DNA from: Dyadobacter fanqingshengii
Lineage (GTDB): Bacteria; Bacteroidota; Bacteroidia; Cytophagales; Spirosomataceae
Reading direction: 5' to 3'
Length of the DNA stretch: 64,000 nucleotides
Assembly: GCF_023822005.2 (NCBI RefSeq)
Contig: NZ_CP098806.1
Location: forward strand, 2,108,001 to 2,172,000
Part shown: piece by piece, positions 1-64,000 of the stretch
Layout of the letters: the number at the start of each line of letters is the position of its first letter
Numbering within the stretch: the stretch's first letter is position 1
The notes under the pieces: generated by a model
What the model was told of the DNA's origin: nothing
Database searches by the model: none
The model's input: the letters and a program-made list of their open reading frames with translations, nothing else
Made by a program: the position numbers and the translations under genes

Positions 1-344
1 CCGTAACCAACCACCACGAGTTCGTTCAGCTGGCGCGTATCGTCGCTTAGCTGGACATTCACCTGAGAACGTCGTTTCACCGGAATTTCCTGTGTAAGAT
101 AACCGATCCCGGAAATCACCAGTATGGCGTCGTCGGCAGCCTGCAGTTCGTAAAATCCTTCGGTATTGGTTGTCGTTCCGGTTGTGGAACCTTTTATCAA
201 CACATTGATGCCGGGCAGCGCCGACTGGTCATTGGCCGAGGTTACTTTTCCTTTGATCAGGTTTTGCGGAAAGCCAGGAAAAGTCAGCAGCAGCAAACCC
301 AGGGTTAGTAACCTTAAATGATGGGAATGGAAAGGTTGAGGCAT
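1..344 (-). CDS. SusC/RagA family TonB-dependent receptor, N-terminal part (runs off the left edge)
   Basis: This is the first 114 codons of an outer-membrane TonB-dependent transporter, reading leftwards out of the window. A hydrophobic signal peptide (about residues 12-28, LRLLTLGLLLLTFPGFP) is followed by a CarboxypepD_reg-like domain with the motif LPGINVLIKGSTTGT at about residues 45-60. The conserved LNELVVVGYG stretch that leads into the plug lies at the window edge. This order is the standard start of SusC/RagA proteins, which import oligomers together with a SusD lipoprotein. No STN domain precedes the carboxypeptidase-like domain here, unlike the receptor at 58658. The ATG at 344-342 directly precedes the signal peptide. 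The partner SusD gene should lie beyond the left edge. Confidence 0.9.
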   Translation of the reverse strand, partial: MPQPFHSHHLRLLTLGLLLLTFPGFPQNLIKGKVTSANDQSALPGINVLIKGSTTGTTTNTEGFYELQAADDAILVISGIGYLTQEIPVKRRSQVNVQLSDDTRQLNELVVVGY

Positions 345-525
345 TGTTAGGTAAAAGAGATTAATCGTAATAAATAAAATATTTGAATGATAGACTTTAT
401 AGATTTGAAGCGCAAAATTATATAAACTATTTATTCTACCAAGTTTATAGATTAATTTATAATCAAAAGTTCTGGCGCCCGGGGTCTCCTGAGGCACATT
501 TTAATAATCTGATCGAAATATTAAC

Positions 526-562
526 AGACCTGGCGTGTAGCGAGCAGCTACACGCCAGGTCT
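526..562. terminator. Strong hairpin, probable terminator
   Basis: A perfect 16-bp stem (526-541 with 547-562) closes a 5-base loop. On the plus strand a run of five T (562-566) follows. It lies between the start of the SusC gene and the end of the VOC gene at 598, both on the minus strand, so it most likely ends VOC transcription before the SusC promoter, although the better T-run is on the plus strand. The remaining bases of 345-597 are AT-rich and show no gene. Confidence 0.6.
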
Positions 563-597
563 TTTTGTGGCTTCATTTTGCTGCCATCACAATCGGA

Positions 598-966
598 TTA
601 CTTCCTGGAAAAGGTGCCAAAGTGCCATAAAATGCCGGATGGATCGTGCACGAAGCATTCGGAACCCCACGAATCGACGCGAATTGGGCTTAACCGCACG
701 TTTTTATATTTGCTGGTCAGGTCGAGGGCGACGAGTTGCTCCCAGAAAACATTCACATCTTCGACTTCAAGGAAAATCATTGTGTTATCGATCCAGTCTT
801 TTACATACGCGTCCTGCAGATAAAACCCCAAATCTGCTGTTTTGAATAAACACATATCCGGCGACAGCACAACTTCCTCAAAGCCCAGATCCCGGTAAAA
901 GCTTCTGGACAAATGAAAATCGGCAGCGCCTATAAATGGCCTGATTGATGCAGCTCTATGTTCCAT
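598..966 (-). CDS. VOC family protein (glyoxalase/bleomycin-resistance/dioxygenase fold)
   Basis: A 122-residue single-module vicinal oxygen chelate protein. The N-terminal RPFIGAADFHLSRSFYRDLGF stretch is the usual first beta-alpha unit, with FYRDLGFE typical of the family. The C-terminal VHDPSGILWHFG carries the usual D-P-x-G-x-x-x-x-F ending. The enzyme type (glyoxalase, fosfomycin or bleomycin resistance, dioxygenase) cannot be told from the sequence, because metal ligands are not fixed across these small proteins. It stands alone on the minus strand. A perfect TTGAT-N4-ATCAA box lies 54-69 bp upstream of its start, which would suit control by an Fnr-type regulator. Confidence 0.82.
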   Translation of the reverse strand: MEHRAASIRPFIGAADFHLSRSFYRDLGFEEVVLSPDMCLFKTADLGFYLQDAYVKDWIDNTMIFLEVEDVNVFWEQLVALDLTSKYKNVRLSPIRVDSWGSECFVHDPSGILWHFGTFSRK

Positions 967-1019
967 TTTTTTCTTTTTAAATGTCAGGCCAAAAATAAGC
1001 TATTGCCCAGAATAGCCCG

Positions 1020-1035
1020 CTTGATCGTAATCAAG
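1020..1035. promoter_or_regulatory. FNR-like palindrome (TTGAT-N4-ATCAA)
   Basis: CTTGATCGTAATCAAG is a perfect palindrome-with-spacer that fits the classical FNR/Crp half-sites TTGAT and ATCAA with a 4-base centre. It lies in the 256-base gap between the divergent VOC gene (start 966) and the gene at 1223. Two Crp/Fnr-family regulators are encoded in this window. Which regulator binds, if any, is inference. Confidence 0.5.
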
Positions 1036-1124
1036 AATTGTTGTCCCTTCTCCCCCAACTTCCGATCGCGATAACACACTCACCGTCACATAAATATGCT
1101 CAGGTAGCCGGGCGAGCAATATTT

Positions 1125-1140
1125 TGGCATATTTTTTGCC
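1125..1140 (+). promoter_or_regulatory. Possible sigma-54 type -24/-12 promoter
   Basis: TGGCATATTTTTTGCC has GG and GC dinucleotides at the exact 10-base spacing of RpoN promoters (consensus TGGCAC-N5-TTGCA). It lies about 83 bp before the start codon at 1223. The same bases also form an inverted repeat (TGGCA/TGCCA), so an operator is an alternative reading. Confidence 0.35.
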
Positions 1141-1222
1141 ACTAAATAGAAAAGAATTTTTTGTACTCAACTGATAACGAATTAGTTAGCTAGAATATAT
1201 TTGACGTCAATGTAGAAGAAAC

Positions 1223-1534
1223 ATGAAAGAGAACTATCGGGAGGAATACGTTAGGCTGTTGAGGATGCAACAGCAACGACAGAGGCAGCATGAGTCTGAC
1301 TCGGAACAATTGAAGGCGCAACTGGGCTATAAGCACTTGAAAGAGCTTGAAGCTTTGGGATCGGACGTGTCGTTTATCAAGCAAGCATTGGTAATGCGGA
1401 GACACTACATGGTTGTGCAAAATCTGAAAAGGCAGGAAAAAAGGGAGCACATGGAAATGGTGCACAAACACTCATTAGAGATCAAACAACTGAAATCAAT
1501 GTGGGAAGATGTGGATCAAAATCAGCTCAGTTAG
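1223..1534 (+). CDS. Small highly charged coiled-coil protein, unknown function
   Basis: A 103-residue protein that I do not recognise. It is almost entirely Lys, Arg, Glu, Gln and His with regularly spaced Leu and Met, so long amphipathic helices or a coiled coil are expected. It has no signal peptide, no membrane segment and no cysteine, which suggests a soluble cytoplasmic protein. Gln-Gln-Gln-Arg-Gln-Arg runs at about residues 16-22 and basic HKHSLEIKQLK near the end could bind nucleic acid, but that is speculation. It stands alone. A sigma-54-like element lies just upstream. Coding is supported by clean reading and composition, not homology. Confidence 0.6.
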   Translation: MKENYREEYVRLLRMQQQRQRQHESDSEQLKAQLGYKHLKELEALGSDVSFIKQALVMRRHYMVVQNLKRQEKREHMEMVHKHSLEIKQLKSMWEDVDQNQLS

Positions 1535-1641
1535 GTTTTTGACGCAAAGGACCCTCCATTTTGTCATAATAGGCACCCACTCGTTACGCTAACTTCGGCC
1601 ATCTTTGTAATGTAATAATTCACAAAAAAAACAAAAACAAA

Positions 1642-2064
1642 ATGGGAACCTTAGCACAAAAAATCACTGTTGAAACCACTGTCAATGCATCTATTGCAAA
1701 AGTTTGGGAGCAATTTAACGCACCGGAACACATTACAAAATGGTGCTTTGCCTCGGACGACTGGCATGCACCGTTTGCAGAAAACGATGTGCGCACAGGC
1801 GGCAAGTTCAAAACGACTATGGCCGCAAAAGATGGCAGTTTCAGCTTCGATTTTGGAGGCGTTTATTCAAATGTCATTCCGGAAAGTCTAATTGAATATG
1901 ACATGGAAGATGGCAGACAGGTAAAAGTTACCTTTACGGACAACGGGGACAGCGCTACGGTAACCGAGATTTTCGATGCCGAGCAGACTAACCCTGCCGA
2001 AATGCAGAAAGCCGGCTGGCAGGCCATTCTCGACAATTTCAAGAAACATGTAGAGGCAAACTAA
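1642..2064 (+). CDS. SRPBCC / AHSA1-like (START fold) protein
   Basis: A 140-residue protein of the Activator of Hsp90 ATPase homolog 1 family. The start KITVETTVNASIAKVWEQFNAPEHITKW is the typical first strand and helix (ASxxKVWxxxTxPEHIxxW). The later GGKFKT and the C-terminal AGWQAILDNFKKHVE helix are also typical. The fold has a deep hydrophobic pocket; bacterial members are stand-alone, and their ligands are mostly unknown. They are often found beside ArsR regulators, but none is adjacent here. The start ATG follows an A-rich leader, common in Bacteroidota, rather than a Shine-Dalgarno sequence. Confidence 0.88.
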   Translation: MGTLAQKITVETTVNASIAKVWEQFNAPEHITKWCFASDDWHAPFAENDVRTGGKFKTTMAAKDGSFSFDFGGVYSNVIPESLIEYDMEDGRQVKVTFTDNGDSATVTEIFDAEQTNPAEMQKAGWQAILDNFKKHVEAN

Positions 2065-2129
2065 GTTTATGTCCTGAATCCCCCCTTAATTTGTTCGATA
2101 TGGCTTCACAACACGGTCTATCACCAGGT

Positions 2130-2137
2130 TATTTTTG
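2130..2137 (+). promoter_or_regulatory. Bacteroidota -7 box (TATTTTTG)
   Basis: TATTTTTG matches the TAnnTTTG consensus of the Bacteroidota housekeeping sigma factor and lies 38 bp before the start codon at 2175. No clear -33 TTTG is present at the usual spacing, so the call rests on one element. Confidence 0.4.
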
Positions 2138-2174
2138 TAGCGGTTCGAAGTTTGTTCACTAAATACAAAATAAC

Positions 2175-2750
2175 ATGAGAAAGATAGTCGCTGCGATCAA
2201 TATGACGCTTGACGGATTTTGCGACCATACGGCAATTTCTCCGGGGGAGGAAATACACCAGCATTACGCTGAACTGATAAAAAGCGCAGACATTGCTCTT
2301 TACGGGAGAATCACTTATCTGCTGATGGAGTATTGGAAAAGCGTAGTAGAAAATCCGACCGGCGACAAGTCAACGGATGACTTTGCAGTGAGCATGGACC
2401 GCATTCCCAAAGTTGTATTTTCACACACACTGAAAAACGTCGGATGGCAAACTGCAAGGATCGCGAAAAGAGACCTTAAAGATGAAGTCCAATGGCTCAA
2501 AAAACAGCATGGCGGAGATATTCTGGTTGGCAGCCGGAGTCTGATTATTGCTCTGATAAATCTTGGCCTCTTGGACGAATTGCAGATTATGGTACATTCT
2601 GTCATAGTCGGAAAGGGTTTGCCATTGTTCGAAATGATCAGCGACCGGACGGTTTGGAACCTGGTGAACACGAAAACCTTCGGTTCCGGGGCAGTAACAC
2701 TCTATTATCAGCCTTCAAATACAGCTTACAAAGAAATAACGGGTGTTTAA
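2175..2750 (+). CDS. Dihydrofolate reductase family protein (RibD C-terminal-like)
   Basis: A 191-residue protein of the RibD C-terminal/DHFR-like superfamily. The N-terminus RKIVAAINMTLDGFCDH is the characteristic first strand (xxSLDGxxA). YGRITYLLMEYWKS and the pair GGDILVGSRSLIIALINLGLLDELQIMVHSVIVGKGLPLF (nucleotide-binding and C-terminal regions) complete the pattern. Such proteins reduce pteridine- or pyrimidine-like substrates with NAD(P)H, but the substrate of these stand-alone versions is unknown. It is not the folA enzyme: sequence and length fit the YyaP/YwjB-type group. It is probably monocistronic. Confidence 0.88.
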   Translation: MRKIVAAINMTLDGFCDHTAISPGEEIHQHYAELIKSADIALYGRITYLLMEYWKSVVENPTGDKSTDDFAVSMDRIPKVVFSHTLKNVGWQTARIAKRDLKDEVQWLKKQHGGDILVGSRSLIIALINLGLLDELQIMVHSVIVGKGLPLFEMISDRTVWNLVNTKTFGSGAVTLYYQPSNTAYKEITGV

Positions 2751-2838
2751 CCAGGTAAAAATACATTACACAGACTTCCTGTTTCCCTAACCATGGCAAG
2801 ATTACCAATTTTGCAAACCAACATTATAATTACAGACC

Positions 2839-3303
2839 ATGGGACAATTTCAATTGGCGCAGATTAATGTGGCTCAAATGAGAGGCGTCAATATCAATGA
2901 CCCACTGATGAAGGAATTTGTGGACAATCTGGATGCTGTCAACGCGCTTGCAGAAATGAGCGAAGGATTTGTGTGGCGTTTGAAGGATGAGAATAACAAC
3001 GCAACCGCGTTCGACCCCTATCAGGACCCCACCATCATTACCAATATATCGGTCTGGCGCGATATAACGACTTTGCAACAATTCACTTACCGCTCCTTCC
3101 ATTCCGAGTTTTTAAAACGAAGGCGCGAATGGTTTTCCGTTTATGGCAGTGTGTACATGGCCATGTGGTGGATACCCGCAGGGGAATATCCTACCATTGA
3201 GCAGGCGGTGGAGCGGCTCGAATATCTAAAAACAAATGGTCCGTCTCCATATGCATTCAGCTTTAAGAACAGTTTTTCGGCAAGCCAAACCTCGAAGGCA
3301 TAA
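2839..3303 (+). CDS. DUF3291 domain-containing protein
   Basis: A 154-residue soluble protein matching DUF3291. It begins QLAQINVAQMRGVNINDPLMKEFVDNLDAVNALAEMSEGFVWRL, which is highly typical (function as aid, LMxxFVxxLdxVNAlAexSpGFVWRL). The second half has SVWRDITTLQQFTYRSFHSEFLKRRREWF and WWIPAGEYPTIEQAVERLEYL, where the family has its ABM-like monooxygenase-fold strands. No activity is known for this family. It has its own upstream gap of 88 bp and no clear operon partner. Confidence 0.88.
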   Translation: MGQFQLAQINVAQMRGVNINDPLMKEFVDNLDAVNALAEMSEGFVWRLKDENNNATAFDPYQDPTIITNISVWRDITTLQQFTYRSFHSEFLKRRREWFSVYGSVYMAMWWIPAGEYPTIEQAVERLEYLKTNGPSPYAFSFKNSFSASQTSKA

Positions 3304-3427
3304 GCTTAATTGGCATGTGATGTTTTTCGCAATCATGGTCCGGAGTTAACCGCAGTCCAGAACCAGGAGGCGACAGCCTCGTGAGCCGTACAGACAAAAC
3401 ATTTGAGCCGTAGAAGCAACTAATGAT

Positions 3428-3641
3428 GTGGTGCGAAAGTTGACCTTTGTAACTATCTCGATGACCGGAGGAGAAATGCCTGCAGGAAGATCTCTTGCGC
3501 AGGATTGTGTTGGAAGAAAAATTGGAAGCAGACCAGTAATACATCGGTCCGCCCAATCTGCTGATCCCACCGAACGAATTCCTGCAGGGCTATTTTCAAT
3601 CCATTATTCCGTACGCCCGAAACTCGGGAACGGCCATGTAA
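3428..3641 (+). pseudogene. Probable decayed gene fragment
   Basis: The 376-base gap between the DUF3291 and Crp/Fnr genes contains protein-like text broken by lesions. From 3428 the reading VVRKLTFVTISMTGGE continues only after a frame change near 3474, as CLQEDLLRRIVLEEKLEADQ. A stop follows, and then YIGPPNLLIPPNEFLQGYF up to a stop at 3639-3641. The last piece is unusually protein-like and resembles the sensor part of some AraC-type regulators, but I cannot place it firmly. It reads as a remnant with one frameshift and one nonsense codon. It could also be chance. Confidence 0.35.
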
Positions 3642-3679
3642 TTTGCGCATTCAATTGGTGAGTTAAGCAACCCAAACAC

Positions 3680-4249
3680 ATGATGCATTCGAAATTGCGG
3701 CAACATATTGAGAAGCTGGTGCCATTAACGGACGATGAATATGCATTCGTTGAAAAGCATTTTGTTTTTAGAAAATTTAAAAAACATCAGTTTATGGTGC
3801 AGCGGGGAGAGCTGGTGCCCTATAATTATTTCCTGCTGTCGGGACTGACCAAGCTGGTTCACACCGATGAGGAGACTGAAAAACAATCCATTCTGGCCTT
3901 CGCTATGGAAGACTGGTGGGACAACGATTTCGAAGCTTACTACACGCGCACAAAGGCAACACTTTCCATGGAATGTCTCGAAGATACCGAAGCGTTATGC
4001 TTGTCGCTGGACAATTTTCATGCATTACGTGTCGGTTTGCCCAAAATCGAGCATTTCTTTCTGGAAAAAGTAATGTCCGGCTTTTTAGCGGGGCAGCGCC
4101 GCATTCTTTCGCTGATGACTTCCAGCGCCCACGAACGTTACAAACAGTTTGTCGCCCAGCATCCAACGCTCCTGCAACGCCTGCCCAAAACGCAACTCGC
4201 TGCATATCTGGGTGTTTCCCGCGAGACGCTCAGTCGGTTGGACTTGTAG
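3680..4249 (+). CDS. Crp/Fnr family transcriptional regulator
   Basis: A 189-residue regulator with an N-terminal cyclic-nucleotide-binding-like beta-roll (about residues 25-115, VQRGELVPYNYFLLSGLTKL) and a short C-terminal helix-turn-helix, LPKTQLAAYLGVSRETLSRL. It lacks the RxS phosphate-binding signature of true cAMP sensors, as do most Bacteroidota members, so its ligand is unknown. It ends two residues after the recognition helix, a little early for the family. Two tandem palindromes begin exactly at its stop codon and run towards the RidA-like gene. Control of itself or of that gene is therefore likely. The second ATG at 3683 is an equally possible start. Confidence 0.88.
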   Translation: MMHSKLRQHIEKLVPLTDDEYAFVEKHFVFRKFKKHQFMVQRGELVPYNYFLLSGLTKLVHTDEETEKQSILAFAMEDWWDNDFEAYYTRTKATLSMECLEDTEALCLSLDNFHALRVGLPKIEHFFLEKVMSGFLAGQRRILSLMTSSAHERYKQFVAQHPTLLQRLPKTQLAAYLGVSRETLSRLDL

Positions 4250-4288
4250 TGTGACTTACCTCACACCAAAGTCGTGAGCCAGGTCACG
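4249..4288. promoter_or_regulatory. Two tandem Crp-type palindromes
   Basis: GTGTGACTTACCTCACAC (4249-4266) and CGTGAGCCAGGTCACG (4273-4288) are both GTGA-N6-TCAC dyads, the geometry of Crp-family operators. Their centres are 23 bp apart, about two helical turns, so two dimers would bind the same DNA face. They lie directly after the Crp/Fnr gene and 56-95 bp before the RidA-like start codon. Confidence 0.65.
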
Positions 4289-4343
4289 GGATGGTTTTCA
4301 ATGCGATCGCTAGTTTTGCATTGGAAATCAAACAAGCTTAAAA

Positions 4344-4733
4344 ATGGAAAAAAGAATCATAAATCCTTGGAAATGGCAGGACGGACGGTCCTACAATCAA
4401 GGCGTAGAAGTGAAGCATAGCGAAAGCACCTTATACGTGGCAGGCCAGGCCGCCGTACATCCTGATGGCACATCGAGCGACGCAGATATGCGCACCCAGC
4501 TGCTCCTGGCCATACATAATCTCGAACAGGTCGTCAGCCAGGCCGGATACGAACTCAAAAACATCGCCCGCCTGACCGTATACACGACCAACCACCCGGA
4601 GTTTTTCTCCGTCTTCGACACATTCACCGAATGGATCGCCGAGAACGAAATAAAGCAAGTCACGAGTGTTATCGAGGTAAAAACGCTTTATGAAACCTTA
4701 TGCGTGGAATTGGAAGCGACGCTTGTAAAGTAA
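4344..4733 (+). CDS. RidA family protein (YjgF/YER057c/UK114), non-canonical
   Basis: A 129-residue Rid-fold protein. LYVAGQAAVHPDGT (cf. SGQxxxxPxG), the AIHNLEQVVSQAGYELKNIARLTVYTTN helix-strand pair and the C-terminal ETLCVELEATLVK match the family. RidA enzymes hydrolyse reactive enamine/imine intermediates using a conserved Arg in a (A)R-x-x-V-x-V motif. By eye the corresponding segment here is QVTSVIEV, with Thr in place of that Arg, so imine deaminase activity is doubtful and another Rid subgroup is likely. Tandem Crp-type palindromes precede it, and a hairpin terminator follows. Confidence 0.85.
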   Translation: MEKRIINPWKWQDGRSYNQGVEVKHSESTLYVAGQAAVHPDGTSSDADMRTQLLLAIHNLEQVVSQAGYELKNIARLTVYTTNHPEFFSVFDTFTEWIAENEIKQVTSVIEVKTLYETLCVELEATLVK

Positions 4734-4752
4734 GCGGGCGTTTTTGTCCCAC

Positions 4753-4794
4753 ATGAAAAAGGCAACTGTTCGTCCGGGCAGTTGCCTTCTTCAT
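4753..4794 (+). terminator. Rho-independent terminator after the RidA-like gene
   Basis: A 16-bp stem with one mismatch (4753-4768 with 4779-4794, core AAGGCAACTG/CAGTTGCCTT) encloses a 10-base loop. It begins 20 bp after the RidA-like stop codon. The following T content is modest. Confidence 0.6.
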
Positions 4795-4941
4795 GTTTAT
4801 GTTTCTTCCGGTAATTTATATAAATCTGCCAGTAAGTTATCCGAGCACTTCCCGGCAGATTTATTTTGCAGAGAAACCCCAACAGCGCTGCTGGAACGGA
4901 AATTGATAACCTTCCGCATTCATCAACATTTAAATGATATC

Positions 4942-5472
4942 ATGAAGAAAATAACAACAGGGATCGCCGCATTAATGCTTCTAGCAGGCGGGACGCTTTT
5001 TGCGCAAAGCACGACCAATCAGACTACGCCGAAACAGGGGACGAGCACAACAACCCAGCAGGGAACCTCGACTTCGGGGACGCAAAATCAAAGCACTACC
5101 AATAACAGCATCAATCCTACGGGACAGCGCCCCACTAACCAGGGCAACACTGCTCCGGCAACGCAAAGCAACAGCACCACGCAGGACACCGCTGCTTCGG
5201 GTACGCAGAACAACAGCACTACGAATAACAGCATCAATCCGACAGGACAGCAGAACGGCAGCCCGTTTAATAACAATTCGGCAACGCAAAGCAACAGCAA
5301 TACGCAGGGAACAGGCACCACCGGAACCCCGGTTACGACCAGTGAAGCAGATTCAACGAAAAGTAATCTGAACGAAAACTCGGGTAACAGCAATGCAGGA
5401 AATTCCGACATGTCGGACAACAAATCGAAAAAGAAACGGAAGGACAAAAAAGGCAATTCAGATCCGAACTGA
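4942..5472 (+). CDS. Secreted low-complexity Thr/Ser/Gln/Asn repeat protein
   Basis: A 176-residue protein that starts with a clear signal peptide (MKKITTGIAALMLLAGGTLFAQ, cut near residue 22). The body is almost only Thr, Ser, Gln, Asn, Gly and Pro, with two tandem copies of a 41-residue unit containing STTNNSINPTGQ. The last 20 residues are basic (KSKKKRKDKKG). I know of no function. The composition resembles a disordered exported spacer or matrix protein that binds acidic surfaces through its tail; that is inference. The start is set by the signal peptide, although the frame is open further upstream to 4744. A shared terminator follows. Confidence 0.75.
   Translation: MKKITTGIAALMLLAGGTLFAQSTTNQTTPKQGTSTTTQQGTSTSGTQNQSTTNNSINPTGQRPTNQGNTAPATQSNSTTQDTAASGTQNNSTTNNSINPTGQQNGSPFNNNSATQSNSNTQGTGTTGTPVTTSEADSTKSNLNENSGNSNAGNSDMSDNKSKKKRKDKKGNSDPN
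5074..5319 (+). repeat. 123-bp tandem repeat, two units
   Basis: Two in-frame copies with a period of 123 bp (41 codons): the segment at 5074-5127 recurs at 5197-5250, and that at 5158 recurs at 5281. Differences are mostly silent or conservative, indicating an internal duplication under selection for the protein text. Confidence 0.75.
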
Positions 5473-5491
5473 TCTAAGACTAAATGAGTAA

Positions 5492-5529
5492 AAATAACCC
5501 CGGCAATTCATGGCCGGGGTTATTTTTTT
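5492..5529. terminator. Bidirectional terminator between convergent genes
   Basis: A perfect 13-bp stem (5492-5504 with 5513-5525, core AACCCCGGC) with an 8-base loop is followed by T's to 5529 and preceded by A's. It can therefore end transcription of the repeat protein (plus) and of the sigma-linked operon (minus). Confidence 0.8.
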
Positions 5530-5618
5530 ATGACTGTTTTGTGATTTCATTACTTTTATAACAATCAAGTTCAATATGTGGAGGGAGGCAAATAAATGTT
5601 ATAGTTTAAAGTTTGGTA

Positions 5619-6851
5619 TTATCTTGGTTTGCCAAGTAATCCTGTCAATTTCAATTGAATGCCTAAGGAAGTGAGCTGTAAATTTTCAGCGGTTACGGGA
5701 CCGATCGGATATTTAACATATGGTTCGATTCCTAAACCGTAATCTTGCATTTGATAATTTAATCCAATCCCCAAATAAAGAGCGCCGCCAAAGGTCCAGT
5801 TGCCTCTTTTATCGTTCTCTCTAACTGAGCTGAAATCTTCAACAGTTTGCGTTGAAACTACGACGGGGCCGCCTGCAGTTTCGGATACAGTTGTGATTTT
5901 GCGGCTGGTTTTGTAAAAGTAATCCGAGACTTGCCCGACACTACCCATCCAGGATAAACCCCCAACAGCAGTGATTGCAGTCTTTTTGAAATTTTTGAGG
6001 CTGTATTGCAAGTGCATAGGCACTTCCACATTAAACCACTGATAATGAGCGCGTTGTAACTGCGCAAATCCACCCAAGGGTGTTGACGCCGCCGCATTTT
6101 TTTCTACATTTAGAGACTGTTTGCTTCCGGATGTGCCTGTAACAAAGGTGATTTTCTGTGTGACCGGAATATACAAAGCACCGCCTACACCATAATTCAT
6201 TTCCAAATGCGTGTTAGCGGCCCGGTTTGATTGCTGTGAAACGGCCACGCCAAAACGAATAGATCTGGCCTCGTGTGGCGCTGGTTTTGAATGCTGCTGC
6301 AGAGGCGGAATATATAACTTGCTGAAATGGACGCTTTGAAACCTCAAAGGCAGGGATTGCAAAAAGTCCAGGCTCAATAATTCTTGCTTTTGTATTTGAT
6401 CCTCTATTGGGAATTTATTTGCTGGCTGACTGTCTTGCGTTGCAGCCAGCGATTCCTCCTGGTAAGTTTTCGGGCTGTGCGTTTTAGTTATTATACGATC
6501 TTTGATCTTCGACTTCACTAAATCCGAGCTGGATGCCGTAATACTTGCATTTTTAGAATTGGGTAAATTTTTAGGGGTTTGTTTGCCAGAAAGCCTGGTG
6601 CTTTCTATCTGGTTTTTTGCAAGTATACCTTTCGTTGTTTTGCCGCGGGGAACTAGTTGATTTATCAATATGGCTGTCCCGAAAACAATCAGCAAAGCGG
6701 CCACATTCATCCAAAAAATCAAAACTCTTCTTTTACGATTGCGGTTGTCGCGGAATCGCTCAAAATGCTGCCAAGCGCCTGGCTGAAAGGGCTCCGTATA
6801 CTCCCAGAGCTGGTCGATCATTCGCTTGCTATCGGGTTCCTGGTCTGACAT
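5619..6851 (-). CDS. Single-pass membrane protein with C-terminal outer-membrane-barrel-like domain, sigma-linked
   Basis: A 410-residue protein. Residues 1-42 are charged and probably cytoplasmic (LWEYTEPFQPGAWQHFERFRDNRNRKRR). One membrane helix spans about 43-66 (VLIFWMNVAALLIVFGTAILI). A Ser/Lys/Gln-rich linker runs to about 190. The rest has alternating hydrophobic strands (IRFGVAVSQQSN, YGVGGALYIPVTQKITFVTG, WTFGGALYLGIGLNYQMQDYGLGIEPYVKYPIG, LGIQLKLTGLLG) typical of PorT/OmpW-like beta-barrels. The start follows the ECF sigma stop by one base, so the two are co-transcribed and probably translationally coupled. The N-terminal half could act as an anti-sigma factor. No classical anti-sigma zinc motif is visible. 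Function is inferred. Confidence 0.75.
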   Translation of the reverse strand: MSDQEPDSKRMIDQLWEYTEPFQPGAWQHFERFRDNRNRKRRVLIFWMNVAALLIVFGTAILINQLVPRGKTTKGILAKNQIESTRLSGKQTPKNLPNSKNASITASSSDLVKSKIKDRIITKTHSPKTYQEESLAATQDSQPANKFPIEDQIQKQELLSLDFLQSLPLRFQSVHFSKLYIPPLQQHSKPAPHEARSIRFGVAVSQQSNRAANTHLEMNYGVGGALYIPVTQKITFVTGTSGSKQSLNVEKNAAASTPLGGFAQLQRAHYQWFNVEVPMHLQYSLKNFKKTAITAVGGLSWMGSVGQVSDYFYKTSRKITTVSETAGGPVVVSTQTVEDFSSVRENDKRGNWTFGGALYLGIGLNYQMQDYGLGIEPYVKYPIGPVTAENLQLTSLGIQLKLTGLLGKPR

Positions 6852-6852
6852 T

Positions 6853-7458
6853 TCAATTGCTTCCGTTTTGTATCGCTATCATTTTCCGCAGGCTCTGTTT
6901 CCCTTTTGCAAGATAAACCCTTGACGATGAGGCCGAGATGGCCAACATTTTACCAATTTCCTCATGGCTATATCCTTCCACTTCATACAAATTGAATACG
7001 ACCTTCCAGACAGGCGGGAGTTTTTCAAGCAGCTGTAAAATCTCTGTTACTGACTGATTTGAAATCACTTCTGCATCAATTTCAGCAATTTCAAAAACTG
7101 CATCCAGGCTTGTTAAAGCAAAATTTTTCTTTTCCTTTCGAAAATAGTCAATGGCTGTGCGAACAACCATTGCCCGCATCCATGCCCTGAAAGACCGGAT
7201 ATCCGGCAATTGCCTGGGTAGCTGATCAAATATTTTGAGAAAAGAATCACTGACTGCTTCCTGCGCCAGATCGTACACAGAAAGGTATCGCACACATATT
7301 CCCATCGCTAAACCAAAAAAATGCTTAAAAATCCATTGCTGCGCTTTGGGATCTCGTTTTGCGCAGCGTTCAATCCATTGTTTTTCATCGGTTGTGCAAT
7401 CAGATAGCCATTCCACAATAAGATATAACGGTATTGACCCCGGCTTAACCAGGGTCAA
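6853..7458 (-). CDS. ECF-type RNA polymerase sigma factor
   Basis: A 201-residue sigma-70 family protein. Region 2 shows YDLAQEAVSDSFLKIFDQLPRQLPDIRSFRAWMRAMVVRTAIDYFRKEKK at about residues 60-115. Region 4 shows LPPVWKVVFNLYEVEGYSHEEIGKMLAISASSSRVYLAKGKQSLRKMI, with its helix-turn-helix, at about 147-195. Region 3 is absent, as in all ECF factors. It is followed at once by the membrane/barrel protein that probably regulates it. The N-terminal 15 residues (MTLVKPGSIPLYLIV) are unusual, so a start at a later codon is possible. Confidence 0.88.
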   Translation of the reverse strand: MTLVKPGSIPLYLIVEWLSDCTTDEKQWIERCAKRDPKAQQWIFKHFFGLAMGICVRYLSVYDLAQEAVSDSFLKIFDQLPRQLPDIRSFRAWMRAMVVRTAIDYFRKEKKNFALTSLDAVFEIAEIDAEVISNQSVTEILQLLEKLPPVWKVVFNLYEVEGYSHEEIGKMLAISASSSRVYLAKGKQSLRKMIAIQNGSN

Positions 7459-7490
7459 TAGAAGATAAGGTGATTGAATAGGACGCTGTG

Positions 7491-7991
7491 TTACTTCGGA
7501 CTGGATGTGCTTCCGTCGGGATCGACTACTGTATCTTGTTTTTTGGAGCCGTTAGACACTTGCACGGTGACGTCAGACGCATTTGCTACGCTACCAAAGA
7601 GCTTTTGAAGATCCACTTCCAGCGTGTAATTATGTAACATGGCATCCTGAACGCCATCCGGCACGTCGTATCCTACGACAAGTTTGGCCTGCATAGGGTA
7701 AGATTCCAGCAGCAAACCATCCCAGACCACTTTGTAGTTCTCTATACCACCGGCGCCGGTCACCTGTATTTTCAGTGTGTTACCCGTTCTGACAACTTCT
7801 TTGATTTCGAAAGGTGTGCCGTCAAAAGTCTCGCGTGCGGCCATTAGCTTATTATACTCACCGCTGTTCGTCTGGATAAGTAAGCCTAAGTCTTGTTCCG
7901 GAGCAATGTTGTTTTCCCTGTTACAAGAAAATGAAATGGCCAGGACAAGAAGCAGAAGAAGGGTAATACGCTTTAAGAATTGTGTTTTCAT
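7491..7991 (-). CDS. Lipoprotein of unknown function
   Basis: A 166-residue exported protein. A basic N-terminus and a long hydrophobic run (ITLLLLLVLAISFSC) end in a lipobox cysteine at residue 23, so it is lipid-anchored. The mature part has Ig-like strand patterns (GNTLKIQVTGAGGIENYKVVWDGLLLESYPMQAKLVVGYDVPDGVQDAMLHNYTLEVDL). The end is polar (DTVVDPDGSTSSPK). I do not recognise a family. It is transcribed towards the ECF sigma gene, 32 bp ahead of it, and may belong to the same operon. Confidence 0.7.
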   Translation of the reverse strand: MKTQFLKRITLLLLLVLAISFSCNRENNIAPEQDLGLLIQTNSGEYNKLMAARETFDGTPFEIKEVVRTGNTLKIQVTGAGGIENYKVVWDGLLLESYPMQAKLVVGYDVPDGVQDAMLHNYTLEVDLQKLFGSVANASDVTVQVSNGSKKQDTVVDPDGSTSSPK

Positions 7992-8065
7992 TTTGCTAAC
8001 AGATTAAATGGTTCATAATGATGTCGTAAAATGGCATTGAAATGCTACTTCAATTGCAATGATCG

Positions 8066-8893
8066 TCATCCGCGTTGACGGAATAATGCAGGCGAAATGC
8101 CTGTGTATTTGCGAAATTGTTTGCAAAGGTGGCTCTCATCGGTGTACCCAAATTCGTCCGCTATTTCCGTCAGTGTATGCTTGCTATAAAGCAACCGCGA
8201 TTCGATAATTCTGACTTTATACCTGATAATATACTGTTTGAGCGATTCGCCGGTGTGCCTTTTAAAAAACAGGCTGATGTAAGCCGGTGCATAATTAAAT
8301 TGCAGCGCCAGATGCTCTATCGTAAGGCATTCCGGTTGGAAAATATGCTGGCGAATGTACATCAGAATCGCCTCCACAGAATATTTTCGTGCATCATTGG
8401 CCGGAGAATGGTTGAAAAGGTTCCGCGCAAGAACCAGTAGCATACTCCGCAAGATGCTGTCGCGAACCATATCGAAATAGGCAGACTTATCATTCGCGCA
8501 CTCCGCCTCCAGCACAGCCAGCAAATGCAGTAACTTTCGCTTTTCCTGCTTATCGGTCACAATGGAATTGGAGCTTTGCGACGAAGTGCTAAGCAACGTT
8601 CTGATGATCGGCTGCCAGGCGGCTTCCGGCTGCTGCTTTTCGGCAGACTCATTGAAACGGACAAAACAGAATTCTGTGGTTTCGCTGATCTCGAAATGGT
8701 GAAAATCCTCCGGCCCCAGCAGGAATACATCGTCGCTCGCATACACGTAAGCATGTCCATTGATATGGTGCACTCCACTCCCCTTTAATATAAAAATGAT
8801 CTCAAAATATGTGTGCTTGTGCACGGAATGCTGCCACACATCGGCCTCAAAATGGTAAATGCTGAAGGGCTCGTGAAGAATATATCTTTTCAT
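8066..8893 (-). CDS. AraC family transcriptional regulator with cupin sensor
   Basis: A 275-residue regulator. The N-terminal cupin is marked by HSVHKHTYFEIIFILKGSGVHHINGHAY and DVFLLGPEDFHHFE. The C-terminal 100 residues hold two helix-turn-helix units: LTIEHLALQFNYAPAYISLFFKRHTGESLKQYIIRYKV, and LTEIADEFGYTDESHLCKQFRKYTGISPALFRQR. Such proteins usually sense a sugar or small molecule and activate a neighbouring gene. The divergently transcribed DUF1080 gene 118 bp away is the obvious candidate target. Confidence 0.92.
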   Translation of the reverse strand: MKRYILHEPFSIYHFEADVWQHSVHKHTYFEIIFILKGSGVHHINGHAYVYASDDVFLLGPEDFHHFEISETTEFCFVRFNESAEKQQPEAAWQPIIRTLLSTSSQSSNSIVTDKQEKRKLLHLLAVLEAECANDKSAYFDMVRDSILRSMLLVLARNLFNHSPANDARKYSVEAILMYIRQHIFQPECLTIEHLALQFNYAPAYISLFFKRHTGESLKQYIIRYKVRIIESRLLYSKHTLTEIADEFGYTDESHLCKQFRKYTGISPALFRQRG

Positions 8894-8963
8894 GGAATAA
8901 GATCTTAATGCAAATCTACCGACATATGATGGATTTGTACAAAAACAGACATTTTTTCATTTC

Positions 8964-8971
8964 TATTTTTG
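8964..8971 (+). promoter_or_regulatory. Bacteroidota -7 box (TATTTTTG) upstream of the DUF1080 gene
   Basis: TATTTTTG lies 40 bp before the start at 9011, in the AraC/DUF1080 divergent gap. A TTTG at 8934-8937 is a possible -33 element, but its spacing of 26 bp is long. Confidence 0.4.
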
Positions 8972-9010
8972 TAGAAAAACAGAATACGGCACTTACAACC
9001 TGAAAACGAT

Positions 9011-9883
9011 ATGAGATTGACAATTTTACTGCTGGCTGCATTATTAAGCATTTGTACGCTGCCTTCCATACAAAATAAGGATGAGTGGGTTGTGCTTCTG
9101 GATAAAGATCTCAGTCAATGGGAGAATTATCTCAGCTACAAGCATAAAGACAATTATAATGGAAAAATACCAGTTGACGCGGCTGGCAAGGAAATAGCAC
9201 CCGTTGGATATAACAAGGATAAGAGTCAGGTTTTTAAAGTGCTCGACGAGCCGGGCGGCCCGGTTTTACGGGTTAGCGGGGAGCTTTACGGATGCGTTTT
9301 TACCAAACAATCTTACAAAAACTACCACCTCAAATTACAGGTCAAATGGGGCGTAAACAAATATGAACCCCGGAAAGAAAAACTGCGTGATTCAGGCATT
9401 TTATACCATTCTATCGGTGAAGCGGGTGCTGAATACTGGCGTACTTGGATGATGTCGCAGGAATTCCAGATCATGGAGGGGCATATGGGAGATTTCTGGT
9501 GCCAGGCAAGCTCTGCGATCGATATCCGCTCATTTCCATCCGAAGGTGTGATGAACCGCGTCGCTGATGAAAGCCAGCCTTTTGGCACATTCAAATCAGG
9601 AAGCGACTATTTCTGTATGCGCTCTGGGAATTTTGAAAAACCAGATAATGAATGGAATACCTTGGAATTAATCTGTTTTGAGGGACAAAGTCTGCATATT
9701 GTAAACGGGCATGTGGTGATGGTTTTGAAAAACTCACGTTACATTAAACCCGGCGGCGAAGAAATCCCGATGACCAGCGGCAAGATCCAGCTGCAAAGCG
9801 AAGCCGCCGAAGTTTTTTATCGTGATGTGCGCATCAAGCAGCTTAGTGCGCTGCCGGCAGCGTATCGAAAGTATTTTTTGTAA
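9011..9883 (+). CDS. DUF1080 (3-keto-disaccharide hydrolase-like) secreted protein
   Basis: A 290-residue exported protein with a signal peptide (RLTILLLAALLSICTLPSIQ). The mature part carries the DUF1080/concanavalin-like pattern: WVVLLDKDLSQWENYLSYK near the start, LRVSGELYGCVFTKQSYKNYHLKLQVKWG, DSGILYHSIGE, WMMSQEFQIMEGHMGDFW and SGKIQLQSEAAEVFYRDVRIKQL at the end. In Bacteroidota, DUF1080 proteins hydrolyse or bind 3-keto-glycosides and often sit next to Gfo/Idh/MocA dehydrogenases; one such gene lies at 35025 but is not adjacent. The divergent AraC gene probably controls this one. Confidence 0.9.
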   Translation: MRLTILLLAALLSICTLPSIQNKDEWVVLLDKDLSQWENYLSYKHKDNYNGKIPVDAAGKEIAPVGYNKDKSQVFKVLDEPGGPVLRVSGELYGCVFTKQSYKNYHLKLQVKWGVNKYEPRKEKLRDSGILYHSIGEAGAEYWRTWMMSQEFQIMEGHMGDFWCQASSAIDIRSFPSEGVMNRVADESQPFGTFKSGSDYFCMRSGNFEKPDNEWNTLELICFEGQSLHIVNGHVVMVLKNSRYIKPGGEEIPMTSGKIQLQSEAAEVFYRDVRIKQLSALPAAYRKYFL

Positions 9884-10068
9884 GTGGATTTTTGCCAGTC
9901 TGCAATTTTACGCAGCCGACATTACATTCGGACAGCGTGTTGAACATTTGACAGAAGTTATTTCTCTTTAACAAGCGGTGTCCTCAACAGCATTTTGACA
10001 ATAGTGGCAAAAGAAGAAGTGATGAGGCCATGTTTAGCAATCCCGAAGTGGCGCACCAATTAACTGCT

Positions 10069-10752
10069 TTAAATACTTACAAACCAAGCAATTGTCAGCC
10101 AAAATTGTTGCGCTTTTGTCTGAGTATTAAATTCATTTACGCGGTATTCCAAGCCTAACTCGATCTTGTTGTTATCGGAAGCATTATACCCTATTGCAGC
10201 TAATCCTCGTATTTCCAGATCCGGATCGCTGTTTGAGAAAATACCCAAATATTCATTATTTATCTTCCCATAAAATTCCTTAGGATCGATCTGCTGACCG
10301 TTCAAAGGCATTTCCAGGCCCAGGCGATATCGCAGGCGGAACTCTGGTGAATTGTCAGCACTAAATGTCTCATCAGCCACTATGCGATGTGCAACACTGA
10401 GCACCTCCAGGTTTTTTACATGATTAAACTGCTGTATGAAACGATGTGTAAACCGTCCGTCTTCCAACCGTATCAGGTAACCTCCGCCGACGGTATTGTC
10501 GGCTGACACTTTTTTGGTAAGTATAAAATTCAGATCTGTCCTTTCGTAATCAAAACGATGGCTGGCGAGTGCTTCCGGCTTTTTGCTGGAAAATATTTGC
10601 CGGGTTTCCAGCTTCGTATTTAACTTCCAGGTCTCAGCTACTTTGACATTAACATTGATTTGAGAAAGCGTCCCTGCCCTGTAATTGGCCTGACTAAGTG
10701 CCGTAACTGGGATTATGATATATAACAGACAAGCTAGAAACGATTTATACAT
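10069..10752 (-). CDS. DUF2490 domain-containing outer-membrane protein
   Basis: A 227-residue protein with a signal peptide (SFLACLLYIIIPVTALSQ). Strand-rich segments such as WKLNTKLETRQIF, RYRLGLEMPLNGQ and KIELGLEYRVNEF, with a final aromatic WLTIAWFVSI, are typical of DUF2490, a presumed outer-membrane barrel. Its ATG overlaps the stop of the upstream gene (TGATG), so the two are translationally coupled. Function is unknown. Confidence 0.8.
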   Translation of the reverse strand: MYKSFLACLLYIIIPVTALSQANYRAGTLSQINVNVKVAETWKLNTKLETRQIFSSKKPEALASHRFDYERTDLNFILTKKVSADNTVGGGYLIRLEDGRFTHRFIQQFNHVKNLEVLSVAHRIVADETFSADNSPEFRLRYRLGLEMPLNGQQIDPKEFYGKINNEYLGIFSNSDPDLEIRGLAAIGYNASDNNKIELGLEYRVNEFNTQTKAQQFWLTIAWFVSI

Positions 10753-11342
10753 CAGTATATTAAGTTATCAGTATTACGCTGCACAATCTCGTTAATACGC
10801 ACTATGGTTCCGTCACTTTCAGCTAGCACTTCAAAATAGTTTTCGATTTTGTCCCGATAACCTCTTACGATTAGCTCGTACCTGATCAGGACACCATTTA
10901 CGGCCCTATCCTTGTTTAAAGACTCTTGCAAGGTTTGGGCTGATCCGTTCCAATGAATCTGGGTTTTGACAACCTTGTAGCGCGAAAATGCTTTGCTCAG
11001 CGTATCTTCTAATTTCGTCCGGCCATTCGCATTCATTTTACTGATACTCGACAATATTTCAACATCCTGGATATTTCCCGCTTCATCGAATTCAATGCTA
11101 AACCGTTTCCCCGAAGATTTCAGCTTTGCTTCTATGGTCTTACCGGTAAGGCTTTCTTCCAGGTACCAATGAATTTTAGGTTTTTTGAACACCGAATTAA
11201 CAAACTCCATTGCCTTTTGGGGAACAGCATCCGGCTTGATGCTATGCTCCCGCTCATATTTTTTCTGACCCAGACAGGGCGTCCATAGCAACCATGCAAT
11301 CAGGGCAAAAACGATGTTCAAGCAGGTTTTGGTAAAAGTCAT
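10752..11342 (-). CDS. Exported protein, PepSY-like, unknown function
   Basis: A 196-residue protein with a signal peptide (CLNIVFALIAWLLWTPCLGQ). Two similar alpha/beta units, KIHWYLEESLTGKTIEAKLKSSGKRFSIEFDEAGNIQDVE and VLIRYELIVRGYRDKIENYFEVLAESDGTIVRINEI, resemble PepSY or PepSY-like folds, which often act as periplasmic inhibitors or binding modules. The match is by eye only. It is coupled to the DUF2490 gene by a 1-base overlap and follows the antiporter gene by 21 bp. Confidence 0.65.
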   Translation of the reverse strand: MTFTKTCLNIVFALIAWLLWTPCLGQKKYEREHSIKPDAVPQKAMEFVNSVFKKPKIHWYLEESLTGKTIEAKLKSSGKRFSIEFDEAGNIQDVEILSSISKMNANGRTKLEDTLSKAFSRYKVVKTQIHWNGSAQTLQESLNKDRAVNGVLIRYELIVRGYRDKIENYFEVLAESDGTIVRINEIVQRNTDNLIY

Positions 11343-11363
11343 AAGAGCTTGCGATTAATGTAT

Positions 11364-12422
11364 TTAAGGAAATACGATTGTGAAAATGTACATCATTAAA
11401 TTAACCAGGAGCACAATCGCATACAAGCCATTGGTTTGTCCTTTGTTTAGTGACAGCATAACCGTAAAAACTGAGAGGACAAGCAGGACCATGGATTTCA
11501 TACCCAAGCCAAGTATCAGGGGCAGATCCATGATAGTGCAGACAATCACGACAGTAGGGATACTAAGTCCAATACTGGCTAATGCCGAACCGAGGGCAAG
11601 GTTAATGCTCGTCTGATATTGGCCGCGTCTGGCCGCACGGATAGCAGCAATGCCTTCTGGCAGTAAAATAACGGCTGCAATAGCCACACCCACCAGTGCC
11701 GTGGGTAAGCCGGCTGCGATGATTCCGCTTTCAATTACCGGGGAGAGATTTTTGGCCAGGAAAATAACTACACCTAAACATACGAGCAAAAAACCAAGGC
11801 TGGTCAGTGCTTCGCTTCGGGTAACATCTTTCTCTTGGCCGGAAACTTCTGCCAAAAAATACTTGCGGTGCCTGATGGTTTGCGTAAATATAAAAGACCC
11901 ATAAATGACCAGGCAGCAGACGCCAATCGCAATGAGCTGTGGGGTACTGTAAGAAGGTCCGGCGATACTTGTGGTGAAATTTGGCAATACCAGTGTAAGC
12001 ACCAGAATGGATACCAGGCTTACCAAAGCAATTGTTACACTTTTTGTTTCAAAGCTCTGTTCTTTGAATTTCAATGCTCCTACAAACATACTGATACCCA
12101 GGATGCCGTTCAGAATAAGCATAACGGCTGCAAAAAGCGTGTCCCGTGCATAAGTATCGGCACCGACGCCTCCCGTCAACATGAGTGATACAATAATCGA
12201 AGCTTCCAAAAGCGTTACCGCTACTGCCAGTATGATCGTGCCGTAAGGTTCGCCTACTTTGTGTGCGACCACCTCAGCATGGTGTACCGCCGAAAACACA
12301 CCTGCAATCAAAGCAACCACGGCTAACGAGTTGACTACAAAGCCTGTACCAATAGGCAGCACGAGGTAAAAAACCCAGGCAATAGCGGGTGCTATGTAAC
12401 TCCACTGAAATATTTTTTTCAT
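11364..12422 (-). CDS. chaA: Calcium/proton (ChaA-type) antiporter
   Basis: A 352-residue integral membrane protein of the Ca2+:cation antiporter family with about 11 helices. Both alpha repeats are visible: AVHHAEVVAHKVGEPYGTIILAVAVTLLEASIIVSLML, and LPTALVGVAIAAVILLPEGIAAIRAARRGQYQTSINLALGSALASIGLSIPTV. Each repeat has its acidic residue (TLLEASI and LLPEGIA). It exports Ca2+ or Na+/K+ against protons across the inner membrane. I chose the ATG at 12422 because a hydrophilic MKK precedes the first helix. The frame is open to an earlier ATG at 12458. It heads a run of three genes after TerC. Confidence 0.87.
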   Translation of the reverse strand: MKKIFQWSYIAPAIAWVFYLVLPIGTGFVVNSLAVVALIAGVFSAVHHAEVVAHKVGEPYGTIILAVAVTLLEASIIVSLMLTGGVGADTYARDTLFAAVMLILNGILGISMFVGALKFKEQSFETKSVTIALVSLVSILVLTLVLPNFTTSIAGPSYSTPQLIAIGVCCLVIYGSFIFTQTIRHRKYFLAEVSGQEKDVTRSEALTSLGFLLVCLGVVIFLAKNLSPVIESGIIAAGLPTALVGVAIAAVILLPEGIAAIRAARRGQYQTSINLALGSALASIGLSIPTVVIVCTIMDLPLILGLGMKSMVLLVLSVFTVMLSLNKGQTNGLYAIVLLVNLMMYIFTIVFP

Positions 12423-12496
12423 AACGTTGATGGTAATGGCCGAAATTATACTGACCAATAGTATTTAGTTGGCTTCCATTTTACATAGTTAAAAAG

Positions 12497-13255
12497 CTAT
12501 GGTAGCAGGCGATCTTCACCTTGCTGGTAATGTTCATGGGTTTTTACAGGCGCAGATTTTGATTTGTTCATGCGCATCTGGAACACATCCACCAACAGTG
12601 AAAACGCCATAGAGAAGTAAATGTAGCCCTTTGGAATTTCAAGCCCGAAGCCCTCGCTGACCAAAGAAAAGCCAATCAGTAACAAAAATGACAAAGCGAG
12701 CATTTTGAACGCCGGGTGCCGATTTACAAAATTACTGATTGTTTCAGCAGCTACCAGCATTAATATCACCGTTGCAATAACTGCCACGTACATTACCCAA
12801 ACTTCCTTTACCATTCCGATGGCCGTGATGATTGAATCGATGGAAAAAACCATATCCATGATCAGTATTTGGGTAAGGACCTGCCCAAAAGAGGAAGCTT
12901 TTATCTGTTTACTTTGGTCGCCCTCCTCTCCTTCCATTTTGTGGTAAATCTCAGTAGCGCTTTTGTAGAGCAGAAATAAACCTCCTGCGAGCAAAACAAG
13001 CTCTTTTCCTGAAAACCCTTCACCAAAAACCACAAACAGGTCTTTATCCAGTTTCATAATGAGAGAGATTACAAGCAGAAGGCCAATCCGCATCACACCT
13101 GCGAGTATCAGACCGTACTGCCTGGCTTTCTTTTGCTGGTTTGCAGGAAGCTTTGCAGCGATTATTGATATAAAAATCACGTTGTCGATCCCAAGAACCG
13201 CTTCCAAAGCGACCAGCGACAACAGTGAAACGATAACTTCGAATTCCATGAGCAT
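12497..13255 (-). CDS. TerC family integral membrane protein
   Basis: A 252-residue protein with seven predicted helices. The family signatures LVALEAVLGIDNVIFISIIAAKLP (first helix, GIDN motif) and ILIMDMVFSIDSIITAIGMV (second GxD-type motif) are both present. In E. coli and Bacillus, TerC/Alx/MeeF proteins move Mn2+ or support tellurite resistance and metal loading of exported enzymes. It lies 75 bp ahead of the antiporter gene on the same strand, so the two may share a cation-homeostasis role. The other ter genes are absent. Confidence 0.92.
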   Translation of the reverse strand: MLMEFEVIVSLLSLVALEAVLGIDNVIFISIIAAKLPANQQKKARQYGLILAGVMRIGLLLVISLIMKLDKDLFVVFGEGFSGKELVLLAGGLFLLYKSATEIYHKMEGEEGDQSKQIKASSFGQVLTQILIMDMVFSIDSIITAIGMVKEVWVMYVAVIATVILMLVAAETISNFVNRHPAFKMLALSFLLLIGFSLVSEGFGLEIPKGYIYFSMAFSLLVDVFQMRMNKSKSAPVKTHEHYQQGEDRLLP

Positions 13256-13536
13256 TTGCTGATTAAGTTTTCAATATAAGGACTAGCATCGTGTTAACTC
13301 CCCGTTATAAGTGATTTGATTCGGCTTGCCAGTATATTATTTTGATATAGCTTCCTTTCCAAAACTATTTTTAGTAAATTTACAACTGTAAAAATAAAAA
13401 TGCAAGAAACTGACTTATCTCAGAAAAGTCCCTTCATGTAATATTGATGTAACTGCCAAATAATGGCACGAATCCCGAGCTTTTAAGAACAGGAAAAATT
13501 GCATACACCTAATTCAAAGCAAAACCTATTATCAAG

Positions 13537-13656
13537 ATGATCATGGAAAACGAACAAACCAGACAGAAAGACGAAACCTTTACCGCTTTGCTATACGCAT
13601 TTGTGATCATTCTTATTTACATCATCATTTGCTTTTTGATGCTTAACAATAAATAA
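13537..13656 (+). CDS. 39-residue single-helix membrane peptide
   Basis: The reading frame encodes MIMENEQTRQKDETF and then a very hydrophobic helix, TALLYAFVIILIYIIICFLML, ending NNK before TAA. A charged 15-residue N-terminus, one membrane helix of about 21 residues and a short polar end are typical of regulatory or accessory small membrane proteins. It ends 14 bp before the DedA start, so the two are very likely one transcript. An internal ATG at 13543 is an alternative start. No family is recognised. Coding is inferred from composition and position. Confidence 0.55.
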   Translation: MIMENEQTRQKDETFTALLYAFVIILIYIIICFLMLNNK

Positions 13657-13670
13657 AAAATCCTTCATAC

Positions 13671-14324
13671 ATGGAAATTTTTCACCAGATCCTTGATGTG
13701 TTCTTCCAATTGGACAAACATCTGGGAAATATTATTGAGCAGTATGGGGCATTGACCTATGTTGTACTTTTTATGATCATTTTTATCGAAACCGGGGTCG
13801 TCTTCATGCCGTTTCTACCAGGAGATTCACTGTTGTTTGCTGCAGGAATGATGGCCGCTAAATATCCGGATTCGCTCAACATTTGGCTTGTAATAGCGTT
13901 GCTTCTAATAGCGGCGATATTGGGCGACAGCTGTAATTATCTGATAGGAAGGCACTTCGGGACCAAAATCCAACAAATCCGCATATTTGGAAAAAGAATG
14001 ATAAAGCCTGAACAGCTTGCCCAAACGCACGGGTTTTATGAAAAATACGGTGCCTCCACGATTGTTATCGCACGCTTTGTACCGGTCGTCCGGACCCTGG
14101 CACCTTTTGTGGGTGGTGTTGCGGCAATGAATTACAGCACTTTTTTTAAATTTAATATCGTTGGGGCAATCCTTTGGGTTGTCAGCCTCTCCCTTGCTGG
14201 ATACTATCTGGGCAGCATCCCACTGGTTAGGGACAATTTCGAGAAAGTAGTATTAGGTATCGTTGCATTATCAGTGTTGCCTATACTATGGCAGTTACTT
14301 AAAGCAAAGCTCGCCTATACATAA
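13671..14324 (+). CDS. DedA family membrane protein
   Basis: A 217-residue protein with the VTT/DedA pattern. It has FIETGVVFMPFLPGDSLLFAAGMMA near residue 40 (E and FLPGD motif), GDSCNYLIGRHFG at about 85, and FYEKYGASTIVIARFVPVVRTLAPFVGGVAAMNYSTFFKFNIVGAILW at 125-170 (the RFxPxxRxxxP-xxG motif). DedA proteins are inner-membrane scramblase or flippase-like transporters, for example of undecaprenyl phosphate, that support envelope integrity. Which lipid is moved here is not known. It is probably co-transcribed with the small peptide just upstream. Confidence 0.93.
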   Translation: MEIFHQILDVFFQLDKHLGNIIEQYGALTYVVLFMIIFIETGVVFMPFLPGDSLLFAAGMMAAKYPDSLNIWLVIALLLIAAILGDSCNYLIGRHFGTKIQQIRIFGKRMIKPEQLAQTHGFYEKYGASTIVIARFVPVVRTLAPFVGGVAAMNYSTFFKFNIVGAILWVVSLSLAGYYLGSIPLVRDNFEKVVLGIVALSVLPILWQLLKAKLAYT

Positions 14325-14376
14325 CACGGCGAAAGAAATCCAGGACCCTGTTTGAGTATGCGGCTGCCAGCTTAGG

Positions 14377-14403
14377 CCAGGTAGGTAGGACTCACCTGGT
14401 TTT
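14377..14403 (+). terminator. Weak hairpin after the DedA gene
   Basis: CCAGGT (14377-14382) and ACCTGG (14394-14399) pair across an 11-base loop and are followed by four T. It lies 50 bp after the DedA stop. The stem is short, so the call is tentative. Confidence 0.4.
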
Positions 14404-14466
14404 GCCTTTTGATTTTTAGCCGCGTAAAATGGCTTTACCAATATTATAGTTTTAATCCATTAAGCC

Positions 14467-15015
14467 ATGAATCGCAAAATCTTGATCGTTACCGGGGATG
14501 GTGGCGAAAGTTACGAAACCCTCTATGCCGTTCACCGCTTTCAGGAAGAAGGTGACATTGCCGTGATTGCCGCGCCCAGCAAGCGTCGGCTCAACCTCGT
14601 GATGCACGATTTTGAACTCGGTTGGGATACTTATGTGGAGCGGCCAGGTTATTGTCTGTCCTCAGACTTGACGATTGAAGAGGTGGTTGTAGAGGATTAT
14701 GACGCTATTCTGCTACTGGGAGGCCGTGCGCCCGAATACCTGCGCAACCATTCCCGGCTCTTGGAAGTAGTCCGCGAGTTTGACCGGCAGGAAAAATGGA
14801 TTTTTGCCATTTGCCATGGTATCCAGATCCTGGTTACAGCCGGACTAGCAAAAGACCGAAAATTAACTGCTTACGAACATGTGCGTACCGAAATCGAAAT
14901 GGGTGGTGGCATGTATTCTACCCAGCAGTCCGTCCGCGACGGAAATATGGTCACCGGACAGACTTGGCAATCCCATCCCGAGTTCTATCGCGAAGTTTTT
15001 GCCTGTCTCAAATAA
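14467..15015 (+). CDS. DJ-1/PfpI family protein
   Basis: A 182-residue protein of the class I glutamine-amidotransferase-like superfamily. It starts KILIVTGDGGESYETLYAVHRFQEEG, with the conserved Glu in the GESYE turn (residue 14), and contains the nucleophile elbow WIFAICHGIQIL with Cys116. Members are deglycases, chaperones or proteases in different reports. The AICHG elbow followed by a conserved His fits the PfpI/YhbO-like group. It is probably monocistronic. Confidence 0.88.
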   Translation: MNRKILIVTGDGGESYETLYAVHRFQEEGDIAVIAAPSKRRLNLVMHDFELGWDTYVERPGYCLSSDLTIEEVVVEDYDAILLLGGRAPEYLRNHSRLLEVVREFDRQEKWIFAICHGIQILVTAGLAKDRKLTAYEHVRTEIEMGGGMYSTQQSVRDGNMVTGQTWQSHPEFYREVFACLK

Positions 15016-15238
15016 GCGGGTCTCCATTATTTGCGTTAGCAACAAAGGCTATTCTTGCGTAATCTAACAGCCTTCATTTGCATGAAAAGATGCCAGAAGA
15101 TTAATTAGTAACAAGCATCCCAAGCGTGAAAGCCAAGCAGGGCATTGGCATGCATATTTTAACTTGCTTGTTAAGGTGGTAGAAAGTCCCGAGTGCTCGC
15201 ACCAACTATCATATTTAGCAACATTAGACGGTAGTAAT

Positions 15239-15529
15239 ATGCAGGAAAAATATAAGGAGTTAAGGCCCGAAGAAATTGACCGTGTAGTTGAAATGGCCTG
15301 GGAAGACAGGACGCCTTTTGAAGCAATCCAAGCGCAATTCTCATTAAGCGAACAGCAGGTGATCAAAATTATGCGGACTGAAATGTTGTCCAGCAGTTTC
15401 AGGATGTGGCGCAAGCGCGTTCAGGGGCGGATTACCAAGCATATGAAATTAACAGAGAACCTGGATACACGCTTCAAATCAAACATGCAAAGACAAATTA
15501 GCATGAACAGAATCAGCAAACGGGTGTAA
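15239..15529 (+). CDS. TIGR03643 family protein
   Basis: A 96-residue small protein that matches TIGR03643 closely. IDRVVEMAWEDRTPFEAIQAQFSLSEQQVIKIMRTEMLSSSFRMWRKRVQGRITKH contains the family's full conserved core, including EMAWEDRTPFEAI and SSFRxWRxRVxGRxTKH. The predicted helix-turn-helix suggests DNA or RNA binding. Its function is unknown. In other bacteria the family often lies near photolyase or short-chain-dehydrogenase genes; none is adjacent here. I chose the ATG at 15239; the frame stays open to 15164 but the extension lacks family sequence. Confidence 0.85.
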   Translation: MQEKYKELRPEEIDRVVEMAWEDRTPFEAIQAQFSLSEQQVIKIMRTEMLSSSFRMWRKRVQGRITKHMKLTENLDTRFKSNMQRQISMNRISKRV

Positions 15530-15631
15530 CAAGCAAACCCTGCTCGGTTAAAAAAATTGCCGTTATTAAAAGGTATTTTTACCCCTGATTGCCGATAACG
15601 AAATGCCTACATAATTCGCTTCAAATAGCTA

Positions 15632-17374
15632 TTATTTTTCAACGAGATCAAAATCCGTCACCAAGCCGTCGGAGGTTAGGTGGACAATTATATAGGTGTC
15701 CGGCTGGTTGGACTTCAATTGGTAAGTTACTATTTCGCTTACGTCGCTTTCATGGCGTTGAATTCCGCGGCCCGCGACGTTTTCTGAATGGATAAAAGTT
15801 AACGATTTCAAGGTTTGCGGCTCTGGCATTCCTCCTGCAAAATCGCGTTTGGCTCCCGAAGTGAGGCCTGATGCTTCTTCTAATATTTTACCACCTTTCA
15901 CGATAGCCTGCAAAGCCGCCATGATTTTGGGTGTGCGTGAGGGATCAGGATCGACATTGGTTTTTGGGGCATTCGCAAGCGGCCCAATACGTGGTACTTT
16001 TCGCTCATACCTTTGATCATCGTCTTTAAGCGTGAAGCCAGTCACATTTCCAGTAGCGTCAGGATTGAAGATCACAGAAACATTGCGGTCAGTGGATGTA
16101 AAGGTATGATTAGCGACAGGCACAAATTCTTCATCAATAAAACCATCTTCCAAGGTAAAGAGTCGCTGATTCTCAGCCTCAAAAGTGACAATTCGATTAT
16201 TAAATAATTCATATCGACCTTCGAAAGCCTTTAAAGTTTTCGAATCCACATTTACCGCGGCCGGTTTAGCGGCCTTGACAGGAAATCCATCCCAGTGGTA
16301 ATAGTCAGCGATAAAATCAACAATCCTGCCCATCATATGCGAGTTATCATTCGCATTGATCATGATCACAATGCCTTGTCCTTTGTCCACACTAGCGGTA
16401 AGTAGCGCATCAAAACCTTCGTCGCGCCCATTGTGACCGAAGCGGAGCGTAGTACTGTCACCCTGCAAAAAAACACCAAGTCCATCCCTGTTCTTCTGAT
16501 CTGTCAACATCTGGCGGGTCATGGACTGGGATAATACACCTCCTGATTTTCCAGCATAAGCATTCTGAATACTAATCGCGAACCGGGCCAGATCGGACGG
16601 CGTAGTCCACAATCCCGCTGCTGCCATCTCAGGATAAATGTGCCAGCGGCCTTCTACTAAACTCCGATTGTTGTAGTGACCGGTTGCCGTCAATTTTGCC
16701 AGTTCCGGAGGTAAAGGTTGTTGGTAAGTACTATTTTTCATACCCAGTGGCGAAAGCACATTATGTTTCATGAATTCGGGAAAAGCAGCGCCAGCCACAT
16801 CCACCATCAGTTGTTGCATGACGGTATAACCGCCACCTGAATACCTCCAACGGGAGCCCGGAACAAAGTCTACGCGAACCGCTGGTGTATTGGCTGGGGC
16901 TGTCCCATCCAGAATCTGAACTACCGAAGGGATCTTCGCGCCCACAGTATATCCCGGGAATCCGTGTACTGTAAGACCGGTGGTATGACTTAGTATGCCG
17001 CGCAGTGTAACCTTTTTGTCATTTGTAAATTCATTATCGGGAACTTTCCAACTTTTAAGTTTTACGTTAACATTCTCATCCAGAAAAAGTTTATTCTGTT
17101 CAACAAGATACAGAGCGCCCATAGCCGCAACCGATTTACTCACCGAGCCGGCCTGAAACAAGGTGTTCGTCGTGACAGGCACCTTTCCATCCTTATCGAT
17201 AAATCCATATGACTGCGCCTTCAAGATTTTTCCGTCCTGAATGATAGCCAGGGACAAACCGGGAATGCCCCGCTTCTTCATTTGGCTCCGGATAAAATCG
17301 TCCAGATCATCCGCCTGGACGTGAAATACAACGAATAGAAAGGAAAGAATCAGAAAGAGGCGTTGGTTTTTCAT
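15632..17374 (-). CDS. Secreted serine hydrolase, beta-lactamase class C-like (DUF with C-terminal domain)
   Basis: A 580-residue protein with a signal peptide (MKNQRLFLILSFLFVVFHVQA). The class C beta-lactamase/PBP4* domain has SxxK as S77-V-S-K80 (QAGSVSKSVAA). It has YSGGGYT in place of the YxN motif, and HNGRDEG as the third catalytic element. From about residue 370 a lipocalin-like tail (LKAFEGRYELFNNRIVTFEAENQRLFTLEDG) follows, then a further domain resembling the DUF3471 type. It is periplasmic or surface-acting, likely a peptidase or esterase on D-amino-acid bonds. The start is fixed by the signal peptide. Three 21-bp direct repeats lie upstream. Confidence 0.88.
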   Translation of the reverse strand: MKNQRLFLILSFLFVVFHVQADDLDDFIRSQMKKRGIPGLSLAIIQDGKILKAQSYGFIDKDGKVPVTTNTLFQAGSVSKSVAAMGALYLVEQNKLFLDENVNVKLKSWKVPDNEFTNDKKVTLRGILSHTTGLTVHGFPGYTVGAKIPSVVQILDGTAPANTPAVRVDFVPGSRWRYSGGGYTVMQQLMVDVAGAAFPEFMKHNVLSPLGMKNSTYQQPLPPELAKLTATGHYNNRSLVEGRWHIYPEMAAAGLWTTPSDLARFAISIQNAYAGKSGGVLSQSMTRQMLTDQKNRDGLGVFLQGDSTTLRFGHNGRDEGFDALLTASVDKGQGIVIMINANDNSHMMGRIVDFIADYYHWDGFPVKAAKPAAVNVDSKTLKAFEGRYELFNNRIVTFEAENQRLFTLEDGFIDEEFVPVANHTFTSTDRNVSVIFNPDATGNVTGFTLKDDDQRYERKVPRIGPLANAPKTNVDPDPSRTPKIMAALQAIVKGGKILEEASGLTSGAKRDFAGGMPEPQTLKSLTFIHSENVAGRGIQRHESDVSEIVTYQLKSNQPDTYIIVHLTSDGLVTDFDLVEK

Positions 17375-17480
17375 AAATGGTTTGGTCGGAATGGTTTGAA
17401 AGGATTTTGTCCACAGCGGCGGCTGCCACAGCGGTGGCCGCAAAACTAAAAGTTATTATCCTCGCGTTGGCCAGAGATCG

Positions 17481-17529
17481 GTAAAAGAAGGTTAATGAAA
17501 CGTAAAAGAAGTTTAACAAAACGTAAATG
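17481..17529. promoter_or_regulatory. 21-bp direct repeats upstream of the serine hydrolase
   Basis: GTAAAAGAAGGTTAATGAAAC begins at 17481 with a near-identical unit at 17502 and a third partial copy (GTAAATG) at 17523, all exactly 21 bp apart. In the direction of the hydrolase gene the shared core reads TTTACGTTT. LytTR-family regulators bind pairs of about 9-bp direct repeats 21 bp apart, and two LytTR genes lie in this window. The repeats lie about 107-155 bp upstream of the start codon. The rest of the 17375-17754 gap shows no gene. Confidence 0.5.
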
Positions 17530-17754
17530 CCGCATTACGGACTGCTATGGATTTTGGCCCCTAGAAGTTGGATAGACTATTTAAAATGTAGCCTGTACAC
17601 CTATCTCACAAAAACGCTCGATTTTTGAAATCGGCATGCTGGTTATTTATTAAAAAAGGCAATCTGGCGACATCAAAATTCTAGTTTTATGTCTTCATTA
17701 ATCTTAACTTTATGATAATCATATTAAAAATCATAACTAAACTAAGAAGAACCA

Positions 17755-18603
17755 ATGAAGACAAATTTATTCAAATTATTACTGGTAATGTTATTGCTTA
17801 CTGTATTCTCGGCCTGTGAGGATCACAATGTACCAAGCGATGTAATCGAACAAAAGGGATTACTCCTTAGCCCTGAACAGGAATTCCCGGTAAAGGATAG
17901 CGAGGCTTATGGTTGGGCTGATGTATCTTACAACAAGACTACGAAGCTTCTTAGTTATACCATTAATTGGTATAATCTATCCGGTTTACCCTCAGGAGCG
18001 CATGTTCATGGTACCGCATTGCGTGGTGCCAATGCCGGCATTAAGCACGATTTCTTTTCATCAATCCCAAAAACAACAACGGGTTCTTACTCGGGCAGTG
18101 TGCTGGTCGATGGCGTTGCCATCAACGAGACGGATTTGTTGAATGGCCTCTATTATTTCAATTTCCATACACCTCTTAACCCGGGTGGCGAGATCAGAGG
18201 CCAGATAGAATTTTATAACCAGCCGCATATTATCAGCAAAAAGGGTTTGTCCATTGATGTAATGCAAGAAGTGCCTGCCAAAAATACCAGTGCAATCGGT
18301 ACCGCAGATGTATCTTACAATAAGAACACAAAAGTGCTCAGCTATTATCTCACCTGGAAAAACCTGACCAGCATTCCAACCGGAGCGCATATTCACGGCA
18401 CAGCTCCCAGAGGCGTAAATGCTTCGATTAAGCATGATTTTTTCAATTTAATTCCGAAGAAACTTGCAGGGGCATATTCCGGTTCGGTTTTGGTTGACGG
18501 AACCGCGATTAATGAAACTGATTTACTAAATGGCATGTATTATTTCAACATCCATAACATCATCTATCCAGGTGGCGAAATACGCGGACAAATTGAATTC
18601 TAA
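17755..18603 (+). CDS. Lipoprotein with two CHRD domains
   Basis: A 282-residue protein with a lipobox (LLLTVFSAC, Cys21). It consists of two tandem CHRD (chordin) domains, about residues 33-155 and 161-282. Each contains GxADVSYNKxTKxLSYxxxWxNLxxxPxGAHxHGTAxRGxNAxIKHDFF and ends NPGGEIRGQIEF or YPGGEIRGQIEF. Bacterial CHRD proteins are surface or periplasmic and of unknown role. The two halves are clearly an internal duplication. A perfect 32-bp palindrome follows as probable terminator. Confidence 0.92.
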   Translation: MKTNLFKLLLVMLLLTVFSACEDHNVPSDVIEQKGLLLSPEQEFPVKDSEAYGWADVSYNKTTKLLSYTINWYNLSGLPSGAHVHGTALRGANAGIKHDFFSSIPKTTTGSYSGSVLVDGVAINETDLLNGLYYFNFHTPLNPGGEIRGQIEFYNQPHIISKKGLSIDVMQEVPAKNTSAIGTADVSYNKNTKVLSYYLTWKNLTSIPTGAHIHGTAPRGVNASIKHDFFNLIPKKLAGAYSGSVLVDGTAINETDLLNGMYYFNIHNIIYPGGEIRGQIEF

Positions 18604-18688
18604 AAAATGGTAACACCCAAATGTTGCTTACCCAGTTCCTGACCAATAATATCTCAGGAAAAAATCAAGGATGAAATTGCATATTTAA

Positions 18689-18724
18689 GCGGCCATCTCA
18701 TGTATACATGAGATGGCCGCGTTT
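18689..18724 (+). terminator. Perfect 32-bp palindrome plus TTTT
   Basis: Bases 18689-18720 are an uninterrupted palindrome (arms of 16 bp starting GCGGCCATCTCATG) followed by TTTT. The centre TGTATACA must open to form a hairpin loop. It lies 86 bp after the CHRD gene stop. Confidence 0.7.
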
Positions 18725-18921
18725 TGCGTACCCTTCTCTGCCCATTATTTGTTCCCGGGGAATTGCTGCGAAATTTGCGCACAACAACAAACGTCGAATT
18801 TAACAACGGCTAACTTGTCTAACCCACTCCCCAAATTGTCCACTTGCCGGTTTATTTGCTGTTCTTTTCTTGCATGAGCGTGTAGGTTTGAGTCATCGGA
18901 TCACAAATAAACCGTCAGATC

Positions 18922-18993
18922 ATGAAGACACAGACCACTTTTAAAAGCCTATTACTGATCGCATTTCTGGATGCGTTAAAAGTGCAATTGTAG
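18922..18993 (+). pseudogene. Truncated signal-peptide-like leader
   Basis: ATG-initiated 23 codons, MKTQTTFKSLLLIAFLDALK then VQL and a TAG stop, look like the start of an exported protein cut off after the hydrophobic core. A TAGGTTTG promoter box lies 32 bp upstream (18883-18890). It may be the remnant of a gene replaced when the Ohr gene settled next to it, or a leader peptide. Nothing else is seen in 18725-19050. Confidence 0.3.
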
Positions 18994-19050
18994 GAAGTGG
19001 CTGTTTGGATCAATAAATAATTTTAAATCAATTTTTTAATATCAATTACA

Positions 19051-19503
19051 ATGGAAAATCAAATCGTTTTTGCAGCCAAAGCCGCTGCATCAGTAAGTAA
19101 AGTTTTGTATACAGGAAAAGTGAACATTACCGGCGGCCGCGAAGGCGCAGCAAAAAGCTCAGACGGGCGCTTGGACATTAATCTATCTTCGCCTGGATCT
19201 TCCGGCCAAGGCACTAATCCCGAACAACTATTCGCGGCTGGCTGGTCTGCCTGTTTTCTCGGAGCCATGCAAATCAATGCGTCTACATTAAAGATCAAGC
19301 TTCCTGCGGAGACGTCCGTGGACGCGGAAGTAGACCTGGCCTCCGGCGATGAAGGTTACGCATTACAGGCAAGGTTGCTGGTTAATCTTCCAGGCTTGTC
19401 GCAGGATGACGCCGCCAAGGTTGTGCAGGCCGCGCACCAAACTTGCCCGTATTCAAAGGCGACCAAAGGCAATATCAATGTCGAGATCACAGTGGCAGTT
19501 TAA
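19051..19503 (+). CDS. ohr: Organic hydroperoxide resistance protein (Ohr/OsmC)
   Basis: A 150-residue peroxiredoxin-like protein. KVLYTGKVNITGGREGAAKSSDGRLDINLSSPG is the Ohr-type start. The two redox cysteines are Cys68 (FAAGWSACFLGAM) and Cys132 (AHQTCPYSKATKGNINV). It reduces organic peroxides using lipoyl or dithiol donors in the cytoplasm. The usual OhrR (MarR-type) regulator is not adjacent. The ATG start agrees with family length. Confidence 0.93.
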   Translation: MENQIVFAAKAAASVSKVLYTGKVNITGGREGAAKSSDGRLDINLSSPGSSGQGTNPEQLFAAGWSACFLGAMQINASTLKIKLPAETSVDAEVDLASGDEGYALQARLLVNLPGLSQDDAAKVVQAAHQTCPYSKATKGNINVEITVAV

Positions 19504-19594
19504 TGTCGGGTATTCAAAATCAGAATGCTCCGGAGGTAGATAGCAAGCTGGTATCACATAGTATACTGATATAATATTGATACCAATTGCTATT

Positions 19595-19602
19595 TACCTT
19601 TG
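19595..19602 (+). promoter_or_regulatory. -7 box (TACCTTTG) upstream of the P460 genes
   Basis: TACCTTTG matches TAnnTTTG and lies 66 bp upstream of the start at 19668. A TTG at 19578-19580 is a possible -33 with shorter than usual spacing. Confidence 0.4.
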
Positions 19603-19667
19603 TCAAAAAATAATTCAAGCGATCTAACTATAATTTTAGGCTTTGATAATCAGACATTTACATTAGA

Positions 19668-20600
19668 ATGAAAAAGCCAGGGTTAACATTTTACAGAGGT
19701 GCGGCGATCATGGTCGTTGTAATTTTTTTGGGACTGCAAATAAGCTCACCTCCCATTGAAAATCCGCCTGTCACGAGCGAGATTGCGGTTCCAGCGGAGG
19801 TGAAGCAGATATTGGAGCGGGCTTGTTATGATTGTCATTCCAATGAAGCCAAGGTGGAATGGTTTGATAAGATCGCCCCGGCGTCATTCCTGGTAGGACA
19901 CGATATTGAGGAGGCGCGCTCGCGATTTAATTTTTCGGAATGGGATAAGAATCCGGCCGGTGTGCAAGAGTTGTTGCTTTGGCAAATGGTGAATGCGATC
20001 GAGCAGGGGAAAATGCCTTTGAAACGTTACCAGCTGGCGCATCCGGGTGGTAAAGTATCTGAATCGGAGCTTGCAGTTTTGAAAAAATATGTAAACACGC
20101 TTCCCGGACGGCATAAGGTGGATACCGCCCTGATTGTTGCGCAAACTTCTTCAATTGAAAAAGTTTCAGCTCAAAAAACGCCGGTTTCCTTAAATGGCAT
20201 TCCCTATTCTGAGGACTACAAAAACTGGAAAATCATCAGCGTCACCGACAAATTCGACGGTGGCAGCATGCGGATCGTTTACGGAAACGATATTATGGTA
20301 AAGGCCATTGAAAAACGCGAACTTCCTTTTCCCGACGGGGCACGGATAGTGAAAGTTGTTTGGGGAAAACAAGCGGAGGATAAGGATGGAAATGTGCTGC
20401 CCGGCAACTTCCAAAATGCTCAGTTCATGATCAAAGACAGCAAAAAATATAGTACAACCGAAGGCTGGGGATTTGCTAAATTCGATGGCCTTGATCTGAA
20501 ACCCGCAGGCAAAACGATCCTCTTCGAGCAAACTTGCGCCAACTGTCACCGGCTCCTGGCACCTGAAAATGATTTTGTATTCAACATTCCGACCAAATAA
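19668..20600 (+). CDS. Haem-binding domain / cytochrome P460 fusion protein
   Basis: A 310-residue exported protein. After an N-terminal hydrophobic anchor (about residues 10-27) comes a haem-binding domain with ACYDCHSNEAK (CxxCH) and WQMVNAIEQGKMPLKRYQLAHPGGKVSESE. From about residue 175 a cytochrome P460 domain begins (YKNWKIISVTDKFDGGSMRIVYGND). It ends with a second CxxCH motif, TCANCHRLLAP. It is therefore a dihaem c-type protein of the periplasmic face, likely for electron transfer or hydroxylamine- or NO-type chemistry as in P460s; the substrate here is unknown. It precedes a haem-less relative at 20611. Confidence 0.88.
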   Translation: MKKPGLTFYRGAAIMVVVIFLGLQISSPPIENPPVTSEIAVPAEVKQILERACYDCHSNEAKVEWFDKIAPASFLVGHDIEEARSRFNFSEWDKNPAGVQELLLWQMVNAIEQGKMPLKRYQLAHPGGKVSESELAVLKKYVNTLPGRHKVDTALIVAQTSSIEKVSAQKTPVSLNGIPYSEDYKNWKIISVTDKFDGGSMRIVYGNDIMVKAIEKRELPFPDGARIVKVVWGKQAEDKDGNVLPGNFQNAQFMIKDSKKYSTTEGWGFAKFDGLDLKPAGKTILFEQTCANCHRLLAPENDFVFNIPTK

Positions 20601-20610
20601 TTATATCAAA

Positions 20611-21072
20611 ATGAAGTCGACTATTTCAATTTATATCATTTCAATCGGACTTTTAATGCTGTCCTGCGACGACCGCAACACTGCCACGCTTGCACCGGAA
20701 TATCTGTACGATGCCGGAAACCAGAAGGTGATCAAATCCATCATTAATAACAAAAAGGGCACCATTGCTATGCTCTACGGAAATGATCTTGCGCTGGAAA
20801 GTGCTTCCGATTCGTTGCCCGAACCCAACATTGGCGCACACTTTACATTGATAACCTGGAAGCAAAAACCAATGCCGCAATGGTACGGCACCAAGATGAA
20901 TGGAGAGATTTATTCCATAGAGCATTTGAAAGTTGTGCAAAGAAATGAGACGCGATTTGCTTTTGAATATGATTTCCAGACCGGGAAAGGTGATCAGCCT
21001 GGCGAGGACCGACCGGACAAGGAACAGCGGATTGCATTTATAACTTCCCAGCACGCTGCCGTTTTTCCTTAA
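20611..21072 (+). CDS. Lipoprotein, cytochrome P460-like without haem motif
   Basis: A 153-residue protein with a lipobox (IISIGLLMLSC, Cys17). Its core KKGTIAMLYGNDLALESASDS ... GAHFTLITWKQKP repeats the YGND and xxVTWKQ pattern of the P460 domain of the gene upstream. It ends HAAVFP, with no CxxCH. I read it as a degenerate or haem-free P460 paralogue that may partner the upstream dihaem protein, 10 bp away. The start was chosen at the ATG that directly precedes the signal peptide. Confidence 0.7.
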   Translation: MKSTISIYIISIGLLMLSCDDRNTATLAPEYLYDAGNQKVIKSIINNKKGTIAMLYGNDLALESASDSLPEPNIGAHFTLITWKQKPMPQWYGTKMNGEIYSIEHLKVVQRNETRFAFEYDFQTGKGDQPGEDRPDKEQRIAFITSQHAAVFP

Positions 21073-21107
21073 TAAACTGGAATCGCACATGGACCGCCCG
21101 ATTTGAT

Positions 21108-22130
21108 ATGGTAACAAAAGAAGCTTTCAAAGTCTCAAACAAGATCATCTGGACCAGCTCCATCGTGATCGGTTTGCTATCCTCGGTGCCGCAACTGGCA
21201 TCGCATCAGTTTGTGCCATTGGAAGCGGCTGTGAATGCAGGTATTACAGCTGCGTTTGCGGTGATTATGTGGTATTTCAATATTTATATGCTTTCGCAAA
21301 AAAGCAATCGCCCGCAGGGACAGCAGATATCATATGCCAAATTGCTGAACTCCCTGGCGTTTGGTTTGGTCCTCATGCTCGGACTGGCTTACATTCAGCA
21401 CCTTATATTGTCGCACATTGACTTCGGCCCCGCCATGCTGATGGTGGAAGTGCGTGGGATTTTGATCAACCTTGTGTTTTATATGTTCCTGAATATGCTG
21501 CAACAGAATTATGAAAATCAGCATGTGAGCATGGAACTGGAACGGTTTCGAAACGATAATCTGAGTGCGCAATATGATCTTTTGAAACAGCAGGTGAACC
21601 CGCATTTTCTTTTTAATAGCCTGAATACGCTGAAAGCAATGGTCGAAACCGGCGATCAGCAATCGGTGGATTTTATATTAAAACTCGCCAACTTTTACCG
21701 CTATACGCTGGAAAGCCGCAAGCTGGATCTGATTCCTTTGAAAGAAGAAATGGAGATTTTGAATGCGTATCTTTTTCTGCAAAAGGCCAGGTTTGAAGAT
21801 GGATTCATTTTCCAAAACAAACTTGACGATGCCGTTTCAGATACATTAGTCCCTCCGTTTACATTGCAATTATTGGTTGAAAACTGTCTTAAACACAACA
21901 TTGTATCACTAAACCGGCCTTTGCAGATCCGCATTTACATGGAAGGTGAAAGCATTGTTGTTGAAAACCAGGTCCAGCTAAGAAAGAACCAGGAAGATTC
22001 CCTGGGCGTGGGATTGAAAAACATTGAGCTCAAATACAGTCATTTGTTGAACAAAAAGGTGGAGGTAATCAACGGCCAAGACCTATTTCAGGTTAGACTT
22101 CCTATCATTTATGAACATCGTAATCATTGA
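21108..22130 (+). CDS. LytS-type sensor histidine kinase
   Basis: A 340-residue kinase. Four membrane helices occupy roughly residues 10-125. The His_kinase domain (QQVNPHFLFNSLNTLK) has the phosphorylated His166. The HATPase part has VPPFTLQLLVENCLKHNI and GVGLKNIELKY. No separate sensor domain is present, so the membrane part probably senses the signal. Its last 20 bases overlap the response regulator, which indicates one operon with translational coupling. Confidence 0.92.
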   Translation: MVTKEAFKVSNKIIWTSSIVIGLLSSVPQLASHQFVPLEAAVNAGITAAFAVIMWYFNIYMLSQKSNRPQGQQISYAKLLNSLAFGLVLMLGLAYIQHLILSHIDFGPAMLMVEVRGILINLVFYMFLNMLQQNYENQHVSMELERFRNDNLSAQYDLLKQQVNPHFLFNSLNTLKAMVETGDQQSVDFILKLANFYRYTLESRKLDLIPLKEEMEILNAYLFLQKARFEDGFIFQNKLDDAVSDTLVPPFTLQLLVENCLKHNIVSLNRPLQIRIYMEGESIVVENQVQLRKNQEDSLGVGLKNIELKYSHLLNKKVEVINGQDLFQVRLPIIYEHRNH

Positions 22131-22872
22131 GGATGAGCTGAAAACAGCCAGATCCCTCGAAAATATGCTCCGGCAACTGCGTCCGGCAGCCAAGATCACC
22201 GGTCCATATCAGAGCGTCGAAGAATCGGTTGAAGCACTTTCCGCGGGGCCGCAGCCAGACCTGATTTTTATGGACATTCAGCTGGCAGACGGGCTGAGTT
22301 TTGAGATTTTCAAATCGGTGGAGGTCGTTTGTCCCGTCATTTTTTGCACGGCCTTTGACGAATATTCGCTGGAAGCCTTCAAGCGGAATGGCGTGGATTA
22401 CGTGCTGAAACCATTCTCGAACGAAGACATTGCAGGCGCGCTCGGCAAAGTCGACGACCTGAAAAACTTTTTCCAGCAAAAAGTAATTCCAGACCTGAGC
22501 GAGTTACTGAGCAAGATGGCTCCCCAGGCCGAGAAAACCAGTTTTTTGGTATTCAAACATCAGAAATATACGACAGTCCAAACCGCGCAGATCGCCTTTT
22601 TCTACATTCGGAATGAAACTTCAATGATCATGTGTTTCGATGGGCAAGAATTTTCACTGAGCCAATCCCTGGATCAGATCGCGGCGTCTGTGAGCCAAAA
22701 ACAATTTTTCCGAATGAACCGGCAGTATCTGGTCAACTTTTCGGCGATCAAGGAAATCGAGCATTATTTTATGCGAAAACTGTACGTTAAGCTGGTCATA
22801 GAAACGCCTGATCAATTGTTGATCAACAAGGAAAAAGCGCCCTCGTTTCTTGCATGGATGGAGAATCGTTAG
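22111..22872 (+). CDS. LytTR-family response regulator
   Basis: A 253-residue regulator. The receiver has the acidic pocket at E7/D8 and the phosphorylated Asp55 (LIFMDIQL), with CTAFDEYSLEAFKRNGVDYVLKPF at the end of the domain. A LytTR DNA-binding domain follows from about residue 145 (SFLVFKHQKYTTVQTAQIAFFYIRNE ... FFRMNRQYLVNFSAIKEIEHYFMRKLYVKL). It pairs with the kinase upstream. LytTR proteins bind direct repeats about 21 bp apart, such as those upstream of the serine hydrolase at 17374, but a link is unproven. Confidence 0.93.
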   Translation: MNIVIIEDELKTARSLENMLRQLRPAAKITGPYQSVEESVEALSAGPQPDLIFMDIQLADGLSFEIFKSVEVVCPVIFCTAFDEYSLEAFKRNGVDYVLKPFSNEDIAGALGKVDDLKNFFQQKVIPDLSELLSKMAPQAEKTSFLVFKHQKYTTVQTAQIAFFYIRNETSMIMCFDGQEFSLSQSLDQIAASVSQKQFFRMNRQYLVNFSAIKEIEHYFMRKLYVKLVIETPDQLLINKEKAPSFLAWMENR

Positions 22873-22888
22873 GACTTAAAAATTTCCA

Positions 22889-23878
22889 TCAGGCCATAAT
22901 TAGCGTTCTTGCAAATCTTAGCAATTCTTGCTTTTCCTGTAATGTGCGGTGCAGGGGCAACTGTGCCAATCCAATCAGTCGCCTGATAATTTCGACGCCG
23001 ACGAATTGATTCATTGTAGCGTAATCGATTTGATATGTGGTGTTGTACCTATCCAGCACAAAATCCACCAATGCCTTGCTTTGCCCGGCGAGGTAAAGGT
23101 GCGCTATCATGACGCCAAGATCAAACTCGGCCCGACCATAAAAGCAGAACTCGGGGTCGATAACTTTTATCCCCTGCGTTGTTTCAAGCCAGCTTCCCGG
23201 ATAAAAATCCCCATGCAAAAGACAGTTTCCGCTGGAAAGATAGATTTCACCCAAATATTTGACCTCCCCTTTCAGCTCGTAATCATTCTTGTAAACAGCC
23301 GCGGCAGCTTGTAATCCTGGCTGGATCGTATCCAGATCAAACCCGTTGTCTTCCATAAACGGATACCGGAATATGTGTTCATGGTTAAGTGCCTTCATGG
23401 CATTGTTCTTAAACAAGTCAGGCGGTGATTTGCGGTAAAAACCATTGTGCAGACTGCTCAGAAAATCTGTCAGCTGCGCAAGTTGAGACATTTCAAGAAC
23501 CTTGGATGAATGATAGAGAACCATAAAATCGCTGGCCTGGCCCAGGTCTTCCAGGGCCATGACATTGTTTTCCTGATCCATGCCAATAAGCCTCGGAGTA
23601 AAATCTGCTATCAACGGGTCCACGCTTGTCGTTTGATAAAATGCCCCTTCGATTAATATCCTGTTGGCGGGAGCACTTACATGCGGGTACTTTTCGACAT
23701 ATCCCCGGGACTGTTTGATGATGAAAGATCTGTCATGGGTCGTTACCCGCAGCACATAATTCATATTCCCTTCACCCGGAACAGAAACCTGACGAACCTG
23801 ATCCTGACTTGATAACCATCCCTGGCTTTGCAGGTAGGTTTCCAGTGAAGCAATATCCTTTGCATCCAGAATGAACAT
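22889..23878 (-). CDS. APH/choline-kinase-fold phosphotransferase, methylthioribose-kinase-like
   Basis: A 329-residue kinase. VPGEGNMNYVLRVTTHDRSFIIKQSRGYVEKYPHVSAPANRILIEGAFY matches the N-terminal lobe of S-methyl-5-thioribose kinase (MtnK). LLHGDFYPGSWL (catalytic HGD) and IKVIDPEFCFYGRAEFDLGVMIAHLYLA match its catalytic and Mg2+ segments (IDPEFxFYGxxxFDxG). MtnK phosphorylates the anomeric carbon of methylthioribose. It follows the DUF547 gene by 20 bp on the same strand and both are divergent to the arsenosugar genes. A ribose carrying an arsenic group at C5 would be a close analogue of methylthioribose, so that is an attractive but unproven substrate. Confidence 0.8.
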   Translation of the reverse strand: MFILDAKDIASLETYLQSQGWLSSQDQVRQVSVPGEGNMNYVLRVTTHDRSFIIKQSRGYVEKYPHVSAPANRILIEGAFYQTTSVDPLIADFTPRLIGMDQENNVMALEDLGQASDFMVLYHSSKVLEMSQLAQLTDFLSSLHNGFYRKSPPDLFKNNAMKALNHEHIFRYPFMEDNGFDLDTIQPGLQAAAAVYKNDYELKGEVKYLGEIYLSSGNCLLHGDFYPGSWLETTQGIKVIDPEFCFYGRAEFDLGVMIAHLYLAGQSKALVDFVLDRYNTTYQIDYATMNQFVGVEIIRRLIGLAQLPLHRTLQEKQELLRFARTLIMA

Positions 23879-23898
23879 TGTATAGCGTTTAGGATAGA

Positions 23899-24681
23899 TT
23901 ATGAATCGAAATTTTTCATTTTTTGCGTCCAGTCATATTCCTTAAATTCCAAGGAGTAATCTGAAAAATCCTGGTTCATGTATTGTTTCAAAATTAATTT
24001 AATGCCTTTATTTCCACCAAAGTCGGCTTTGAACCATTGCAGTATCCGGCTTACCGTCACCTGTTTTTTGAGCGAATCAACTTCTGTATCCGTTTTCAAA
24101 AACGACGATGCAGCGATGTCCAGCTGTTTATCGATTTTACCATAATTATAAAATGCGATTGGCGGACAACTGGTCGCACCACAATTCAGGGCAAAGTGGA
24201 TACGATAATCAATTTTAGAAACCGCAAGTTGTTTAATGATCTTGCCAGGAAAAAATTGAGGCAGATAACCCAAACTTAATTTGGACCGATACCTTCTCAG
24301 GATTCCATGCTCAATCTGGTCAAGACTCAGCCTCAGGCCACCAATCGTGATCAGTTTTTCTTTAAAAATAGCTGGCCTGGTTTTTTTCTCCTTTGTTGCA
24401 AGAATCTGAAAATAGGCGTTGTAAATGTTGATCCAGAATGTTTTACGTGCTTCATCGTTGGACAAGCCAGAGATTAGCGTGTCAGTTTCTATTTTTGCCA
24501 AAGCCTCGCGAAGACTATCCACAGACTGGTCCATTTTTACCTGCAAAAGCAGTTTTCCGGATAGTTCAATCAATTTCTGGTCAGGTTCTTTATTAGCTTG
24601 ACCGGCGACAGGCAGTAAGCCAATTCCCCATAAAGCCAAGACAAGGCCCGCAATCACCATTATCCATTTCATTTTATTCAT
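23899..24681 (-). CDS. DUF547 domain-containing exported protein
   Basis: A 260-residue protein with an N-terminal hydrophobic signal (MKWIMVIAGLVLALWGIGLLPVAG). The DUF547 core is clear: EARKTFWINIYNAYFQILATKEKK, then ITIGGLRLSLDQIEHGILRRYR and RIHFALNCGATSCPPIAFYNYGKIDKQLDIAASSFLK. DUF547 proteins have a papain/transglutaminase-like appearance with the conserved Cys in NCGATSCPP. Their function is unknown. It is first in a two-gene unit with the phosphotransferase. The start could also be the ATG at 24693. DUF547 genes occur with arsenosugar clusters in related bacteria, from memory. Confidence 0.8.
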   Translation of the reverse strand: MNKMKWIMVIAGLVLALWGIGLLPVAGQANKEPDQKLIELSGKLLLQVKMDQSVDSLREALAKIETDTLISGLSNDEARKTFWINIYNAYFQILATKEKKTRPAIFKEKLITIGGLRLSLDQIEHGILRRYRSKLSLGYLPQFFPGKIIKQLAVSKIDYRIHFALNCGATSCPPIAFYNYGKIDKQLDIAASSFLKTDTEVDSLKKQVTVSRILQWFKADFGGNKGIKLILKQYMNQDFSDYSLEFKEYDWTQKMKNFDS

Positions 24682-24825
24682 TGTTAAAACCAATAATCAA
24701 GTATGCGGACTTCAAATGCTACAAAGCCACTCTTTTAACAAAACTTTTTACAACTTACCCTCGTACATACGTACGCGCAGTCAAATTGTTTGGATTGGAT
24801 CAGCTAAGATCGTGCCTATACTTAT

Positions 24826-25518
24826 ATGAAAATCAGCATAATCATTCCCACCTATAATGAAGCCGCTAACATTGCCGGTCTTGTGAAGGATTTGTTCAGA
24901 TATGCTGGCGATCAGCCTGTTGAAGTCATAGTATCGGATGGTGGAAGCAACGATGCCACCATGGAAATCGCAGCCCAGGCCGGTGCCAGTGTGCTCAAAT
25001 CTTCCAAACCGGGCAGAGCAGCACAAATGAATTATGCCTCCAATTTTGCCCATGGAGATGTGCTGTATTTCGTTCACGCGGATGTTGGCATCAATCCGGA
25101 TTATTTCAAAGACATTGAACAAGCAGTATCAGAAGGGTTCGATGCAGGCTGTTACCGCTTCCGCTTTGGTTCAAGCCGCGCTATCCTGAAAATCAATAAT
25201 TACTTTACCCGTTTCGACCGGCTGATGTGCCGCGGCGGTGACCAAACCCTTTTTGTCACCAGAAAGTTGTTTAGCCAGCTCAATGGGTTCAATGAGTATT
25301 ATACCATTATGGAGGACTATGATATCATTATCAGGATCTGGAAAATGGCCCGGTTTAAAATAATCCCCAAAGAAGTGATCGTATCCGCTAGAAAGTATGA
25401 AAACAATAGCTGGCTGCGTGTGCAGCTCGCTAATCTGACCGCTTTCACTATGTTTTATTTGAAAAAAGAACCGGCCAGCATTGCCTTGAAATATAAATCC
25501 ATGCTGGATTACCGCTGA
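24826..25518 (+). CDS. TIGR04283 family arsenosugar biosynthesis glycosyltransferase
   Basis: A 230-residue GT2-fold enzyme. MKISIIIPTYNEAANIAGLVKDLF and VIVSDGGSNDATMEIAAQAGASVLKSSKPGRAAQMNYASNFAHGDVLYFVHADV are exactly the TIGR04283 pattern, with the nucleotide-sugar-binding SDGGSND and the HAD (DxD-like) motif. CRGGDQTLFVTRKLFSQLNGFNEYYTIMEDYDIIIRIWKMARFKII completes it. It probably transfers the arsenic-bearing ribose, or adds to it. It opens the plus-strand cluster with the AhpD-like, ArsS and TIGR04282 genes. Confidence 0.9.
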   Translation: MKISIIIPTYNEAANIAGLVKDLFRYAGDQPVEVIVSDGGSNDATMEIAAQAGASVLKSSKPGRAAQMNYASNFAHGDVLYFVHADVGINPDYFKDIEQAVSEGFDAGCYRFRFGSSRAILKINNYFTRFDRLMCRGGDQTLFVTRKLFSQLNGFNEYYTIMEDYDIIIRIWKMARFKIIPKEVIVSARKYENNSWLRVQLANLTAFTMFYLKKEPASIALKYKSMLDYR

Positions 25519-25585
25519 GATCACGGCGGGCCCAATCTTTATAATTCTGATTCTCGTATATAAATCATCATCTTAACCTGCAATC

Positions 25586-25918
25586 ATGAATACCTACTAT
25601 AACCCGGAAGACCTGAAAAAATTTGGTGCAATTGGTGAGTTCCAACAAGAACTGGCTGATAAATTTTTCTCCTATTACGGCTCGGTATTTGCCGAAGGTG
25701 CGCTCACGGCCCGGGAAAAATCACTGATCGCCCTGGCTGTTTCCCATACCGTACAATGCCCTTACTGCATTGACGCTTACACGACAGACACATTGGAAAA
25801 AGGATGCTCCGAGGCTGAAATGATGGAAGCCGTGCACGTAGCAGCCGCCATACGCAGTGGAGCGACTTTGGTTCATAGTGTTCAGATGATGAACAAAGCA
25901 AAAGATCTTTCAATGTAA
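25586..25918 (+). CDS. Arsenosugar biosynthesis-associated peroxidase-like (AhpD-fold) protein
   Basis: A 110-residue carboxymuconolactone decarboxylase/AhpD-fold protein. ALTAREKSLIALAVSHTVQCPYCIDAYTTDTLEKGCSEAEMMEAVHVAAAIRSGATLVHSVQMMNKA holds the redox pair Cys58/Cys61 in CPYC and the following histidine-rich helix. In arsenosugar gene clusters this family is a constant partner of ArsS. The role may be thiol-based redox handling of an arsenical intermediate. It is 36 bp before arsS. Confidence 0.9.
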   Translation: MNTYYNPEDLKKFGAIGEFQQELADKFFSYYGSVFAEGALTAREKSLIALAVSHTVQCPYCIDAYTTDTLEKGCSEAEMMEAVHVAAAIRSGATLVHSVQMMNKAKDLSM

Positions 25919-25954
25919 GCAGTTGCCTGCATTCCCTGATAAATTAACGGTCCA

Positions 25955-27001
25955 ATGAAATCACTCAAGGCAAGCGGGCATGTGTTGGCCGATTCTGCAT
26001 CGCAGATCAAAACATTGCATGACCAGGTTTTTGAAAATCTGCACCTGCCTCTTTTCGAACAAAAGCTGGAAGCTGCGTCCCTGTTTCCTTTGAAACCGGT
26101 CAAAACAACCACTATGCAGATTAATGTGGGTAAAATGTGCAATCAAGTTTGCAAACATTGCCATGTTGATGCGGGGCCAGACAGGAAGGAAATTATGACC
26201 AGGGATACCATGCAGCAGTGCCTGGACACACTCGCAAATTCTGACATTACCACGGTTGATCTCACAGGTGGGGCTCCGGAAATGAATCCCGACTTTCGCT
26301 GGTTTGTTGCGGAACTTCATGCACTTGGCAAACACGTTATCGTACGCTGCAACCTGACCATTATCGTAGCCAACCCGAAATATAATGACCTGCCCGATTT
26401 CTTCAAGGAACATAAGATTGAAGTGGTCAGCTCCCTCCCTTTTTACAATGCGGATAAAACCGACCGGCAGAGAGGGAAAGGCGTGTTTGAAGATTCTGTA
26501 AAGGCATTGAAGATGCTAAATGCAAGAGGCTATGGCGTAGCAGGCAGCGGGCTTATTCTTAATTTGGTATACAATCCAAACGGAGCATTTATGCCCGCTC
26601 CGCAACAGGGCCTGGAGCGTCAATTTAAGAAGGCTTTATATGATGAATTTGGCATTGTATTCAATGAGCTTTTTGCGATAACCAACATTCCGGTCAGCCG
26701 CTATCTGGACTATCTGATCAGCTCCAATAATTATGACGGCTATATGGAAAAGCTCGTTAATGCCTTCAATCCTGTCGCCGCAACTGGTGTCATGTGCAGA
26801 TCAATGGTGTCTGTTGGCTGGGATGGCTTATTGTATGATTGTGATTTTAACCAAATGCTGGATATGGAATTTGCCCCCGCATACAACCACATCAGCCGTT
26901 ATGACCAGGAGCTGATAAATAATCGTGATATCTTAACTGGTCAGCACTGTTACGGCTGTACGGCAGGCGCAGGTTCGAGCTGCGGAGGGAACACCATCTA
27001 G
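25955..27001 (+). CDS. arsS: Arsenosugar biosynthesis radical SAM protein ArsS
   Basis: A 348-residue radical SAM enzyme. The cluster cysteines are C62, C66 and C69 in GKMCNQVCKHCHVDAGPDR, with the DLTGGAPEMNPDFRWFV strand after it. A C-terminal Cys-rich tail, TGQHCYGCTAGAGSSCGGNTI, is typical of the ArsS family. ArsS joins the 5'-deoxyadenosyl group of SAM to a methylated arsenical, giving an arsenic-C5' adenosine. The methylated arsenical is normally made by ArsM, which is not in this window. It starts 36 bp after the AhpD-like gene and ends 11 bp before the TIGR04282 gene, so all four form one operon. Confidence 0.93.
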   Translation: MKSLKASGHVLADSASQIKTLHDQVFENLHLPLFEQKLEAASLFPLKPVKTTTMQINVGKMCNQVCKHCHVDAGPDRKEIMTRDTMQQCLDTLANSDITTVDLTGGAPEMNPDFRWFVAELHALGKHVIVRCNLTIIVANPKYNDLPDFFKEHKIEVVSSLPFYNADKTDRQRGKGVFEDSVKALKMLNARGYGVAGSGLILNLVYNPNGAFMPAPQQGLERQFKKALYDEFGIVFNELFAITNIPVSRYLDYLISSNNYDGYMEKLVNAFNPVAATGVMCRSMVSVGWDGLLYDCDFNQMLDMEFAPAYNHISRYDQELINNRDILTGQHCYGCTAGAGSSCGGNTI

Positions 27002-27012
27002 CACTTTAATTT

Positions 27013-27630
27013 ATGACCAACGCTGTTATCGTTTTTTTGAAAAATTTGACCCTGGGCAAGGTTAAAACCAGATTGGCAGCGACCGTCGGCGACCAAAAAG
27101 CACTGGAAATTTATGGTCAGCTTGTGGCACATACATTAAAACAGGTCAGCCAATCCGGGCAAATAGCATTGCTTTATTTTTCCGATGATTTACATAGCGA
27201 TCTGCCTCAGTGTGACCAACAATTTGCACTTCGGTTACAAAGAGGGAGCGATTTAGGGGAAAGGATGTCAAACGCCTTTAAAGACGTGTTCGAGACCTCT
27301 GCCCGGAAAGTACTTATCATAGGAACCGACTGCCCTGGCCTGAATGCGTCCATTATCAAAGAGGCGTTCGATGCATTGGATGCGCATGATATTGTTATAG
27401 GACCAGCAACCGATGGTGGCTATTACCTACTTGGCATGAGAAATTTTCAGGGTTTCATCTTTGAAGACATACCATGGAGCACTTCAGAAGTGCTGGAATT
27501 GACGCTTGAAACATGCGCCAGACATTCCCTTACATATTGTTTGCTCAAAGAACTGTCGGACATTGATGATGAAAATGATCTGGATATGTGGAATAGCATG
27601 CAAAAAGATGATCAAACCGGAGAATTATAA
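27013..27630 (+). CDS. TIGR04282 family arsenosugar biosynthesis glycosyltransferase (DUF2064)
   Basis: A 205-residue protein with the DUF2064/TIGR04282 pattern. It starts NAVIVFLKNLTLGKVKTRLAATVGDQKALEIYGQLVAHTL. Later come LQRGSDLGERMSNAFKDVF, KVLIIGTDCPGLNASIIKEAFDALDAHDIVIGPATDGGYYLLGM (GTDCP and PATDGGYYLLG) and a final ELSDIDDENDLD. The fold is close to CofC/MobA-type nucleotidyltransferases, so it could activate a sugar 1-phosphate rather than transfer a sugar. It ends the arsS operon. Confidence 0.9.
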   Translation: MTNAVIVFLKNLTLGKVKTRLAATVGDQKALEIYGQLVAHTLKQVSQSGQIALLYFSDDLHSDLPQCDQQFALRLQRGSDLGERMSNAFKDVFETSARKVLIIGTDCPGLNASIIKEAFDALDAHDIVIGPATDGGYYLLGMRNFQGFIFEDIPWSTSEVLELTLETCARHSLTYCLLKELSDIDDENDLDMWNSMQKDDQTGEL

Positions 27631-27669
27631 TCAGCTGCAAGGTAATGTTACCCTTCTTCAGTTAAAGCA

Positions 27670-28971
27670 TCAAAGTTTGATGAACTCCACGCGCCGGTTG
27701 TTGGCTTTCCCAACTGGCGTTTCATTGCTATCGATGGGCTGTGCTTTCCCTTTTCCGTCAGTTTCCAGGCGAGCGCCGTCAATGTTGAAATTTGAAATCA
27801 TCGCTTCCTTAACTGCATTGGCTCTGCGCTTCGATAAATCGAGATTGGAATTATCATTGCCGTCAGCATCAGTATGCCCGACAATTTGCACCCGAAGTGA
27901 AGCATTTTCCTGCATAATCCTTGCAATGTCCTGTAAGGCGCCATAAGATTGTGGCAAAATCTGGTCACGGTTGACATCGAAAAGAATCCCGTGTGTAGTG
28001 AATTTACCCTCGGTGATCAACTTGTTACGGGTATCGGCAGCGCCGATCGCCAGTTGAATGTTACCAATAAAAAACGCGCCTCCTTTTTGATTGAAATCAG
28101 GGTTTTCCGAAGAAAATGTCAGCGTGTTCAAGGCTGCCGAGGCGTCCAGTGCCCGCGGAAGATCCAGCACCTTTGTACTATCCAGATACACCCGTACGCG
28201 CTGTTTTTGTTTCCAGATAGAAATCTTGACGGCATTTTTATTCAAATTAAATTCAGGGACCCCGTGCTTGTACTGGGTTCCGATCAGATTGGAAGAATAG
28301 CGAAGGTCGCCGTTGCTGGATGAGGTTGGCTGAAAGGAAATGTTAAAGCTGGGCGTCCCAGGTGCATTGTTCTTTCCCCAATCAAATTTTTGATCTGTAT
28401 CACTGGTCTGCATCAGGCTAATCATGAATTCGCCAATATTTGAGACTTGCTTATTGCCCAATAGATCAAGCTGCAATGTGAAATTCTCCGGAAGGTCGCT
28501 GGTTAGGTATTCGGGATAAAAAACACCATTTTGGTTAATGCGGAGCCATTTTCCCTGACGGCCATCGATGGTGACCAGCTCAGCACCTGAGCGTGTGTTC
28601 CAGTTTGCAGGAAAGTCACCCACTTCATCCTGCGAAAAGTCCTCATGAACAATGATTTTGCTGCCGGGAATAAAGTCGAACCGGGAATAGGATGTAATAT
28701 CAGTGCTTACTGCGCTGGCCGGGGCACCATTTGGCGCAGTGGTGGTTTTTACTGTGTCTACTCCGGTTTCAGCAGACTGAGTGTTTGAGTCAGGACTATC
28801 AGAGGGTTTCGTGTTTTCTTTTGGCTTCTTTTTTTCGAGCGCCTTATCAATGGAATGGTCAACCTGATCAGCCACTTTTTGTTCGACCTTGTTTTTGATA
28901 CGGTCTAAAAGCTGCGCAGGGCAAGAGATCCCGTAAGCGCTGAATGTGATAACTAGAAGCAATTTTTTCAT
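27670..28971 (-). CDS. OmpA family outer-membrane protein
   Basis: A 433-residue protein with a signal peptide (MKKLLLVITFSAYGISCPAQ). A Lys/Asp/Gln-rich region follows (about residues 22-75). The central domain (residues about 95-310) is beta-rich and resembles a concanavalin-type lectin fold. The C-terminal 110 residues are an OmpA-like peptidoglycan-binding domain: ENASLRVQIVGHTDADGNDNSNLDLSKRRANAVKEAMISNF and SNETPVGKANNRRVEF. It probably tethers the outer membrane to peptidoglycan. The start is fixed by the signal peptide. Confidence 0.9.
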   Translation of the reverse strand: MKKLLLVITFSAYGISCPAQLLDRIKNKVEQKVADQVDHSIDKALEKKKPKENTKPSDSPDSNTQSAETGVDTVKTTTAPNGAPASAVSTDITSYSRFDFIPGSKIIVHEDFSQDEVGDFPANWNTRSGAELVTIDGRQGKWLRINQNGVFYPEYLTSDLPENFTLQLDLLGNKQVSNIGEFMISLMQTSDTDQKFDWGKNNAPGTPSFNISFQPTSSSNGDLRYSSNLIGTQYKHGVPEFNLNKNAVKISIWKQKQRVRVYLDSTKVLDLPRALDASAALNTLTFSSENPDFNQKGGAFFIGNIQLAIGAADTRNKLITEGKFTTHGILFDVNRDQILPQSYGALQDIARIMQENASLRVQIVGHTDADGNDNSNLDLSKRRANAVKEAMISNFNIDGARLETDGKGKAQPIDSNETPVGKANNRRVEFIKL

Positions 28972-29006
28972 ACAAGATTTAAATAAATGTTTTTTGCAAG
29001 CGCTGA

Positions 29007-29183
29007 TCAAATCAGTCCCGGCTCGGTTGCAAGTTTAGTTACGGTGGCCGTATTGAGCACGCCGAATTTTTCTATCTGGTTTTTGTGATGTCTTTCCAAG
29101 GTATGGGGTAGCGGTGTCCTTATCGCTGCGCTGATAAAACTCGTATGGAACGCAATATCAATCGGTTTATGGACACAGTACGA
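29007..29183 (-). pseudogene. Remnant of a LuxR-type response regulator C-terminus
   Basis: The minus strand ending at the TGA at 29007-29009 reads SFISAAIRTPLPHTLERHHKN and then QIEKFGVLNTATVTKLATEPGLI. The second half matches the last helices of the NarL/LuxR HTH (ETHRKNIMxKLGVxNTAxLVKYAIExGLI). The upstream part runs into a stop and lacks the receiver domain. It is a gene fragment left between the hybrid kinase and the OmpA gene. Confidence is good for the origin, lower for the exact bounds. Confidence 0.5.
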
Positions 29184-29274
29184 TCAGGTTTGACAGCAGA
29201 TGCCCTGACAATGTGCCTTGAAAATGACAGTGCCTCAAAGTTACATGGAATGAAAACAATAATCCATCCCTGAG

Positions 29275-29309
29275 ATCAGCCATTTTTTTCGGATTAAAAA
29301 ATGGCTGAT
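29275..29309. repeat. Perfect 14-bp inverted repeat
   Basis: ATCAGCCATTTTTT (29275-29288) pairs with AAAAAATGGCTGAT (29296-29309). It lies just after the stop of the hybrid kinase gene (minus strand, 29336). It may end that transcript, although the T-run is inside the stem and not after it. Confidence 0.5.
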
Positions 29310-29335
29310 TCAGAAATAACAAATGCTTTTGCAAT

Positions 29336-32300
29336 TTAAAGCGGGTGACCAACAAGCTTCTCGTTCTTATAGATGAAAGCTTTCCCTAAGGCTGCCTTGA
29401 TCTCTTCCAGCCTCAGGGGCTTGGATATATAATGATCCATGCCAGCCTGAATACATGCTTCCTGGTCTTCGCGCATGGCGTTTGCCGTCATTGCCACGAT
29501 GAATGGCTGATCAACCGCATTCTCCCGGATCCAGCGCGTCGCTTCAAGACCGTCCAATTCGGGCATTTGAACATCCATAAACACGACATCGAACCGGTCG
29601 GCCATGGCCATATTATAAGCCTGAATACCGTCCCTGCTGATCAGCGGATCATAACCCAGCTTTTTCAGGATATTGACAAACAACTTTTCATTAATGAGAT
29701 TGTCTTCGGCCATAAGAATATGCAACGGATAAAGCGCTGCGAATTCCGTAGAAAGGTTGGCCGACGGTCGTTCATGGCTCGGAATAATTGTTTCGCGCTG
29801 TGGTTTGAGCTGCATCTGGATCATCCTGCCCAGGTCATTGTGCCGGACAGGCTTGGTTAACACAGCTGCAAACAAGTCCTTGCGGTTCCTGCCGGAATCA
29901 TCCCCCACTGAGCTGAGCAGGAAAATCGGAAGTGACGGGTATTTTTTCTTGATTTTGGTTGCAAGCTCGATTCCATCCATTTCGGGCATTTGCTGATCGG
30001 TGATGATAAGGTTAAAGACAGATCCGCTTTCCAGAATTTTCAAAGCCTGATCTCCTGATGAAGCCAGGGCCGGTATGAGTTTCCACTGCTCCATCTGCAA
30101 CTGCAAAATCCGCAGGTTCGTCATGTTGTCATCCACCAGTAACACGGATTTCCCCTCATTTCCTGTTGAATTTAAAAGAACGTACTGCCTGGTCGCCAGT
30201 AAGCTTGCCTTTGCAATAATTGTAAAATAGAAACAAGTTCCCTTGTTTACCGTGCTTTCTACCCCGATCTCCCCTCCCATCAAATTCACAAGCCGTTGGC
30301 TGATGATCAAACCCAAGCCCGTACCGCCGTACTTTCTGGTATGCGAAGAATCCACTTGTGAAAAAGCTACGAAGAGTTTGTGAAGCTTGTCTTCGGGAAT
30401 TCCAATCCCGGTGTCATAGATCGCGAAACGAAGTTCTATATCCTGATCATTCAATGTCTTCGAAAGCAGCACGCTGATGAAAATCTCTCCCTGATGCGTA
30501 AACTTGATTGCATTACCAACCAGGTTGAGCAGGATCTGTCTTAATCGTTGGCTGTCGCCGATGATCTGGCTGGGGACCTGAGGGTCGATTTCATAAACCA
30601 GATCAAGGCCTATTGCTGCTGCTTTTGTAGAAAACAAGTCTAATACCGCCTCAATGCATTCCCTAAGATCAAAACTGATCATTTCCAGTTCCATATTCCC
30701 GGACTCTATCTTCGAAAAGTCAAGTATGTCGTTGATAACCGTCAATAAGCTGTCGCCGCTGTTAATGATCGTCTCGGTGTATTCGGCTTGTTCCTCGGTC
30801 TGCTCCGTTTGAGAAAGCAGCATGGCCATTCCAATGACACCATTCATCGGCGTGCGGATTTCATGGCTCATTGTTGCCAAGAACACGCTTTTTGCCATGT
30901 TGGCTTTTTCGGCTTCCTGCCTCGCCAGTTGTTCTTGCTTGTTCTGAGTTTGCAATTTCTCATTCAGGTCGAGCAGCCGGTCTGACTGGCTTAGCAGTTC
31001 GTATTTTTGTTTAATGATCTCCTTTGTCCTTTCTTCGACCTGGTGCACCAGCATCTCTTTCTGCTCTCTTAAAACCCGCATGCGCAACCGGTAAATGATG
31101 TAGATTAAACCAAATCCCAGCGCAACCGCCAGCACCCGGAACCAGAGCGTTTGCCAGAAAGGCGGGGCAATGTGAATCTTCACTTGCACGCCTTCATTAT
31201 TCCAAACGCCATCATTATTGGCTGCCTTTACCTGAAATACGTAGTCCCCCGGGTCCAGATTTGTATAGGTTGCTTTCCGGGTCGTTCCGCTGTAAATCCA
31301 GTCAGCGTCAAAGCCCTTCAACTGATAGGCATATTGATTCTTTTCCGGCATGGTATAGTTGAGAGCCGCGAATTCAAACGATATAACCGAATGTTTGTAG
31401 GTTAGATTGATTTCTTTCGCCTGCGTAATGTGTGACGTGAGAGGCGAGCCGGGAGCAATGGGTGCTTGTTTGTTAAAAAGCAAGAAATCGGTCAGAAAAA
31501 CGGGCGGAATAAATGTGTTGTCAACCAGCCTGTCGGGGAAGAATGTTATGAACCCTCTCACACCTCCAAAAAACATTTCTCCGTCCGCAGTTTTGAAAAA
31601 AGAATTGCTTTTGAACTCATTGCCCAGCAATCCATCTGCTCTGCCGAAATTGCGGAAAGTTATTGTTCTGGGGTCAAATTCACAGATTCCGTTATTGGTG
31701 CTCAGCCATAAGTGGCCTTTCTTATCTTCCATGATCCCGTAGATCACGTTACTGGATAGGCCGTGCTTTTCGGTGTAAGAAGTAAAAGTTCTTTTCATCG
31801 GATCGAAACGATTGAGGCCGCCCCCTAATGTTCCTATCCACAAGATTCCGTCACTGGTCTGCTGAATGGTCTGGATTTTATTATGGGAAATAGAGTTCCG
31901 GTCTTTTATGTCTGTCTGAAACCTTGTGAAAGTTTTTTTTAGCGGATCAAACAGATTTAAACCCTCGAATGTACCCACCCAAATCTTCCCGGCCCGATCC
32001 TGAAAAACCTTGGTGACAATGTCTCCGCTGATGCTTGTGCTGTCCAGCGGATTATGTCGATAGTGCTTTATCTTGCCAGTATTTACATCATAAAATTCCA
32101 GGCCGCCTTTCCACGTGCCCAGCCATATTCCACCGTTGCGATCTTTAAAAATGTTGTTTACATCCGCGGTGGCAAGGCTTAGAGAGTCATTCGGAATTGG
32201 CAAGTGGTGCACATATTGTCCGGTCCGGATATTGAAAAAATCAAATCCACCCATATGATAGGCCAGGCCGAGCACATCCTTTGAGATATTGATAATGGAG

Positions 32301-33529
32301 ATTACGTAGTCGTTGCTGGGCGAGTTACTATTGGTCGCGCTGTGCTTGAAAGACGTAAACTTTCTGGTTTTTCGGTCAAAAAGATTTAGTCCTCCCCCGT
32401 CCGTCCCGATCCAGATCTTGTCAGCGTCTGCATCGCCACATATAGCGAGCACCAGATTGTTGCTCAGACTGTTGACACTATAATTATTTTTCCGGTATGA
32501 AGTAAATTTCTTGCCGAAACGCGGACGAAAGTTGACCCCGCCTGCATAAGTTCCGATCCATAAATTATCAATCCGATCCCGATAGATACAATAAATTGAA
32601 TTGTCGCTGATGGACGTGTTGTCCTCGTCAATATGCCGGATCCTGGTGAAGTTGCCTGTTGATTTGTTGTAAACGCTGATCCCCCCATTCTCCGTGCCTA
32701 TCCAAAGCCTGCCGTCGCGATTCTGGGTAATGGATAGAATGTCGTTGTGGGATATGCTCAGCGAATCCGAGGGATTATGCACAAAAGTCCGAAAAGAATT
32801 GGTTTCAGGCTTGAAAAGCGAAAGGCCTCCACCATGCGTGCCGACCCAGATGTTGCCCGCCGGATCCCTGTAAAGAGCCTTGATGTAGCTGGATTGGAGA
32901 CTTTTAGCATCATTTCCCTTGACATACGCTATATACTTAAGTGTTTCGGGATCGAACCAGTACAATCCATATTCTGTGCCTATCCAAAATTTCCCATCGG
33001 CGTCCTCGATGATCCTGGAAATATTGGCAGGTGGCTTGTATTTATTTTGATTGCGATCGACGCGTAAGAATATGCGTGAAGTACCTTTTTCGGGATCGAG
33101 CAGTAGTAATCCATTGTTTGTACCCAGCCACATTCTGCCTTTGCTATCCTCGAATATATCGTTGATACTTCGCCTGTTGGCAGCATTAAAATAATGTCGG
33201 AAGTGCGACGTTGCCCGATCAAACCGGTTGAGGCCGCTTGACGTCGCAATCCACAAATCTCCCTTTTTATCTTCCAGAATATCCTGAATATAGCTGTCAT
33301 CAATGCTGTTGCTATCCGCCTTATCATGCTTATAGTGCTTGAATGTATATCCATCATACATATTTAACCCATCATCGCTGCCAAACCACATAAAGCCATT
33401 TTTGTCCATTAAAATAGACCCGACGTGGTTTTGGGAAAGTCCATTATTGGTGCTAAGCTGCCGAAAGCCAGAACTCTGCCCAATTACAATCGATGGAAGA
33501 AAAAGCAACAGGAATAGGAATAGCTTCAT
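29336..33529 (-). CDS. Hybrid two-component sensor with Reg_prop propeller and two receivers
   Basis: A 1397-residue protein. A signal peptide ([16 protein letters not shown]) leads into two seven-bladed Reg_prop propellers, seen as repeated GxxWIGTxxGGLNxFD units to about residue 670. A Y_Y_Y domain follows ([42 protein letters not shown]), then one membrane helix (about 795-814) and a coiled coil. HisKA has His889 ([11 protein letters not shown]), followed by HATPase (GTGLGLIIS). Two receivers carry Asp1178 and Asp1319 ([18 protein letters not shown]). There is no Hpt or AraC output domain, so phosphate must go to another protein. Such sensors usually recognise polysaccharide fragments in the periplasm. 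A start at 33577 is possible but lacks a signal peptide there. Confidence 0.93.
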
Positions 33530-34048
33530 GGAGGGGATTTGTTGTATCCGGTAAAGATGTCGCACCAGGCTGCTCACATGAATTAAAAATTTAATTCTCC
33601 CGGCGTCTCAACACTTAGCGACCAAATTACTTCTACTTTATTTAAATTGACATTACTTAAAGTCCGCATTGTTTTGATTCACTGGCTAACCCATGCAATA
33701 TGGATTTTTTGGCTATTCAGAAGCACAACCCACGATTTAGCAAAACTGATTATCCATACTGACTATTGAAAGGTAGCCATAATTAATGGATAGTCAACAT
33801 GGATTACACCGTGCTGTATATGAAGTAGTTCTACGAAACAAACAAACTGTCCCGCCTACATGCATCGATCACATGCTTCTGACGCGCGGCGGTAGAAAAG
33901 AACAAAATATGGCACGAACCTTCCTAGATTGACTTGTAGCAACATTTATAATTATAGTGTCGCTTTCTACCCGCATAACTGTCGCAATCGCACAGCACTA
34001 AGTATCGTTTAGTGTGCGAATTTTGTATTTCAATCAACTGACAGAATC
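33530..34048. other. 519-base intergenic region with a weak promoter-like dyad
   Basis: No gene is visible. TATCCAT (33751-33757) and TGACTAT (33760-33766) are mirrored by ATGGATA (33786-33792) and ATAGTCA (33790-33796), a nested inverted repeat. TGGCACGAACCTTCC at 33910-33924 looks like a sigma-54 -24 element with a poor -12. Both are possible control sites for the divergent genes at 33529 and 34049. Confidence 0.3.
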
Positions 34049-34987
34049 ATGAAACGACACATTTTGAGTGTCTTTACTGCTTTGATGGTTTTATTAGGAG
34101 CCATTTCATGCGAGCAGAAAGCGAAAGAAGATAACCTTATAAACAAGAAAAAAATGGATTCGACCGACAGCCTGCCTATCAAGCCTCATGAAAGTGGTTA
34201 CGCCGATGTGAATGGACTCAAAATGTACTACGAAGTCTACGGAGAAGGCAAGCCGCTCATCATGGTACACGGTTCTTTTATGACCATTCCAATGAACTGG
34301 GCACAAATCATCCCAATGCTGGCGAAAGACCGGAAAGTGATTGTGGCAGAGATGCAGGCGCACGGACGGACGAAAGATATTCCCCGTGCGTTTACTTACG
34401 CGAATATGGCCGATGATGTATCGGGATTGATTACACATTTAAAGCTGGATAGTGTCGACGTATTAGGTTACAGCATGGGCGCTGGCGTCAGTTTCCAGAT
34501 GACCATCCGACACCCTGAGCAAGTGCGGCGACTGGTTATTTTATCGGGTGTCTATAAAAATGATGGATGGTGGCCGGAGGTTGAAAAAAGCTTTGAGACC
34601 ATGAATGCGGACATGTTCAAGGGGAGCCCCATTCAGCAACAATACGATAGCCTGGGAAATGATCCGGCCAAATTTCCAGAATTCATCGATAAAGTGATGA
34701 GTATCGACCGGAAAACCTATGATTGGTCGAAGGAGGTCAAAAATATAAAAGCACCCATTTTCATGGCGATAGGCGATGCAGATGGTGTACGTTACGAACA
34801 TGCGCTTGAATTGTTTCGGGCGAAAGGCGGCGGGAAAATGGGTGATATGAATGGACTGCCCAAATCGCGTCTCGCCATTTTGCCCGGCACCACCCATATT
34901 GGTATGATCACCCAACCAGACATAGTGATTCCTATGATTACAAGCTTCCTGGATTCTGACCTGAATACAGCTCCGCCAACTTTTTAG
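34049..34987 (+). CDS. Lipoprotein alpha/beta hydrolase
   Basis: A 312-residue protein with a lipobox (ALMVLLGAISC, Cys22). The fold is a classic alpha/beta hydrolase: YGEGKPLIMVHGSF (oxyanion hole), VDVLGYSMGAGVSFQ with nucleophile Ser142, FMAIGDADGVRYEH with the acid, and LPGTTHIGM with the catalytic His. It is anchored in the envelope. The substrate is unknown; the small size fits an esterase or lactonase. It stands alone, convergent with the oxidoreductase that follows. Confidence 0.9.
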   Translation: MKRHILSVFTALMVLLGAISCEQKAKEDNLINKKKMDSTDSLPIKPHESGYADVNGLKMYYEVYGEGKPLIMVHGSFMTIPMNWAQIIPMLAKDRKVIVAEMQAHGRTKDIPRAFTYANMADDVSGLITHLKLDSVDVLGYSMGAGVSFQMTIRHPEQVRRLVILSGVYKNDGWWPEVEKSFETMNADMFKGSPIQQQYDSLGNDPAKFPEFIDKVMSIDRKTYDWSKEVKNIKAPIFMAIGDADGVRYEHALELFRAKGGGKMGDMNGLPKSRLAILPGTTHIGMITQPDIVIPMITSFLDSDLNTAPPTF

Positions 34988-35024
34988 AGTTTCATCAGGC
35001 CACAACATTTCGCAATCAGAATGT

Positions 35025-36404
35025 CTAAAATGCGCCTTTGATTTGCCAGCCTTTTCGGTAAGTACGGCTGAGGTATCTATCCGCGGCGGGATTGTTGGCA
35101 AACCTTACTTTGGCTGCATTCCATTCCAGTAATTCGTTCGGAACCCTCAAGGCAACGGTACCCAGCAAAATAGCTTCTGTCATCGGACCCGATTGCGCAA
35201 AATGCGATTCCGTTTTTTCTCCTCCGAGACAAGCATCAACAAAATGGTGATAGTGATTTCTGCTTTCGAATTTTGGCATTGGTTTATCTGCAAATTTGCT
35301 TTCCGGCAAGAGAATGGGGGCTTCTCCTCCATGTGGGATAAGCAAAGCCCCTTCCGTCCCAACCAGCAATGCGGATTCAGCGGGATACTCTTCGACCGAG
35401 TACAATGCACGGATATTCTCGGGAGGATAGAACACGCCATCGAACCATTCCAGTGTCAGTTCATCTGACTCCGTGAGATCATTTCCGGGGAAAACCCAGG
35501 TAATATGATCGCCTTGCGGCCAGGTGTCCCCGCGTCGTTCCGGCGAGTCTTTCCAGGATTGCTGGACTTCGGCAATAACCGACTTCGGTGCCTTTAATCC
35601 CAGCCCTTTCCACACGGCATCAAAAATATGACAGCCAATGTCGCCGCTCCATCCTGTGCCAAAATCCTGCCATGCACGCCATTTGGCCTGGTGATAAATT
35701 CCAGGCGTGTAGTCGCGCACAGGCGCTGTTCCCAGCCAAAGATCCCAGTTCAGATTTGCGGGAGCCTGTTGTCCCTGTGCTGGCCGCGGTCCTACCAGGC
35801 GGTAAGTGTCTATGGCACCCGGACGGTTGGAACAAAGATATACGTGCTTGATTTTACCAATTGCTTTGTCTTTAATAAGCTGAACCGCAGTGCGATCGCA
35901 GGAAGTGGATGCTACCTGCGTGCCGAGCTGGGTTATTACACCTGCTTTCACAGCGAGCTCAGTTAGCAGCCTTACCTCGGCCACATCATGGCACATTGGT
36001 TTCTGGCAATACACGTGTTTTCCCACTTTAATGGCCTGGTATGCCGCCGAAAAGTGCGTATGATCGGGAACGGACACGTTTACGGATTGTATGTTATTTT
36101 TTTCCTTTATCAGCAGCTCACGCCAGTCGCTATAAACCCGTGCATTCGGGACCAGTTCAGATGCTTTTTTAAGAATATCCGCATCCACATCGCATATGGC
36201 AGTAATGTTCACATTTGGATGCTGAATGAAGTTCCCAAGATCATGTGCACCCATGCCACCAACGCCTATGCAGGCATGGTTCAGTTTTCCTGCCTGTAAT
36301 CCGGAAGTGGGTGCTGACATTCCGAAAAGAAGCGGCGGAGTTAATGCGGCGGCAGACGTCATCAGGAAGTCCCGGCGCGATACGGATTTAGACTGGTCTT
36401 TCAT
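35025..36404 (-). CDS. Tat-exported Gfo/Idh/MocA family oxidoreductase
   Basis: A 459-residue protein with a twin-arginine signal (SRRDFLMTSAAALTPPLLFG). The NAD(P)-binding fold follows: LNHACIGVGGMGAHDLGNFIQHPNVNITAICDVD. VPDHTHFSAAYQAIKVGKHVYCQKPMCHDVAEVRLL then carries the EKP-type motif, here QKP. The C-terminal Gfo/Idh domain includes DIGCHIFDAVWKGLGLKAPKSV. Enzymes of this Tat-exported type oxidise sugars in the periplasm, often forming 3-keto sugars that DUF1080 enzymes cut. The EKP lysine is conserved while Glu is replaced by Gln, as often seen in this exported group. Confidence 0.92.
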   Translation of the reverse strand: MKDQSKSVSRRDFLMTSAAALTPPLLFGMSAPTSGLQAGKLNHACIGVGGMGAHDLGNFIQHPNVNITAICDVDADILKKASELVPNARVYSDWRELLIKEKNNIQSVNVSVPDHTHFSAAYQAIKVGKHVYCQKPMCHDVAEVRLLTELAVKAGVITQLGTQVASTSCDRTAVQLIKDKAIGKIKHVYLCSNRPGAIDTYRLVGPRPAQGQQAPANLNWDLWLGTAPVRDYTPGIYHQAKWRAWQDFGTGWSGDIGCHIFDAVWKGLGLKAPKSVIAEVQQSWKDSPERRGDTWPQGDHITWVFPGNDLTESDELTLEWFDGVFYPPENIRALYSVEEYPAESALLVGTEGALLIPHGGEAPILLPESKFADKPMPKFESRNHYHHFVDACLGGEKTESHFAQSGPMTEAILLGTVALRVPNELLEWNAAKVRFANNPAADRYLSRTYRKGWQIKGAF

Positions 36405-36811
36405 CTATTTGGGTTTTAGGAATAATTTGTGTCCTTGACTTTATCTTCAAAGCACTATTACAATGAGATTTACGCTAACTAAATGTTCAATTCTTCAATG
36501 CGTGATCACAGGCTCGCGCAGTAATCGCCATACAGGTCAATGAAGATTTTGTCAGCAACCGGAAGTCAGGCATGCGCCGTCTGCACCGCGGAATCAGGAG
36601 TACTGCCGAAAAAGCGCTCGAAGTACGACACGCCCGGAGCGATGATTAACGTTGCACTTCCATATATGTAATGCGAAGTTACCTGCGTTTGGAAATGGCT
36701 GGCTGGCTCATACCAAAATTGCCTGCCACTTTCCGCTGATGTCCCTTTTTTACTATAGAGTCTTTGGCTTTATTATAAGCTTTGCAGCCGAAACAGTTCC
36801 AAATGCTTATT
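36405..36811. other. Intergenic region, no gene called
   Basis: This 407-base gap lies upstream of both the oxidoreductase (minus) and the AT-rich three-gene unit (plus). On the minus strand around 36537-36670 a coding-like reading (GVSYFERFFGSTPDSAVQTA) occurs without a start codon and with stops, possibly a fragment. The region becomes AT-rich from about 36740, matching the next genes. Confidence 0.3.
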
Positions 36812-37270
36812 ATGGAAAAGTCAATCAACATACATCAAGTGGCCAGAACTTGCCTTATTTTGGCATCTGTCATTCTGTTATTTTTTGGAATATTACATTT
36901 ACACGGCACCTTTTTTTCAACGGATCTTTATCCAAAAGATTTAGATTTAATTGAGAAGCTTAAAATATCTACTATTCAGATGGATGAATCTGGGATTATC
37001 TGGAAATTGTGGATAGGGTTTAATGCAATGTTTAGTGTTGGTCTTATTTTTATCGGTTCCGTAAATTTATACCTTTCTACTAAACACTTCGAGTTCATAA
37101 GAGCCAAGAGCGCTATTTTGACGTTGACTATTTGCTCAAATATATTTTTTGTATGGACAGGTAACCGTTATATGATATCTGACTTTTCCATTAGCATGGC
37201 CATACCTCTTATATTTTTTGCAATCGGATATGCGATCATTCGATTAAAACGTCTTAACTACTTAAAATAG
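36812..37270 (+). CDS. Four-helix membrane protein, unknown function
   Basis: A 152-residue protein with four predicted membrane helices: TCLILASVILLFFGILHLHG, FNAMFSVGLIFIGSVNLYL, ILTLTICSNIFFVW and ISMAIPLIFFAIGYAII. HLHGTFF after the first helix and the loop before the second (SGIIWKLWIGFNAM) resemble a widespread small membrane family, but I cannot name it. The base composition is clearly more AT-rich than its neighbours, which suggests transfer. The ATG at 36812 fits the hydrophilic start; the frame is open to 36782. It is 10 bp ahead of an AraC gene, and the protein at 38147 has the same layout. Confidence 0.7.
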   Translation: MEKSINIHQVARTCLILASVILLFFGILHLHGTFFSTDLYPKDLDLIEKLKISTIQMDESGIIWKLWIGFNAMFSVGLIFIGSVNLYLSTKHFEFIRAKSAILTLTICSNIFFVWTGNRYMISDFSISMAIPLIFFAIGYAIIRLKRLNYLK

Positions 37271-37280
37271 AAAGCGGCTA

Positions 37281-38138
37281 ATGAAAAATCAAACCGATAT
37301 AAGAGAACTTTTCACTCCAATGCAGCCACAAGCTGCCCCCTTAAGCGAAAAGATATTCATCACAGAAGTTCTTCCGGATGTACGTCTCCAACCTTATATA
37401 TGGTGTTATTGGGAGATCAAATCTCGTAAACCCTTAGAGGAAGACTTTTTCTGTAAAATCGCCTCCGACGGCTGCATCGATATTTTTGTTAATGTTAATA
37501 ATCCCCACGAGAGTTATGCAATGGGTTTCTACAATAGAAGCTCAACATACGTGCTTGGAAGTTGCTTTCATTATGCGGGTGTAAGATTTCTTCCAGGTAT
37601 GTTTTCATATCTATTTAATACCAAGGCCTCAGAGCTAAGCAATGCCGTTGAGTTCATGGACGCAGTTCATAAAAATACATCAAAGTTCCTAATTGAGAAC
37701 ATTCGCCCAGGTGACAGCATTCATGATATCAGGTCTGTTTTCGATAAATATTTCATGCAGAATCTTCATCATGTTGGGAATGAGTTTGACCCAAGAGTTT
37801 ATGAAGCGATTTTAATCATACTGAAAAACACAAAATCATTGAATATTGAAAACGACGTAAGTAAAATTGTCGGCGTAAGCCCCCGGCACCTGCGCAGGTT
37901 GTTTGATTTCTATATTGGCCACAATATCAAATCATTCGCTCGGGTCGTTCGCTTTCAAAATTATCTGAAGGCGCACTCAGAGTCGATAAATGTGGCACCA
38001 GGCTCGCTATATTATGATTTTGGCTATTATGATCAAGGACATTTTATCAAAGAGTTCAAAACTTTCTCTGGCGACACTCCCTCGAAAATGGCCGATTTAT
38101 ACAATACATTGCGTTGCAGCCGTGCTAGTTTTATATAA
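37281..38138 (+). CDS. AraC family transcriptional regulator (DUF6597-type N-terminus)
   Basis: A 285-residue regulator. The N-terminal part (EVLPDVRLQPYIWCYWEIKSRKPLEEDFFCKIASDGCIDIFVN, then FLPGMFSYLFNTKASELSNAVEFMD) is the DUF6597 sensor type. The C-terminus has ENDVSKIVGVSPRHLRRLFDFYIGHNIKSFARVVRFQNYL and DFGYYDQGHFIKEFKTFSGDTPSKM, the two HTH helices of the AraC fold. It lies between two membrane-protein genes with gaps of 10 and 8 bp, so the three form one operon. Its AT-rich coding matches theirs. Confidence 0.9.
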   Translation: MKNQTDIRELFTPMQPQAAPLSEKIFITEVLPDVRLQPYIWCYWEIKSRKPLEEDFFCKIASDGCIDIFVNVNNPHESYAMGFYNRSSTYVLGSCFHYAGVRFLPGMFSYLFNTKASELSNAVEFMDAVHKNTSKFLIENIRPGDSIHDIRSVFDKYFMQNLHHVGNEFDPRVYEAILIILKNTKSLNIENDVSKIVGVSPRHLRRLFDFYIGHNIKSFARVVRFQNYLKAHSESINVAPGSLYYDFGYYDQGHFIKEFKTFSGDTPSKMADLYNTLRCSRASFI

Positions 38139-38146
38139 AAAGCAAT

Positions 38147-38533
38147 ATGCAAAACGAAAAACACATTCTTAATTCAGCCATTAATAAACCCAAAACATTT
38201 TACACGATAGGGATTGGATTAACTTTATTATTTGGCCTCGGTCACATTGCTTACGCCTTTGTGGAATATGAAATGTTAGATGAGCAGGCGCTCTGGTTTT
38301 TTTCTGGCGCACTTGCCGTACTTTTTAATGCCGGGCTTAACCTTCTCTATTTTTACGAATGTTCCCGGCTAAATTTCATGGTCGCAATGAGTGCAAATTT
38401 CGCCTTACTCGTTTTCAGTCTTTTGTTGGTATTTGTAATACAAGAAACCCAAACTTTTGGCTTCGCGGTCGTAGTTATTTACACCACCGTGTTATGCTAT
38501 ATCCATAACAGATATGCCGTTTTAATTAAGTAG
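38147..38533 (+). CDS. Four-helix membrane protein, second of a pair
   Basis: A 128-residue protein with four helices: FYTIGIGLTLLFGLGHIAYAF, ALWFFSGALAVLFNAGLNLLYFY, FMVAMSANFALLVFSLLLVFVI and GFAVVVIYTTVLCYIHNRY. The order 'helix, FGxxH, loop, W, N-A-x-x-N/G-L-xx-L' parallels the protein at 36812, so they look like distant paralogues. Function is unknown. It closes the AT-rich three-gene operon with the AraC regulator. Confidence 0.65.
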   Translation: MQNEKHILNSAINKPKTFYTIGIGLTLLFGLGHIAYAFVEYEMLDEQALWFFSGALAVLFNAGLNLLYFYECSRLNFMVAMSANFALLVFSLLLVFVIQETQTFGFAVVVIYTTVLCYIHNRYAVLIK

Positions 38534-38637
38534 ATTAATGAAGGCAACTCGAACTGAGCTGGTCTTTTGGCAATCAAAAACTAAAAGGGTCACGCCAGCG
38601 CAAGACGAGTTCATTAAATTGGATGAATACTGAGCAT

Positions 38638-39144
38638 TTACGCCTTACTTGCCCACACTTCTCTTGAAAGGCGGTAGACCGCGCAATGATCATCTGAAAA
38701 CTGGCGATTTTCAACAAATTCGAAACCAATCCGCTCATAGAACTTCCTGGCGCGGGAATTGGATTCTAATGGATCGATGATAACTGCCTCAACATTGCTA
38801 TCAGCGAAACATCTTTTTAGCGCCTGGTTCATCATGACCGTACCATAACCCTTTCCAAGGTCTTTTTCTTCCCCTATCCAGATATCGATAGCCATCAAGT
38901 TGTCGGCTACGTCGCCCCAATAATGTGTTTCTTCTTGCGCCGGATCGATGATTTGCAAAAAACCGATTGGCCTTCCATCCAGTTCGGCGATGAGTTGTTG
39001 CCGCCACTCGGGCCTTTTAGCAAGCTCGGTTTCCCATTCCCAATCGTCGTTGGGGTCTGCTATGATGTTATGCGGCTGCTCGTCCCAATGATTCAAAAGC
39101 GCAAGATCTGCCGGCGTGGCGTCCCGTAAATGTATCTGATGCAT
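38638..39144 (-). CDS. GNAT family N-acetyltransferase
   Basis: A 168-residue acetyltransferase. It begins HQIHLRDATPADLALLNHW and carries the acetyl-CoA-binding loop at WIGEEKDLGKGYGTVMMNQALKRCF (the Q/R-x-x-G-x-G/A pattern, here DLGKGYG). NSRARKFYERIGFEFVENRQF follows at the C-terminus. The layout resembles aminoglycoside 6'-acetyltransferases (AAC(6')-type: DPNDDWEWE, LDGRPIGFLQIIDPAQEETHYWGD, AIDIWIGE), but the substrate is not certain. I use the ATG at 39144; the frame is open to 39273, and that extension shows no family sequence. Confidence 0.87.
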   Translation of the reverse strand: MHQIHLRDATPADLALLNHWDEQPHNIIADPNDDWEWETELAKRPEWRQQLIAELDGRPIGFLQIIDPAQEETHYWGDVADNLMAIDIWIGEEKDLGKGYGTVMMNQALKRCFADSNVEAVIIDPLESNSRARKFYERIGFEFVENRQFSDDHCAVYRLSREVWASKA

Positions 39145-39382
39145 TGGTAATTTAGTTTTTATGAATTCCACTGACCGTTCTGCCCTTTCAATGTTTGGTT
39201 TGCTCCATTTGGTTCTCTTAGGATTATGGGGTGAGAAAGTCAGATAATAACTTCCAAAACCTTGAACGAGCAATTTGCTGATAGGTCATCATGGGTAGTG
39301 AACGAATATGGCTAATAAAAGGTAGTTGAAAAGAGGTAAAATAGTTCCGGTCTAATCAAGCCTTTTTAATTTTTACAATGTT

Positions 39383-39739
39383 ATGAAGTATCAAAGAAAA
39401 ATCAGCCAAGACCTTGAATGCGGGATCACTTTGGCCATGCGGGTATTTTGCAATAAATGGAAACCATGCATTATCGACGCGATATACAAAGGTTTTCAGC
39501 GGCCCAGCGAAATCCATCGCTTCATACCCGAGGCCAAACCACGGGTGCTTGATATACAGCTCAGTGAATTATTGAAACTGGGTGTGCTTGAAAGGGAGTC
39601 GGGCATCGGGTTCCCACTTTATAGCGTTTATAATCTCACCGAATTGGGCAAAAGCATCGTTCCGATTGTCACCCAGCTGGACGAATGGGGAAACAGCCAC
39701 AAGCACAAGCTAAAAGATGTGCTGGCAGAGGCGGTTTAA
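39383..39739 (+). CDS. HxlR family transcriptional regulator
   Basis: A 118-residue winged-helix regulator. ECGITLAMRVFCNKWKPCIIDAIYKGFQRPSEIHRFIPEAKPRVLDIQLSELLKLGVLERES is the HxlR DNA-binding domain, and YNLTELGKSIVPIVTQLDEWG ends it. It has cysteines at 13, 23 and 29. The N-terminal one is placed like the redox cysteine of HypR/YodB regulators that sense quinones and electrophiles. It is divergent to the GNAT gene and convergent with DUF2306. Confidence 0.92.
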   Translation: MKYQRKISQDLECGITLAMRVFCNKWKPCIIDAIYKGFQRPSEIHRFIPEAKPRVLDIQLSELLKLGVLERESGIGFPLYSVYNLTELGKSIVPIVTQLDEWGNSHKHKLKDVLAEAV

Positions 39740-39751
39740 CTCCTTCAAACA

Positions 39752-40396
39752 TTATTTTCTGGCCCGGCCGCTCAGAATGACCTGATATATGTAGAGAGGA
39801 ACCGACCAACCCATCCAGAAAAGCGAGGGTGATATTTCGGCAAAGCTCCCCAGACATTGGATATACGGCAACTTGACCGCTAATCCGGAAATTATGAATG
39901 CCAAAGTGACCAGATAACTTCTGACCATCCATTCCTGGTGGAGCTGAAATTTCCGTTTCAGGGCAGCATAGTAAGCGATGGCCGTGGAGCTGATCCAGAC
40001 ACCAACCCAGATCTGCAGCGAAAACGCATACGCCCAATTGACTTCGTACGCCGTGCTAAATGCCAGGATCACAGCGCATATACTGCTTAAAAGGATCGCC
40101 ATGAGATACAGAAGTCCGATGACCCGGTGCAGTTTCCAGCTGAAAGATCTGAGTTTGGGCCAAAACTGGACTAACCCCATCACCAGTGCGCCGCCGCCGG
40201 CTGTAATGTGGGCGATCAAAACCCACCGCAATTCAAAATATTTTCCTAAGGCTGCTGGCGTGAGGGCTAGAAAATGGTCTGCGCCGTGCATGAAAAGCCA
40301 GGTCAAAAATACGATTACAGCCCATAAAAACACCGGGACGATGTCGGACCGGTCGAGTGATAAAATTGGCTTGTTTCTGATTTGATTATCCATCAT
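39752..40396 (-). CDS. DUF2306 membrane protein
   Basis: A 214-residue integral membrane protein with about six helices. LIAHITAGGGALVMGLVQFWPKLRSFSWKLHRVIGLLYLMAILLSSICAVILAF is the DUF2306 core, with histidines in HITAGG and LHRxxG that suggest metal or haem contact. AYYAALKRKFQLHQEWMVRSYLVTLAFIISGL follows. Function is unknown. The second codon is also ATG, so the start may be 40393. Confidence 0.87.
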   Translation of the reverse strand: MMDNQIRNKPILSLDRSDIVPVFLWAVIVFLTWLFMHGADHFLALTPAALGKYFELRWVLIAHITAGGGALVMGLVQFWPKLRSFSWKLHRVIGLLYLMAILLSSICAVILAFSTAYEVNWAYAFSLQIWVGVWISSTAIAYYAALKRKFQLHQEWMVRSYLVTLAFIISGLAVKLPYIQCLGSFAEISPSLFWMGWSVPLYIYQVILSGRARK

Positions 40397-40521
40397 TTTT
40401 GCTAAATTTTAAAGCAAAAATCGATAGAGACCACATTCCAACAAATAACCGAAAAAAGATTCGGTACCAACCCTGTTTCAAATACTTGTCAAATGGCCGG
40501 CTGAAAGTCTTTCAATGATAA

Positions 40522-41292
40522 TCACTTCATCAGGCTGATGTTGGTCATTCCGCCATCCGAGAGGATTTCAGTGCCAACAATGAAACTCGAATCGTCCGAC
40601 GCCAAAAACACTGCTGCATTTCCGATGTCGGACGGAAGACCTTGCCTGCCGACTGGTGTGATATCTATCCAATTTTGCTTCACTTGTTCCAACTGTTCTT
40701 GGGGTACAAGCTTTTCAAAAACAGGTGTATCAATAGAACCCGGGGAAAGTGCATTGACCCGAATTTTTCTCGACAACAAATCCAGCGACAAGCCTTTTGC
40801 CAGAGATATAATTGCTGCTTTTGCAGCACTGTAAATCGCCATTCCAGGAGCGGCGCGATGCGCAGCGCTCGATCCGATCAGTATGATGGACGCACCGTCA
40901 TTCATATAGGGCAGTGCCTTTTGCACTGTAAAATAAGCGCTTTTGAGGTTTAGATCCATGTAAAGGTCATATCCTTGCTCTGTAACATCGCCTATCGAAC
41001 CCAAAGGCACCCCATCCACAACACCGCCTGCATTAACAACTAATACATCAATTTTTCCAAATGCATCGGAAGTTTGTTTGAAGGTATTTTCCAGATCCTC
41101 GACGTTGGTAACATTACCTTTAATCCCGATAAAACCAGTACCCAATGCTTCGACCGACCTATCTAATGTTGTCTGGTTCCTTCCTGTAATTGCACCTACT
41201 GCGCCTTCATTCCTGAAAGCTTCCGCAATGCCAAATCCAATACCGCTGTTCCCACCGGTAATTACTGCTACTTTATTTTCTAATCTTTTCAT
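40522..41292 (-). CDS. SDR family oxidoreductase
   Basis: A 256-residue classical short-chain dehydrogenase. NAD(P)-binding is shown by VITGGNSGIGFGIAEAF and NAGG. The catalytic set is Ser in ILIGSSAAHRA and Tyr/Lys in YSAAKAAIISL. The tail is SDIGNAAVFLASDDSSFIVGTEILSDGGMTN. The substrate is unknown. It follows another SDR gene (41331) by 38 bp on the same strand, so the two likely share a transcript driven from the operator region near 42114. Confidence 0.93.
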   Translation of the reverse strand: MKRLENKVAVITGGNSGIGFGIAEAFRNEGAVGAITGRNQTTLDRSVEALGTGFIGIKGNVTNVEDLENTFKQTSDAFGKIDVLVVNAGGVVDGVPLGSIGDVTEQGYDLYMDLNLKSAYFTVQKALPYMNDGASIILIGSSAAHRAAPGMAIYSAAKAAIISLAKGLSLDLLSRKIRVNALSPGSIDTPVFEKLVPQEQLEQVKQNWIDITPVGRQGLPSDIGNAAVFLASDDSSFIVGTEILSDGGMTNISLMK

Positions 41293-41330
41293 TTTCTTTC
41301 CTAATAAATCATTTTATGAATACTTGGAAC

Positions 41331-42098
41331 TTACAGTCCGTAAATGCCGCCGGACACTGAGATCTTTTCTCCTGTAATCCATGCAGAATCGTCGGAAGCC
41401 AGAAATACTGCCACTTTCGCGATATCATCGGGCTGTCCGGTACGACCAAGTGGTGTGTTGGCAACGAATTTTGTTTCAGCTTCGCTACCGATAAAGCCTG
41501 CGCTGCGCGAACCCTCGGTTTCCACGACGCCGGGCAAAATGGAGTTGATACGAATATTTTTTCCGCTGAATTCCTTTGACAAAGAAATGGTTATGGCATC
41601 CAGTGCAGCTTTGGTCGCGGAATAGACCGACCCTGTGGGAAGTGGCGTCTTGCCTGCCTCCGAACTGATATTGATGATGTTGCCACCTTTGTCGCCAAAC
41701 AATTTCAACGAAGACTGAATGGCCAGTATCGATCCCAGTACATTGATGTTAAATTGGTCATGAAAAGTCTTGGCAGATACTTCCTCAATCGGCTCGTACT
41801 GGTAAATCCCTGCATTGTTCACCAGGATATCCAAAGTTCCAAAAGCTCTTCTGGTCTCTTCAAATAACCTGGTTACTTCTGCTTCACTCGACACGTCTCC
41901 CTGAACTGCGATGGCCGTGCCGCCGGTGTCGGTGATTTCCTTTACCACCCTGTCCGCACCTTCCTTACTCGATGCATAGTTCACAACAACTTTTGCACCT
42001 TCTGCTGCAAACTGCTTGGCTATCGCGGCTCCTATGCCTTTTGATGCACCAGTTATTAGCGCTACTTTATTCTCTAATTTTTTCACTTTTAGCTTCAT
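41331..42098 (-). CDS. SDR family oxidoreductase, FabG-like
   Basis: A 255-residue SDR. VALITGASKGIGAAIAKQFAAEGAKVVVNYAS is the coenzyme-binding start. NNAGIY, IINISSEAG and the YSATKAALDAITISLSKEF catalytic set follow, and it ends GEKISVSGGIYGL. Its arrangement beside a divergent HxlR gene (42192) is typical of quinone- or aldehyde-responsive reductase modules. The first six codons (KLKVKK) may not belong to the mature start; the next ATG is further in and would lose the fold, so the listed start stands. Confidence 0.93.
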   Translation of the reverse strand: MKLKVKKLENKVALITGASKGIGAAIAKQFAAEGAKVVVNYASSKEGADRVVKEITDTGGTAIAVQGDVSSEAEVTRLFEETRRAFGTLDILVNNAGIYQYEPIEEVSAKTFHDQFNINVLGSILAIQSSLKLFGDKGGNIINISSEAGKTPLPTGSVYSATKAALDAITISLSKEFSGKNIRINSILPGVVETEGSRSAGFIGSEAETKFVANTPLGRTGQPDDIAKVAVFLASDDSAWITGEKISVSGGIYGL

Positions 42099-42113
42099 TT
42101 AAGTTTCTGAATG

Positions 42114-42170
42114 CAAAGTTAGGTTCACTTGGTTTACAATCGTAACTTTGTAACGAAAAGTAACAGTAAC
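42114..42170. promoter_or_regulatory. HxlR-type operator between SDR and HxlR genes
   Basis: CAAAGTTA (42114-42121) and TAACTTTG (42143-42150) are perfect inverted half-sites 29 bp apart. They are followed by further GTAAC copies at 42151, 42161 and 42167 (allowing one base of offset). The gap of 93 bp separates the divergent SDR and HxlR genes, so this is the likely shared control site. Confidence 0.6.
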
Positions 42171-42191
42171 AACGAGGTAACCAACTAACTT

Positions 42192-42545
42192 ATGCAGTGC
42201 GAGCCCCTACAAATTGATAAGCATAAAAAAGAGATGATGGCCGTCCAGGATTCCATGGACGTGCTGAATGGGAAATGGAAGATCTCGATCATATCGTCTA
42301 TCTGCTATTATAACAAGAGGCGATTTTCGGACATTCTCAACGACGTAGCCGGTATCTCCAACAAAATGCTGAGTAAAGAATTGAAAGAACTGGAAATGAA
42401 TCAGCTGGTAAAAAGGACCGTGTTGGATACTCAGCCGATAACGGTTCAGTACGAGCTTACCGAACACGGTCTGACGCTAAAAACCATCATTAATCACCTG
42501 ACTGACTGGGGAAAAGAGCACAGGAAGAAGATTATTGGAGAATAA
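42192..42545 (+). CDS. HxlR family transcriptional regulator
   Basis: A 117-residue winged-helix protein. QDSMDVLNGKWKISIISSICYYNKRRFSDILNDVAGISNKMLSKELKELEMNQLVKRTV is the HxlR DNA-binding domain, and YELTEHGLTLKTIINHLTDWGKEH ends it. Cys3 lies in front of the DNA-binding part, as in thiol-sensing HxlR proteins. It is divergent to the SDR pair at 40522-42098. Confidence 0.93.
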   Translation: MQCEPLQIDKHKKEMMAVQDSMDVLNGKWKISIISSICYYNKRRFSDILNDVAGISNKMLSKELKELEMNQLVKRTVLDTQPITVQYELTEHGLTLKTIINHLTDWGKEHRKKIIGE

Positions 42546-42567
42546 ATCCAATTATATTTGCACTTTA

Positions 42568-42984
42568 TTACGCTATACCTGATGATACATTGACAATTGC
42601 AGCCGACTTCTTCGTGAGCAGGTGCGGGAGAAATTGGTGTACCATTTGAACGGTCCCGGAAAGATTGGTTGCTATTTCGCTGTTAATATTTTCCAGGTTC
42701 AATGTAGCGTCCCGCAGGTCAATCAACCGCATAATGCCTGCGTTGTTGATAATGATGTTCAGCTCAGGGAATTGCTCGGTAACATCCTCGTAGAGCTGTT
42801 CTATTTCGCTCGGGTTACTGACATCGTTTTGGAATGTACGAATTTTTGGAAATTGGGTTTTCGCTTCTCTGAGGGCGTTGGCGTTGCGGCCCGTAACAAT
42901 GATATTTGCTACGTTTGTGACAACAGCCCCAATTGCATATTGACAACAGTTTTCATGAACCGCTATAAACGATGTTTGTAACAA
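42568..42984 (-). pseudogene. SDR oxidoreductase fragment
   Basis: The text IIVTGRNANALREAKTQFPKIRTFQNDVSNPSEIEQLYEDVTEQFPELNIIINNAGIMRLIDL through AAIVNVSSGIA is the middle of a DltE-type SDR. The N-terminal glycine-rich loop is degraded (QYAIGAVVTNVAN in place of TGxxxGIG). The protein stops right after the catalytic Ser strand, so the YxxxK tyrosine and lysine are missing. Roughly 138 of about 240 residues remain. It converges with the HxlR gene at 42192. Confidence 0.75.
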
Positions 42985-43086
42985 AGCAATAGCACTTCAT
43001 AAGTTGTTCGTCAGATTACTCAATGAACCTCCTATGAAGCGCTATTATGCTGGTAGTGACGGTGCATTTCTGTACCAATTGACCTA

Positions 43087-43272
43087 TTATAAAGATGTAC
43101 CAGCTGTATCGGTGGTCATCGTATCTGCACCCATTTCTGACCCAGACCTATCCATGCCCATAGAGTCAACTTCTGTACCGGTTCCGTCTGTCTTATTTTC
43201 ACTTGTGCACGCAGCCAGGCTAATAAACATTCCGAGGCTAAGAATTGAAATCACTTTTACGATCGCTTTCAT
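43087..43272 (-). CDS. Small lipoprotein
   Basis: A 61-residue protein with a signal (KVISILSLGMFISLAAC) whose lipobox Cys is residue 22. The mature 40 residues are only polar, rich in Thr, Asp, Gly, Ser and Met (GTEVDSMGMDRSGSEMGADTMTTDTAGTSL). Short lipoproteins of this kind are common in Cytophagales, of unknown role. It is small but has a complete signal and stop. Confidence 0.6.
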   Translation of the reverse strand: MKAIVKVISILSLGMFISLAACTSENKTDGTGTEVDSMGMDRSGSEMGADTMTTDTAGTSL

Positions 43273-43453
43273 GTCAAATACTTTTAGATGAAAAGCTGTT
43301 AACCGGTATAAAAATCATTCCAACAGATGAATTATCTCTGCTCAGGGCGAGCCCTTTCTTTTAAACCATGTATAAACGACAGGGAATAATGACGTTTTAG
43401 CTGAACGGTGCCATTTATACGTAGTGATATTTTTTGCATAACAGTGCGATATT

Positions 43454-44422
43454 CTACTTGTCGATCTCGATTCCGATTTTGCCGTAGAAATCCTTATCGC
43501 CGACTTTGTTTTCCAGCAAATTATGAGCTTTGCTTATCTCGGACAACAAAAAGACCTTATTCAGAACTGGTTTTAACTTGTTCGTTTCTACTAGTTTCGT
43601 TATCTCATCCAATTTATTTCGATTTTGCCTGGTAAATACGAAATGGTAGGTTGCATTTTTCCCCCAGGCATGAATCAGGTTTTGCGGTTTTTCAATGTCG
43701 ACTATGGTAACTACCTATCCTAACTGACTTAGGATCATTCCACTATCAGAAAGTGTATTGCCTCCAATGGTGTCAATGACAACATCGACTCCTTTACCGC
43801 CCGTAAGTTGCTGAATAGCGTCAATGTAGTGTTCATTTGCATAGTCGATCACATGATCAGCCCCTAATTCAAGAAGAACCTGGTGATGGACTTTCCTGGC
43901 AGTAGTGAAAACGATCGCTCCCATTGCTTTGGCAATCTGAATGGTTAGCATTCCCACGCCACCGGCACCTCCATGGATCAGGACAGTCTGATTCACCTTT
44001 AATTGTGCCCTGGTAACCAGCATTTCCCAAGCCGTACCAGCTGCCAAAGGAAGCGTTGCAGCTTCAAGATGGCTAATGTTTTTAGGTTTTAAAGCAATGA
44101 TAGACTCATGGACACTGTGATACTCGGCATAACTTCCCTGCCCCTTGAAGATCTCAGGCGTGTAATAAACCTGGTCACCGACCTTGAAATTTTCTACACC
44201 GTGACCGACTTCCGCTATTTCACCGGAAACATCGTGACCTGTAATGACAGGTAAGGCCAATTCATCTTTATAATCCCCACGACGGACCTGGTAGTCCAAA
44301 GGGTTCACAGAGGTTGCAAAGACTTTGACCAAAACTTCTCCGAAGCCTGGTTTTGGCGTCGGTACGTCTAAGATTTCGAAATTTTCGACAGGGCCGAACT
44401 GATTTAAGATTGCTGCTTTCAT
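43454..44422 (-). pseudogene. Zinc-independent MDR quinone oxidoreductase-like gene with one in-frame TAG
   Basis: The frame from 44422 encodes MKAAILNQFGPVENFEILDVPTPKPGFGEVLVKVFATSVNPLDYQVRRGDY, VITGHDVSGEIAEVGHGVENFKVGDQVY and LIHGGAGGVGMLTIQIAKAMGA, a medium-chain NADP-dependent oxidoreductase. A TAG at 43717-43715 (codon 236) interrupts it. The same frame then continues with family sequence (VVTIVDIEKPQNLIHAWGKN ... LVETNKLKPVLNKVFLLSEI ... YGKIGIEID) to a TAG at 43456-43454. The full length would be 322 residues, normal for the family. A real nonsense mutation, a sequencing error or readthrough are all possible. It follows the ArsR gene and has its own operator. Confidence 0.85.
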
Positions 44423-44437
44423 TTTGCTTTTTAGTTA

Positions 44438-44456
44438 ATTAGGTAAGTTCCTAAAT
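44438..44456. promoter_or_regulatory. TTAGG-N6-CCTAA operator before the MDR gene
   Basis: ATTAGGTAAGTTCCTAAAT is an imperfect dyad (TTAGG-N6-CCTAA) 16 bp upstream of the MDR start. It matches the perfect palindrome before the ArsR gene, so the same regulator probably binds both. Confidence 0.6.
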
Positions 44457-44471
44457 TGTATATCAAAAAAA

Positions 44472-44777
44472 TTATAAATTGTTTTTAATGTGCCTTGCTA
44501 ACTCTTGGATCGATTCCTCATTCCTTTTATAGTATGTCCATTGATCCTTTCTTGTGGAAATTAAAATATTGGCGGTCGACATCGTTTTTAGATAAACAGA
44601 AACGGTGGGAACAGACATCCCCGCTTTTTTTGCAATGTCAGAAACACATACGCCTAAGTCCGGCGAATAATCGGCCAGCTCCTCGGCAGGAAAGTGCGCA
44701 AAAGGCTCTTTTAACCATTCAAGAATGTTTAACCGGGTCTGATTTGACAGTGATTTTATAACTTCTAAAAGTATCAT
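44472..44777 (-). CDS. ArsR family transcriptional regulator
   Basis: A 101-residue winged-helix regulator: LLEVIKSLSNQTRLNILEWLKEPFAHFPAEELADYSPDLGVCVSDIAKKAGMSVPTVSVYLKTMSTANILISTRKDQWTYYKRNEESI. The HTH region is VCVSDIAKKAGMSVPTVSVYL. One Cys (residue 43, DLGVCVSD) sits next to the recognition unit; the metal-binding ELCVCDL motif of true arsenic sensors is not present in full, so it may respond to an organic or redox signal. It is transcribed towards the MDR gene (gap about 50 bp). Confidence 0.88.
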   Translation of the reverse strand: MILLEVIKSLSNQTRLNILEWLKEPFAHFPAEELADYSPDLGVCVSDIAKKAGMSVPTVSVYLKTMSTANILISTRKDQWTYYKRNEESIQELARHIKNNL

Positions 44778-44784
44778 GATGCAA

Positions 44785-44804
44785 ATTTAGGTAATTACCT
44801 AAAT
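44785..44804. promoter_or_regulatory. Perfect 20-bp palindromic operator before the ArsR gene
   Basis: ATTTAGGTAATTACCTAAAT is perfectly palindromic and lies 8 bp upstream of the ArsR start codon (44777). The half-site TTAGG repeats in the dyad at 44438-44456. Autoregulation by the ArsR protein is the simplest reading. Confidence 0.7.
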
Positions 44805-44940
44805 ACCTACAAGCTTTTTTATTAAATTTGTTATTGTATAGCACGCACCCCCTGCCTCTTATAGCGACCGGACTTAAAAGGGGATGTTTGGTGGTAATAA
44901 TGATTACTATTTCGCTGTTTCACCTTATGCTTCAGTAGGG

Positions 44941-45885
44941 TTAAAAATGGGGTTTTAGGTTAAGTTTGCCACGCTTACTGGCTGACTTGGCTTCATCAAG
45001 AGGCGCCGTAATTTTTGACTTATTATGACTGAAGTACATATCAATAAATGCCCTTAATGCAGTTGATTGTGACTTGTCTTGCTTGAAAATCAAGACGGTG
45101 ATCATTGTTCCAAGCTGTTTATCTAACGCATTGCTAGTAATTTTTCTGCCTGCGTAATATTGAGAAACGACTTCTTCGGGCAGTATGGTCATACCCAAAC
45201 CCGCTTCGACAAAGTTGATAATCCCTTCAATCGAATTGAGCACGGTGCTTTTGTAATGAACGATGCCTTTGGAGCTTAGCCAGGATTCGAGTCTTGCCCT
45301 GAATAGACAGCCGTGCCCGAACACAACGATCTTGACAGGCTGCTTTGTAAGCAATTCCTCAATTTTAGGCCCCTCGGAAGCTGTCACAATGACCAGCTGT
45401 TCTTCCTTGATCCGAATTTGATTCAGCCCGGTTACGTTAATGGGGGCCGATACGAATGCCGCGTCCAGATTGTAGTTTAACACATCATTGATCAGTGCAT
45501 TTCTCATCTCGGACTTGAACTCCAATTCAACATCCGGAAAATGCTCTTCAAAATGGTTAATCATCTCAGGAACCTTCAAAGCCATGGTCGTTTCGATACA
45601 TCCGATTTTAAGGCTGCCGCTTACCTTAGTGCTACTCTGGACATGGCTTTTCGCCTCCGCAATCAGATTACTGATCTGCTTACAATATTGCATCAACTTT
45701 TTACCGGCAGCCGTAAGCTCGACTTTGCGGGATGTCCGGGAGAACAGTTCTGCGCCAAATTCCTCTTCCAGGCTTTTGATCCTGGCCGTGACGTTCGATT
45801 GCACCGTAAACATGGCCGCGGCAGCTTTGGTGAAGCTTCCGGTTTCGGCCACTGCTTCAAATATTTTCAGATCATTGGTGTTCAT
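44941..45885 (-). CDS. LysR family transcriptional regulator
   Basis: A 314-residue LysR regulator. The N-terminal HTH is NTNDLKIFEAVAETGSFTKAAAAMFTVQSNVTARIKSLEEEFGAELFSRTSRKVELTAAGKKLMQYCKQ. The rest is the co-inducer-binding domain (GSLKIGCIETTMALKVPEMINHFEEHFPDVELEFKSEMRNALINDVLNYNLDAAFVSAPI). It is divergent to the hydrolase gene at 45985, its most likely target, with a dyad between them. Confidence 0.94.
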   Translation of the reverse strand: MNTNDLKIFEAVAETGSFTKAAAAMFTVQSNVTARIKSLEEEFGAELFSRTSRKVELTAAGKKLMQYCKQISNLIAEAKSHVQSSTKVSGSLKIGCIETTMALKVPEMINHFEEHFPDVELEFKSEMRNALINDVLNYNLDAAFVSAPINVTGLNQIRIKEEQLVIVTASEGPKIEELLTKQPVKIVVFGHGCLFRARLESWLSSKGIVHYKSTVLNSIEGIINFVEAGLGMTILPEEVVSQYYAGRKITSNALDKQLGTMITVLIFKQDKSQSTALRAFIDMYFSHNKSKITAPLDEAKSASKRGKLNLKPHF

Positions 45886-45898
45886 TTGTCAATCATAA

Positions 45899-45921
45899 TA
45901 AGTGATTCATTACATCACTAT
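45899..45921. promoter_or_regulatory. LysR-type operator dyad
   Basis: AGTGAT (45901-45906) and ATCACT (45914-45919) are inverted repeats with a 7-base spacer in the divergent LysR/hydrolase gap. The T-N11-A pattern of LysR boxes is met. Confidence 0.5.
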
Positions 45922-45984
45922 TAATCGTTTGTTAAGATCAAATATCGGTGGTAATTTTGATATATCAAAAACAAAAAACTGGTC

Positions 45985-46854
45985 ATGGAAAACACATCAA
46001 TTCATTTCAACAAAGTGGTGGTAAACGGTTTAAACATTTTTTATAGGGAAGCAGGCGCGCCTGATGCACCGACCATTCTCTTACTGCATGGTTACCCAAC
46101 ATCTTCCCATATGTTCAGAAACCTGCTTCCCGTTCTCAGCAAGCAATATCATGTAATCGCCCCGGATTTGCCTGGTTTTGGTTATTCTGATGCGCCAGGC
46201 AATCAAGAGTTCGAATATACTTTTGACAATCTGGCTGCTACAATGCAAGCATTTATTGATCAACTCGGCCTGAAACGCTTTGCCATTTACATTTTTGATT
46301 ACGGCGCGCCGGTTGGTCTGCGCCTGGCTATGGCAAATCCAGAAAAGATCACCGGCATCATTTCCCAAAACGGTAATGCTTACGAGGAAGGGCTTAGCAA
46401 TGAGTGGAGCCCGATACAGCGCTATTGGAAAGACCCATCCCAGGAAAACCGTGAGTCGCTCAGGGATTTTGTTTCAAAAGATGCCACATGGTTTCAATAT
46501 CATGAAGGTGCTTCTGACCCATCATTGATTGCCCCTGAAACCTACACACTCGATCAACACTTCCTGGACAGGGCGGGCAATATTGAAATCCAGCTGGATC
46601 TGGTGAAAGATTACAGGACCAATGTTGCGCTGTACCCAAAATTTCATCAATACTTCCGGGAATACCAGCCAAAATTGTTGTTAGTTTGGGGAAACAGAGA
46701 TCCGTATTTTTTGCCAGCGGGTGCGGAAGCATATAAGAAGGATTTACCCGATGCGACTTTAAAATTCTACGATACAGGCCACTTTGCGCTTGAAACCCAC
46801 CCGGAAGAGATCGGCGCTGATATACTTGATTTTTTGGAAACGCTGCCGATATAA
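45985..46854 (+). CDS. Alpha/beta hydrolase with Asp nucleophile (haloalkane dehalogenase/epoxide hydrolase-like)
   Basis: A 289-residue soluble enzyme. LLLHGYPTSSHMFRNLLPVLSKQYHVIAPDLPGFGYSD is the epoxide-hydrolase-type opening. The nucleophile is Asp105 in YIFDYGAPVGLRLA, a G-x-D-x-G-like elbow, not Ser. Asp239 (VWGNRDPYF) and His266 (DTGHFALE) complete the triad. An Asp nucleophile is used by epoxide hydrolases, haloalkane dehalogenases and fluoroacetate dehalogenases; cap residues do not settle which. It has a divergent LysR gene. Confidence 0.9.
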   Translation: MENTSIHFNKVVVNGLNIFYREAGAPDAPTILLLHGYPTSSHMFRNLLPVLSKQYHVIAPDLPGFGYSDAPGNQEFEYTFDNLAATMQAFIDQLGLKRFAIYIFDYGAPVGLRLAMANPEKITGIISQNGNAYEEGLSNEWSPIQRYWKDPSQENRESLRDFVSKDATWFQYHEGASDPSLIAPETYTLDQHFLDRAGNIEIQLDLVKDYRTNVALYPKFHQYFREYQPKLLLVWGNRDPYFLPAGAEAYKKDLPDATLKFYDTGHFALETHPEEIGADILDFLETLPI

Positions 46855-47054
46855 ATTAGTTTTAGCATGCTTTGTCACCCCTACCGCGCTATTGAAAAAT
46901 TATAGATATTTCTCTGTTGGCATCTACAAAACACCTGTTCAAATAATATATTTTTTCACCGTTGACTGCTGACCTACTTTTGTATCACAATCCAGGAAAG
47001 ACGAACTTAAAAACATTTTTCGGGATGAGTAAATAAGTTCACAAAGACAGTACA

Positions 47055-48140
47055 ATGCTAAAAGGAACTTTAAACTTTTTAAGAGCCAATTATAAACGCT
47101 TAGCGCTATTAGCCTTATTCTCTTTGGTGATTTACGGTTCGTTCCTTTTGCTTTCGTACGTGACAAATCCTGCCCAGACTGCAAGGGTTTTTGCGGGCCG
47201 GACGGGCTTTTTTTTCAACACCCTGATCTTTGTTATTGAGTCTGTCATTACGCATTACATTCTCATCTTCGGATTAATACTTCCGGTGATGCGCAAGCAG
47301 CGTAGTTTTCGCAGCGCTGTGATGATCGGACTCCTGTTTTTTCTAATCAAGTTTGCGTACGATCACACTTTTTTCTTGATGGAAAGAGCAGCGCAAGCGC
47401 GGGAAATGGCTGATTCTACCCCAGCTGCTTTGCCCGAAGATAAAATGAAATGGGTGTTGATCATGTCTTATGTATTTATCCTGATTGCAAGTTTTTCGGT
47501 AGCATTATTGATTGAATGGGTTCACAAAGGCAGAGAGCGCATCATGCTTGAAAAGGATAAAACAGAAGCGGAACTGAAAGCCTTAAAGCACCAGATCAAC
47601 CCTCATTTCCTGTTTAATTCATTAAGCTTTATTTATGGAAAGGTTATCAAACTCGATAAAGAAACTGCGGATTCTATCCTGATGCTGGCCAACATTATGC
47701 GGTATGCTTTGGGAAAAAATACCCGCATCGATGGGACCGTCAATATTATGGATGAATTGGAGCACATGAAAAATGTGATTGAAATTAACCAGCGTCGTCA
47801 TAATCATCAATTAAATATCCGCTACGACGAACAGATTGATGATCAGTCTACTAGCATTGTCCCACTGGTATTGATCACACTCGTTGAAAATGCTTTCAAG
47901 CACGGTGACCTGCATGACCCTGCTCATCCTTTACGGATCAGAATTAATACTTGCGTGGATGAATTAACATTTGATATCAGCAATAAAAAGGGAAAAGGAT
48001 TAAAAGAACTTTCAAATGGGATCGGACTTCATAACATCGGGCAGCAACTGAATTTAACTTACGGTAACCGGTCAGCGTTCTTTGTAGATGAAGATGAAAC
48101 CCATTTTAATGTAGCATTGAAGATAACATTTCCGGTATGA
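47055..48140 (+). CDS. LytS-type sensor histidine kinase
   Basis: A 361-residue kinase. Four membrane helices cover about residues 13-160 (LALLALFSLVIYGSFLLLSYV and others), followed by a short coiled coil. The His_kinase motif HQINPHFLFNSLSFIYG has His184, and the HATPase part has LVLITLVENAFKHG and GIGLHNIGQQLNLTYG. It overlaps the next gene by 4 bases (ATGA), so they are one operon. A TACTTTTG -7 box about 82 bp upstream is a possible promoter. Confidence 0.93.
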   Translation: MLKGTLNFLRANYKRLALLALFSLVIYGSFLLLSYVTNPAQTARVFAGRTGFFFNTLIFVIESVITHYILIFGLILPVMRKQRSFRSAVMIGLLFFLIKFAYDHTFFLMERAAQAREMADSTPAALPEDKMKWVLIMSYVFILIASFSVALLIEWVHKGRERIMLEKDKTEAELKALKHQINPHFLFNSLSFIYGKVIKLDKETADSILMLANIMRYALGKNTRIDGTVNIMDELEHMKNVIEINQRRHNHQLNIRYDEQIDDQSTSIVPLVLITLVENAFKHGDLHDPAHPLRIRINTCVDELTFDISNKKGKGLKELSNGIGLHNIGQQLNLTYGNRSAFFVDEDETHFNVALKITFPV

Positions 48141-48883
48141 TTGATTGCATTATCATTGACGATGAGCAGCATGCCATCGATTTATTGAAAGAACATATAA
48201 GTCATGTGCATTTTTTAAAATTGGTAGGCTCAGAGACAAATCCTATAAAAGGTTTGGCAATGATCGGTGATCTCAAGCCCGGGCTTGTGTTCTTGGATGT
48301 TCAAATGCCTAATCTAACTGGAATAGACATATTGAAGCTGATCAGCAATGATTGCCATGTGATTATGACTACGGCTTACAAGGAATATGCCCTTGATGGA
48401 TTTGAGCATGCCGTAGTAGATTATTTATTGAAACCGATCCCTTTTTTAAGGTTCTTAAAAGCCGTTAACCGTTTATGGACCATTCAAAATAATGTTCGTC
48501 CGGTTAACGATCAGGATCATTATGTTTTTGTAAAAACAGAACAAAAAGGCAAGCTTTTAAAAATTGATTCCCGCAGAATAACTTACATCGAAGGGCAAGG
48601 CAATTATGCGACAATCCACATGAATGATCAGCGCAAGATTACCGCCTATTTAAAACTGAAAGAGCTGGCCGAACATTTATCCTTGATGGGTTTTGTGCGC
48701 ATACACAAATCGTTTATTATTTCGCTGAGCCACTTAACCGCGGTTGAAGGGAATATGGTCCGGATCGTGGACGAAGCACAACCCATCACCATAGGCGAAG
48801 CTTATCGCAAAGAGTTTTTTGAAATGATTAATGCCAAGTTGCTTTCAATGCCTCCGAGTAATCCAACGAGTTCAAACGAATAA
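48137..48883 (+). CDS. LytTR-family response regulator
   Basis: A 248-residue regulator. The receiver has D8/D9 and phosphorylated Asp54 (GLVFLDVQMPNLTGIDIL), and YALDGFEHAVVDYLLKPI closes it. The LytTR domain begins near residue 130 (YVFVKTEQKGKLLKIDSRRITYIEGQGNYATIHM ... FVRIHKSFIISLSHLTAVEGNMVRIVDEAQPITIGEAYRKEF). It pairs with the kinase at 47055. A gene group with an exported CsgG-like protein follows after 82 bp. Confidence 0.94.
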   Translation: MIDCIIIDDEQHAIDLLKEHISHVHFLKLVGSETNPIKGLAMIGDLKPGLVFLDVQMPNLTGIDILKLISNDCHVIMTTAYKEYALDGFEHAVVDYLLKPIPFLRFLKAVNRLWTIQNNVRPVNDQDHYVFVKTEQKGKLLKIDSRRITYIEGQGNYATIHMNDQRKITAYLKLKELAEHLSLMGFVRIHKSFIISLSHLTAVEGNMVRIVDEAQPITIGEAYRKEFFEMINAKLLSMPPSNPTSSNE

Positions 48884-48965
48884 TCATTTATCGCTTAGTG
48901 GATGTTTTATAGTGAATGTCCAACCTTCGATAAAGCCAATTTTACCTTACCATTTAATTTAAATC

Positions 48966-49667
48966 ATGAAACGTAGTTGCCTAATATCAGCTTTAACGCT
49001 GATGTCAATATTATCTAGTGACCTAATGGTCAATGTTTTTGCACAAGGCAAAACTGGCGAGGTCATAATGCCGGATGAAGAAAGGAAAGAAGCAGCCCCG
49101 GCTGATCGCAAAAACAAAATTGCCGTGATGCCTTTCCAATTTCTAAGCAATGATCCTGGCTATGAACCAGGTCAGATGAGCAAGAGGATGCAAGCCAATT
49201 GCGCCAGCTCCCTACGTAAGAATACATCCAACGTCCTCATTCAGGATCCGATGACGACGAACCGGTTATTGGCAAAAAACAAAATTGACGTCAATGACCC
49301 GGCAGCAGTTGACCCTCAGGAACTTGCCGTGCTTCTTGGTGTGGAATATCTGGTATTTGGTGCTGTGGACGTAGTCAACAAAGGGGCCTCTACCACGGGG
49401 AGTAATGTTACTACTTATAAGGACAAAGAAAAACAGGATAAGGACAAAAACAGCAAAAACACAAAAGCGTCCGGAACGGCCATAACGAGTAATAACGGGA
49501 CCACGACCACTAATTACGCGACGAAGGTTACACTCGATATTTATACAGACCAGGGCAGCACCTATTATAATAAATCCCGAAGTTCTTTTGGTAGTCAGAT
49601 AGATTCATATGTAAGTACATTGGATTACCTCATCAAGCGCACTCCTTTCGGGTCCAAGAACAAATAA
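48966..49667 (+). CDS. CsgG/LpoB-like periplasmic protein
   Basis: A 233-residue exported protein (signal ISALTLMSILSSDLMVNVFAQ). The core NKIAVMPFQFLSNDPGYEPGQMSKRMQANCASSLRKNTSNVLIQDPMTTNRLLAKNKIDVNDPAAVDPQELAVLLGVEYLVFGAVDVVN is the Rossmann-like fold of CsgG, LpoB and TolB N-terminal domains. A Lys/Asn/Thr linker (about residues 150-180) and a beta strand ATKVTLDIYTDQGSTYYNKSRSSFGS follow. It lacks a lipobox cysteine. It probably binds a partner in the periplasm; secretion or cell-wall control is only a guess. Confidence 0.7.
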   Translation: MKRSCLISALTLMSILSSDLMVNVFAQGKTGEVIMPDEERKEAAPADRKNKIAVMPFQFLSNDPGYEPGQMSKRMQANCASSLRKNTSNVLIQDPMTTNRLLAKNKIDVNDPAAVDPQELAVLLGVEYLVFGAVDVVNKGASTTGSNVTTYKDKEKQDKDKNSKNTKASGTAITSNNGTTTTNYATKVTLDIYTDQGSTYYNKSRSSFGSQIDSYVSTLDYLIKRTPFGSKNK

Positions 49668-49698
49668 GATTAACTGATCTCTAACAATAATAAATCTC

Positions 49699-50730
49699 AT
49701 GAAAAGTCTTCGTTCTCTTATGGCAGTCACTGCCATGTCTCTAATGCTGTTTGCAGGTTGCAATGACGTGGTTGATCATCCCATCAATCCGGATCTAGCA
49801 GAAGTGGTGCCAACTTCTTGTACGATTCCTCCCCTACGTAAATGGCTTAATGATGAATTTTTAAGTTGGAGCGAAGTGCCAACGCTCATCGCAGCCAGTC
49901 CGGAGCTAAGCATGTCAGATTTGGCTAATTTTCACACATTGTACTTTGAAAACAGTCCTGAAAACCAGTATTATGGGGTTAATGGTGAATATACCGACCA
50001 GATTAATCAGAGCTTCAAGGATGTGAAAAGCTTTTGGGATATCGAGGCGGAAAACATCATGACAGTTGCAGCGCATGGTTCTATGTTGCAAGACCGGAAT
50101 AAGGTGGTTAAAATGTATACAAAAATATATGGGTACAGTAATGAAAAGGCTAATAAATATGCCGACTCGTTAGCCACGTTATTCAAAATCTACCCACAGT
50201 TCCTTAAAGGTGAACATCCCGCTTTTACTTTTAATCAAATTGCTGTACCGGACACAACCTTTCCAAATATTGGTCAAATTCCGGCTAAAATCGTCATTGG
50301 CGACGGCCTCTTGCAGGGTTTGGATGAGATTGGTTACGCAAAAATTGCTCCACAGGCTATTCTGGCCCACGAGTTTGGGCACCACATTCAGTATGATTTG
50401 GGGATTTTGAAAAGGGGCGTAAAACTAACTCCAAAAACCTCCCGCCGATTCGAATTAATGGCCGATGCATATGCAGCCTACTTTTTAGCGCATAACAAGG
50501 GAGCCGCTATGCAGTTAAATGATTTGCAACAAGTCGCAGAAGTGCTTTTTAACACAGGTGATTGCAATTTTACTGTCGACGGCCACCACGGAACACCTAC
50601 GCAAAGAAAGGCCGCTACTGAGTGGGGATACAACCTGGCCAGAAACGCAGACAAAAAAGACCATATTATCAGCAGCCGCGAATTTGCAAGTTTGTTTGAT
50701 GCCGGCTTGAATGACCTTGTCAAAAAGTAG
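49699..50730 (+). CDS. Lipoprotein zinc metallopeptidase (HExxH)
   Basis: A 343-residue protein with a lipobox (VTAMSLMLFAGC, Cys20). The active site is H224-E225-F-G-H228 (ILAHEFGHHIQYDLG). A third ligand candidate is Glu252 or Asp256 in SRRFELMADAYAAYFLAHNKG, about 24-28 residues downstream, as in neutral zinc metallopeptidases (YpfJ-type) or gluzincins. RKAATEWGYNLA completes the domain. The N-terminal 200 residues are unlike known domains. It lies 31 bp after the CsgG-like gene. Confidence 0.8.
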   Translation: MKSLRSLMAVTAMSLMLFAGCNDVVDHPINPDLAEVVPTSCTIPPLRKWLNDEFLSWSEVPTLIAASPELSMSDLANFHTLYFENSPENQYYGVNGEYTDQINQSFKDVKSFWDIEAENIMTVAAHGSMLQDRNKVVKMYTKIYGYSNEKANKYADSLATLFKIYPQFLKGEHPAFTFNQIAVPDTTFPNIGQIPAKIVIGDGLLQGLDEIGYAKIAPQAILAHEFGHHIQYDLGILKRGVKLTPKTSRRFELMADAYAAYFLAHNKGAAMQLNDLQQVAEVLFNTGDCNFTVDGHHGTPTQRKAATEWGYNLARNADKKDHIISSREFASLFDAGLNDLVKK

Positions 50731-50792
50731 CCTGTGCGCACCGCTGCTTAAAATTTTTACCAATTATAATTAACTACAAACAAATATCCACA

Positions 50793-51461
50793 ATGAAAAA
50801 CATGATGATTGCCCTGTGTATGCTCACAATTAGCTACGCCGCAAATGCACAATACGACCCAGCTGTTAGATTCGGAATCAAAGCAGGTGCTAATTTATCC
50901 AATATCAATGGCAGCAACGATTTAAGCCTTTCTCCCGGTGGTAACGCCTTTGATTTCAGGGATAATGATAACCGTTCACTTGGCTTCGCCGGTGGTGTTT
51001 TCTTCCGTTTTGGTAAAACGCTCTATATCCAGCCAGAGATTTTGTTATCCCAAAAAGGTGGCAAGTTCAATGTGTATGAAGACGGTGTACTGAATGATGG
51101 AAAAGTGGACGTGCGTTTTTCAAACCTCGACGTACCGGTCCTGTTTGGCGTGCGCATTGCCAAGTTCTTCCGCGTCAATGTTGGTCCGATGGCATCACTC
51201 AGATTAAATAAAAATGGTAAAATCGGTGATTCATTTGACGACGTAACTGGTGGAAATTCAGGAGCTGAATTCAAAAACCGACTGGCATTCGGCTATCAGG
51301 CGGGCGTTGGCCTTGACCTGGGAAGACTGAGTCTGGATGTGCGTTATGAAGGTAACTTCACTGACGTGATGAAGATTCAGTTTGATAATGCTACAACCGC
51401 TTCACAATTTGGCAAAAAGAGCAACCTGTTTCAGGCAACACTCGGCCTTGCCATTTTTTAA
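50793..51461 (+). CDS. Outer-membrane beta-barrel (PorT-like) protein
   Basis: A 222-residue protein with a signal peptide (MMIALCMLTISYAANAQ). Barrel strands are clear: VRFGIKAGANLSNINGS, LGFAGGVFFRFGKTLYIQPEILLSQKGGKFNVY, VRFSNLDVPVLFGVRIAKFFRVNVGPMASLRL, LAFGYQAGVGLDLGRLSLDVRYEGNFTDVM. They match the PorT/OMP_b-brl_2 family, with a final aromatic strand (LFQATLGLAIF). The predicted role is a small outer-membrane barrel. It ends the three-gene exported group. Confidence 0.9.
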   Translation: MKNMMIALCMLTISYAANAQYDPAVRFGIKAGANLSNINGSNDLSLSPGGNAFDFRDNDNRSLGFAGGVFFRFGKTLYIQPEILLSQKGGKFNVYEDGVLNDGKVDVRFSNLDVPVLFGVRIAKFFRVNVGPMASLRLNKNGKIGDSFDDVTGGNSGAEFKNRLAFGYQAGVGLDLGRLSLDVRYEGNFTDVMKIQFDNATTASQFGKKSNLFQATLGLAIF

Positions 51462-51568
51462 GTAATTGGGAAGAATTCGGAAACGGGAAACATGGAATTA
51501 TAGTTGGTGAAGAAATCAAAGTCCATGTCGTTTCCGACATCTAAGTAGCAAAAGAAATGCAGCAATAA

Positions 51569-51619
51569 GAAAAGCGTATATAGCATACCGTCATTTACGA
51601 TAGGCTATATACGCTTTTC
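51569..51619. terminator. Bidirectional hairpin between convergent genes
   Basis: A perfect 16-bp inverted repeat (51569-51584 with 51604-51619, GAAAAGCGTATATAGC) with a 19-base loop lies between the barrel gene (stop 51461) and the SDR gene (stop 51650). The arms end in AAAA/TTTT, so it may serve both strands. Confidence 0.65.
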
Positions 51620-51649
51620 ATGTTTACCTCTGGGGAGTTCTTGCTATTT

Positions 51650-52393
51650 TTATTTTAATGCGTAGGTATGATAACCACCATCCACTGTGACCTCAGTTCC
51701 CGAAATAAAGCTTGCGGCATCAGAAGCCAGAAACAATATTGTTTTGGCAATTTCATCGGGATGACCAATTCTTTGCAATGCGGCAACGCTGGCCAAGAAC
51801 TCTTTCGCTTCGGTACTTGCGACAGTATCCAAACCTGGTGTCGCAATAGCTCCCGGGCTGATGATGTTTACGCGGATTTTTCTTCCCGCCAGCTCGTTAG
51901 CTGCAATGTGAGCAATTTTATTAATTGCGCCCTTAGTCGCGGAATATACACTCGTTCCCAGATTCGCAGCATTTGCAGCCGATGAAGATGTGAACAATAC
52001 CGATGCGCCCTCTGCCAGGTGGGGAAGTAATTTTTGTAGCGTGAAAAAATTCCCTTTTACATTGGTATTGAATTGTGCATCAAAATTGGCCTCGGTGACT
52101 TTTTCGATTGGCTCAAATGTTCCAATTCCTGCATTTAGAAAAAGAACATCCAATTTGTTTCCATTTTTCGAGAATGCTTGTTCCAGAATCGAAATGTCTG
52201 CAAGTTTTGAAGTATCCGATACGACAATAGTCAGATTCGGGCTGTTTATTTCCGTGCTGGCCTTTTGCAGATTATCTGCATTTCTTCCCGTAATCCAAAC
52301 ATTTGCCCCTGCGTTGATAAAAGCTTTTGCTGTCGCCAGTCCGATTCCAGTCGTTCCACCTGTGATAACGACGTTTTTGTTTGTAAAATCCAT
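51650..52393 (-). CDS. SDR family oxidoreductase
   Basis: A 247-residue short-chain dehydrogenase. VVITGGTTGIGLATAKAFINAGANVWITGRN (coenzyme binding), LFLNAGIG, VLFTSSSAANA and YSATKGAINKIAHIAANEL (catalytic Tyr/Lys), and the tail ISGTEVTVDGGYHTYALK are all present. It is divergent to an HxlR gene (52484) with a 14-bp dyad operator between, which suggests induction by an electrophile that the reductase removes. Confidence 0.94.
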   Translation of the reverse strand: MDFTNKNVVITGGTTGIGLATAKAFINAGANVWITGRNADNLQKASTEINSPNLTIVVSDTSKLADISILEQAFSKNGNKLDVLFLNAGIGTFEPIEKVTEANFDAQFNTNVKGNFFTLQKLLPHLAEGASVLFTSSSAANAANLGTSVYSATKGAINKIAHIAANELAGRKIRVNIISPGAIATPGLDTVASTEAKEFLASVAALQRIGHPDEIAKTILFLASDAASFISGTEVTVDGGYHTYALK

Positions 52394-52419
52394 AATTAAA
52401 TTTTAGTTATTTTTGTGAT

Positions 52420-52463
52420 CTGTTTTATGAACTGCAATTCAATTAAAGTAGTTCATAAAACAG
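52420..52463. promoter_or_regulatory. 14-bp inverted repeat operator (SDR/HxlR gap)
   Basis: CTGTTTTATGAACT (52420-52433) and AGTTCATAAAACAG (52450-52463) are perfect inverted repeats 30 bp apart, centred in the 90-bp gap between the divergent SDR (start 52393) and HxlR (start 52484) genes. Confidence 0.75.
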
Positions 52464-52483
52464 ACTACTTTTATTCTAAGATT

Positions 52484-52912
52484 ATGAAAACTATAGAGAG
52501 AAGATCAACATGCCCCATCAATTATTCGGTGGAAATTTTCGGTGATAAATGGATGCTTTTGCTGTTGCGGGATATCATGTTTAATGGCAAAAATTCTTTC
52601 CTTGAATTTCGGGCCTCAGATGAGAAAATATCTTCGGCCGTTCTTACTGAAAAGCTGAACTTACTCCTTGACGAAGGAATTGTTTCCAAAGTCACTTCCC
52701 CTAAAAACGCTTCGAAATTCCTTTACCTGATCACTGACAAGGGCATCGAGTTGGTGCCGGTCATGGTGGAAATTCTTACCTGGGGCTCCCGCTACAACCC
52801 CGACGGCGGCCAAAAAACGTGGCTTGACCGGATCAAACAGAATAAAAAGAAAGCGATCGCGGAGTTACAGGATGAATTGAGAAGCCAGTTGCATTCCCAT
52901 GGATTAAGTTAA
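52484..52912 (+). CDS. HxlR family transcriptional regulator
   Basis: A 142-residue HxlR protein. RSTCPINYSVEIFGDKWMLLLLRDIMFNGKNSFLEFRASDEKISSAVLTEKLNLLLDEGIVSKV is the winged helix, with Cys10 at the conserved redox position. YLITDKGIELVPVMVEILTWGSRY follows. The C-terminal 30 residues (KTWLDRIKQNKKKAIAELQDELRSQL) form an extra helix, longer than in the other three HxlR proteins here. I chose the ATG at 52484, after the dyad; an upstream ATG at 52415 would overlap the operator. Confidence 0.92.
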   Translation: MKTIERRSTCPINYSVEIFGDKWMLLLLRDIMFNGKNSFLEFRASDEKISSAVLTEKLNLLLDEGIVSKVTSPKNASKFLYLITDKGIELVPVMVEILTWGSRYNPDGGQKTWLDRIKQNKKKAIAELQDELRSQLHSHGLS

Positions 52913-52946
52913 AATCCAGGGGCTAGATAAGTGAACCTGTACAAAT

Positions 52947-53849
52947 CTAAGGGGCTGTCTCAAAACCAGCCTTGCCGTAAACTTGATCAATAAACTGTTT
53001 CATTGTGGTTGGTTTTCTGCCTAAAAAGCGCTCTAAGGTGCTATCATCTGCATCCATTGTATTTTGTGATAATGCCACAGCCCACATTGAAAACATACCG
53101 ATATATTGATCTGGTACACCAAAGCTTTTTAACATTGATTCAAATTCTTCTACGGGCGGAGACTGATATGAAATTTCTTTCCCGGTAACATTGGTTATTT
53201 CAGTTGCTATATCATAAAAAGACACAGAAGCGGTGTTGGTAAGTTGGTACAGCTTATTTTGATGACCATCCGTAGCCAAAATATGAGCTGCGGCTTCTGC
53301 TAGTTCCTCTCGAAGTACATAACTGGCTTTACCGTTTCTTGCAGGAAATAGAATAGTGCCCTTCTCTACAACCTTTTCGCCGAGAAATACGGGTAACATT
53401 TCCAGATAAATACCATTTTGAAGAATCGTATAATCAATTCCGCTATCCATTAAAAAAGCTTCTGACTCGACATGCGAATTTTGAAACACCGAAATGGCCG
53501 AATTTTCAAAGTCCGGTTTCCTAACGAAGGAGGTGTAAACAATGTGTTTGACGTTAGCTTCTTTGGCGGCTTTGATGACATTGATGTGATGAGCTGTTCT
53601 GTTTTCAATAGCCTGCCGGTCATTACTAGAGACCAATAGTAGCTTGTCTACACCGCTGAAAGCCTGAACCAGTAAGTCATAATTAGCATAATCTCCAACT
53701 CTGGTTTCGATGCCTTTTTCTCGAAGAGCCTCTGATTTGGCTGTATCTCTAACCAAAGCGATAATTTCGGAGGACGCAATTCCTCTTTTTAATAAATGGT
53801 CTATGGCCTTTGAACCAAATTGACCGGTTGCACCAGTAACTAATATCAT
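52947..53849 (-). CDS. NmrA/SDR-type NAD(P)H-binding quinone reductase-like protein
   Basis: A 300-residue atypical SDR. MILVTGATGQFGSKAIDHLLKRGI (GxxGxxG), VDKLLLVSSND, HIVYTSFVRKPDFENSAISVFQNSHVESEAFLMDSGIDYTILQNGIYLEMLP and ELAEAAAHILATDG fit the NmrA / QOR2 (YtfG) family of NADPH:quinone reductases. The classical YxxxK is absent, as expected for this group. It is divergent to an HxlR gene at 53962. Confidence 0.9.
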   Translation of the reverse strand: MILVTGATGQFGSKAIDHLLKRGIASSEIIALVRDTAKSEALREKGIETRVGDYANYDLLVQAFSGVDKLLLVSSNDRQAIENRTAHHINVIKAAKEANVKHIVYTSFVRKPDFENSAISVFQNSHVESEAFLMDSGIDYTILQNGIYLEMLPVFLGEKVVEKGTILFPARNGKASYVLREELAEAAAHILATDGHQNKLYQLTNTASVSFYDIATEITNVTGKEISYQSPPVEEFESMLKSFGVPDQYIGMFSMWAVALSQNTMDADDSTLERFLGRKPTTMKQFIDQVYGKAGFETAP

Positions 53850-53895
53850 GTTGTTTTTTGTTTATGATAAGCAAAGTTACTGTCGCTGCTATATT

Positions 53896-53939
53896 AAGTA
53901 TAGTTTGTAATCATAAAATATCAGTATACTTTTGTATAC
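53896..53939. promoter_or_regulatory. HxlR-type operator (NmrA-like/HxlR gap)
   Basis: AAGTATA (53896-53902) and TATACTT (53925-53931) are inverted repeats 29 bp apart, the same spacing as at 42114/42143. A further TATACT follows at 53935-53940. They lie between the divergent NmrA-like gene (start 53849) and the HxlR gene. Confidence 0.6.
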
Positions 53940-53961
53940 TCGATACCTTAAATTAATGATT

Positions 53962-54342
53962 ATGAGTGATTTCAAAGATTTTATTGGAAGTGAAAAAGGC
54001 CCGCAATGTCCAAGGGTCTATATTTTGGCTTTATCAGATACATTGAATGTTATCAGTGGCAAATGGAAGCTCCCGATCATTGCAGCGCTCCTCCGGGGTG
54101 TAAACCGCTTTAAAGATTTGCTCGATAGCACGGAAAAGATAACGCCTCGAATGTTATCAAAAGAATTGAAGGAGCTTGAAATCAATAGTATTGTGGAGCG
54201 CAAAGTGTATAATCAGACACCAGTGCTGATTGAATACAGGTTAACAAAGTCTGGAAAAGACATTGCAAATGTGATCGATTCGATGATTGACTGGGGGATG
54301 ATTCACAGGACACAGGTGATCACAAAAACCGAAGCAGAATAA
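53962..54342 (+). CDS. HxlR family transcriptional regulator
   Basis: A 126-residue HxlR protein: GPQCPRVYILALSDTLNVISGKWKLPIIAALLRGVNRFKDLLDSTEKITPRMLSKELKELEINSIVERKV, then YRLTKSGKDIANVIDSMIDWGMIH. The N-terminal Cys is at residue 16 (PQCP). ATG codons at 53956 and 53962 are equally good starts. It is divergent to the NmrA-like reductase. Confidence 0.93.
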   Translation: MSDFKDFIGSEKGPQCPRVYILALSDTLNVISGKWKLPIIAALLRGVNRFKDLLDSTEKITPRMLSKELKELEINSIVERKVYNQTPVLIEYRLTKSGKDIANVIDSMIDWGMIHRTQVITKTEAE

Positions 54343-54444
54343 GGAAGTCCCTAGACATTCTATCCTGCATTTTAGATACAACAAAACATGATTTGGAAAC
54401 AAATTCTGTTGCAAAATTCCAACATTTGCTACGAATCGGAACCT

Positions 54445-55014
54445 ATGGAAGCATTCATCAATTACGTATTACAGTTTGGAAATCTGAACAAGCAGCAAAC
54501 AGATTTCATTATGAGCAAAGCAAAAACGCTGGAACTTCATAAGGATGATTATTTTTCGGAAGCCGGAAAGATCCCCAAGCTGGTTGGGTTTCTTCTTGAA
54601 GGTGTCGTTCGTTTCTGCTATTACAATAATAAAGGTGAAGAGATTACTCAATATTTCGTTGACGAAAACAATTTCGTTTCAGACCAACAAAGGTTTGAGG
54701 CACAAGTGATTGCTTCCGAGTATATACAGGCAGTTACCTCTTGTAAATTACTTGTTTTTTCAAAGAAAGATTGGGATGAGATCGGAAATACGATCGTTGG
54801 CTGGAATGCTATTACAGGTCTGATAATGAAAAATTGCTTGTTAAAAACGATCGAAAGAAGGAGCCCGTTGGTTTCAGAAGATGCAACCACCCGTTATTTA
54901 TCGTTCATTGAACATTTCCCCGGTCTTGTCAATCGTATTCCGCTTTCTCACATCGCTTCTTACCTGGGAATTACACAGCAATCATTTAGTAGAATAAGAA
55001 AAAATATTCGTTAA
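54445..55014 (+). CDS. Crp/Fnr family transcriptional regulator
   Basis: A 189-residue regulator. The sensor beta-roll includes HKDDYFSEAGKIPKLVGFLLEGVVRFCYYNNKGEEITQYFVDENNFVSDQQRFEAQVIASEYIQAVTSCKLLVFSKKDW. The HTH is RIPLSHIASYLGITQQSFSRIRKNI, with the QQSFSRIR recognition helix usual in Bacteroidota members. No cAMP signature is visible. The ATG at 54445 starts the conserved domain; the frame is open to 54388. A perfect palindrome and an SDR gene follow. Confidence 0.92.
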   Translation: MEAFINYVLQFGNLNKQQTDFIMSKAKTLELHKDDYFSEAGKIPKLVGFLLEGVVRFCYYNNKGEEITQYFVDENNFVSDQQRFEAQVIASEYIQAVTSCKLLVFSKKDWDEIGNTIVGWNAITGLIMKNCLLKTIERRSPLVSEDATTRYLSFIEHFPGLVNRIPLSHIASYLGITQQSFSRIRKNIR

Positions 55015-55022
55015 AATCGCTT

Positions 55023-55038
55023 TTTACCAATTGGTAAA
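55023..55038. promoter_or_regulatory. Perfect 16-bp palindrome after the Crp/Fnr gene
   Basis: TTTACCAATTGGTAAA begins 9 bp after the regulator stop codon and 56 bp before the SDR start at 55094. The layout copies that of the Crp/Fnr-palindrome-RidA unit at 3680-4733. Confidence 0.6.
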
Positions 55039-55093
55039 TCGTCCCCTTTTTTAGATACCGACATTTGTGTCATTCATTTAATTCAATAAAAAG

Positions 55094-55957
55094 ATGAGCA
55101 AAAAAGTCGTATTAATAACAGGAACAAATAGTGGTTTTGGATGGCTTACCGCCCATAGTGTTGTCGCTTTGGGGCATAAAGTTTACGCTACAATGAGAGA
55201 CACCGACGGGAAGAATGCTGATAAAGCAAAAGCCTTGTCGCAGCTAGAAAACGTGACCGTTCTGGATGTGTCGCTAACGGATGAAACAAGTGTAAAAAAT
55301 GCTTTTGACTCCGTTACAGCAAAAGGAACGATCGATGTATTGGTCAACAATGCAGGTGCTGGAATGTTCGGTGTGGCTGAAAGTTCTACGACAGCTGATG
55401 TGCAGCGCATGTTTGATGTCAATGTTTTCGCTCCTTGGAGGCTGATGAAGCTAGTCTTGCCAGCTATGCGCAAGCAATCCGATGGTCTGATCATTAATAT
55501 TTCAAGTGGATTCGGAACAGTTTCCTTTCCTTTTTCTACGGTGTATAGTGCTTCTAAATTTGGTTTGGAAGGATTAAGCGAAGGCTTACATTATGAATTA
55601 AAACCTTTGGGAGTGGATGTAGCCATTATTCAGCCCGGCACTTTCCCAACCGAAATGTCCCAGAAAATACAGTCTGGCTCTGACACATCGATCGTTGACG
55701 AATATAAAGCCATATCGGAATATCCAAATAAAATGTTTGCTGCCATCGGTCAGATTTTTGAAACTGTAAAACCTGATCCCCAGGATGTTGCGGATGCAGT
55801 GGTTCAGCTGATCAATTTACCAAAAGGGCAAAGGCCGCTAAGAACAGTTGTTGATCCCTCCACGGGAGAATTGATTAAAAGGGCCAACGACGCTGTCCAT
55901 GTTGAATATGCAAAAGCTTTGACGGCATTTGGGATGGAAGGGCTGCTATCGAGTTGA
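55094..55957 (+). CDS. SDR family oxidoreductase
   Basis: A 287-residue SDR. VVLITGTNSGFGWLTAHSVVALGHKVYATMRDT (coenzyme), DVLVNNAGAGMFG, IINISSGFGTVSFPFSTVYSASKFGLEGLSEGLHYEL (Ser, Tyr and Lys) and VAIIQPGTFPTEM are all present. It is longer than classical SDRs, with an alpha-helical tail (DPQDVADAVVQLINLPKGQRPLRTVVDPSTGELIKRANDAVHVEYAKALTAFGM). The Crp/Fnr gene and palindrome upstream suggest control by that regulator. Confidence 0.93.
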   Translation: MSKKVVLITGTNSGFGWLTAHSVVALGHKVYATMRDTDGKNADKAKALSQLENVTVLDVSLTDETSVKNAFDSVTAKGTIDVLVNNAGAGMFGVAESSTTADVQRMFDVNVFAPWRLMKLVLPAMRKQSDGLIINISSGFGTVSFPFSTVYSASKFGLEGLSEGLHYELKPLGVDVAIIQPGTFPTEMSQKIQSGSDTSIVDEYKAISEYPNKMFAAIGQIFETVKPDPQDVADAVVQLINLPKGQRPLRTVVDPSTGELIKRANDAVHVEYAKALTAFGMEGLLSS

Positions 55958-56061
55958 TCGGCAGCCAAGTCATTCCAGAATCGGCGGATCTTATAATAAA
56001 ATTGAGGAAACACGACTATCCTATGTCCCGGGTACACTTTGATTATGTCGATACTTTCTAG

Positions 56062-56275
56062 CTATTTTCGTCGTATTTCTGGCAAGATCCAAAAGTGGCG
56101 GACATTGTAAAAGAAAGCGGTCGTAAGCAGCTGATCCTATGCGGTTTGTGGACAGAGGTGTGTGTTGCTATGCCTGCGATCCAGGCACTAAGCGTTGGAA
56201 CATGGCGGAGGAAGCGGAGTATCGCTTGCTTGGGAATTGCAGCTTCTGGCGACTCCTGTACAAGAAAATAAGTGA
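56062..56275 (+). pseudogene. Isochorismatase-family hydrolase remnant
   Basis: From 56086 the frame reads DPKVADIVKESGRKQLILCG and LWTEVCVAMPAIQALSVG, matching the middle of isochorismatase-like hydrolases (W-x-DP-x-xxAVxxTGRK-LIxAGLWTEVCV) and its catalytic Cys. Stops occur upstream at 56059. Downstream the family tail (SLAWELQLLATPVQE) lies in another frame to a TGA at 56273. The start, a large middle part and the frame are lost, so it is clearly decayed. Confidence 0.7.
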
Positions 56276-56347
56276 CAATGAGAAAGCAACATCTTGATCG
56301 AGTCAGGGTGTTGCTTTTTATTTTTTTAACCATAAAAATTAAAAAAC

Positions 56348-56551
56348 ATGAGCGAACAAGCAGCCCTGATGATGGACAATAATCTCCGCCAGGTTTGGAA
56401 TGAAAGAGATTCGGACGCCAGGTTGAAAGTCATCGAGAAAATTTACGATATCGCAGCAAATCTGTACCACGTGGGAGATCACGTTACAGGTTTTGAATCG
56501 ATCAATAACAGCGTCACATCCACATTGAAACATTTGCCTGCAGTAGTTTAA
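56348..56551 (+). pseudogene. Truncated NTF2/SnoaL-like protein (67 residues)
   Basis: The frame MSEQAALMMDNNLRQVWNERDSDARLKVIEKIYDIAANLYHVGDHVTGFESINNSVTSTLKHLPAVV has the start of an NTF2-like fold (LRxVWNERDxxRRLxxIxxIYxxDAxLY...VTGxxAIxxxV). These proteins usually have about 125-150 residues, so this is half a protein. No continuation is found. It could be a small real protein, but truncation is more likely given the isochorismatase remnant just before it. Confidence 0.55.
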
Positions 56552-56682
56552 ATTTACTTGTACATACACGGCAGGACAGTTGACAAATTGGGATGTACTT
56601 ATTTACATTGTCATTACAAGAAATTTTTGCATAATGTAAAGCGAGTTAGATAGCTCAATTGGAAGTTTTGTCCCGGATTTGC

Positions 56683-57285
56683 GTGAAACAAGCAAAAGAT
56701 CTATACGATACTTATTTATCTGAGCGCTGGATAATGTTCTGCGCAGGGGACATTACGGCCTATGGCGACCTGGTAGACTATAATTTCAATTCGCTTTATC
56801 ACTACGGCACGAGATTTTCTCCTGACAAGGATCTTATTAAAGATTGCATCCAGGATTTGTTTATGGATATCTGGGAAAAGCGAGGAAAACTGGACCATAT
56901 CATTGCGATCAAACCCTACCTTTTTCAATCTCTGAGAAATAATTTGATCGCCAGGCTTAAAAAGCAATCAAGGTTTTCTAACCTGTCGGTCAATGAAGAA
57001 TTGTTTTCAAACGATATATCCCCTGAATCGAAGTGGATTACGGACGAAATTGATGAACTTAACAATAGCCGGCTCTTGAACGGCATTGAAGCGCTCCCGA
57101 AAAGACAGCGGGAGGCACTTTACCTTAAATACTACGAGGACCTCTCGCACGAAGAAATTGCCGGGATTATGGGACTGCAACGCCAGGCGGTGGCTAACTA
57201 CATTCATTATGGTATCCTGAAACTGAGGGAATACTGGAAATATAAGACAATCCTGCTTGCCATGATCACCGATTACATGATCTGA
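56683..57285 (+). CDS. ECF-type RNA polymerase sigma factor (FecI-like)
   Basis: About 200 residues. Region 2 shows DLIKDCIQDLFMDIWEKRGKLDHIIAIKPYLFQSLRNNLIARLKKQ; region 4 shows LLNGIEALPKRQREALYLKYYEDLSHEEIAGIMGLQRQAVANYIHYGILKLREYW. It starts a sigma-FecR-SusC-SusD locus and should be released when the receptor binds its ligand. The start is uncertain: GTG at 56683 keeps the conserved ERWIMFCAGDITAYGDL lead, the TTG at 56659 is also open, and the first ATG (56734) would begin within that motif. Confidence 0.85.
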   Translation: MKQAKDLYDTYLSERWIMFCAGDITAYGDLVDYNFNSLYHYGTRFSPDKDLIKDCIQDLFMDIWEKRGKLDHIIAIKPYLFQSLRNNLIARLKKQSRFSNLSVNEELFSNDISPESKWITDEIDELNNSRLLNGIEALPKRQREALYLKYYEDLSHEEIAGIMGLQRQAVANYIHYGILKLREYWKYKTILLAMITDYMI

Positions 57286-57392
57286 GGGCCTCATTTAAAC
57301 CAATAAAAAAAAATTCGATTTTTTTCACAATCCATGGGTATGGAGTTGCGACTGTTCACTCATCGTGTCAGAAGTAACTATTTAACAATTCC

Positions 57393-58454
57393 ATGAATAA
57401 CTATAAGAACTTCGAGGTGAAAGACTGGGTTGATGATCCGGGGTTTCGCAAATGGGTTTACGAAGGTGCACAGGATGCTTTCTGGGTTACGGTTCTTGAA
57501 AACACTCCCTCGCAGGTCGAAAACATGGAGCAGGCCAGGAAAATTTTGCTCATGGTGCGTGGCGAAGTAACGGATATTTCTGAACAGGAACTCGCTGCGA
57601 GAAAGTCAGAATTGCTTGAATTTGCCGCGCAAGAAAAGCAGATACGGTCCTGGTGGCGGGGACGGTGGTTTCAGGCTGCGGCTGTATTGCTAATCACGCT
57701 CGGTTTTGGCGGATATCACTGGAAACGGATTTTTCCAGCACCTTATAATGCTGTTCTCACGCAATCGGGAACGAGTAAAATTATTGAAATCATCAACGAA
57801 CATAATGAAGTAAAGCTCGTGACGTTGCCCGATGGCAGTTCTGTTATATTAAAAAAAGCCGCCAAGATCAGCTTTCCCGAAAAATTTTCTGCAGACAAGC
57901 GTGAAGTCGTAATGTCAGGAGAAGCATTTTTTGAAGTTCAAAAAGATCCCGTACAGCCGTTTTATATTTATTCCGGTGAAATGTTGACAAAGGTTACCGG
58001 CACCAGTTTCAGCATTAAGGCCAATGCCGCTGAAAAACAGGTTCAGCTCGTCGTTAAAACGGGTACGGTTGAAATCTCCGTAAACAGTTCTGATAAAGAA
58101 ACAAAGGACAATCGTTTGATACTCAATCCCAATCAGCTTGTTACACTCAACCGGGAAAGCAGTGCGCTCGAAACCCGCAATGTTAAAGAACCTGTGCTGA
58201 TCAATCTGCCTATCGAATCTCAATATTTTACTTTCAAAAAAACGCCGGTAAAAGAAGTTTTCAGGATGCTGGAACTGGCATATGGGGTGCATATCAACTT
58301 TGACAAGCAAGTAACGTCCCAGTGTAACATTACCGCCAGCCTTGGCGACGAACCGGTCCGCGAAAAATTACAGATGATCTGTGAAGTTTTGGACGCAAGA
58401 TTTGAAATGAAGGACAACGCGATTATCGTCTATTCCGAAGGATGTGAAAAATAA
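57393..58454 (+). CDS. FecR family anti-sigma/sensor protein
   Basis: A 353-residue protein. The N-terminal 90 residues are cytoplasmic, one helix spans about 93-109 (FQAAAVLLITLGFGGYH), and the periplasmic FecR domain follows (VTLPDGSSVILKKAAKISFPEKFSADKREVVMSGEAFFEVQKDPVQPFYIYSGEMLTKVTGTSFSIKA). A DUF4974-type tail ends it (KTPVKEVFRMLELAYGVHINFDKQVTSQCNITASLGDEPVREKLQMICEVLDARFEMKDNAIIVYSEGC). It holds or activates the ECF sigma factor encoded 107 bp upstream and contacts the STN domain of the receptor downstream. Confidence 0.94.
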   Translation: MNNYKNFEVKDWVDDPGFRKWVYEGAQDAFWVTVLENTPSQVENMEQARKILLMVRGEVTDISEQELAARKSELLEFAAQEKQIRSWWRGRWFQAAAVLLITLGFGGYHWKRIFPAPYNAVLTQSGTSKIIEIINEHNEVKLVTLPDGSSVILKKAAKISFPEKFSADKREVVMSGEAFFEVQKDPVQPFYIYSGEMLTKVTGTSFSIKANAAEKQVQLVVKTGTVEISVNSSDKETKDNRLILNPNQLVTLNRESSALETRNVKEPVLINLPIESQYFTFKKTPVKEVFRMLELAYGVHINFDKQVTSQCNITASLGDEPVREKLQMICEVLDARFEMKDNAIIVYSEGCEK

Positions 58455-58512
58455 AATTTCCCGCAAAAACTAACTCAAATGACGCCTATGCACTAAAATG
58501 TTTCCGAAAAAA

Positions 58513-58586
58513 AGCCGGTAATGAATGACATCACCGGCTGAATTGATCTCCAATGCAGTCTTCACGACCCGGTTTCGCACACCGGG
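58513..58586. other. Two small hairpins upstream of the SusC gene
   Basis: AGCCGGT (58513-58519) pairs with ACCGGCT (58533-58539). CCCGGT (58568-58573) pairs with ACCGGG (58581-58586). The first has a run of A on its left side, so it would end transcription on the minus strand. On the plus strand both could structure the receptor leader. They lie between FecR and SusC. Confidence 0.35.
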
Positions 58587-58657
58587 GAAGTTTCAAAAAT
58601 GACTGAGGAGGGGGTTTGCAATCTGCTATTAAAGAACACAAAACCTATTTCAAAATT

Positions 58658-61600
58658 ATGCAAAAAAGCCGACAAACAGTCATGACCCGTGCTCGTCTCG
58701 CAGGGATCTCGATCGGGCAAATTTTACTTATTGTGATGCTTGTAGGAACCGCCTTCGCAGCAGCACCTGACAAACAAAATATTCTGGATCAACGTATATC
58801 AATTAGGGTTACCGCAATGTCCCTGGATCAGGTGCTTGAAAAAATCGAAGAACAGGTCGAAGTAAAGTTTGTTTATAGCCATCAGGTTATCAGTGCAGAC
58901 CGTAAAGTGACGTTACAAGACGAAAACAGCCGGTTGGAATCTGTTTTGAAAAACATTTTAGACCCGCTGGGTGTCAGTTATAAATTGTCGGGACGGAGTA
59001 CGATCCTGCTTAAAAGGAGCACGGTCAAAAATTCGTTGCTAAAACCATTGGAAAAGCCGGAAAAAACCCAGTCTGTGTCCTTGCCTGACAGCAATTTTAT
59101 GGTGAAAGGTCAGGTTTTTGACAGCAAAGAACCACCCGTTTCGCTGCCTGGCGTGACGATTCAGGTGAAAAATACAGACCGCGGTGTAACCAGTGATGCC
59201 AATGGAAATTTCGAAATTCCGGTCAAAAATGGCGAAGTCCTTGTCTTTACTTTCATCGGTTTGGATCCCAAAGAGATTGTTGTTTCCGGCACCAAAAACC
59301 TGGTAATATCCTTGGCTGAACAAAATACGGCACTGAACGAAGTGGTTGTTACCGGATATTCGGAACAAAAAGCGCGGAACCTGGCGAATGCAATTGGCAA
59401 GCTGGATGTGAAAGCGGCCGTAGCGAACAAGCCGATTACGCAATTATCGCAAGCATTGCAAGGCGGCGTAACCGGACTTACCGTCATGCAGGGAAGCGGG
59501 ATGGCAGGTGAAGACCGCTCCAATATCCTGATCCGGGGTATTTCCACTATTGGCGGCACTTCCCCGCTTGTTTTGGTGGACGGCGTCCCATTTGATATCA
59601 ATTCCGTGGACCCGACCACTGTGGAAAGTATCACAGTTTTGAAAGATGCAGCGGCAGCATCCATTTATGGTGCGCGAGCTGCTAACGGGGTAATTTTAGT
59701 AACGACCAAAAGAGGTATTCCTGGCAAACTGGCGGTCACTTATGACGGTTATGGTGGTGTTCAGAAAGCAAATTATTTACCCAAGTTCGTTGATGCACCT
59801 AAGTATATGTCCATGGTGAACGAGGCGTATGCCAACATTGGCGGCCTGGAACCTTACAGTCAGGAAAGTATTCAAAAAACAAGGGAGGGCACCAATCCGG
59901 TTGACTATCCAAATACGAACTGGTCAGAATTGATCCTGAACAAAAATCCCGTGATCCAGAGCCACTCGGTGAGCCTTTCAGGAGGTAATGAACTTGCGCG
60001 GTTCGCTGTAAGCGGCAATTATTTGTATCAGGACGGATTAACTCCAAAACGCGATTTCCAGAGGTTCTCATTTCGGGCAAATACAGGCGTAACGTTGACT
60101 AAAAACATTTCCATGCTGCTAGACCTTGTAGCAACCAGAAGCAGAAGACGGTCTGAACTTGTCCGCTTTGGAAACTCCCTTCACCTGGTTTATTCAACCC
60201 CTCCGAATATTGTTCCAAAATACCCGATGAAAGATAACGGCTACCAGGCGTATGGAAATTTTGGGGAAATGATGAATCCAATGGCTGAACTGGAAAGAGG
60301 TGGTTATTCACAAAGTACAAGAGATGAGATCAATATCAATTTTCAGCCGGTTTGGCAGATCACGCCCGAATTAAAACTGAGGGGCCAATACTTGTACCGT
60401 GTCAATTCCACAGGAGGTATCGATAACAGGGATTCATACAATTTTCTTGACTATTATACAGGAAATCTTGTTTTTACCTATGCTAATTCGAAAGGTTCCA
60501 GTATTGGAAGATCCACCTATAACTATCTGTCCTCCAACCTCGAATTTTCCCAAACTTACGGTAAACATTTTATCTACGCGATTGGCGGGCTTTCCCGTGA
60601 GGCCAATTACATTTCCAATTATGACCAGGCAAACCTGGCTTCTTATTTCGTCAAGTTCAATTATGTTTTCAACAATAAATACCTGCTGGAGAGCACCGTA
60701 AGAGCAGACGGATCTTCCAAATTTGGTCCAGGGCATAAATGGGGGACTTTCCCATCGGTAGCGGTAGGCTGGAATGTGCATAACGAGGAATTCTTAAAGG
60801 ATGTTAAATTCGTTTCCAGTTTCAAGCTTAGGGCATCTTATGGTTTGATGGGCAATAACGGTAGTAACGAATATGTCAGCGAGCTGTATCGGTACCAAAG
60901 TCTGATCGACGGTGGAAACGGAACAGAAACTTCGATTGGAAACCCGGAAATTACCTGGGAGACTGTGAAAATGCTGGACATAGGAACCGATATCAGATTG
61001 TTTCAAAATCTCGGATTAACCATTGACTGGTTCAGTAAAAGGACAGATAACATCTTGCTTACGCCACCATTGTCCCTGTCGTCCGGCGTGGCCACGCTCC
61101 CGATCAACTCCGGTTCTGTGTCCAATAAGGGATGGGAATTCATGCTAAATTATTCCAAAGCATTTAACCGGGATTTGGAAATGAGTGCCAGCGTAGGTTA
61201 TTCGTATTATAGTAACAAAATCCTCTCGCTTCGCGGCGGTCCTTACATTGGAGGCAATGGACTTGATATCAATCAAGTGGGATATCCTGTCAACAGTTAC
61301 TTCTTGTACAAAACGGATGGCTTGCTTACGCAAGGCGACATTGACGGTGGGGCTACGCTCCTGCCGGGACAGAAAGTTGGGGACATTAAATACATTGATA
61401 TAAACGGGGATAAAAACATTGATAAAGCGGACAAATTGAACTCCGGCAATCCAAATCCACAGGGCAGCTATTTTGCAAATTTGAATTTTGTTTACAAAAG
61501 ATTTTCAATTGAAACACAGCTCAATGGCTTTACAAAAAGCCTTGCCTACTATTCAGGCCGTTATCAGACACCGCTTAATGTTACTTCCAACTTTAACGGA

Positions 61601-61936
61601 GGAACGCCGATGCAGTTTCAAACGGATTACTGGACTCCTGAAAATCCAAACGCAATGTATCCGAGACTGGCACCTGATCCAGGAAATAATGTGCTGCCTG
61701 CGGATTATTGGCTTACTAATGCGGCTTTTCTGAGGGTTAAGTACATACAGCTCGGCTACAATTTCAATCCTGCAATGGTTAAAAAGATGAGGTTAAGCGC
61801 ATTGCGCATTTTTGTAAACACGCAAAATGCGATCACGCTGAGCAAAATGAAGCACTTTGATCCCGAAACGAGAGGTGACGAATCCAACTACCCGATCATG
61901 AAAGTTTTCACTGTTGGCTTGAACGTTAAATTCTAA
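58658..61936 (+). CDS. SusC/RagA TonB-dependent receptor with STN signalling domain
   Basis: A 1092-residue outer-membrane transporter. It has a signal region (GISIGQILLIVMLVGTAFAAA), then an STN domain (ISIRVTAMSLDQVLEKIEEQVEVKFVYSHQVISADRKVTLQDENSRLESVLKNILDPLGVSYKLSGRSTILLKR). A CarboxypepD_reg-like domain follows (VKGQVFDSKEPPVSLPGVTIQVKNTDRGVTSDANGNFEI), then LNEVVVTGYS and the plug (ITVLKDAAAASIYGARAANGVILVTTKRG). The 22-strand barrel ends at VGLNVKF. The STN domain signals to FecR. The ATG at 58658 is set by the signal peptide; the frame is open to a TTG at 58616. Confidence 0.95.
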   Translation: MQKSRQTVMTRARLAGISIGQILLIVMLVGTAFAAAPDKQNILDQRISIRVTAMSLDQVLEKIEEQVEVKFVYSHQVISADRKVTLQDENSRLESVLKNILDPLGVSYKLSGRSTILLKRSTVKNSLLKPLEKPEKTQSVSLPDSNFMVKGQVFDSKEPPVSLPGVTIQVKNTDRGVTSDANGNFEIPVKNGEVLVFTFIGLDPKEIVVSGTKNLVISLAEQNTALNEVVVTGYSEQKARNLANAIGKLDVKAAVANKPITQLSQALQGGVTGLTVMQGSGMAGEDRSNILIRGISTIGGTSPLVLVDGVPFDINSVDPTTVESITVLKDAAAASIYGARAANGVILVTTKRGIPGKLAVTYDGYGGVQKANYLPKFVDAPKYMSMVNEAYANIGGLEPYSQESIQKTREGTNPVDYPNTNWSELILNKNPVIQSHSVSLSGGNELARFAVSGNYLYQDGLTPKRDFQRFSFRANTGVTLTKNISMLLDLVATRSRRRSELVRFGNSLHLVYSTPPNIVPKYPMKDNGYQAYGNFGEMMNPMAELERGGYSQSTRDEININFQPVWQITPELKLRGQYLYRVNSTGGIDNRDSYNFLDYYTGNLVFTYANSKGSSIGRSTYNYLSSNLEFSQTYGKHFIYAIGGLSREANYISNYDQANLASYFVKFNYVFNNKYLLESTVRADGSSKFGPGHKWGTFPSVAVGWNVHNEEFLKDVKFVSSFKLRASYGLMGNNGSNEYVSELYRYQSLIDGGNGTETSIGNPEITWETVKMLDIGTDIRLFQNLGLTIDWFSKRTDNILLTPPLSLSSGVATLPINSGSVSNKGWEFMLNYSKAFNRDLEMSASVGYSYYSNKILSLRGGPYIGGNGLDINQVGYPVNSYFLYKTDGLLTQGDIDGGATLLPGQKVGDIKYIDINGDKNIDKADKLNSGNPNPQGSYFANLNFVYKRFSIETQLNGFTKSLAYYSGRYQTPLNVTSNFNGGTPMQFQTDYWTPENPNAMYPRLAPDPGNNVLPADYWLTNAAFLRVKYIQLGYNFNPAMVKKMRLSALRIFVNTQNAITLSKMKHFDPETRGDESNYPIMKVFTVGLNVKF

Positions 61937-61948
61937 ATTCGATTAATC

Positions 61949-63529
61949 ATGAAAAGGACATACATTTTATTTATTAGCCTGATTTTCCTGAGTTCCTGCA
62001 ACGATGAATTCCTGACAAAAGACCACCCGACTGCAACCACGGACGAAAAATTCTGGAATACAGAAGGAGAAATTAATGCGGCGCTTAATGTGATTTACGA
62101 TCAAGTACCCACAGGCCAGTTTCAATACAAAAGAAACACGCGCATCACCTTTGAAGGCATGACGGATAATGCTGTTTGGTATGCCAATTTCTTTGGGGAA
62201 GTCAATACCATTGCCCTCGGGAATGCCAATTCACAAATGAGAGGTGGCGACTGGTTTGCAGTACAGCCGGTTTGGGAAGAAAATTACATTGCAATCCGTC
62301 GTGCCAACAGGTTTTTGGAACATGCAGGAAAAGCATTGATAGAACCCGGCTTGAAAGCGCGGTATTTTGCGGAAGCCCGCGCTTTAAGAGCCTGGCTTCA
62401 TTTGGACTTGTTCCTCTATTATGGTGAAGTGCCGATTGTTACCACAGTCGTGCTGCCGACAGAGACCGATCTCAAAAAGAATTCCCGGCAGGAAGTTGTG
62501 GACTTTATAATCTCGGAACTGGACGCGGCCTCGGCCGATCTGCCCACAACCTATGCGATTAATGATGTCAAGCGCATTACAAAAGGTGCTTGTTATACAA
62601 TGAAGACGGTTGCATTACTCAACAACCACCAGTATCCGGCGGCTGCGGCTGCGGCCAAGCAGGTGATTGATATGAATCTCTATAAACTTTATCCTAATTA
62701 CAACAACTTGTTTATTTATGAGGGTCAGGTAAATGAAGAGCGGATATTTATCAAGCAAGCCGGGAATAACGACAGTTTTTACAGGAGTGCGCCAGGCTAC
62801 CTGGGCGGCAATGCTTGCCTGAACCCGACTGGCTCTCTGGTGAACGCTTATGAAACCAAACAGGGCAAAACGCTGGCCGAACTTGGTGCAGACAGCACTG
62901 AAATTTACAAGCAAAGCCCTAATTACAAATCTAACCGGGACCCAAGAATGGACGCCACAATTGCCTATCCCGGCTCAACCTACTATGGCGCCCTCGATCC
63001 ATGGGACGATTCTCCCAACAATCCCAACAGACTGGCAGCGATCTATTCCTCCAAAACCGGCTATTGGCTCAGGAAATATGTGGCATTGGCCGACAAAGGG
63101 AGAACAGGCTCGCTGGACTACATGGTTTATCGCTACGCCGACTTGTTGCTCATGTATGTAGAAGCATTGGTTGAAAGCGGAAAATGGAATGATCCGGACG
63201 TGATCAAATACATCAATCAGATCCGGAACAGGGCCAAAATGCCAAATGTAAATGTGGCTGTATACAACTCGGAAGCCAAAATAAGAGAGCTTTATCAACG
63301 GGAACGTCGGGTAGAGCTTGCCTTCGAAGGCAGCCGCTTATTCGACATGAGAAGGTGGAAAATTGGGGAAAAAGTCATGAATGGAGTCGTTGAAGGGGCA
63401 GTTAATCCAAAGACGAAAAAGGCCGTAAACGTCGAAACGCGCATTTTTTCGCAAAAAGACTATCTATGGCCTATCCCAGCAAGAGAAATAGAAGGAAATC
63501 CCAACATGACCCAAAACCCGGGCTACTAG
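61949..63529 (+). CDS. RagB/SusD family nutrient-binding lipoprotein
   Basis: A 526-residue surface lipoprotein (lipobox FISLIFLSSC, Cys17). The SusD pattern is clear: NDEFLTKDHPTATTDEKFWNTEGEINAALNVIYDQV, YIAIRRANRFLEHAGKALIEPGLKARYFAEARALRAWLHLDLFLYYGEVPIVTT, RYADLLLMYVEALVESG, and LYQRERRVELAFEGSRLFDMRRWKIGE near the end. It lies 12 bp after the receptor and binds the ligand that the receptor imports. The ligand is not predictable; no glycosidase or other enzyme lies in the locus within the window. Confidence 0.95.
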   Translation: MKRTYILFISLIFLSSCNDEFLTKDHPTATTDEKFWNTEGEINAALNVIYDQVPTGQFQYKRNTRITFEGMTDNAVWYANFFGEVNTIALGNANSQMRGGDWFAVQPVWEENYIAIRRANRFLEHAGKALIEPGLKARYFAEARALRAWLHLDLFLYYGEVPIVTTVVLPTETDLKKNSRQEVVDFIISELDAASADLPTTYAINDVKRITKGACYTMKTVALLNNHQYPAAAAAAKQVIDMNLYKLYPNYNNLFIYEGQVNEERIFIKQAGNNDSFYRSAPGYLGGNACLNPTGSLVNAYETKQGKTLAELGADSTEIYKQSPNYKSNRDPRMDATIAYPGSTYYGALDPWDDSPNNPNRLAAIYSSKTGYWLRKYVALADKGRTGSLDYMVYRYADLLLMYVEALVESGKWNDPDVIKYINQIRNRAKMPNVNVAVYNSEAKIRELYQRERRVELAFEGSRLFDMRRWKIGEKVMNGVVEGAVNPKTKKAVNVETRIFSQKDYLWPIPAREIEGNPNMTQNPGY

Positions 63530-63552
63530 ACTGGGAAAATCCTGAAAAGATA

Positions 63553-63589
63553 AAGAGAGCGTCTCACGTCAAAAGTGAGGCGCTCTCTT
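63553..63589 (+). terminator. Terminator after the SusD gene
   Basis: AAGAGAGCGTCTCAC (63553-63567) pairs with GTGAGGCGCTCTCTT (63575-63589), 15 bp with one G-T wobble and a 7-base loop, 24 bp after the stop. T's after the stem are few. Confidence 0.65.
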
Positions 63590-63621
63590 CATTATTCAAC
63601 GCATAGAGCCAAAGCTAGCCC

Positions 63622-63777
63622 TCACATCCCTTCCAACCGCTCCCGCAACCCCTTCATATCCTCACTAATCTTTACATCCAATATCGAAGTCCAGACCAAC
63701 CCTCCCCTATTCACTATCGTAACCTTATTATGACGCTTGTTGATAAATGATCGGTTTGAAAAACCGGGGTCCGACAC
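63622..63777 (-). other. Short unassigned reading frame (possible gene fragment)
   Basis: On the minus strand a GTG-initiated frame of 51 residues contains FINKRHNKVTIVNRGGLVWT and SILDVKISEDMKGLRERLEGM, ending TGA at 63622-63624. The text has a plausible alpha/beta look, but no family was recognised and no ATG exists. It is listed so the 330-base gap before PadR is described; treat as uncertain. Confidence 0.25.
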
Positions 63778-63792
63778 AACTCAGAAAATAAA

Positions 63793-63852
63793 TATTACTA
63801 CAAAATAGTATTTATATAAAATCTTCGATATTATTACTGCATAATAGTATTA
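63793..63852. promoter_or_regulatory. Two matching dyads upstream of the PadR gene
   Basis: TATTACTACAAAATAGTATT (from 63793) and TATTACTGCATAATAGTATT (from 63832) are near-identical dyads (TACTA/TACTG-N5-TAGTA) 39 bp apart, just before the PadR start at 63860. Autorepression by PadR is the likely use. Confidence 0.6.
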
Positions 63853-63859
63853 TTCAGTT

Positions 63860-64000
63860 ATGAAACGTTTTCAGCTCGGTGAATTCGAGGAGATCGTCCT
63901 TCTTACGGTAGGCGTGTTGCACGGCAATGCATACGGAGTAACTATCAAGGATGAGATCGAACAACGTCTTAAAAGGGAAGTATCCGTCGGCTCCTTGCAG
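63860..64000 (+). CDS. PadR family transcriptional regulator, N-terminal part (runs off the right edge)
   Basis: The first 47 codons are visible: MKRFQLGEFEEIVLLTVGVL, then HGNAYGVTIKDEIEQRLKREVSVGSLQ at the edge. This is the typical start of PadR winged-helix regulators (LGEFEExVLLxVxxLxxxAYGVxIxxxIExxxxxxVSxGxLY). In Bacteroidota these often precede an ABC-transporter permease (FtsX-like) gene, which would lie to the right of the window. Confidence 0.9.
   Translation, partial: MKRFQLGEFEEIVLLTVGVLHGNAYGVTIKDEIEQRLKREVSVGSLQ

Follow-up and report, generated by a model that had tools for sequence, protein, structure and literature searches.

The window, a 64,000-nucleotide stretch of the Dyadobacter fanqingshengii genome, contains the arsS cassette noted in the preliminary description, with its open reading frames at the coordinates listed below. 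The cassette is made up of two diverging units, one carrying the genes of a DUF547 protein and a kinase, the other those of a glycosyltransferase, an AhpD-like protein, ArsS and a TIGR04282 protein. Gene identities, as well as the fold, catalytic-residue conservation, gene linkage and co-occurrence reported here, were established by computation.

22889..23878, minus strand: kinase resembling S-methyl-5-thioribose (MTR) kinases, proposed 5-substituted-ribose 1-kinase (TIGR01767, 129 bits, cut-off 275)
23899..24693, minus strand: DUF547 protein (PF04784, 102 bits), in one unit with the kinase
24694..24825, no strand: divergent promoter region between the DUF547 and GT2 genes
24826..25518, plus strand: GT2-type glycosyltransferase TIGR04283 (215 bits, NCBIfam cut-off 182)
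25586..25918, plus strand: AhpD/CMD-like arsenosugar-associated protein TIGR04169 (190 bits, NCBIfam cut-off 120)
25955..27001, plus strand: ArsS radical SAM enzyme TIGR04167 (438 bits, curated NCBIfam cut-off 300)
27013..27630, plus strand: CofC-like putative nucleotidyltransferase TIGR04282/DUF2064 (210 bits, NCBIfam cut-off 134)

The arsenosugar biosynthesis cluster of NCBIfam consists of ArsS (TIGR04167), TIGR04169, TIGR04282, TIGR04283 and ArsM (NF038099). The window has four of these five families and adds the unit of DUF547 protein and MTR-kinase-like kinase; in agreement with the preliminary description, neither ArsM nor a nucleosidase was seen among the 30 window ORFs (a subset of the total) scanned with Pfam. 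The earlier assignment of the TIGR04283 protein as a GT2-type transferase stands on a score above the family cut-off. The likeness of the TIGR04282 protein to sugar-phosphate nucleotidyltransferases was also recovered, in a match to PDB entry 3cgx (E 3.9e-27), itself only a putative nucleotide-diphospho-sugar transferase. This protein keeps the GxxKTR motif (as GKVKTR) and scores 39.5 bits on F420_cofC, under the cut-off of 105. Sequence comparison of the DUF547 protein with the PDB gave no relative at E up to 1. The DUF547 gene adjoins the kinase gene in all seven ArsS cassettes compared (the window and L066–L071). The six-gene block is conserved among these cassettes as far as the kinase, beyond which the neighbouring gene varies.

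The divergent promoter region carries the near-palindrome CGTACATACG at 24762-24771, which recurs in L066–L070 and, with a single substitution, in L071. When at most one mismatch is allowed, five matches occur in the window where 2.3 would be expected; 8 of 100 shuffles reach this count, and four of the five fall at that single place. The near-palindrome is a possible shared operator, weak by count.

Fold and active site of the kinase

The kinase has a protein-kinase-like fold and is closest to MTR kinases both in fold and in sequence, as the preliminary description held from three motifs, all of which are present: KQSRGYVEKYP from residue 55, HGD at 222-224 and IDPEFCFYG at 240-248. It is 22-26% identical over the aligned part to the MTR kinases of B. 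subtilis (PDB ids: 2olc, 2pul) and A. thaliana (PDB id: 2pyw). Its TIGR01767 score is under the equivalog cut-off and makes it a relative of MtnK; four of its own relatives score 111-135 bits on the same profile. The available text of PMC2194712 gives the MTR kinase motifs as a GXGNXN G-loop, HGD, IDXEF and RR, and describes which residues contact Mg and the MTR ribose. The window kinase has all four motifs. The Mg- and ribose-binding residues are kept across an alignment of 93 kinases (L081, L090 and L107, on contigs shared with L049, L050 and L051, are included), where the HGD Asp, IDxEF and RR are invariant, the HGD His is present in 91 rows and the two G-loop glycines are present in 92 and 90.

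The pocket around C5 is different. The W-loop Trp of MTR kinases, semi-conserved according to the same part of PMC2194712, has no counterpart at the aligned positions of the window kinase (V67 by profile, A69 by phmmer), and alignment columns 61-70 hold no Trp in any of the 93 rows. His168 replaces MTR kinase Leu180/Val184 in all 93 rows and is the Leu180 equivalent in both alignments, while a leucine (Leu304) is retained at the third pocket position, Leu345 in MTR kinases. The window kinase does not have the combination of W-loop Trp and hydrophobic cap for the 5-methylthio group that marks MtnK. ArsS-linked and ArsS-free kinases have identical pocket residues.

If the protein were a conventional methionine-salvage MTR kinase lying beside arsS by chance, its fold and catalytic residues would be explained, but we consider this reading very improbable. 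The score is below half of the MtnK cut-off, and the missing Trp and the invariant His set the pocket apart from that of MtnK, even though the Leu345 equivalent is retained. Unlike MtnK, kinases of the window type are linked to nucleoside hydrolases and TIGR04283 rather than to methionine salvage. The full salvage pathway considered in the preliminary description was not borne out: MtnA was found in none of 13 kinase genomes, against a control positive in 9 of 14, which makes methionine salvage unlikely. A small-molecule kinase of unrelated function with the same fold, like PsiK or LxmK, could instead act on the acceptor or another metabolite. This is improbable: the twin arginine, missing in PsiK according to the part of PMC11808438 available, is invariant here, and the commonest neighbour of the kinase is a nucleoside hydrolase.

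Genomic partners of the kinase

TIGR04283 is present in 48 of 49 kinase genomes, compared to 14 of 50 kinase-less genomes of the class. These 49 genomes derive from 50 of the best 80 of 561 kinase relatives (L096 was left out); they were chosen by similarity to the query, and the counts are not phylogenetically independent. TIGR04283 occurs without ArsS in six class genomes, all of which have the kinase, and in none of 33 with neither kinase nor ArsS; two class genomes (G076 and G111) have the kinase without TIGR04283. ArsS is absent from 31 of the 49 kinase genomes, 30 of which carry TIGR04283. Among 48 genomes of the genus, the 10 with the kinase are exactly the 10 with TIGR04283. The co-occurrence of kinase and arsS anticipated in the preliminary description holds in the genus, where all eight ArsS genomes fall within these 10, but not across the class, where the two are independent (p = 1.0) and the kinase lies at 1 of 104 ArsS loci. 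In one congener (G299), a further contig carries a second pair of ArsS and TIGR04283, and no kinase was found on it.

TIGR04283 is thus a better partner of the kinase than ArsS, a rule that fails outside the class, where 35 of 100 genomes that lack both ArsS and this kinase carry TIGR04283. Over 247 genomes the association is weak (10 of 13 with the kinase vs 122 of 234 without, p = 0.09). ArsS is lacking in 42 of the 132 TIGR04283 genomes in this set, so what the family is named for, arsenosugar synthesis, may not be its role in every genome. The linkage suggests that the kinase feeds the sugar-transfer step of the cassette with or without an arsenic-attaching enzyme.

Neighbours were compared at 90 kinase loci (closest 80 of 561 relatives kept; L081, L090 and L107 dropped for contigs identical to L049, L050 and L051). 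Family-library scans covered cluster representatives, and other loci were labelled by profiles built for this analysis or by BLAST clusters. A nucleoside hydrolase is a same-strand neighbour at 54 of the 90 loci; the hydrolase-linked kinases include that of Flavobacterium omnivorum (L090). Kinase loci of the genus have no linked nucleosidase. The GxxKTR motif is present in 13 of 57 DUF2064 proteins of hydrolase loci, which makes sugar activation there doubtful. A YnjB-type ABC importer is found at 13 of the 90. Read by eye, SusC/SusD-type proteins are frequent at kinase loci, and several of the hydrolases start like secreted proteins.

At ArsS loci, the surroundings are sometimes clipped by contig ends, and the ArsS profile labelled 98 of the 104. 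A purine nucleoside phosphorylase (PNP) is found at nine, all in family f7 (9 of 12 f7 ArsS genomes), unlike the window; it lies directly 3' of TIGR04282 in eight, and both PNPs scored (L055 and L209) resemble the inosine/guanosine type. These nine loci also carry a rhodanese of the NF045521 kind (five) and an ArsM cluster (eight; NF038099 scored in L209 only). A search of 48 congeners for ArsM of the L209 type (E up to 1e-20) gave no match, in a set without a positive control. ACR3 and ArsR clusters lie near the cassette in four records (L066, L067, L069 and L070), with ArsN2 in three of them, all scored in L066 only; the kinases of three of these four records are identical.

A proposed route from ArsS to sugar transfer

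Arsenosugars are abundant organoarsenicals in algae and seaweed, and ArsS was reportedly the subject of a study by Cheng et al. in 2021. The steps after ArsS are only outlined, as a nucleosidase followed by glycosidation or coupling, in the parts of PMC10456119 and PMC4632732 available. In the open-access PMC literature (titles and opening abstracts, subscription journals not included), no MTR-kinase-like enzyme in arsenosugar synthesis was found.

We propose that an MTR-kinase-type enzyme phosphorylates C1 of a C5-substituted ribose and works with TIGR04282 and TIGR04283, the sugar being an arsenical in the genus; we regard the chances of this as evenly balanced. The substrate, the order of steps, the activities of TIGR04282 and TIGR04283 and the arsenical sugar are what we infer. 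ArsS would make a 5'-deoxy-5'-arsenical adenosine, from which adenine would be removed by a nucleosidase whose gene lies elsewhere in the genome, and the kinase would yield arsenoribose 1-phosphate, which TIGR04282 would activate to an NDP-sugar and TIGR04283 would move onto an acceptor. In f7 operons PNP may give the identical sugar phosphate instead, so that nucleoside hydrolase plus kinase, or PNP, would both lead to a 5-substituted ribose 1-phosphate. The salvage of MTA and 5'-deoxyadenosine, as far as presented in the available part of PMC6302742, likewise can turn a 5'-modified nucleoside into a 5-modified ribose 1-phosphate in either of two ways (nucleosidase plus kinase, or phosphorylase), but here the product would be activated and transferred rather than isomerised by MtnA. 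The route of kinase, NDP activation and transfer sketched in the preliminary description is in part supported, by the TIGR04283 linkage and the MTR-kinase residues; its tie to ArsS does not extend across the class.

The same step may usually act on a sugar that is not arsenical, another 5-modified or unmodified ribose from scavenged nucleosides, the link to ArsS in Dyadobacter being local recruitment or coincidence. The many kinase genomes with TIGR04283 and no ArsS, the importers and secreted-looking hydrolases, and the shared pocket residues all favour this reading, which we hold possible, if somewhat doubtful, given that every ArsS genome of the genus has the kinase, the six-gene block is kept next to a varying gene, and ACR3 and ArsR accompany the cassette in four records. 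Alternatively, ArsS-free kinase-bearing Bacteroidota may scavenge the arsenosugars and arsenonucleosides of algae and cyanobacteria. After outer-membrane uptake, an enzyme of the nucleoside hydrolase family, often apparently secreted, would cleave the riboside bond; an ABC importer would follow, and the kinase would pass arsenoribose 1-phosphate to TIGR04282 and TIGR04283. We think this unlikely; if true, ArsS (made) and the kinase (salvaged) would be alternative sources of one organoarsenical sugar pool.

The proposed route would supply candidate enzymes for each step after ArsS: PNP, or a nucleosidase with the MTR-kinase-like kinase, then TIGR04282 and then TIGR04283.

The cassette and its linkage to ArsS

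The cassette in the window is made up of two divergent units, delineated by open reading frames:

22889-24693, minus strand: DUF547 protein and the methylthioribose (MTR)-kinase-like protein (hereafter, the kinase)
24826-27630, plus strand: TIGR04283 GT2-type glycosyltransferase, TIGR04169 protein, the radical SAM enzyme ArsS and TIGR04282 protein

The family names that the preliminary description gave to these proteins are all backed by Pfam and NCBIfam scores. Elsewhere in the window, a haem-binding domain (PF14376) is fused to cytochrome P460 (PF16694; 19668-20600), a Na/Ca exchanger gene (PF01699) adjoins a TerC gene (PF03741; 11364-13255), and 29336-33577, as read from the sequence, appears to encode a 1413-residue hybrid two-component sensor with a beta-propeller-like N-terminal part followed by histidine kinase and response-regulator parts.

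Inside the genus Dyadobacter, the kinase–ArsS link is strict. Eight of 48 genomes, the window's own (6.27 Mb, 2 contigs) included, carry ArsS, and all eight have the kinase at a distance of 2.2-2.8 kb; two more have the kinase without ArsS, and none has ArsS without the kinase. The loci nearest to the window's kinase among the best 80 of 561 relatives are six from Dyadobacter (71-77% identity); a Pedobacter-named protein is 67% identical. The six cassette genes are kept together in the window and in six Dyadobacter ArsS cassettes (L066-L071), and the gene adjoining the kinase differs between L066 (with its near-copies L069 and L070), L067, L068, L071 and the window. The LytTR/histidine-kinase pair of the window recurs in L066, L069 and L070, farther from the cassette. 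An arsenic operon lies near TIGR04282 in L066, L067, L069 and L070: in L066, the one scored, ACR3 reaches 439 bits (cut-off 283) and ArsN2 and ArsR also score, while BLAST clusters place ACR3 and ArsR in the other three and ArsN2 in two of them. One congener (G299) has a second ArsS–TIGR04283 pair on a separate contig, on which the kinase was not found.

In the phylum sample of 247 genomes, ArsS exceeds its cut-off in 104 and the kinase is found in 18 at E up to 1e-8 (13 close, 44-100% identity; five distant, 27-33%). In the class as a whole (61 genomes), ArsS and kinase occur independently (ArsS in 3/11 kinase genomes vs 17/50 others, p = 1.0), and among regions of up to 20 kb taken around ArsS in all 104 genomes, window included, the only one with the kinase is the window itself. 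Starting from named loci, 49 genomes with the kinase were reached, 18 of which have ArsS; of 90 distinct kinase loci, seven have ArsS within 10 kb, namely the window and six Dyadobacter records. A quick tree built from all 90 kinases groups the seven in a single clade (SH-aLRT 99), with the D. jejuensis kinase as the next branch (SH-aLRT 84); no ArsS was found in the D. jejuensis genome, where TIGR04282 and TIGR04283 lie near the kinase. Because of this branching order, the linkage probably has a single origin.

TIGR04283 as the closer partner of the kinase

TIGR04283 is a better partner of the kinase than ArsS. It exceeds its cut-off in 48/49 kinase genomes vs 14/50 kinase-less genomes of the class (p = 3e-14), in samples that were drawn differently and that both lack phylogenetic independence. 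Within Dyadobacter, the ten genomes with TIGR04283 are the same ten that have the kinase, and in the two ArsS-free ones the genes lie ~0.9 kb apart. The 23 TIGR04283 genomes of the class comprise 17 with ArsS and six without, all six with the kinase; TIGR04283 was found in none of the 33 class genomes having neither. Exceptions are G076 and G111, two genomes with the kinase and no TIGR04283. Outside the class, TIGR04283 occurs in 35/100 genomes lacking both ArsS and the close kinase; five of the 35 have a distant MTR-kinase-like gene. Taken together, the 247 genomes show a weak association (10/13 kinase genomes vs 122/234 others, p = 0.09). At L044:554-2460 (family f18), a distant MTR-kinase-like gene, below the MtnK cut-off, comes after a phosphorylase for which MTAP is the top NCBIfam hit, also at a score under its cut-off; that genome has TIGR04283 and no ArsS over cut-off.

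Methionine salvage is unlikely to be the role of the kinase. The check suggested in the preliminary description was carried out through one partner, MtnA (TIGR00512), which is found in 0/13 kinase genomes, the window's own among them, vs 9/14 known genomes used as a positive control.

Possible sources of the sugar

A nucleoside hydrolase adjoins the kinase on the same strand in 54/90 loci (PF01156 confirmed for two representatives). The DxDxxxDD metal motif of nucleoside hydrolases usually has a shorter spacing than in many of these kinase-linked ones (L050:8259-9221 and relatives, e.g. DTD-13-DD; 35 of 58 fit the expression), several of which begin with a signal-like peptide. Many kinase loci have, by eye, SusC/SusD-type proteins. 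A YnjB-type ABC importer lies near the kinase in 13/90 loci, a proximity that may be a lead to the transporter's substrate; at L053:5006-8540, a substrate-binding protein (PRK11622), permeases and ATPase precede hydrolase and kinase. In L055, L056 and L059, the kinase is followed by a member of the ADP-ribosylglycohydrolase family (L055:8225-9529, where PF03747 was scored), possibly another source of free ribose. In four loci (L113, L124, L126 and L130; three of Algoriphagus and one of a Flavobacteriales MAG), the gene immediately following the kinase encodes a radical SAM protein (10991-11941 in L126), which might be an alternative enzyme for making the 5-substituent; that of L126 is below every NCBIfam cut-off listed.

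Purine nucleoside phosphorylase (PNP) occurs in 9/104 ArsS operons, all in family f7 (9/12 of its ArsS genomes), which includes Flavobacterium, and lies directly 3' of TIGR04282 in eight. These nine operons also hold rhodanese (5/9) and an ArsM cluster (8/9), with L209 scored for NF038099 and PNP, L192 for NF045521 and the others assigned by profile or cluster. In L055 and L133, kinase, rhodanese, TIGR04282, PNP, DUF547 and TIGR04283 are joined without ArsS nearby, and neither genome has ArsS over cut-off. In MTA and 5'-deoxyadenosine salvage, as presented in PMC6302742, hydrolase plus kinase and phosphorylase are alternative ways to a 5-substituted ribose 1-phosphate. By analogy with this same pair of alternatives, the kinase loci and the f7 operons may represent two ways to one such product. 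In the window's own genome, all candidate nucleosidases found lie >100 kb from the cassette:

2792614 and 2289932: PF01048 proteins
603789 and 4010867: nucleoside hydrolases

A proposed pathway

The preliminary description cast kinase, TIGR04282 and TIGR04283 as a kinase, NDP-activation and glycosyl-transfer route for arsenoribose. The linkage data fit the kinase as the step that would phosphorylate the sugar at C1, after which TIGR04282, a relative of CofC and 3cgx, and then TIGR04283 would act. Activation appears doubtful at the hydrolase loci, since most DUF2064 proteins there lack GxxKTR (present in 13/57). The same chemistry on another sugar is a possible alternative to which we give the smaller share of our confidence. 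According to PMC12159101, which cites a source for it, arsenic is adenosylated by a radical SAM enzyme on the way to arsenosugars. For an algal arsenolipid, a nucleosidase and a subsequent coupling step have been put forward (PMC10456119). In Dyadobacter, the sugar would be an arsenical, as judged from ArsS and the ars operon; we hold this arsenical reading of the kinase pathway to be evenly poised.
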